A DNA stretch of 64,000 nucleotides from Delphinus delphis (lineage: Eukaryota > Chordata > Mammalia > Artiodactyla > Delphinidae), in the NCBI RefSeq assembly GCF_949987515.2, contig NC_082698.1:32206070-32270069 (forward strand). The letters run 5' to 3'. The position numbers and the translations under genes were made by a program. Positions 1 to 64,000 of the stretch are shown here, piece by piece; the first letter of the stretch is position 1, and every line of letters starts with the position of its first letter. The notes below the pieces were generated by a model that ran no database searches, was not told the origin of the DNA, and worked only from the letters and a program-made list of their open reading frames with translations.

Positions 1-682
1 GCAGAGGACAGGACATATCAGCTCAGCACAGGGCAAAACTGTGGTGTCTGTTTATGATTCATACACCATAGAACCAATCATTTTGTCATCCCAAGCCCAA
101 TTACGCTGTCAGCTAGGATCCCAACTGAAGCAACGAACACCCCTGCCCTAGTCAGTGTTCCCTGGCAGCACCTCTGTTCATAAACATTGTCCCTCCTTGA
201 AAGAGATATTCTCTTCCTTCCTAAATTAGGATATTTCTGCTAAGTAACGTGATGAAGAAATCACTGCATATTTGAGGATAAGCCTTGTGGGTAATGGAAA
301 CCTTTCAGCAAGGACCTGGATGTCCACTGAGTGCTATGGCCATCCTTTTGGGCAGTCACCAAAGTAATTTATGGAAACTGGGCTTTGGGGGGTAGTGGAA
401 AAACCACTGGCCAGGGAGCCAACAAGGCCTGAATTCCAGCTTTATACTCAGGCATTTCTTTTCTTCGTAAAATAAAGGCTCAGCCACCTTTCCCAGATGT
501 TCACTCTATGACAGTAAGGCAGGACTGCTGTGTTCAAACACTCACTTACAGCATAACATCAGCCAAACTGATGCAGTAGACAGTTCTAAAGGCCTATCCC
601 TCTACACAAATGTCAGAAAATCAAGCAGAAACTGTCAGAATCTACTTAAAAAATGGCAGCAGAGATCTGTGGCTTGTTTTTT

Positions 683-711
683 CTTTTTCCTTTTTTTTTT
701 TTTTTTTTTTT
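683..711. repeat. Poly-T tract
   Basis: A T-run of about 22 preceded by TTTTTTCTTTTTCC. No SINE body adjoins it that I recognise. Confidence 0.7.
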
Positions 712-1127
712 GCCCTTGTCCCACTTCCATCCTCGGCTTGGCAGTGGTCTTAACAAGGGCAGCTTGTGGTGTGGGAGCCTGGTTCCTGGTTCCAGAGGGA
801 CCAGAGCAGACCTCAGTCACGAAGACTGTGTTTCTGTGGTTCTAACCTGTCTGGGGCCACCTGACAGACTGACACAGGCACTCGTTTTTGTTTCATCTAA
901 CCTAGAGTGGAAATGCAGCAGGGATGTCTCAAAAACCTTGCAAGATTAATGAACAGCCCACAGCCACCTGGGGCAAAATATTACAGTTAAGGCATACAAC
1001 AGAGCATCAAACTCCAGGAAGAAAAGCTGCAGAGGGAGTGCCTTTGGGAAATTAGGACATTCAAAAGCACCCCTGTATACTGAAAAATTTAGAAAGCTAC
1101 ACACATGCACAGAGCCAATCTGGAAGA

Positions 1128-1226
1128 GTTATTTCCTTCCTCCCTCCCTCCCTCCCTCCCCCTTTCCTCTCTTCCTTTCTCTCTCTCTCTCTCCCCATCT
1201 CTTTCTCTTCATCTTTTTTTTCTTTT
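1128..1226. repeat. Polypyrimidine microsatellite (CCCT/TTCC/TC)n
   Basis: Nearly pure pyrimidine tract: TTCCTCCCTCCCTCCCTCCC then CTCTCTCTCTCTCTCCCC and T-rich DNA. A simple-sequence tract, not coding, although long ORFs cross it. Confidence 0.85.
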
Positions 1227-1636
1227 TGCCTCCTCACATTCAAAGATATCAATATCCGTAGACTCCAGATAGAGAACAAACTAGTGGTTATCAGAAGGGA
1301 GAGGGAAGGAGGGAGGGGCAGTATAGGGGTAGTGAGGGAAAAAGGGTTATTACAGGATTATATGAAATCATGTGTGTGAAACTTTTGAAAATTGTAAAGC
1401 AATACAGAATTTAAAGACCCTTTCATTCAATTTAAAAGAATGAAACAAAAAGAAAAGCAAAAGAAAGATCTATCACTCCTAAAAAAAAGGACATCTCTCT
1501 CCAAACACTAGCTGGATGTAAGCTAAAGGAACAGAGATTCCAGTGACCACACGAGGCAAAAAAAAAAAAAAAAAATAGCTACAGCTTGTGGAAGGCAAAA
1601 AAAAAAAGAAAAGAAACAAACAAACAAAAAACTATA

Positions 1637-1745
1637 GGGACTTCCCTGGCAGTCCAGTGGTTAAGACTCCATGCTTCTACTGCAGGGGGAAGGGGCCTGA
1701 TCCCTGGTCAGGAAATTAAGAAACAAAAAAAAACTGGAGCAAGCA
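1637..1745 (+). repeat. Short tRNA-derived SINE (CHR/Bov-tA-like)
   Basis: GGGACTTCCCTGGCAGTCCA with the B-box-like GGGCCTGATCCCTGG, followed by A-rich DNA. Degraded short type. Confidence 0.7.
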
Positions 1746-1921
1746 AAAAAAAAAAAAAACCAAAGGGAGGGGAGAATCTGATTCCCAGAGTTACCACGTT
1801 GTAATATCCAAAATGTCCAGTTTTCAAACATTCACTTCATGGCTTGGTCCATATAGAATTTTGGACTTGTCAGAGAAAAGAGCATAAACGATTTCTCAGG
1901 AAGAGAGGATCCTGACCTCAC

Positions 1922-2083
1922 CTGGATCCATGGGGAGCGCATAAATCCTGAGGTTTTCATTAAAGTTTCCTAGCAAGTTAAGAAAATTCTGATCTGTATA
2001 ATCAAAACGATTCTGGAAAATAATGGAGCAGATCACATTGCAGGGAGCACAGCCCAGGATGAAAGTGGGGTCACAGGGTGACC
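1922..2083 (-). pseudogene. CYP2C18: CYP2C pseudogene exon 4, 1 bp insertion
   Basis: 162 bp against the usual 161 bp. It reads [40 protein letters not shown] and [22 protein letters not shown] then stands where CCCTGGATCCAG (PWIQ) is expected, a +1 insertion. Acceptor TTCTTTAG, donor GTGAGG. About 4.5 kb separates it from exon 3, partly because of an inserted L1 with its own SINE (2260-3939). Confidence 0.92.
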
Positions 2084-2259
2084 CTAAAGAATTGAAAAGA
2101 TTTATAAAACACTATTAAGATATAAATATAAAACTCTGTTGTGGATAACAGATAATTTTAGAATCTCTGAAGCAATATCTACCTAGAAATTTCCCTATCA
2201 GCAAACATTTAAGCATGCTTAAAATCAACACATCACTGTTCCCTTAAACATGAATTGAC

Positions 2260-3939
2260 AAAATGGATTAAAGACCTAAATGTAAGGCCAGACACTATAA
2301 AACTCTTAGAGGAAAACAGGCAGAACACTCTATGACATAAATCACAGCAAGATCCTTTTTGACCCACCTCCTAGAGAAATGGAAATAAAAACAAATAAAC
2401 AAATGGGACCTAATGAAACTTAAAAGCTTTTGCACAGCAAAGGAAACCATAAACAAGACGAAAAGACAACCCTCAGAATGGGAGAAAATATTTGCAAATG
2501 AAGCAACTGACAAAGGATTCATCTCCAAAACATACAAGCAACTCATGCAGCTCAATATCAAAAAAACAAACAACCCAATCCAAAAATGGGCAGAAGACCT
2601 AAACAGACATTTCTCCAAAGAAGACATACAGATTGGCAACAAACACATGAAAGAATGTTCAACATCGTTAATCATTAGAGAAATACAAATCAAAACTACA
2701 ATGAGATATCATCTCACACCAGTCAGAATGGCCATCATCAAAAAATCTACAAACAATAAATGCTGGAGAGGGTGTGGAGAAAAGGGAACCCTCTTGAACT
2801 GTTGGTGGGAATGTAAACTGATACAGCCACTATGGAGAACAGTATGGAGGTTCCTTAAAAAACTAAAAATAGAACTACCATACGACCCAGCAATCCCACT
2901 ACTGGGCATATACCCTGAGAAAACCATCATTCAAAAAGAGTCATGTGGGGCTTCCCTGGTGGCGCAGCAGCTAAGAATCCGCCTGCCAATGCAGGGGACA
3001 CGGGTTCGAGTCCTGGTCTAGGAAGATCCCACATGCCGTGGAGCAACTAAGCCCATGTGCTACAACTACTGAGCCTGTGCTCTAGAACCCGTGAGCCACA
3101 ACTGCTGAGCCCATGTGTCACAACTACTGAGCCTGCACGCCTAGAGCCCGTGCTCCACAACAAGAGAAGCCACCGCACTCAGAAGCCCGCGCACCGCAAC
3201 CAAGAGTAGCCCCCGCTCGCCGCAACTAGAGAAAGCCCACGCGCAGCAACGAAGATCCAACGCAGCCAAAAATAAAAATAAAATAAAATTTAAAAAAAGT
3301 CATGTACCACAATGTTCACTGCAGCTCTATTTACAATAGCCAGGACATGGAAGCAACCTAAGTGTCCATCGACAGATGAATGGATAAAGAAGATGTGGCA
3401 CATATATACAATGGAATATTACTTAGCCATAAAAAGAAACGAAATTGAGTTATTTGTAGTGAGGTGGATGGACCCAGAGTCTGTAATACAGAGTGAAGTA
3501 AGTCAGAAAGAGAAAAACAAATACCATATGCCAACACATATATATGGAATCTAAAAAAAAAGAAAAAGAAAAAAAATGGTCAGAAGAACCTAGGGACAAG
3601 ACAGGAATAAAGATGCAGACCTACTAGAGAATGGACTTGAGGATACAGGGAGGGGGAAGGGTAAGCTGGGACAAAGTGAGAGAGTGACATGGACATATAT
3701 ACACTACCAAATATGAAATAAATAGCTAGTGGGAAGCAGCCACATAGCAAAGGGAGATCAGCTCCGTGGTTTGTGACCACCTAGAGGGGTGGGATAGGGA
3801 GGGTGGGAGGGAGGGAGACGCAAGAGGGAAGAGATATGGGAACATATGTATATGTATAACTGATTCACTTTGTTATAAAGCAGAAACTAACACACCATTG
3901 TAAAGCAATTATACTCCAATAAAGATGTTAAAAAAAACC
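2260..3939 (+). mobile_element. LINE-1, 5'-truncated, with clean TSD (nested SINE inside)
   Basis: The end of L1 ORF2 ([20 protein letters not shown] near 2485, [10 protein letters not shown] near 2705), the 3' UTR and an A-tail after ATACTCCAATAAAGATGTTA. Flanked by AAACATGAATTGAC (2246-2259) and AAACATGAACTGAC (3940-3953), a 14 bp TSD with one mismatch. A CHR SINE interrupts it at 2947-3297. It lies in intron 3 of the CYP2C pseudogene. Confidence 0.9.
2947..3297 (+). repeat. CHR SINE, long type, nested in L1
   Basis: GGGGCTTCCCTGGTGGCGCA head, GGGTTCGAGTCCTGG B box, the long body with repeated CAACTACTGAGCC units, and an AATAAAAATAAAATAAAA tail. TSD AGTCATGT at 2939-2946 and 3298-3305. It splits an L1 ORF2, so it is younger than that L1. 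Confidence 0.9.
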
Positions 3940-3953
3940 AAACATGAACTGAC

Positions 3954-6604
3954 CATTCCATCCTAGTTTGTTTAATAATAGTTCTCCAAATACTCCATTT
4001 ACATCACTGCGTTAAGTCAAGGTGCTGGTTATTTTGTAGAGCGAAAGAAGAGAAAAAATTTTAAGGGTCAGTTTTTTAAGACAATAATTCAGGTTATCTA
4101 TCAGTGCAAAATCACGTCTGTCTGGTAAACTTGTAGACGATTAAGCACTGACGTAGGAAGGAAGCAATAGTTAGGAACCTGGAAACGTTTTATATATAGT
4201 GAATAGCTGAAGGAACAACTTGTACCATCAGGAAAGGAAAAGATTAAAGAGAGAAAGATTATGGAAAAAGTCAGGTGTTTGATGGTACAAAGAAAAAAAA
4301 GCAAAAGCTGTCCATGTTGTACGAGAAGAAAACTAACACAAATGAACATGAATTGTAAGATAGATTTGTTTGCCGAAAATAAAAATAGGTAAGAATTCTG
4401 CATTTCAAACAAATCACAGGGCAAACAAGAAAGATTAAATTGAGAAATGGAGTCCTTTTGTTTCTTTATTGCAGTATGCAGAGCAGGTGTGGGGAGGAAC
4501 ATCCTGCTCTAAGATATAGTGTCCCTCATCACCAATCAGGCCTCACATTTAATTTATTTGGACAGAACACGCCCTCTTGTGGAATTCTGGGATATTGCTA
4601 CATATAGCCATCAACGGAATACCATATGTTGTTACAAATTTTTTAATTTGAATTTAGATGAAGTCCATCATTTTACAGACAAATAAATTAAAGCAGAGGA
4701 AAAGTAGTTTTCTTTTTTAGTGGTTAATATTTACATGAAATTGCTATAATCGGATGATCGATAAACTTTATATGCAAAAAACCCAAATCACATCATACAT
4801 GTAATTAAGGGTGACTTGAATCAAAGTGTTGTGATGAAATGATAGGGAATTAAGTAATAGGAACCTATTTAGTTAACTGCTCGTATGCCAGGCTCCTTTT
4901 CAGCTGAACCAAGTCATGGTTCTTAGTGTCATGCCAAGACACTAAGCTTGCAGAAAAACTTTTACTTTAGAAGGTAGGGGATAATTTGAGAAGACCTTAA
5001 GGTTTCTGTGTGTGTGACAGCTAAAATCTGGTTTTTAATCTTTCCTTTCACTTGAGAGAGAGACTTACAAAGCAGGGTAATTTGGAATTCAGACGGAAAA
5101 TAAGATCCATCTTAACAAGCACTTCATAGGTCAGTACAGCTGACAGTAAGGGGTAAAATATTACCGAAGTACCAAAATTGGTAAAAAATTACCAATTACC
5201 ATCCAATTGTTTTAAAATGTACTTGGGTTTTACTTTTATTCAGATGGTAAGGCCAACACATCAGGAGATGATAAGATAGTTTATTACTCATACTTCCCAA
5301 GAAGAGGGGGCACCCTACACAAGGCCACATGGGGAAGCACTGAGGTCAGTCAGGAGGCAGAAGGAACAAGGGGAGAGCATGGGCCAAAGCCTTTACTGGG
5401 GTTTTCACGGAAGAAATGAGCAAGGCTGGGTAGGTATGCTCAGTAAGTTTAAGACTGGATAGTTTGGGTAATTTCAGAGGGCTCTAGGCCCCAGGGGTGG
5501 TCCCTAGCTGTCCTGTAACTGGCCCTGGGTTGATTTAGGGCAGGGAGAATATTGGCTTGGCGTGTGAGGGTTTCATAAAGGAGGTTTCCTGGGGGTATCG
5601 GCTTTGGATAGGCTGGTTTGAAAATCAAAGGAGTGCTCACACACAAGATGCGATGCTCTATCTCAGAATTAGCTAACCCTGGGAGAGGCAGTTGCTCCCT
5701 GGGTCTGCAAGTCCCCCAAAATGTCAAAGTATCATAAAGTAGAGAAAAGAAAAAACATGATTATTATATCAATAATGGGGGAGGGAAGTATAAAGAAAGC
5801 TGAAAACAGAAGAAACTAATAGGGAAGGCAGGGTAATGAGTTATTAATAATAGTTGAAATCTGTTTAAATAGATCATTTTATAACCTGGTATTTGTGTAA
5901 TGTTCAGGATTAAGCCACAGCATCTATTTCTTAAAATATATAAAACAACACTAAATAGGGAGCAACATTAAGTAAATGAAGCTGCTAATTTTAAAACAGT
6001 TATTTATAAGGAAATCACAATTGATGAGGTCTGCACTAAGGGATGCCTAAGCAATTAAAACCATAGACAATTATCATTACTGGCCAGAACAGTAGGCAAT
6101 GGGTCTCAGAAGAAACCCTCAGACATGTGCCTGAGGCGACCATACAAATATAGGCCAGTTAAGTGAAAGCACATGTCATTTGTTTCACGCTCCATAAGGG
6201 TGTGATGAGGTCATTCCCACCATGTCCACTTGATGAAATGTTCTGGAATATATAACCCACATTTACACTATGGGAAAAAACATTATTCTCTAATGCCAGA
6301 AAAAAACGAGACTCAAAACCTTCCACCTTCATGACCTAATGATTTGAAAACAAAAAGTTCAGGACAGGATAGGATTAAATGACCTTTAATCCACACTATA
6401 TGCACCACAGTGGGTGTACACACACAACAAGCACAGATACACAAAAGCCCTCTAGGCTCTCTCCTCTCTCTCCCCGCTCCACAGGAGGGCTGACAACCAT
6501 GACCCATATGAAAGATGTGGCTGTCCCTGAAATGTTTCCTAGGATGTCACTGGAGAAGACAGCAGTCTGTTAAGGTGAGAGTGACAGAGCATAGCATCAC
6601 CCAC
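3954..6604. other. CYP2C pseudogene intron 3 remainder
   Basis: AT-rich unique DNA plus the LTR-like repeat at 5265-5735. The 4520-4640 segment shares similarity with 22735-22800 (see findings). No coding signal. Confidence 0.6.
5265..5735 (-). mobile_element. Retroviral LTR-like repeat, copy A
   Basis: Contains GTCAGGAGGCAGAAGGAACA, AGCATGGGCCAAAGCCTTTA and GGGTAATTTCAGAGGGCTC, closely matched by the copy at 19925-20235. LTR identity and strand are inferred from base composition and the shared family. Ends are not defined. Confidence 0.45.
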
Positions 6605-6753
6605 CACTGGTCTCTCTCAACTCCTCCACAAGGCAGTGGGTTTCCTCTTGAACTCGGTCCTCAATGCTCTTCTTCCCCACCCCGAATTCCACAGTGTCAT
6701 GAGGGAGATGCGCCAGATCTCCTTCCATCTCTTTCCATTGCTAAAGAGGATTC
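6605..6753 (-). pseudogene. CYP2C18: CYP2C pseudogene exon 3, 1 bp deletion
   Basis: 149 bp against the usual 150 bp. It reads [20 protein letters not shown] and WNS, then loses one base in the phenylalanine codon of RNFGMGK; the rest ([20 protein letters not shown]) is in another frame. Two arginines have become tryptophan by C-to-T change. Acceptor CCTGGTAG and donor GTGGGTGA are intact. It lies 172 bp beyond exon 2, the compact exon 2-3 spacing usual in CYP2C genes. Confidence 0.92.
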
Positions 6754-6925
6754 CTACCAGGAGGAGAAACAGAAACTAGGAGGGAGGCCCTAGGGAAGGA
6801 GGAGTGAGCTGACACTTGGCAGCCTGGCAGATGGACCCAGCTCTGCTGGGGGGCTCTTCAAATTCCTCTTTTCCATCCTCCCCACCCTCACTACCAATGC
6901 GGAAGATGCGCACACGCACACCTAC

Positions 6926-7090
6926 CATGTCCTTTATTAACTCTTTGAGACACAGGGAGACTGCCTCTTCCAGAAAACTCTTCTCACAGATCAATCAGGG
7001 CTTCTTTCACTGCTTTGTAACCATGCAACACTATGGTGGGCTTCAAGCCAAAATACCCAGTGAACACAGGGCCATACACTTTTTTGAGAG
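6926..7090 (-). pseudogene. CYP2C18: CYP2C pseudogene exon 2, +2 bp and in-frame TGA
   Basis: 165 bp against the usual 163 bp of CYP2C exon 2. The two extra bases are in the A-run at the exon start (CTCTCAAAAAAGTG instead of CTCTCAAAAGTG). The frame then reads [20 protein letters not shown] and [12 protein letters not shown], then TGA where glycine (GGA) is expected, then EEFSGRGSLPVSQRVNKGHG. Acceptor TTTTCCAG and donor GTAGGT are intact. Confidence 0.93.
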
Positions 7091-7261
7091 CTGGAAAATG
7101 TATATTAGCAAAAGAACTCACAATTTGGTCTATTTTGCTCATGATTAAGATTGTTATCAACATCATGTTGTTGATGTTTTATTCTGCCACACATAACTTC
7201 AAAGATTTCTGGATCTTATATATGTATGATGATAATTCAACATCCATTCATGATTAAAAAA

Positions 7262-8342
7262 AAAACTCTCACCAAAGTGGTTGTAAAGGGAACATATCTC
7301 AACATAATAAAGCAGAAGACCTAAATAGACATTTCTCCAAAGACAACATACAGATGGCCAACAGGCATATAAAAAGCTGCTCAACATCACTACCTATTAG
7401 ACAAATGCAAATCAAAACCACGATGAGGTACCACTTCACACCAGTCAAAACGGTTATCAACAAAAGTCTACAAATAATAAATGCTGAAGAGGGTGTGCAG
7501 AAAAGGGAACCCTCCTACACTGGCTGCAGGAATATAAATTGGTGCAGCCACTATGGAGAACAGTAGCGACTCCTTTAAAAACTAAAAATAGAGTTACTAT
7601 ATGATCCAGCAATTCCATTCCTGGGTATTTACCCAGAAAAAAACAAAAACTCTAATTCGAAAAGATAATGCACCCCAGTGTTCACAGCAGCACCATTTAC
7701 AATAGCCAAGTCATGGAAGCAACCCAAGTGCCCATCAACAGACAACTGGCTTAAAAAGATGTGGTGTATTTATACAATGGAATATTACTCAGCCATTAAA
7801 AAAAGACCAATAAAAAAATAAATATATATTTTTAAAAAGTGAAATGTTGCCATTTGTAGCAACCTGGATGGGCCTAGAGGATAATATGCTTAGTGAAATA
7901 AGTCAGATAAAGAAAAATACTACATCATATCACTTATATGTCAACTCTAAAAAATAATACAGGGCCTCCCTGGTGGCGCAGTGGTTGAGAGCCCGCCTGC
8001 TGATGCAGGGGACACGGGTTCGTGCCCCGATCCAGGAAGATCCCACATGCCGCGGAGCGGCTGGGCCCGTGAGCCATGGCCGCTGAGCCTGCGCGTCCGG
8101 AGCCTGTGCTCCGCAACGGGAGAGGCCACAACAGTGAGAGGCCCGCATACCACCAATAATAATAATTAATAATAATGAATTTATATACAAAAGAGAAAAA
8201 GACTCACAGACACAGAAAACAACTGTACGGTTACTAAGGTGGGGGGGAACAAATTAGGGGTATGGGATTAACAGATACAAACTAATATACATAAACTAGA
8301 TAAGCAACAAGGATTTACTGTATAGCACGGGGAATTATACTC
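7262..8342 (+). mobile_element. Older LINE-1, left part, cut by the YARS2 insertion
   Basis: A degraded L1 ORF2 end ([20 protein letters not shown] near 7380) and 3' UTR up to GGGGAATTATACTC. The same consensus resumes at about 11467 with AATATCTTGTGATAAC. The first ~45 bases come from further upstream in ORF2 and are joined to the rest by an internal deletion. A CHR SINE is nested at 7962-8152. Confidence 0.8.
7962..8152 (+). repeat. CHR SINE nested in old L1
   Basis: GGGCCTCCCTGGTGGCGCAG head, GGGTTCGTGCCCCGA B box, and an end at GAGAGGCCCGCATACC with an AATAATAAT tail. Confidence 0.85.
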
Positions 8343-8373
8343 ACTTTCTTGTACTAGGTCACCAGGAAGGAAG

Positions 8374-9281
8374 ATGGCGGCACCCAAATCGCGGTATACT
8401 TCCCGAGGTGGTGGTTTGGTACCACAGGCGGGTCAAGAGTCTTCCCCTGGTACTGCGTGAGGCCAACTCGGGCGCTCGGGGGTTGCTGGAGGTGCCGAAG
8501 GCTCCGGGTCTGTTCAAGGAGTTCTTCCCAGAGAGGGGCACAAAGACAGGGCTCCCAGAGCTCTTGGACGGTGGTATGGCGGGCAACTTTCCCCAGACCA
8601 TCTACTGCACCTTCGACCCCATGACTCGCTTCCTTTGTGGCATCTGCTGGCACTGTTGGGCCTGTTTCACTTCCACCGATAGGGCCACAAAGCGAGCGCG
8701 TCGGTGGGAGGTGCGAGCGCGTCGGTGGGAGGTGCCACCGCGCGCCTGGGAGACGGCAGCGCCGGTACCTGCGCGCACAAGGCCCTGGACGCAAAGCACG
8801 TGCAAAACAACGTGCGCGCCCTACGCCGGGCGCTCTAGGCTGCTGATCACCAGCAGCTGCTCACTAACTGGCTGACGCGGGACAGCTGCGCGGTGCTGGA
8901 CAGCTCGGCGTGGTATCGGAAGCAGCACCTGGTGGACTTCTTAGCGGCAGCGGGCGGCCACTTCCGCGCGGCCACGCTGCTGAACCGGCCCAGCGTGCAC
9001 ACTCGGCTGAAGACCCAGGTGGCGTGAGTTTGGCCGAGTTTTTATACCAGGTGAACCCTGGAATAAGCGTCCTGGATAATACATGCCGCAAAGCAAACGC
9101 CGTTTCAGACGGTCCTGGAGGGTATCGGATGATAACGGAAGGCGGAGTCAGTATAAATCACAAGCAAGTAACGGATCCTGAGAGTGTTTTAGTTGTTGGA
9201 CAACATATTCTCAAGAATGGACTTTCGTTACTTAAAATAGGAAAAAGGAATTTCTACATTATAAAATGGCTTCAGCTATGA
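8374..9281 (+). pseudogene. YARS2: YARS2 processed pseudogene, internally deleted and frameshifted
   Basis: YARS2 charges mitochondrial tRNA-Tyr. This intronless copy starts ATGGCGGCACCC and carries [51 protein letters not shown] and SLAEFLYQV. It then jumps straight to [14 protein letters not shown] and the complete C-terminus, [20 protein letters not shown] to [15 protein letters not shown] and the stop. The region between (most of the Rossmann fold with the KMSKS-like loop, and the anticodon-binding domain) is absent, and several frameshifts and stops break the first part, so no enzyme can be made. GC-rich base composition (8.37-9.0 kb) reflects the parent's first exon. It lies within CYP2C intron 1 on the opposite strand. 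Confidence 0.88.
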
Positions 9282-9630
9282 TGAAAAATCCTTCTGGTGG
9301 TTCAAATTTATCCATCATTCATTCTCAAGACATACGAACGTATAATCTTCGCTTATGCAAATCAAACAACAGAGAATGGAGTATACTCCAGGCCTCACAG
9401 CGTGAGTGATTTCATTATTTATATAAGTTGGTTCTGTTTGTGTAATAGTGGTATATTTCATTTCCTGGTCCTTAAACATTAAGGGCTACCACAGAAAGGC
9501 ATGATTTCCGGGGTTAATCTCTTTTCATAATTATTCTCCATGAAAAACTAAGTGCTATCTTTCCTATCCTGTCCTTCTTGTTCTTTTGAAGACAAGGAAT
9601 AACAATGAAAAACAGGTAGTATAAGAAATT

Positions 9631-9749
9631 TTAAGGGGGGGACTTCCCTGGCGGTCCAGTGGTTGAGGCTCCGTGCTTACCCTGCAGGGGACACGGGTTC
9701 CATCCCTGGTTGGGGAACTAAGATCCCACATGCCAAGCAGCGTGGCCAA
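9631..9749 (+). repeat. Short tRNA-derived SINE with TSD
   Basis: GGGGACTTCCCTGGCGGTCC to GCAGCGTGGCC. TSD AAGAAATT at 9623-9630 and 9750-9757. Inserted into the YARS2-containing block. Confidence 0.8.
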
Positions 9750-10404
9750 AAGAAATTGTGGGTACTTTTATATCAGGTGAATATCTCACTGGATTTTTTT
9801 GTTGTTAAGGAAGCTAGTACAGTTCTCCTTTGAAAAGGAGAAAAGTTAGAGGAAGCCATATTTGACATTAGAAATTACGGTAGAAAGTTTCCTTTGGAAA
9901 AAAAAAAAGAACAAAAATCAGTACTTGACTTTTCAGGAAGTTTCTAATTCAGTTTTCCAGTCCCTTGCCTGTGTTCCATAGAATTAAATTTACTCACAGC
10001 CTTGTTTATTTGTTTTTTTTTACTTAGTAAAAAAGGTATCAATGTTTTATAAATTTATAGGCTTTTAGTTTTTAAAGTTTCAAATTCTGCCCCCAGGCAG
10101 ATTGCAACTTGAGATGAACTGAAAAGTTAAGTAACCAACAAGATAAAATAGAGGATAATCATATGAGTATATCAAAAGATAAAAGGGATAAAGAAATTTC
10201 AGGTCAAATTTAAAGTATTTGGAATCAAGACTTAGTTAAATTAAGCTCTACATTCACTAGGCAATTTGATCCTCCAGAAATGTTTCTAAAACCTGAAAAA
10301 TCAAGGTGATAGCACCCCTGTTTCCCCTGAGGATCAAGTGAAACACGAACACAAAATGGTTTACAATCAGATTTGTTCTAGAAAATCTTACAGGCAGCAA
10401 AGCA

Positions 10405-10510
10405 TGGCTTTAGAGTTCAAATTCTAGCCATTTACTACCTGGGGATTACTTGGAGCAAGTCACTATCTTCATATGCAAAAATGGAGATGTAATAATGCTC
10501 GAGTCAATTA
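10405..10510 (+). repeat. MIR-type ancient SINE (partial)
   Basis: GGCTTTAGAGTTCAAATTCT..CTTGGAGCAAGTCACTATCT..GGAGATGTAATAATGC follows the MIR core pattern. Confidence 0.5.
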
Positions 10511-11466
10511 GGAAAAATCTAACAGGGAAAAAAAGCCATAAAACTTTTGTACAGTGTAAGCTGTATTGCTATGTTCCAAAGTAGATTTAAATGTTAGAAA
10601 GCCATAGTTTATCCAAACCTTCGTCTGGGAGTAAAGTTAGGAAGAATTCATTTATTGACAAACTTTAATGTCACTTCATAGCAGCAATTTTATTTACACA
10701 GTAACAATGAACATACAGGTATCCATTATAAATGTCAGAGATCATCGCTACATTTCAAAACTTCACTCAGTTTGAGGGCCAACAAAAGAAGTTTTTCTCT
10801 TTCCATACCTATCTTGCCTCTGTTTTTCTTTGTACAAGGTGTGTAGTACTAGCAAGCGCATTACTGTAGCAGGTCACATTTTCAATTTGAAATTTGATGT
10901 GCTGGGGAAAGGTGCATGACGAGGTGTTTTCCCCCTTACAAATTCAAAAAGCTAGAATAGAATGGTCATCATCTGACCTACCTGAAATAAGTAAGTCACG
11001 GATTGCTATGATTTCAAAATTGATGTCTAATGATGGCAGAGTAATTTTAAAGTGTGCTAACAAACATCTTGGAAGCCTGTATTCTACGAAGATGGTACTA
11101 CTAACAGATTCAAAGTAGTACCGTATCATATCAGACCGAAACTGGTTCTTTATGTTTGAGATGAGTTGCTGAGCCTATTGTTTCTTAGTAAATGGGTACC
11201 ATTAGCTAAAGGTAATGGACATATCCATATTGTTCCTGCCAGTAGTCCTTCATAAATGTCATGACTTTAAAAATTTTAGTATCTACAATATATAATTGAT
11301 CTTCAAATTTATAATGTAATTCATATCAAGAACCACCTGGAGAATTTTAGTAAAATGTTTATGTTCTAAACCTCACTCCCAACACCCTGAAAGCCTTTAA
11401 GAGTATGTGTGTGTGTCCAGATGTTTTTCTTTAAATAACAAAGCTCCACATTATTTTCATTTAAAA

Positions 11467-11589
11467 AATATCTTGTGATAACATATAATGGAATATAATC
11501 TGCAAAAACAAACTGAATCACTATGCTGTACACCTGAAACTAACGCAATATTGTAAATCAACTATACTTCAATAAAAATGTTTTAAAAG
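11467..11589 (+). mobile_element. Older LINE-1, right part (3' end)
   Basis: Runs from AATATCTTGTGATAACATA through GTACACCTGAAACTAACGC to CAACTATACTTCAATAAAAA. It is the missing 3' end of the L1 at 7262-8342, displaced by the YARS2-containing insertion. Confidence 0.75.
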
Positions 11590-11790
11590 ACTAACTATGA
11601 TGGTGATTATTATATCACTTCTGATGTGCCGGGCCATGGCCTGGGTACTTGGTACTCAGATTATTACTAATCATCATATCAAAACTTTGAGCTAGATTTA
11701 TTTACCCTGTTTTATAGATAAAGAGATTAAGGTTCAAAGGCTGTCCTGTTTATTTCCAGTGTCTCACAGTTAATAAATAGAAGACCCCAA

Positions 11791-12711
11791 TTTTTTTTAT
11801 TGAAGTATAGTTGATTTACTTCAACTATAATGGTGTGCCAATCTCTGCTGTACAGTACAGTGACTCAGTTTTACACATATATACTTTTTTTAAATATTCT
11901 TTTCCGTTATGGTTTATCCCAGGAGATTGGATATAGTTCCCTGTGCTATATGGTAGGACCTTGTTATATATCCATTCTAAATGTAATAGTTTGCATCTAC
12001 CAACCCCAAACTCCCAGTCCATCCCTCTCCCTCCCCCCAGCTCCCCCTTGGCAACCACAAGGCTGATCTCTGTGCCTGTGAGTCTGTTTCCGTTTTCTAG
12101 ATAGGTTCATTTGTGCCATTTTAGATTCCACAAATAAGTGATAACATATGGTGTTTGTCTTTCTCTTTCTGACTTACTTCACTTAGTATGATAATCTCTA
12201 GTTGCATCCATGTTACTGCAGATGGCATTATTTTGTTCTTTTTTATGGCTGAGTAGTATTCCATTATATATATGTACCACATCTTTATCCATTCATCTGT
12301 TGATGGACATTTAGGTTGTTTCCATGTTTTGGCTATTGTGAATAGTGCTGCTGTGAACATAGGGGTGCATGTATCTTTTTGAACTATAGTTTTGTCTGGG
12401 TATATGCCCAGGAATGGGATTGCTGGATCATATGGTAATTCTATTTTTAGTTTTCTGAGGAACTTCCATACTGTTTTCCTTAGTAGCTGCACCAACTTAC
12501 ATTCCTACCAACAGTGTAGGAGGGTTCTCTCTTCTCCACACCCTCTCCAGCATTTGTTATTTGTAGACTTTTTAATGATGGCCGTTCTGACCGATGTGAG
12601 GTGGTACCTCATTGTAGTTTTTATTTGCACTTCTCTAATAATTGGTGATGTTAAGCATCTTTTCATGTGCCTACTGGCCATCTGTGTGTCTTTGGAGAAT
12701 GTTTATTAAGG
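11791..12711 (-). mobile_element. LINE-1 3' end, minus strand, with TSD
   Basis: L1 3' UTR and end of ORF2 on the minus strand ([20 protein letters not shown] near 12420). Flanked by AGAAGACCCCAATTT (11779 on) and AGAAGACCCAAATTT (12712-12726), a 15 bp TSD with one mismatch. Confidence 0.88.
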
Positions 12712-13553
12712 AGAAGACCCAAATTTCAACACAGCTTAGTTGACCTCTGATGCCTAAGAAACTTATCAGTCCCCAATGCCTACCTTGGAACCAATATCCA
12801 GTTGACTGCTTCAGAATCACCTGTAAAGCTCATCCCATGGGAATTCTGACTCAGTAGTGATAAATACTAGAAATCTATATTTTTTAAAACCACCCTAGAT
12901 GATTCAAATGCCCAGCCCAGTTTAAGATCCGCTAGTATTACTAACAGAAAGAGAGCAAGCATCACAAAGGCAGTGCCAGGACATGCAGCAGCTCATGGAA
13001 GAACAGTTTCTTCCATCCTGCATCATTCTTGGCCACAGACAGCAGCTTTGTGCAGAATCCAATAGGATTTTATTACTACCCAGCTGGCTCTGACTCATTA
13101 CTTTTTTCTTTCATTCACTCATACTTGTCCTGCTCCCAAGCTATTTCCTTAACATCAGGCATAATTTGCTTCTTCACAGAAGTTCAATTTTCATAGCTAT
13201 TCTGAACAAAACACAGTTTATATAATAGATGACTTCTTGAATGAAATCTCTAACCACAAAACATTTCCCTTACCATTTACCTTCAGCCAAGAATCATAGC
13301 AAATGGTGGTGAAACAAAGGGAAGAAACACTTCAGTCTTTTGTCACGTTATTATTTTGATTCAACCATACAAAGCCCTAAATGTTTCTCTACTCACAAAA
13401 TGCATTCCACTGTTATTGACAATGACAGACCAAAAGTAATACTCCAAGCGAGTGTTTGCCTTAAATAATATCTTTTAATAATTTTTATTTTAATATATTG
13501 TAATGTATTTTAATATATTTTAATGAAGATATTTTATTTAAAAGTAGATGTTC

Positions 13554-13767
13554 ATGGGCTTCCCTGGTGGCGCAGTGGTTGAGAGTCTGCCTGCCGATGT
13601 AGGGGACATGGGTTCGTGCCCCGGTCTGGGAAGATCCCACATGCCGCAGAGCGGCTGGGCCCGTGAGCCACGGCCGCTGAGCCTGTGCATCCGGAGACTG
13701 TGCTCCGGAACGGGAGAGGCCACAACAGTGAGAGGCCCGCGTACCGCAAAAAAAAAAAAAAAAAAAA
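13554..13767 (+). repeat. CHR SINE with TSD, beside CYP2C exon 1
   Basis: GGGCTTCCCTGGTGGCGCAG to GAGGCCCGCGTACCGC plus an A-tail of about 20. TSD AAAGTAGATGTTC at 13541-13553 and 13768-13780, identical on both sides, so the insertion is young. It sits about 50 bp from the donor of pseudogene exon 1. Confidence 0.93.
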
Positions 13768-13828
13768 AAAGTAGATGTTCGTTTACTTTCCCTTTGCAAG
13801 CCACTGGATGAACATAAAACCTACTTAC

Positions 13829-14000
13829 ATTGATTAAGGATTTGCTGATGTCCTTAACGTCTAACTGTAGGATATTTCCAAGAATTGGGAGAGGAGTGGG
13901 GCCAGTCGGGAGCTGCCCTTTCCCAGAGCTCTGTTTCCAGAGAGGAGAAGCAGACAGGAGAGAGAGAGAGACAGAGGACCAGGACCACAGCCGGATCCAC
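13829..14000 (-). pseudogene. CYP2C18: CYP2C pseudogene exon 1, start codon lost
   Basis: The expected ATG reads GTG at 13998-14000, followed by GATCCGGCTGTGGTCCTGG (DPAVVLV). The leader before it, AAGAAGAGAAGGTTCCA, matches the CYP2C 5' UTR. The CTCTCT run in the membrane anchor is about 8 bp too long and a second run about 4 bp too short, a net shift of +1 base. The rest, from SSGKGQLP to [14 protein letters not shown], is well kept and ends at a perfect GTAAGT donor (13823-13828). Estimates of the indels rest on the remembered family sequence. Confidence 0.9.
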
Positions 14001-14049
14001 TGGAACCTTCTCTTCTTACTCAGACAGCTGTGAACCTGAAATCTAAAGC

Positions 14050-14056
14050 TTTTATA
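14050..14056 (-). promoter_or_regulatory. Relic TATA box of the CYP2C pseudogene
   Basis: TATAAAA on the minus strand, in the context GTTATAAAAGCTTTAG, about 50 bp upstream of the lost start codon. This is the spacing seen in CYP2C promoters. The short leader between it and the start codon is also CYP2C-like. Whether it still drives transcription cannot be told from sequence. Confidence 0.6.
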
Positions 14057-14649
14057 ACAGTCCCTGCTAATTCAGCTTGTGCCTCTGACTCATAAATTGA
14101 ACAATCAGCTAGGTCTACTTTAATTTCTCTTTTGAAGGAACTTTATCCTTGTGATAATTAAAATATGGTGTTCTTTGCTCTTGCCCTTTTTTTCAATGCC
14201 CCACCTGGGCATTCCAGTTTAAGAGGTCTGGGGTGGAGCCCAGGTACTGGTAATTTTTTTTAAACACTCCAGGTGGTTGACAACCAGTGAAGTAAATGAT
14301 ATGATCAAAAAGTTGCTCAACATTCTGGATTCTCAGATTAGTAACCAGTTAAGAATTTATGACTTTGAGGACTTTATGACCTTGTATGTTAAAAAAAAAA
14401 AAGTATATCCTTTAATGCTTTATCAAACACTAATATACTTTGTCCTTGAAAATGAAAGCCTTTTGAGATATTTTAGAGTACCATACTAACATTATAGCTT
14501 CCCAAACATAAACCAGCTAACATAACTCATACATTTTGAAGGTCCAAACATGTATCAAGGAAATAGCTAAGTAAATTTACACACATTTTACCATTAAACT
14601 CTCCCCCTCCCCTCAGAAAAAACACTAGAAGAAGAAATTTTTAATTTTT

Positions 14650-14745
14650 ATTTTTCAGATGGGGAAAGGGAAATTCAGAGAACAGGAGGTCCGGCCAGTG
14701 TCACACAGCTAATAAATGACAAAACTGGGATTTGAAATAATATCC
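14650..14745 (+). repeat. MIR-type ancient SINE (partial)
   Basis: CAGATGGGGAAAGGGAAATT..GTGTCACACAGCTAATAAAT..GGGATTTGAA is the MIR 'compare with clotted tail' segment often seen in unique mammalian DNA. Located 650 bp upstream of CYP2C pseudogene exon 1. Confidence 0.5.
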
Positions 14746-15368
14746 TCTAATGCCCATTGTGGTACACTGTGGCTTACACCACAGCTGCCTCAAGAACAAT
14801 TTTAGGAAAACAAAACCAAACCCCCAAAACATTAGTTTCTCTGAACATACACCCCATGAATGTCTACAGAATAACAAGTTTCACACTAAATAGATGTTCG
14901 TTACTTGACTGCAAGGATAAAACGGTCGTGGGTTCTCAGGACGTAAAAGATAGGGATTCTCCCCCTCCATCACTGCAGAGGTGAAACTGGCTCAGGTAAC
15001 TAATGGAAGGGCTAATCTCAGGGGGCAGAGCTTGAGAAACCATGACTTCCCCCACCTCCCAGTCACCTCCAGATACATCTGCTTTGGTTGCTTTCTTTGT
15101 TCTGTCATTGTCAGAAATAATGGAATGAAGTATGCACAGCAAGGAAGGGAGATTTTGACAAAACAAAAGGTGTGGATTCAGTGGAAGATGGAAGACAGGG
15201 ACTTCACTGAACAGACTCATGGCCCAGAACCAATGCAACATGCAGACCTGAACAGGAAACAGCACTTAGTGGTCATGAGGATCTAAATGTCACTGGAATT
15301 ATATACATTACTAGATCACTAATAGTAATGCTTATACAAAGACATATTCTATAAAGATATCATCATAT

Positions 15369-15665
15369 GTAGTTTTTTATTGAAGTATAGTTGATGTACA
15401 ATATTATATGTTAAGTATAAAATACAGTGATTCACAATTTTTAAAGGTTATACTCCATTTATAGTTACTATAAAATATTGGCTGTATTCCCTGTGTTGTA
15501 CAGTATATCCTTGTAGCTTATTTTATACATAATAGTTTGTACCTCTTAATCCTGTACCTTTATATTACCTTACTCCTTCCCCCTTCCCTCTCCACTGGTA
15601 ACCACTAGTTTGTTCTCTATGTTTGTGAATCTGTTTCTCTTTTGTTATATTCACTAGTACAGGAG
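15369..15665 (-). mobile_element. LINE-1 3' UTR fragment, minus strand
   Basis: Starts TTTTTTATTGAAGTATAGTT and runs through the usual L1 3' UTR (GGTAACCACTAGTTTGTTCT), stopping before ORF2. Confidence 0.75.
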
Positions 15666-16082
15666 TATGTACTTTTCCAGTGGAGTTTTAAGCTGTACTT
15701 GAGGGAAGCTTCTACGGAGTCCACAGAGTGCACTGGACATCCTCAGGGAGAAGAAAAATAGCCACCCTATAAGCAGTTCTTATATTTTCCTATCAAGTGT
15801 TCCGATTTTCAGAGCTCTAAAATACTTTATGCTAAAACTTCTTATTTTTGTTGCTCTGCCTTCTTTGTATTTCCTTTTCAATTTCTAGCTTTTTAAGCTA
15901 CATTATTCATTGTTTGATTCATTTTCACATGTTTGTCCTAAGTGTTCAGAAGTATTATATGGTATGAATTTTCTTCATTGAATAATATTATCTCTATTCT
16001 ACGTATTGTTGGTATATCTGTTGTTAGGATTTTAAAAGTATTGTGGAATATTGTTTTTGGTGCCTTCTTTGATCCAAAGATT

Positions 16083-16192
16083 GTTTTTCTTGGCCACGTG
16101 GCTTGTGAGACCTTAGTTCCCCGACCAGGGATTGAACCCAGGTCCACGGCAGTGGAAGCGCAGAGTTTTAACCACTGGATCAGGGAAGTCCC
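16083..16192 (-). repeat. Short tRNA-derived SINE, minus strand, with TSD
   Basis: Reverse of the GGGACTTCCCTGATCC.. short type. Identical TSD TGATCCAAAGATT at 16070-16082 and 16193-16205. Confidence 0.9.
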
Positions 16193-17239
16193 TGATCCAA
16201 AGATTACTTAGGAGAGTTCTGAAATCTCCAAGCAGTTGTTTCATTTACTTCACACTTTGTTTTTAATTATCCTGAAATTGGATTACAGGAAATCCATTAC
16301 ACTATTTAATTTTTTTTAAGCTGAGGATCTTTTATAGGACTATAGTCCTTTTGGACTCTAGTCTTTTATAGTCCAAAATGGTGAATTTTCATTAACATTA
16401 CATGGTCATCTGTTATTAACATTTGTTTGACATTTTTAATTGTATCACTCCTTCTTTCTACATCGACCAGAGTTTTAACTGCCTGATGGGTCAGCAGAAC
16501 ATGAGGTATGAATCTCCAGTGATGGCAAAGGATGGCTTTCTCCTTCCTGCATTCATTCAAATGCTCATTCATGTATTCCTCTCACAAAAATGCATGGAGT
16601 ACTGGGCCCCTAATCCCAGTCAGGCCCTGCCCTGAGCACTGAGGACATAGGAGCAAGTGAACACAATTGCTAAAGAAGGGGTGTGACCCCACATTGGCAA
16701 TGGGAGGAAGATCTTTCCAGGCTGAGGGTACAGCATGCCTAGAGGATTGGATGGGCCTGCTGGGGCCACAGAGGGAGAAGTGTAAGTAGAGAAAAGAAAA
16801 TGTCAAGGGCAGGGTGGAGGGTGTGTGAGTTTTCATTGCTTTGGTACTGCTCACTCAACCTTCTGCAGGCATGGTCTGCCCAGTTACCTGTCACAGGAGT
16901 GATTCTGGGCAGAACCCAGCTCGGTGATCTCCACAATGTGGTGTGGTCCAGCTGGCCATGGGAGTAGCTGTATAGGGGACTCTGCTTCAGGCGCCACTGT
17001 GGAGGAACCACATCCTAGTAGGAATGTGGACCTGGAGCAATTGTGGCAAATGCTGAAGAGTTTCCTGGCAGAATGCACTGACAGTGAGACACCCAGGCTC
17101 GCTGTCCCTGGATATCAGTGGGAGACGGTGGAGTGTGCTGGGATGGGTCAGGTGTTCATAGCTCTCGAGTTTAGGCAGAATTTTTCAGGTAGTCAAAGAA
17201 CGGCTTTCTCTACAGGGAAACAAGGAATCTGCCAGTCAG

Positions 17240-18500
17240 CAGTTCAGCACAAGCTGTAGCAAAATTTAATGCTCCTGACAAGTTTCATCCTGTGAAGGAA
17301 GAGGATGCAAATGCAGAAAAGTCTGGTGACCTGGACTTGTTCAACCCTATGATGAGGAACATCATATGTGTTGTAATAAAACATGGGGGGAAAGAAAATC
17401 CTCACTATTCACACCAAGAATGGTTGATATCTGTTCCTGAGGGAAAAAAAAAAAAAAAGATCTAGCCTCTGGGAGATGAAACCAATTCTATCAAAAAAAG
17501 TGGAAAAAGCTAAATCACAATTAAAACTACTGTGGGCGACTGCGAAAAAGGCTCAAGGTCTCCACTGTGAGCCTGAGTGTAGAGTCCAGTCATGTCTCTG
17601 CGGGATGCTCCAAAGTCAAATGCATATTCAAACATTGAAAATAGCAAGAACGATCTATCCTACACCAACATGGCTAAAAGAGAGAAGGAAAAGCCCACCT
17701 GACAGATCCTCATGAAGGCGTCCAGACTGAAGAATCTTCAGTCAAATGGGCAGATCAACATCCTAAGGAGGGAGGAAACGAAATGACTGAGCTTCAACAG
17801 AGACAAGAAGAGCAACTTAGAATGACCTGTCATGGCAGATCGTAACTTGGCAGCAAGAAATGGGAAGTTCTGAAGCAAATGACCTAATGATGCATGAAAA
17901 TGATGAGCTCAAGACCTACAGGAAACAATTCAAAGATCTCAAAAAAAAGCTGGCAAGAATCGTTTCTTCTTCACAGAGGCAGCCTGTCCGTGGAACTAAA
18001 ACCTCAGGAGAGTTTTGGAGGGAACTGAATGAAACTTCATCATCTGCAGAGAAGAGGTTGCAAACCTGAGACAAAGAAAAACCCTGTGATTAAACTTGAG
18101 CTCCTAGAAGTGGTTCCTTGGACATCTGATGATCCCAAAGGAGCATTTGGCAAGGACCATTTGCTCCCCAATCTCTGTGCATGGGTGCTGCTTCCCTTTC
18201 CTCAGACCCTCCCCCTGAGTGCCAGGCTGACCTCCCCCTGCAGCTCCGTTCCCCAGCCCATGTTTACTGTGAGTCTAAGGGGAGAGCTCCTGGCAAGAGG
18301 ATATTCACCACCACCCCAGGAAGCCTACAGACACCCCTCTGAATCATATCCTACCAAGGGGTTTCTGTCTGCCTTTTTGTCCACCATGGCCTGGCTTTTT
18401 TCCCTGGACACTGCCATTCTGAAATTTGAAGTGTGTTACCTGTGGCCTCCCTCATGACATGAGTCGTAAAAATCCTAATACACTGGTAGACTTTTATGTC
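17240..18500 (+). pseudogene. Possible processed pseudogene of an unidentified coiled-coil protein
   Basis: Coding-like segments follow each other in shifting frames. They include KFHPVKEEDANAEKSGDLDL near 17280, AKREKEKPT near 17665, ELQQRQEEQLRM near 17790 and HENDELKTYRKQFKDLKKKL near 17895. The charged, Q/E/K-rich composition suggests a coiled coil, and the lack of splice sites between segments suggests a retrocopy. AT-rich, UTR-like sequence follows. I do not recognise the parent gene, and chance ORFs in unique DNA remain possible. Confidence 0.3.
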
Positions 18501-19924
18501 ACTGAGTTTCTTATTTTCCTGAAAATATTTTGGAGCTATGCGTGTATTTAGTTTTAGAATACAAAGCTCACTTTTGGCAAGTGGTTTTACTTTCTTTCAT
18601 CCTGATACTAATGTATCAAGATCGATTCAGTTTAAGTCATTCCCATTATATCGTACATCTAGAAATAACAAGCAGTAGATATTTCTTTGATGAGTCAGTT
18701 CATTTTTGTTTAAACAATACAATATCTGTGAGCAGTTTAATCCACAAAGACACGAAATTAAAAAATACGTTTCTCTGTTAATGTTTCTATCTACCAGTGT
18801 TACAAGAAAGAGCTGAAAATTGCTTCTTGGTTTCAGTAAATTATGGTTGAATTTTTAAATGACTAGTGTGTGGTGACTGAGTGGAGACGGCAGTCTGTGG
18901 AGTGGGAGCCCAGCAGGACTGGACCCATCCATGTCGAGTGCCCTCTGGCTGTGGGGAGCTCTGGAAGGGACTGCATTAATTGTAGATGTTCATGAAGAGG
19001 GAGGTAGCCTCAGGCTATCACTTCCTGCCTCTGCCCCAACTCAATTATACTGGAAAGATGGACCTATCCCAATATAATTCCCTCTTCAAAATGGTGTCTT
19101 TAGGCTTCACGTGCTGATGTCCTCAGTGGGATCTTGCCCCAAGAGCTTGGGTGGGGGCCTTGGTACTGGAGGACGTGGTATGGAGGCAGCTCTGCCCAGT
19201 AGCAGGGCTGACACAGAGTCAGGTGTATCCCCAGGGCTGGCACGTGGACGGGTATGGAAGCAGAGCACACAACTGAAGTCTCAGATATTTGGGCAAAGTG
19301 TCTTGAGTCTCAGGCCCAGGCCAGTCCCATGCTACAATCAACAGCCCTGAGTCTGGTCCAGAGCCACAGACACTGCAATATAACCTTTAAAATAAAACAC
19401 AAATTTTAAGTCCACTCTTGTTAACTAAGTAAAAAAGATAAAACAAAAATTCACCTCAATAGATTTGGGGAAATTTGGAAGAAAATCATTACCATCATTA
19501 TGGAAAAAACCCCCAGCAAAATCGGAATAGAGGGAAAGCTCCTCCATTGATAAAGTACATCTGTAAGGAGTCTTGAGTTAGCACCGTCTTTATCAGTGAA
19601 ACATGGAAACATTTCCCCACACTAGGGAGAACAAGGCAAGCACTCATCACCTCTACTCAACGTTAGATAGTGGATTTAGTAAGAGAAGTATGGCAAAAAA
19701 AAAAAAAAAAAAAAAGAAAACAGAAAAGAACATTGAAAAAGAAGAAGTAAAATTTTCCTTCTTCACAAAAGATATGAATTTATAGGTAGAAAACCTGAAT
19801 TTGATTGTAAAAACTACTTACATTAAAGTGTACCTGATTTTTCCCTCCTAATAAACACTTTACTTGTTTCACTAAAACAATTAAAATAAAAATAAAAAAA
19901 TAAAACGTACCTGGGATTTGTTTT

Positions 19925-20235
19925 AATCAGGTATGGTAAGACACGCAGACACAGAAATGGCTGTCATGAAGGAAGAAATTGTTGCCCACAGCTCGCTAGA
20001 TACAGGAGGCACAGCACACCAGGCGGGGCCACATGTGGACGCTCCCTGGTTGGTCAGGAGGCAGAAGGGGGGTGAAGGGAAAGCATGGGCGAAAGCCTTT
20101 ATCTTGGTTTTAGTGGGAAGGAATGAGCGAGACAGGGTAGGTATGATTAGTAAGCTTAAGATTAGCTGTTTGAATAATTTCAGCAGGCTCCAGGGTGTAG
20201 GTACTGCCCCTTGCTGCCATGAAACTGGCAAACTA
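19925..20235 (-). mobile_element. Retroviral LTR-like repeat, copy B
   Basis: GGTCAGGAGGCAGAAGGGGG, AGCATGGGCGAAAGCCTTTA, GGTAGGTATGATTAGTAAGC and GAATAATTTCAGCAGGCTCC parallel copy A in order and spacing. It also has an additional left part (AGACACGCAGACACAGAAAT) missing or diverged in copy A. Confidence 0.45.
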
Positions 20236-20324
20236 TGTTATTACACACAGGTATATGAATTTCAAGGAAGGGAAAAATTAATCTATAGAAATAGAAAAGT
20301 ATTGTTTTAGGACAATTATGGACA

Positions 20325-20510
20325 TTGATGGACTGGATCGGACATAAGGGGAGTTACAGGGGTAATGGTAATGTTCTATATTTTGATCGAATCGTTGTTA
20401 CATGGGTGTTAGCATTGATCAAAACTCATCAAATTGTACAGTTAAGATATGTACAATTCCCTGTTGCTAAATTTCACCTCAATAAAAAAGAAATTATGTT
20501 TCTATATTGT
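20325..20510 (+). mobile_element. Old LINE-1 3' end fragment
   Basis: TTACATGGGTGTTAGC..AAAACTCATCAAATTGTACA..CACCTCAATAAAAAAG resembles the 3' end of older L1 (L1MA/MB-type) elements. Degenerate; subfamily not assigned. Confidence 0.5.
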
Positions 20511-20513
20511 ATT

Positions 20514-21315
20514 TTTTAGGTATGTTGACATACAACATTATATTAGTTTTCGGTGTACAACATAATGATTTGGTATTTGTATGTATTGCAAAATGATCAC
20601 AACAATAAGTCTAGTTAACATCCGTCCCCATACATAGTTACAGAATTTTTTTCCCCATAATGAAAACTTAAAGACTTACTCTCTTAGCAGCTTTCAGATA
20701 TGCAATACAGTATTATTATTATTTTAAAAAATAATTTTATTTTTGGCTGCGTTGGGTCTTCGTTGCTGCGTGTGGGCTTTCTCTAGCTGCGGCGAGTGGG
20801 GGCTTCTCTTGTTGCGGAGCACGGGCTCTAGGCGCGCAGGCCTCAGTAGCGGTAGAGCACGGGCTTAGTTTCTCCGCGGCATGTATAGTCACCATGCTGT
20901 ACAGTACATCCCCATGACTTTTTTATTTTATAACTTAAGGTTTGTACTCTTTGACCACTTCACACATTTTGCCCTACCTGAGCCCCCACCTCTGGTAACC
21001 ACCAAACTGTTCTCTGTATCCAGGAGTTTAGTTGTTTGGGGTTTTTTTGTTGTTTTCTGTTTTAGATTCCACATATAAATGAGATTATATGGCACTTGTC
21101 CTTCTCTGACTTATTTCACTTAGCATAATACCCTCAGGGTCCATCCATGTTGTTGCAATTGGCAAGATTTCATTCTTTTTTTATGGCCAAATACTAATCT
21201 CTTGCATACATAGACCACATTTTCTTTATCCATTCATCCTTAAGTGGACATTTAGGTTGTTTCCATATCTTGGCTATTGTAAATAATGCTGCAGTGAACA
21301 TGGACATTCAATAAA
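20514..21315 (-). mobile_element. LINE-1 3' end, minus strand, interrupted by a SINE
   Basis: Reverse-strand L1 3' UTR (TTAGGTATGTTGACATACAA at its tail, CCACATATAAATGAGATTAT near 21070) reaching into ORF2 (GTCCATCCATGTTGTTGCAA). A reversed CHR SINE occupies about 20714-20882. Confidence 0.75.
20714..20882 (-). repeat. CHR SINE fragment, minus strand, nested in L1
   Basis: TTTTGGCTGCGTTGGGTCTT..GGCTTTCTCTAGCTGCGGCG is the reverse of the long CHR type. The 5' tRNA-like head is missing. Confidence 0.75.
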
Positions 21316-21604
21316 TGTCATAGAATTTCAGCCCTTGTGGGGAACTGCTTGGTTATTCCATAAAAAGGCCTTAGATCAATGTTATAAACTCCTTACTAGC
21401 CACAGAAATCTTGTTTTTAAATTTTTAACATCAATAATTTTAGAAGGGGTGTGTCCTCACCACTTTATATGAGGCCCCAATATTTCCAATTGTCTTCATT
21501 CATTCTCTTTACTTTCCTAGTTCCTGTCTTGATCACTAACCTAATCAGAGACACCCCTTGGTAGATGCCTGGCTCATTTATGTAAAAATTTATGTAGAAT
21601 GGAA

Positions 21605-21740
21605 AGGATTCAGTATAGGAAGCCAAGAGATCTTGGTTCTGAGTCTGGCTTCTGCCCTGTCATCTTTGGGAAGATTGCTTTCTTCTCTAGCTTTAGTTTC
21701 CTTATCAGTAAAATGAAGCCAGGAGACTTCTTGTTCTCTA
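21605..21740 (+). repeat. MIR-type ancient SINE (partial)
   Basis: GATCTTGGTTCTGAGTCTGG..TTGGGAAGATTGCTTTCTTC..TTCCTTATCAGTAAAATGAA follows the MIR pattern. Confidence 0.5.
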
Positions 21741-24549
21741 GGGTCCCTGAACAGAGGAATAATATGTAACAGAACTCTGGAAGGAATTTTGGTACTCAGT
21801 AACCATATGATCAGGGTTTTAAACACTTTTTTTTTTTTACTATCACTTTCAGTAAGAAACATATTGACATGACAAGAAAATGCACACACACAACCACATA
21901 CAAATGAACTGAAAAAATTTAAAAATGAATGAATGAATAAATGAATACATAAGCACACTACTTGGTTCAAGTAGGTAAGTGCTGTTCTAATTTTGTGGAG
22001 GTATAGATATATACACAAATCATTCCTAGACAATATGCATTAAAAGCCTTACATATATTTACAACTCCAGATTTAACAAAATTGGTTGAACAAATTAACA
22101 CACACACAGTGCTAGGTAAATGGGTAAATGTTGTTAAAATGGGCAAATCATTCCTAGACAATATTTATCAAAAGCCTAGAAAATGTTCACACCTTCAGAC
22201 TTATAGAAATGTATCCCAAGCAGCAAATCAGAGACTTACAAAGACCTATATAGGAGACAGCGCTATATATCCAACACTTATCCAATAACAGACGATTACT
22301 TTAAAAAAATAATGATCCATGTATATTGTAAAATAATTTAGTATGTACTCAATAATATTCTTGGAAAATAATTATAGATATAAATTGTAAATCTTATATT
22401 CTTACCGGGAAAAACAATTTGCTAGGTTTTATATACAATGTGATCCTGAGAGTGTAAATATGTGTGTGCTTTTAATTGTGCACATAGAAAGAGATAAGGA
22501 ACATGATTTCTGTGTTTTCCAAATTTTCTGAAATTGTTACTTTTATAATTAGAAAAAGAAGATTCTACTTTAAAACATAAAGAAATAACTTAGAAATCTC
22601 CCTTGCTGTTACAGATACAGGAGTTAGTGAATTGTTGTTCTTTCCCTTTTTCAGCAGGCAAAATAAAATAAGTAAAATGGAAACCTTAACCTTGTAAAAT
22701 ATAAAGACTGAAATAGAACCGGGAAGGTCAGTTTTAATTGGGGAAATTATGCCACCTTGTGGTCTTTTCGTATATTGCCACGTATAACCATTTTTAGTAC
22801 AAATTTCAGGGCGGAACTCTGAGATTGTCCGCCAGCTTGCACGTTGAGAGATCCTCTTTCAATTTCATGGCACGTCCTTGTGGCAAATAAGAGTTTGTTT
22901 ATGGAATGAGATGGTCATAATCAAAAACAAGTTTGTATTTACTAGGCCACTACTATCAATAACAGGAAATCTTTGAGTTAGCTAATCCCTAAATAAAGTT
23001 CCTTCTCAACTGAAACACTGTGATTCTAAGTCTGCAGCGGAATTTTTATATTCTTTGGAAAGACTGGAGCCACCAAGGAAACTTTTTCCATTCATTGTCA
23101 AGTGAAAGATGAAAGGGCTCACGGACACGTCAGAAGCCACACTGATCGGTGGAGCCATTCAGTGGCTGAGCTGGAGGCCTAAACACAGAGTTAACAGGTT
23201 ATGCAAGCTCCAAGGCAATTTATTTTAAAGCAGGAAGAGCTGAGGACAGATTCACAGAGAAAAAAGTAGAAAAAAACCCAGGAAGCAATTGATAACAGTA
23301 GAAATCTGGCAAAAGATGGCACCAACCTATATGATCTTTCCCTAAAATACATAAGAATAAAAGCAGCTGTTAGAGAATAGTTCTGCTGTTATTTGATAAG
23401 CTTTAATTTTTAAAGGAAAAAAAAGCATACTGGATTGGTCACTTGAACTCTGACAGGGAGGTGTCCCTAACAGATGGCCTTGTAACGATTTATATTGAAA
23501 GATTTAGTGTAGGTAAAGGTCTTGGAACAGGGCCTGGCGCGTGGTAGCACTATACACACATGATAGCTGGCATTATCGTTAAATGGTCACTATAGCATTT
23601 TTTCTTTGTCTACAAGCTGGCTTCTGACAAAATTTTTCTGAAGTAGGGTAACATGCAATTTGCTGGTTAAAACAAACAAACATTGCCCTTTAGATGATTA
23701 TAACAGCATGTAACTCAAAACTCTGCTTCATATCTCCCTGACAAAGGGTTTAAGTATTTCCAAGCTGGCTGAAAATACACTGTGGGCAAGCAGATCCCCC
23801 TCTGCACATGCTCCCTTTTGCTTCCTGTGGTCAGTGCAGCCAGGATTACCTGAAAGAAGGTTGCCTTTTTCCTTCTCTGACAAGCAGCACTGCAGGCGCC
23901 CATCCCAGGAGGCACAGCCCTCTCTGCAGAGCAGACGGTGACAAGGAGGGGCAGAGTGATGGTGAGATCCCTCAGGGCCAGTCCTTGTGTCTTCACTCCC
24001 TTCCCGCCACTTCCCAGTCTGGCTTCACCCCTTTTCTACTCAGGAACAGTCTTGGCCGCAAAATGTTCAGTATGTATCAAGCTAAAAAGGCATGTTGAAA
24101 AGAACATACAGAGAACTTCCATTTGAAAGAAAACATGTAAACACATATATGTTCACATAGAAAAGTGTGGGAAGGAATTAGCCCCCAGGTTTTTAACAGT
24201 AGTGGCTGGGTGGTGAAATAAGTGATTTTTCCTTTTCTTTCTTTTCTTTCTTAAAAGTATCTGATGTTTTGACACTATCAACATAGAACATGTATTAGTT
24301 TAGAAAGAAGTGGGAAAAAAGTTATTTGGAAAGAATGGTTTGATTTTTTTAAAGACTGGAGAGTTTCTGCACATGCATTTACCAGTCTTGTCTTAAATAT
24401 TTTATTATTTGTCATCAGAAATCATCTTTATCAAGATTAATATTGTAATCATAACGCAAAGCATAAAGCCCAGCTATGCCTTGAAAGGGCAAGTATAAAC
24501 ACATGGTCGGTCTAAATCAGAATGGGCACGAGAAAAGGTTTATTTTCAG

Positions 24550-24840
24550 GTACTTGAAACACCTTTCCTTTTGGAAACGGCCTTTAACATCCTGCTCATT
24601 TGGGGACACTGGGGCCTTCTGATAAGAGTTAAGTATACAATATAGTCAATTTTGATAAACACCAACACCTGAGTAAACCACACACTATCAAGATGTAGAA
24701 TAATTCCATTCCCCTGGAAAGTTCCCTCACCCCGTTTCCAGGCAATCCCCATCCTCAGAAGCAACCACTGCTCTGGTTTCTAGCACATTAGTTTTAGCTC
24801 TTCTAGAACTTCATAGAAGTAGACACTTTTGAATGATGAA
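24550..24840 (-). mobile_element. Old LINE-1-like fragment
   Basis: GATAAACACCAACACCTGAG..AAGTTCCCTCACCCCG..GAAGCAACCACTGCTCTG is a pattern of old mammalian L1 3' regions, read on the minus strand. No TSD seen. Confidence 0.4.
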
Positions 24841-26724
24841 ATTGGCTCTTTGCAAACACCAGACTTTAAAGGATTTTAGGATTATCTTTACAGGCAATTG
24901 AAGAACCCTTTGGTTTCAGAACTCTACCTAGTTACTATGAGATTAGCTTCATAATTCAAACATCATATGCATTTATATACAGTATGGAATTCTACCTTTT
25001 TAGGAGAAATAAATTGCCACTGGGAAGTCTGGGTGTGATTTGTGTCTGTTTCTCTTTAAAGAAACACTTCAAATAAGGCCAGTTTTAAACTAACATTACT
25101 GGAAATTTAGCATTTTCCTTATAGGAAGAAAAGAATTATAATTAGAACTTACAAGGACTTCTCACGGGATTTAAGGGATTTTCTTATGTCCCAAAAACCT
25201 CTCTGAAGGTTTGCTTAATCTTTCTTCCATTTGCTCATTCTTGTGTTTATTCAGTAAATATTTATTGGACAGTTACTGCACACCAGGGTCTGGATTAGGA
25301 ATTAAGGAAATTTTTCAGGAAAAAAAGAAAGTGGTCCTCGGGATATTATTCTCTAGTCAAGAATAAAATGCATATTCTCGGAGAGTTATAAGGTACTGAA
25401 TAATGAGTGTCCTAAAAAAAGGTAGAAGGATCTGTAGAAATCTGAAAGGGATGAAAATACCTTGTTGTGAGAATCAAGAAAATTTAATGGAATCAAGAAA
25501 AATTAATGGTATTTGAACTAAGCTTTGAAGACTGGGCAGAACTAACTAAATATCACAAGGCTTCCAAAAACAATTTCAACTGTCTCCAACTGGTTTTGTA
25601 TTTACTTGTGTTTGAAAGTAAGAAAGAATTCTCAGTGGTGGTTTTCATAAATGCCTCATCAGTCCCTGTACCCATACCTTTGCCATATAACTTTACAGTG
25701 CCCCCCAACTATGATTCTGGGCTTGCCCCAGTGACTCTCTTTGGCTGATGGGAAATTAGATGTGATGCAAGTAGAATGGGGATAGTTAGGCAGAATTTAT
25801 AGGGCATAGACAGTCAACCTCCTCATTTAAGAATGGAACAGCTAAGCCAAACTTGAAAGCTTTTGGTGCAGCTGACCTTACATGTGCTCCAGGATAAAGC
25901 TGCTAGCAAAGCTCTCTCAAAAATTAACTACTTACTAGGCCACAAAGACTATCTTAATCGACCACCAAAAGCAACACTGTTATTCTAGCAACATTCACTG
26001 ATCCCAATGCAATGAAATCAGAATTCATTTTTTAAAGTCTAACCAAAAAAAATCCACCCACCATGTGACAGTACTGTTCAAAATATTTTAAAACATCTTA
26101 AATAATAATTAAGGTGTGAAAAGATTCTAAAAGTAAAATCCCAACTATTTGCAAGTAAATCTCATTAAATGCCCAGTATTTATCAATATATAAATTGTAT
26201 AGCTTTGCATGTAATCACTGAATTACAAGAAAAGAAATAAATTCACTAACTATTCAACTTCAACAATCATAAAATAAGAATATAAAGATAAATCCAAAGA
26301 AACATGGTAGACAGAGCTGACATGAATGGCTCCCCACCAACTATAAACACATATAAATGCTGCATAAAATATTACAAAAATACTTTTATACAAACTCAAA
26401 GGAAAGAAAGGCAAATATTCAGGTGCCAGAACCCAAAAGATAAAGAGTGGAATACAGAATTGACTCATAAGCCCAAGGACAGAACAGAATTATTGCCTCA
26501 AAATGGGGCATTAAGTTTTGAAACAACTACATAAGACCTGGATGTTCACAAGACTGCTTCATTCTATTAAAAAAAGGATTAAAAGAATTCTATCCACCAA
26601 TGTAGGAAAGTGAAGACGTTCACTGTCAGTCCAGGTAGGACCTTGGGTATGGAGAAAAAGGTCACCCATGAGAAATAAAAACCAAGATCTGCACCACATA
26701 AGGGGTGAAGGCTATGTTTGTTTG

Positions 26725-27617
26725 GTTTTTTAATTTTTTAAATTGAAGTATAGTTGATTTACAATGTGTTAATTTCTGCTGTACAGCAAAGTGATTCAGT
26801 TATACATATATATACATTCCTTTTTTTAATATTTTCCATTATGGTTTATTATAGGATACTGAATATAGTTCTCTGTGCTACACAGTAGGACCTTGTTGTG
26901 TATCCATTCTGTATATATTAACTTACATCTGCTGACCCCAACCTCCCACTTCATCCCTCCCCAACCCCCTTCCCCTTGGCAACCACAAGTCTGTTCTCTA
27001 TGTCTGTGAGTCTGTTTGTTTCATAGATAGGTTCAATTGTACTGTATTTTAGATGCCACATACATATCATATGATTTGTCTTTCTCTGGATTACTTCTTT
27101 TGGTATAATCTCTAGGACCACCCACGTTGCTGCAACTGGCATCATTTTGTTCTTTTTTATGACTGAGTAGTATTCCATTGTGTGTATCTTCTTTATCCAT
27201 TCATCTGTCCATGGACATTTAGGTATTGGCTATTATAAATAGTACTGCTATGAACATAGGGGTGCATTTATCTTTTCAAGTTATAGCTTTCACTGGATAT
27301 ATGTCCAGGAGTGGGATTGCAGGATCATATGGTAGTTCTTTTAGTTTTTTAAGGAACCTCCATACTGTTCTCCATAGTGGTTGTACCAATTTACATTCCC
27401 ATCAACAATGTAGGAGGGTTCCCTTTTCTCTACACCGTCTCCAGCATTTATTATTTGTAGACTTTTTGATGATTCTGACTGGAGGTGATACATTATAGTT
27501 TTGATTTGCATTTCTCTAATTAGCGATGTTGAGCACTTTTTCATGTGCCTGTTGGCCATCTGTGTCTTCTTTGGAGAAATGTCTATTTAGATCTTCTGCC
27601 CACTTTTTGATTGTTGT
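26725..27617 (-). mobile_element. LINE-1 3' end, minus strand
   Basis: Begins with a T-run and AAATTGAAGTATAGTTGATT and extends into ORF2 ([20 protein letters not shown] on the minus strand near 27420). It ends in the ORF2 segment around TTTTGATTGTTGTTTTGA and meets an oppositely oriented L1 tail. Confidence 0.8.
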
Positions 27618-27655
27618 TTTGATAAATCAACTATACTTCAATAAAAAAAATCTTT
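27618..27655 (+). mobile_element. Tiny LINE-1 tail in the opposite orientation
   Basis: ATAAATCAACTATACTTCAA followed by TAAAAAAAA is the extreme L1 3' end on the plus strand. It directly abuts the minus-strand L1 at 26725-27617. Confidence 0.65.
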
Positions 27656-29029
27656 TTAATGGGCTACATTTTGAAGTACTTACTGAATTAGGGTGATCCT
27701 CAGTGAGGTACTAACGAGCCATGTCAGAAATGTGGATTCTATGTTAGGCTGGTTTCACTTTACTTTTTTGCATGGCAAAACTTGTATGCCTTGAAATACC
27801 TTCACTGTTCCCTCACATTTAAACAGATGTGATTCTAGGTTGGGATTTTTTTTCAACACATTGGAATTTTTAAGTCTTATTTTTACTGTTAAAATAACAC
27901 ATCTGCTGTCCACCTGATCTTTGTTCCTTTGTGAGTGATCTGGTTTTAGAAGACTCTCTTTGCATTTGATGTTATTTTATCTATAATGAATCCAGGAGTA
28001 TAGTTTTCCTTATCTTTTCTGTTTAGTGCTTGATAATCTAATCTGAGGTCTTTCATCTTGCTTTAATTCTAGGGAACAGTATTTCTTTATCCAGTGTGTT
28101 CACTGGATGATTCTAACTTTATTCCTACTTCATGTTTCCAACATGCTCTCTTATGTAGTCAACAAAACAGATAAAGTACCCAACCTTGTGGAGATGATGA
28201 GAGGCTGACAGATTGGCAAGTGTGGTCCTTTGGGGGGAGGATCAGGGACATTCATTCTGAAGTGAAATGCAAGCTGACACCTGAATGCCAAGGAGCCAAC
28301 CACTCACACGTCTGAGTGAGGAATGTGACGGAACAAGTCCAAACAGTAAGTAATGAGTTGATCAATTATTAATTTTTAGGATTACCTCTGGCATCACTGG
28401 TACCTATCTTCAGGTCCATGCAGAACTTAAGCTTCCATTCTCTCCCATGAAAATATTAAACCTGTCTTGTACCAAGTAGTATAATATTCTATTATCACTT
28501 GTCATACACCCTAGTACTGGTATAAAGAGAATTCATTGGAAGGTGGAGAAAAAGGTAGGAACACAGCAGGTATAACCTTGGTGGTGAGATAAATAGGGTA
28601 AAGGAAAGCCTCCTGCACCCAATGCTCCCAAATGAGTCCATGCCTGTTTCCCCAGCACAAGGTAGTCAGGTCAGAGATCTCATTTTGATGAAACGATAAG
28701 ATGAGATTCACTTCATATCTTTCAAGAAATACGCTTAGTATTGGTGGTGGTGGCAGCAGCTAAAATCCTTATTCAAAAATCCAGTAATAAATTGTACAGA
28801 GAGCAAGAGAAAAGAGGGGTAAGATAACTATATAATTGATCTGTTCTCACCAGAGGTTTTCATTGGTACTGAGAAATGTTTTTTGGTTAACGGTTCCCAA
28901 ACCTCACTAATTTGCATACCCGTCATAGATTTTGCTATGTAGAATTAGACTGTGGTGACGAAAATTAGAAGACTGGTTACCTTAGGGTAGGGTTATTAAC
29001 TAGGAGGGCAGAAAGCCTTCTTTAAAGAA

Positions 29030-29130
29030 ACACCCCCATTTAATCTGGATGGTAAATTACACAGTGGATACACCAAACTGAGTATAAGATTTCTTTACTG
29101 AGATGTTATATCTCAATAAAAAGTGAAAAT
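29030..29130 (+). mobile_element. Old LINE-1 3' end fragment
   Basis: CACAGTGGATACACCAAACT..TTATATCTCAATAAAAAGTG resembles a degraded L1 3' terminus. Short and uncertain. Confidence 0.35.
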
Positions 29131-29934
29131 GAAATTTGCTATGTTTCTATCATAACTGTGCTATTTTTGTATTTCTTTAAATAACTTTTTAAAGCTAAGA
29201 AGAAATGAAATGTTCATCTGAGCACCTTAATTGTATAGGTGCAGGGGGTGGTGGTGAGCACTGAAAATGAAAAAGCAGGCACACATTATTTTATAAACAT
29301 CCTGAAATACTTTAGAGAAGAGGAACGGCTCACACAATCCCCCTACTATCAAAGACCTCTTCAGGTGGTGACATTTAAGCAAACAGTTAATAATATAGAG
29401 GAATCTAAAAAGTAGTTAAGACTCAGGAAGAAATAAAAAAAGACCCAGAGATGTGACTTGGGGGCTGATCTGTAGATTGATCTGACTGGAGGAGACAGAT
29501 TTGTGAAAGGGAGATCAGGAAAAATTATGGACAAATTAATTTATCCTTTAGGGCTGCGCTTCTCCACTGGAACCTGTGGACATAGCTCAGGAATTTGAGT
29601 TTTAAAATGTGTATTCATTTCAATCAGATCTAAACAAAATGTATAACAAGTACACTATACATCACATGAATGACCAACTACTATACAATCAAGTACAGCT
29701 TCCTGTGAGTGCTCATACTTTCCAATTATATTGGTACCAAGTAACACCTAAGAGAGACAGTATTTTTGTTGCATCTGGCTGCCATCTGCTTGGTGCTGTT
29801 GTCAAACTCATGTCCTAGATATGCACCATAGACTACATTACAACATGTTGTATTTTAAGCTTAGTTTGCCACCTCTATGCCAGAAATAAAAATGTAAAAA
29901 TTTGTTTTTATAATTCACTTTAAAAGTCATTTCA

Positions 29935-30206
29935 GGGCTTCCTTGGTGGCGCAGTGGTTGAGAGTCCGCCTGCCAATGCAGGGGACGCGGGTTCGTGCCC
30001 TGGTACGGGAAGATCCCACATGCCGCGGAGCGGCTGGGCCCGTGAGCCATGGCCGCTGAGCCTATGCGTCCGGAGCCTGTGCTCCGCAACGGGAGAGGCC
30101 ACAACAGTGAGAGGCCCGCGTACCGCGTGCGCGCACGCGCACACACACACACACGCACGCACACACACGCACGCACGCACGCGCACACACACACACACAC
30201 ACACAC
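29935..30206 (+). repeat. CHR SINE whose tail has become a CA/CG microsatellite
   Basis: GGGCTTCCTTGGTGGCGCAG to GAGGCCCGCGTACCGC, then GTGCGCGCACGCGCACACAC and further (CA)n/(CGCA)n to 30206 instead of poly-A. TSD GTCATTTCA at 29926-29934 and 30207-30215 encloses both parts, so the microsatellite grew inside the SINE tail. Confidence 0.9.
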
Positions 30207-32478
30207 GTCATTTCAACTTTTAATCAAACCTGTTTAGAGTTAAAATCATTACCTAAGTTAGAGACGTAAAATGTATATAATGGAAAGACAAGCTTCACTA
30301 GATTTCGACAAGTTACCTCTTCTCTGAATGTAGCAATGGTTGTAAACCAAGTGGTAACAATAAGTGATTCCAAAGAAATAAAGACCAAAAGATATCTTTA
30401 ATTTTACTCATAAATATGATTCCTTGGGCTTGATTTTTATAACCATAATCAATGATAAAGTATTAATACATAGTATGTTATTTGTGAAGATGTACTGAAT
30501 ACAGCAAATAGAATCATAAAAACTTAAGTACCATTAACTTAAAAAACTCAAAACCAAAATAATCTTAGGAAGTAAGAGTATAGAATTTAAAACCAGAAAC
30601 ACTTACTTAATGTTTTGAATATAAACGTTAGTGCATTTCAGGCTTTTCATAAAGTATTACTTCAAAGTTCTAAGACTAAAAAATCAAATACAATTGCTAA
30701 GACATCAGTGAAAGATTCCATCAAACATATTTGCCTGGAAATGTTCAAGTACCACTTTCACTATACCTCTCAGTACATTCAGGAACTGCCTTGTAATACA
30801 GAAGAATGACTCACCGAATAGTAAAGCTAATGAAGTATTTTTCTTGGCAATTTGACAAAGTGAGGGAAGACAAATCCTGGTCTGAGAATACCTTTTTACA
30901 CAGATGAAGCAGGGAGTATTTGTTTCAATATCATGGAGTGAATACATCTGTTCCTCTTGCCCCTTAAACTAAAATCTGGAAACTAAAGTAACAAAGGATG
31001 AAAGAGTCATTAAACTCCCAGAAAACACAGGAGATGACAACACAAGATTTCAGAAGTTGAAAAATAACCGCATGGTTGGTAACAGTCTTAAGAGGCTGGA
31101 GAACAAGTTCATACAGTTCAGATTTGGGATCGTTTATCAGGCAACCAAGTAAAAATATCAAGTAGGCAGTTGGAAGTGAGTTCAGGAGAAAGATTCTTGC
31201 TGGAGATATAAACCTGAGTCATACCACATAGTTGGCATTTAATTTAATACATAGTTGGCATTTAAAGCAACAAGACCATCAAGGGAGCCCACTTGGGAGA
31301 TTCTAATGTTAAGGAGTCAAAGACGTAAGAAAGAAACAGCAAAGGAGATTGAGAAAGAACCAGAAGTAGGAAGAACCAGGCAAATGTGTTTGCTGAAAAC
31401 CTAGCAAACTAAAGAAATGGTTTAGTGGAAATGAAACAACTATGTGAAATGCTGCTGAAAGATCAAGTAAATGAGGTCGTAGAGGTCACTGGAGACTTTA
31501 AAAATCTGACTGGAATGGGTTTAGGAAAAAAATGGAAGCGAAACAAGTCAGTGAATATAGACTTGTTTCAAGGAGTTTGCTGTAAAACAAGAAATGGGGC
31601 CTTTCTGTTGGCTCTAGCTAGGACAGACTATATCCATAAAAGTAAACGATACATGGGCACAGATGCTGGTAGGTTTACAGATGCAGTGGTGGCAAGTTCT
31701 TTTCTGATCATTTTTATTTTCTCTGTGTGGACAGGGAGCAAGCCCAGAGGGAGGAGGTATTAGAAATGTTAAGGACAGAAATAAACCCATGAAATAATCA
31801 TTTGAGCTCAATGTAAGAGAATGGATTAGAAAAACTTAGTATGACTACTAAGCAACCAACTAAGGTTACGATGATGATTTGTCAGCGACTGGTAAACATT
31901 TCCACTTTGAAAAAATCCACTCTGTAGTCTATTCTTTCCTTTGGCTGAATATTCTCTTAAAATAGTTTGTCTTCTGAGTCCTAGGTTCCATTACCCTAAG
32001 GCAGAGAGAATCTCATCTACATTTGAATATACATGGCAGCAAGAATAACAACCTCCACAAAAATGTATGGTTCAGGGAGCATTCAGTTTTCATATACATA
32101 CAGGGCCTAAATGGTTCCCATTTTGCTCCTCTGTTATGGATCTTGTGTTACTTATATTCCTAAGTCTTATTTTAACCCCTCCCTGCTATAAATTTTCAGG
32201 GTCCCTTTTCTCTTGTTCTGTTCTTGTTTTGCATGGTACACTGCCACTTCCAATTTCTGGTCTTTTGTCAAGAACCTATAATTTCTTCCAGAGCCTTCTC
32301 TGCATTGATCCAAGGTCCAGTTGAAATCTTTATATGACATATGTGTATAGTACTAATGAATGAAACAAGAGTTACCATAATGTTGAATCACAATGCCAGT
32401 CAAGACGTTTGCTAGTATTTCACCTGAGCCATTATTTATCTGAAAAAATAATCTGATGAGATCATCTTATAACAAACA

Positions 32479-32484
32479 TTTATT
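32479..32484 (-). terminator. HELLS: HELLS polyadenylation signal AATAAA
   Basis: TTTATT on the plus strand reads AATAAA on the HELLS strand, about 440 bp beyond the stop codon. This gives a single-exon 3' UTR of about 450 nt (32460-32921). It is the first canonical signal after the stop; cleavage is expected 10-30 bp further down. Inferred from position and motif only. Confidence 0.6.
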
Positions 32485-32921
32485 TGGCAAACTATTTTAT
32501 AGAAAGAGACCCTAAAAAACCAAACCATTTCTTATTTCAACAATAGACAATATAATCCCAATCTTTCCCCCATCCAAAGCCTACTCCATAACTGAAGTAC
32601 CAAAAACTCATGAACTGTATTGCTAAAAAGGAGGGTGGGGGAAAGACATTAAACTTCCACAGGAAGACTGTATAAATCTGGCAGTGGTTAAGGACACAAC
32701 AGCCTATACCCAGGAGTACTATCGGGTCCGAAAAATTAACTGAAACTTACTATGAATATGTCTTTGCTCTTAATAAGGCTCAGAAACGTATGCAATGGTA
32801 CAAGTTATATTACGTAAACTGATATAATCAAAGAAGTAGAGTGAAAAATCTGGATTTTAACACCAATACAGATCACCAGATGTAAACAAGAACTTTTTAA
32901 AGACATTCTTTTAGCTCCAGT

Positions 32922-62210
<29,289 letters not shown>

Positions 62211-63869
62211 CTGTAACATAATTTTTTCTTAGTGTCAAAAGTGGAAAATGCAAAGTATGAAACACACATCTCAAATAACTTAAGTTCGCAATGAAGAAAC
62301 TGTATATAAAAATTAAAAAACAAGAACTTGCGCTTCAAGCCTTTATGGAGTAACAGAGAACAGATTTACCCTCCTGCCTTAAGCAACTAAAATCTAAATA
62401 TATCAGTGGTTTTCAGCAACACGCAGCAAAGGACAGTGAACACTGTCCTGTGAACAGATTTACCCTCCTGCCTCAACCAACTAAAATCTAGATAAAATAT
62501 ATCTGGTTTTCAGCAACACGCAGCAAAGAACAGTGAACACTGTCATGAACCACGCGAATCTTCTGACTGCCCAGCTTACTGCCTGGAGGCAACTTCCAAG
62601 TGCAAATAATGGAGGGAGAACCCAAATAGAGCTCAACAGTCTTCCTGAGTTGAAAAGACAGAGTGCAAAACTCAGAGGAGCTAGCAAACCAAGGTCAAGT
62701 ATCAGAGAGGGGACAGTTTCATACAAAAGAGGCTCTGAAGATCTGTAGTGGCATCCTCAGGCTGAGTACTGATCAGTGTGTGAGTGTAAGAAAATGAAGG
62801 CCAGGAAAAGAGCAACTAGAAAGCAGGTAGAACAATCCCTGTGCTCACAAGGGCTCAGGAACAGTTCACATTCCCGTCAGCCAAAGCTGAAGGGCCTCTT
62901 AATGTATGGGGCTTCAAGAACATTCAGAAGAGGGACCAAGTTATTCTTGGACTAAAAAAGCTGTTCCATAAGTCCCCTAACAAAGCTTTAAAAGCAGGAC
63001 AGAAAACGATTCAAACCATTTCCAAGAGGTGTTTAAAAGAGTATTTACCTTACAGTGAGTCATTAAGCTTGGTATTTGTTTTTCTGTTTCATTTTACCAA
63101 ACGAAGGGTTAAAAAGGGCTTCAACAAAGGAAAAAGAGAATTTAGCAAATGTAGCAAAATCTTGATTGATAACTGTTAAATGTGAATGATGGGGACAAAA
63201 GGATTTATTGTAGTACTGACACTTGCCCAAGTTTTTAAATCTTCATACTTCTAGTGGACTATAAATAAATTATACAGTGTCTTAGATGATAAATGCAATG
63301 CGAAGAAAAGAACAAGGTAAAGGGGATCAGGAGTGTGAGGATGGAGGTGCCAGGTAACTTTATTTAAGGTTGTCAGGGCAGGTCTCATTGAGAAAACATG
63401 TAAGCCAAAGCTTGAAGATGATGATGAAGTAAGCCAGGCAGATATCTATTGAGAAGAGGGTTCCAAGTAGAAAACAGCCAGTGCAAAGGCCTAAAGGCCG
63501 GAAACACACCTAGAACAAGGTCTGAAAGGTATGGGGGTTGAGGGAGGCAACCAGACTGCTTATAGTCTTGTAGGCCATCCTAAGGACTTTGGCTTTGTTA
63601 GAAACAATGTAAGCTAGAAAGCAGTGAAACATCATTAAAATACTGCAAGTGGGTGGGGGGAAGCACTAAAGAAAAATAAATTCTTCACCCAGTAGAAAAT
63701 CTTTCAAAAATAAAGGTAGATGAAGACTTTTTCAGAGATAAAAACTAAAAGAACCTAACACCAACAGAAAATGCAAACAAATCTATAATAACAGAAAGCA
63801 GATCAGTGGCTATCTAGTGATGAAGACAGGAAGTGAGGGATGGGAGAAAATTAAATAAAAGGGGCAGAA
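62211..63869. other. HELLS: HELLS intron running to the window edge
   Basis: Intron upstream of the exon at 62154. It holds the 94 bp tandem duplication and a stretch at 63340-63640 resembling an old mammalian interspersed repeat (TTGTAGGCCATCCTAAGGAC). No upstream HELLS exon was found here. Confidence 0.6.
62358..62546. repeat. Tandem duplication, two copies of about 94 bp, in HELLS intron
   Basis: GAACAGATTTACCCTCCTGC begins at both 62358 and 62452, and TTTTCAGCAACACGCAGCAA with CAGTGAACACTGTC recurs at the same spacing. The copies differ at a handful of positions. Non-coding, 148 bp upstream (in the gene's direction) of the HELLS exon at 62154. Confidence 0.9.
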
Positions 63870-64000
63870 CTCAACCATAAAAAAAAGAATGTGATCTTGC
63901 TATTTGCGACAATATGGATGGACCTTGAGGGCATTATACTAAGTGAAGTAAGAGAGAAAAACAAATACTATATGATTTCACTTACATGTGGAATCTTAAA
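63870..64000 (+). mobile_element. LINE-1 3' region running off the window
   Basis: CTCAACCATAAAAAAAAGAA, TGGATGGACCTTGAGGGCAT and AAGTGAAGTAAGAGAGAAAA are typical of L1 3' sequence. The element is cut by the right edge of the window. Confidence 0.7.

Follow-up and report, generated by a model that had tools for sequence, protein, structure and literature searches.

The question raised by this locus is whether the dolphin Delphinus delphis still keeps a working CYP2C gene beside HELLS. In humans, CYP2C18 adjoins HELLS, and HELLS and PDLIM1 bound an interval of approximately 0.6 Mb. The CYP2C cluster of mammals lies between these two genes, as stated in passages of PMC9597770 and PMC10294912, and the human gene order at the cluster is given in a passage of PMC4964396. 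The window, i.e., the whole stretch of 64,000 nucleotides analysed here, corresponds to C16:32206070-32270069 (C16 being contig NC_082698.1) of a genome of 2.66 Gb in 630 contigs; the 200 kb to its left were also read, 264 kb in total, and this one genome assembly is the basis for all results on the locus. Two remnants are distinguished, psiA, which is the CYP2C remnant beside HELLS, and psiB, a second tandem CYP2C remnant further left. It is very probable that psiA is the former cetacean CYP2C18, decayed in place, that psiB is a second broken remnant, and that the CYP2C cluster has been left without a working gene.

The neighbour that anchors the locus is the following.

Window 32925..62228, minus strand: HELLS, coding exons for residues 87-838

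In a tblastn search with a human HELLS protein (838 aa), these residues are found as colinear, open stretches at 62228-32925; the stops within two of the stretches are intronic, and two exon pieces match PDB 9z04, lymphoid-specific helicase. The initial annotation had taken HELLS as intact, which holds for residues 87-838, and residues 1-86 would fall right of the window. It had also placed the P450 gene downstream of HELLS, and exon 1 of psiA indeed lies about 19 kb from the HELLS stop on the same strand, which makes psiA the cluster member next to HELLS, as expected of a CYP2C18 orthologue. Seven exons of psiA were found.

Window 14000-13829, minus strand: psiA exon 1, 172 nt, GTG for ATG, net +4 in a CT run, donor GT kept
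Window 7090-6926, minus strand: psiA exon 2, 165 nt, +2 in an A run near the 5' end, TGA at codon 91, splice sites kept
Window 6753-6605, minus strand: psiA exon 3, 149 nt, -1 frameshift, splice sites kept
Window 2083-1922, minus strand: psiA exon 4, 162 nt, +1 frameshift near the 3' end, splice sites kept
C16:32205504-32205329, left of the window, minus strand: psiA exon 5, frameshifted, -1 nt, A-rich stretch
C16:32199755-32199614, left of the window, minus strand: psiA exon 6, open
C16:32186826-32186685, left of the window, minus strand: psiA exon 8, open

The P450 identity of psiA is far beyond chance, exons 1-4 read in pieces matching PDB CYP2C9 with an E value of 5e-94 and the Pfam p450 family with 6e-44. 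Exons 1-4 measure 168, 163, 150, and 161 nt in human CYP2C genes and 180, 163, 150, and 161 nt in CYP2C23 of the same dolphin genome, with which the lengths listed above can be compared. Codon-level alignment places the GTG at 14000-13998, in a frame that reaches a stop 5' of it before any ATG, and the TGA of exon 2 at 6986-6984, and all the lesions that had been reported in exons 1-4 (lost ATG, run slippage, +2, TGA, -1, and +1) proved to be real. Lesions thus affect five of the seven exons found (exons 1-5). The survival of the splice sites was likewise borne out, since the AG and GT dinucleotides are kept at 7/7 sites of exons 1-4. The gene had been described as standing at its native locus, and this is what its introns and its HELLS neighbour on the same strand indicate; a processed copy can be rejected as the origin of psiA because introns and splice sites are present, as in a unitary pseudogene.

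Exons 7 and 9 of psiA gave only chance-level matches within the HELLS-PDLIM1 interval (E 0.25 or worse), although the genome search with a CYP2C18 query did pick up the corresponding two exons of CYP2C23, at 60-64% identity. A seven-residue match resembling the haem motif, MCLGEGL (C16:32194993-32194973, E 1.2), is located between psiA exons 6 and 8, has no P450-like surroundings, and was taken as chance. A working member would have an open frame with the haem-binding Cys in exon 9; psiA has a broken frame and no exon 9 was found for it in the interval, and it is therefore a pseudogene. Intron 1 of psiA also contains an unrelated element, which is not part of the P450 gene.

Window 8441..9281, plus strand: intronless YARS2-like copy, best E 2e-36 in tblastn with YARS2

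This copy of the gene for mitochondrial tyrosyl-tRNA synthetase has lost a large internal part and changes frame, and its 137-residue C-terminal open reading frame has no PDB match and only sub-cut-off Pfam matches (S4, E 0.0015). At window 17193-18069 (plus strand), a run of open reading frame pieces resembles a decayed intronless gene copy, although none of three frames tried from it matched a Pfam family above the cut-off. A HELLS intron holds, at window 47470-47722 (minus strand), a 7SK RNA-like stretch of 135 bits that is probably a retro-copy.

Further left, three exons of psiB were found before PDLIM1, which ends at C16:32160635.

C16:32183244-32183083, minus strand: psiB exon 1, GTG start, +1/+2 frameshift pair enclosing a TAG
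C16:32181866-32181706, minus strand: psiB exon 2, 161 versus 163 nt, acceptor AA for AG
C16:32181531-32181382, minus strand: psiB exon 3, open

Exons 1 and 2 carry lesions (two of the three exons found), and exons 4-9 of psiB were not found in the HELLS-PDLIM1 interval. The two remnants share the GTG, and their likeness is unevenly distributed. Between C16:32220155-32219898 of psiA and C16:32183330-32183083 of psiB, the 5' flank is 95.3% and exon 1 is 93.5% identical, versus 76-85% for the introns and 84-85% for exons 2 and 3 (gap columns left out in all cases). This pattern is read as a gene-conversion tract spanning exon 1 and its 5' flank; such a tract would likewise account for the common GTG. 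Because the identity of flank and exon 1 exceeds that of the introns and of exons 2-3, gene conversion is likelier than descent of both copies from a single old dead ancestor marked by the GTG; strong conservation of a promoter region is a possible alternative source of the 5' identity. The dN/dS ratio between psiA and psiB, 0.37 over a comparison of 132 codons that excluded stops, is a mixture of functional and dead time.

The lineages to which the two remnants belonged were addressed with a comparison set of 109 proteins of exactly 490 residues, out of 256 fetched. Within this set, psiA is nearest to a CYP2C18-like protein of Hippopotamus (P0079), with 299 of 353 compared residues identical, followed by CYP2C18 of camel (297) and rhino (293). 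In the full-length tree (32 rows), psiA is grouped with CYP2C18 of hippo, muntjac, and camel at a support of 96/84, and not with other CYP2C lineages, as an orthologue would be; the earlier assignment as CYP2C18-like is thus upheld. Nevertheless, hippo joins muntjac first (95/78), where the species tree would pair it with psiA. For 7/7 psiA exons the score against CYP2C18 exceeds that against CYP2C9, in two of them by just 1-2 points. The nearest proteins to psiB among the 109 are Odocoileus 2C18-like (133/151) and the 2C19-like proteins of hippo and Moschus (131 each). A tree on residues 1-161 (33 rows), in which the position of psiA is unresolved, groups psiB with hippo 2C19-like, Odocoileus, and cow 2C42 (88/85), which weakly suggests that psiB may belong to the CYP2C19/2C42 group. 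Proteins of the CYP2C18 group and of the CYP2C19/2C42 group are both present and intact in hippopotamus (P0079 and P0121), and a loss prior to the split from hippo is thus not supported.

The initial annotation would have been overturned by an intact copy of the same exons elsewhere in the assembly. Such a copy was looked for in all 630 contigs and was not found among the best candidates scored, again as in a unitary pseudogene. The genome search with Pfam p450, in which the best 92 of 219 candidates were scored, yielded 97 matches, and that with CYP2C18 (the best 87 of 124) yielded 84. Outside psiA and psiB, just two of these 84 matches reach at least 70% identity among the best candidates scored, namely exon 3 of CYP2C23, with 71% identity to CYP2C18, and the last exon, with 72%, of a CYP2E1-like nine-exon set (C16:222851-233045) whose remaining exons show 44-57%.

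C16:28025362-28056752: CYP2C23, nine exons, canonical lengths and splice sites, 503 open codons

This set matches CYP2C23 proteins, is 96% identical to CYP2C23 of Megaptera, lies 4 Mb from the cluster, and is the only intact CYP2C found genome-wide among the best candidates scored. In other mammals, CYP2C23 is located between ERLIN1 and CPN1, according to a passage in PMC10294912. The interval from HELLS to PDLIM1, 78 kb long and free of N, yielded no intact CYP2C. Since psiB is also broken and the interval holds no intact member that could be found, the initial annotation understates the case: what one cetacean has lost is the drug-metabolising CYP2C cluster.

Many drugs are handled by CYP2C enzymes, some of which make epoxy-eicosanoids, and CYP2C9 enzymes have a role in reperfusion injury. 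The initial annotation had proposed that the loss could be tied to diet or aquatic life, which would be a possibility. The loss could have been adaptive, for instance if a diver benefited from no longer producing epoxy-eicosanoids or superoxide through CYP2C. That both cluster copies are gone would fit such an advantage, but the eicosanoid-type CYP2C23 has been kept intact, and adaptive loss appears improbable. Somewhat less probable still would be that only surplus duplicates died and that a functional CYP2C of the cluster persists elsewhere, unassembled or missed. Only the best candidates were scored, an assembly in 630 contigs falls short of a closed genome, and a cetacean sequence could sit in a 90% cluster that bears the name of a different species, such as P0024, which has 130 members. 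However, among the candidates scored nothing of such grade except CYP2C23 was found outside the locus, and the protein searches point in the same direction: the hippo CYP2C18-like query returned no cetacean-named row in the best 120 of 7071 (2 unnamed), versus four of the 120 rows listed for CYP2C23 (Megaptera, Balaenoptera, Physeter, and Monodon). Human CYP2C18 as a query also returned no cetacean-named row in the best 120 of 7228 (3 unnamed). This lack of cetaceans among the best CYP2C18 protein rows is suggestive and no proof, each cluster bearing one name only. An assembly or base-calling artefact, in which a functional locus would seem dead through indel errors in short repeats and the collapse of a tandem cluster, is very improbable: several lesions do lie in short repeats (the CT run of exon 1, the A run of exon 2, and the A-rich stretch of exon 5 of psiA) and tandem P450 clusters are prone to collapse in assemblies, but substitutions account for the GTG start, the TGA, and the loss of the psiB acceptor, an interval free of N yielded neither exon 7 nor exon 9, HELLS and CYP2C23 are open, two copies are broken, and a gap concealing the cluster is ruled out by the sole N run in the 264 kb read, 157 nt long and outside the HELLS-PDLIM1 interval.

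Decay in place, as the preferred reading, would imply the following history. The ancestor common to cetaceans and hippopotamus would have had at least two genes, CYP2C18 and one of the psiB type. In the cetacean lineage, selection on these monooxygenases would have been relaxed, psiA and psiB would have gathered frameshifts and point lesions, a short gene-conversion tract would have homogenised exon 1 of both copies, both with GTG, and deletions would have taken psiA exons 7 and 9 and psiB exons 4-9, collapsing the cluster. No working enzyme would be expected from psiA or psiB, exon 9, which carries the haem ligand, having been found for neither. As judged from the sequence, the animal should be without CYP2C8/9/18/19-type activity and would rely on CYP2C23, CYP2E1, and other families.

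Besides the pairing of hippo with muntjac in the full-length tree and the unresolved position of psiA in the tree on residues 1-161, other observations count against this decay. Exons 6 and 8 of psiA and exon 3 of psiB are still open, and relative-rate counts show no clear speed-up in either remnant, with 27 psiA-specific versus 21 hippo-specific changes using camel as the outgroup, 29 versus 20 using rhino, and 8 versus 7 and 6 versus 11 for psiB. The end of constraint thus cannot be placed by these counts, which indicate that decay at the protein level is mild and that the loss may postdate the cetacean stem. A load of five frameshifts in some 1.1 kb would suggest, in turn, tens of millions of years. 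Chances are about even that the whole HELLS-PDLIM1 CYP2C cluster is naturally knocked out in toothed whales, and perhaps in every cetacean, with CYP2C23 alone kept. As side observations in the same genome, an ENAM stretch is open, enamelin being broken in baleen whales, and OMP (L034) is open and a few residues shorter mid-protein than human OMP through an in-frame deletion. Both point away from baleen whales and suggest a toothed whale, and the repeats of the window look cetacean. An open OMP alone is not diagnostic, according to a passage in PMC13299492.

A mammal without CYP2C genes between HELLS and PDLIM1 would be a natural test of whether such enzymes are dispensable. In humans, voriconazole is metabolised by CYP2C19, CYP2C9, and CYP3A4. 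For bottlenose dolphins, a passage of PMC11767432 describes one case in which maintenance doses followed the plasma level at intervals of 3-14 days and another in which they were given weekly. This sparse dosing fits poor CYP2C clearance, and loss of the cluster may help to explain why the drug is given so rarely to dolphins. However, a twice-daily regimen of 3 mg/kg in belugas, reported in a passage of PMC10778029, runs counter to this, and CYP3A could matter more. If the cluster-wide knock-out is true, poor clearance would be predicted for other CYP2C substrates and some pollutants. The loss thus offers a concrete genetic hypothesis for odd dolphin drug kinetics and might also bear on the accumulation of pollutants in whales.

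Cetaceans are already known to have lost genes, and no earlier report of loss of the entire HELLS-PDLIM1 CYP2C cluster in cetaceans was found among the titles and abstract openings listed from the open-licence literature searched; the main text of PMC6643896 contains neither "P450" nor "CYP", and CYP is likewise absent from that of the Gene Loss DB paper. Compared with artiodactyl CYP2C18, such as hippo P0079, psiA shares the exon plan, the HELLS-adjacent position, and the clade, but it lacks the start codon, has frameshifts in exons 1-5 and a stop, and its exons 7 and 9 were not found. Elephants keep several CYP2C genes in the cluster (passage in PMC10294912), and the carnivorans described in a passage of PMC9597770 keep one to five isoforms there. 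The CYP2C21 pseudogene of the domestic cat, described in a passage of the latter, is also a decayed CYP2C of this cluster in a flesh-eater; however, one intact isoform is described as left in the cat cluster and none was found at the dolphin locus. The contraction of GST genes in cetaceans (passage in PMC6643896) and the inactivation of paraoxonase among cetaceans or semiaquatic mammals (passage in PMC10202596) are likewise losses of detoxification-type enzymes, although in different gene families.
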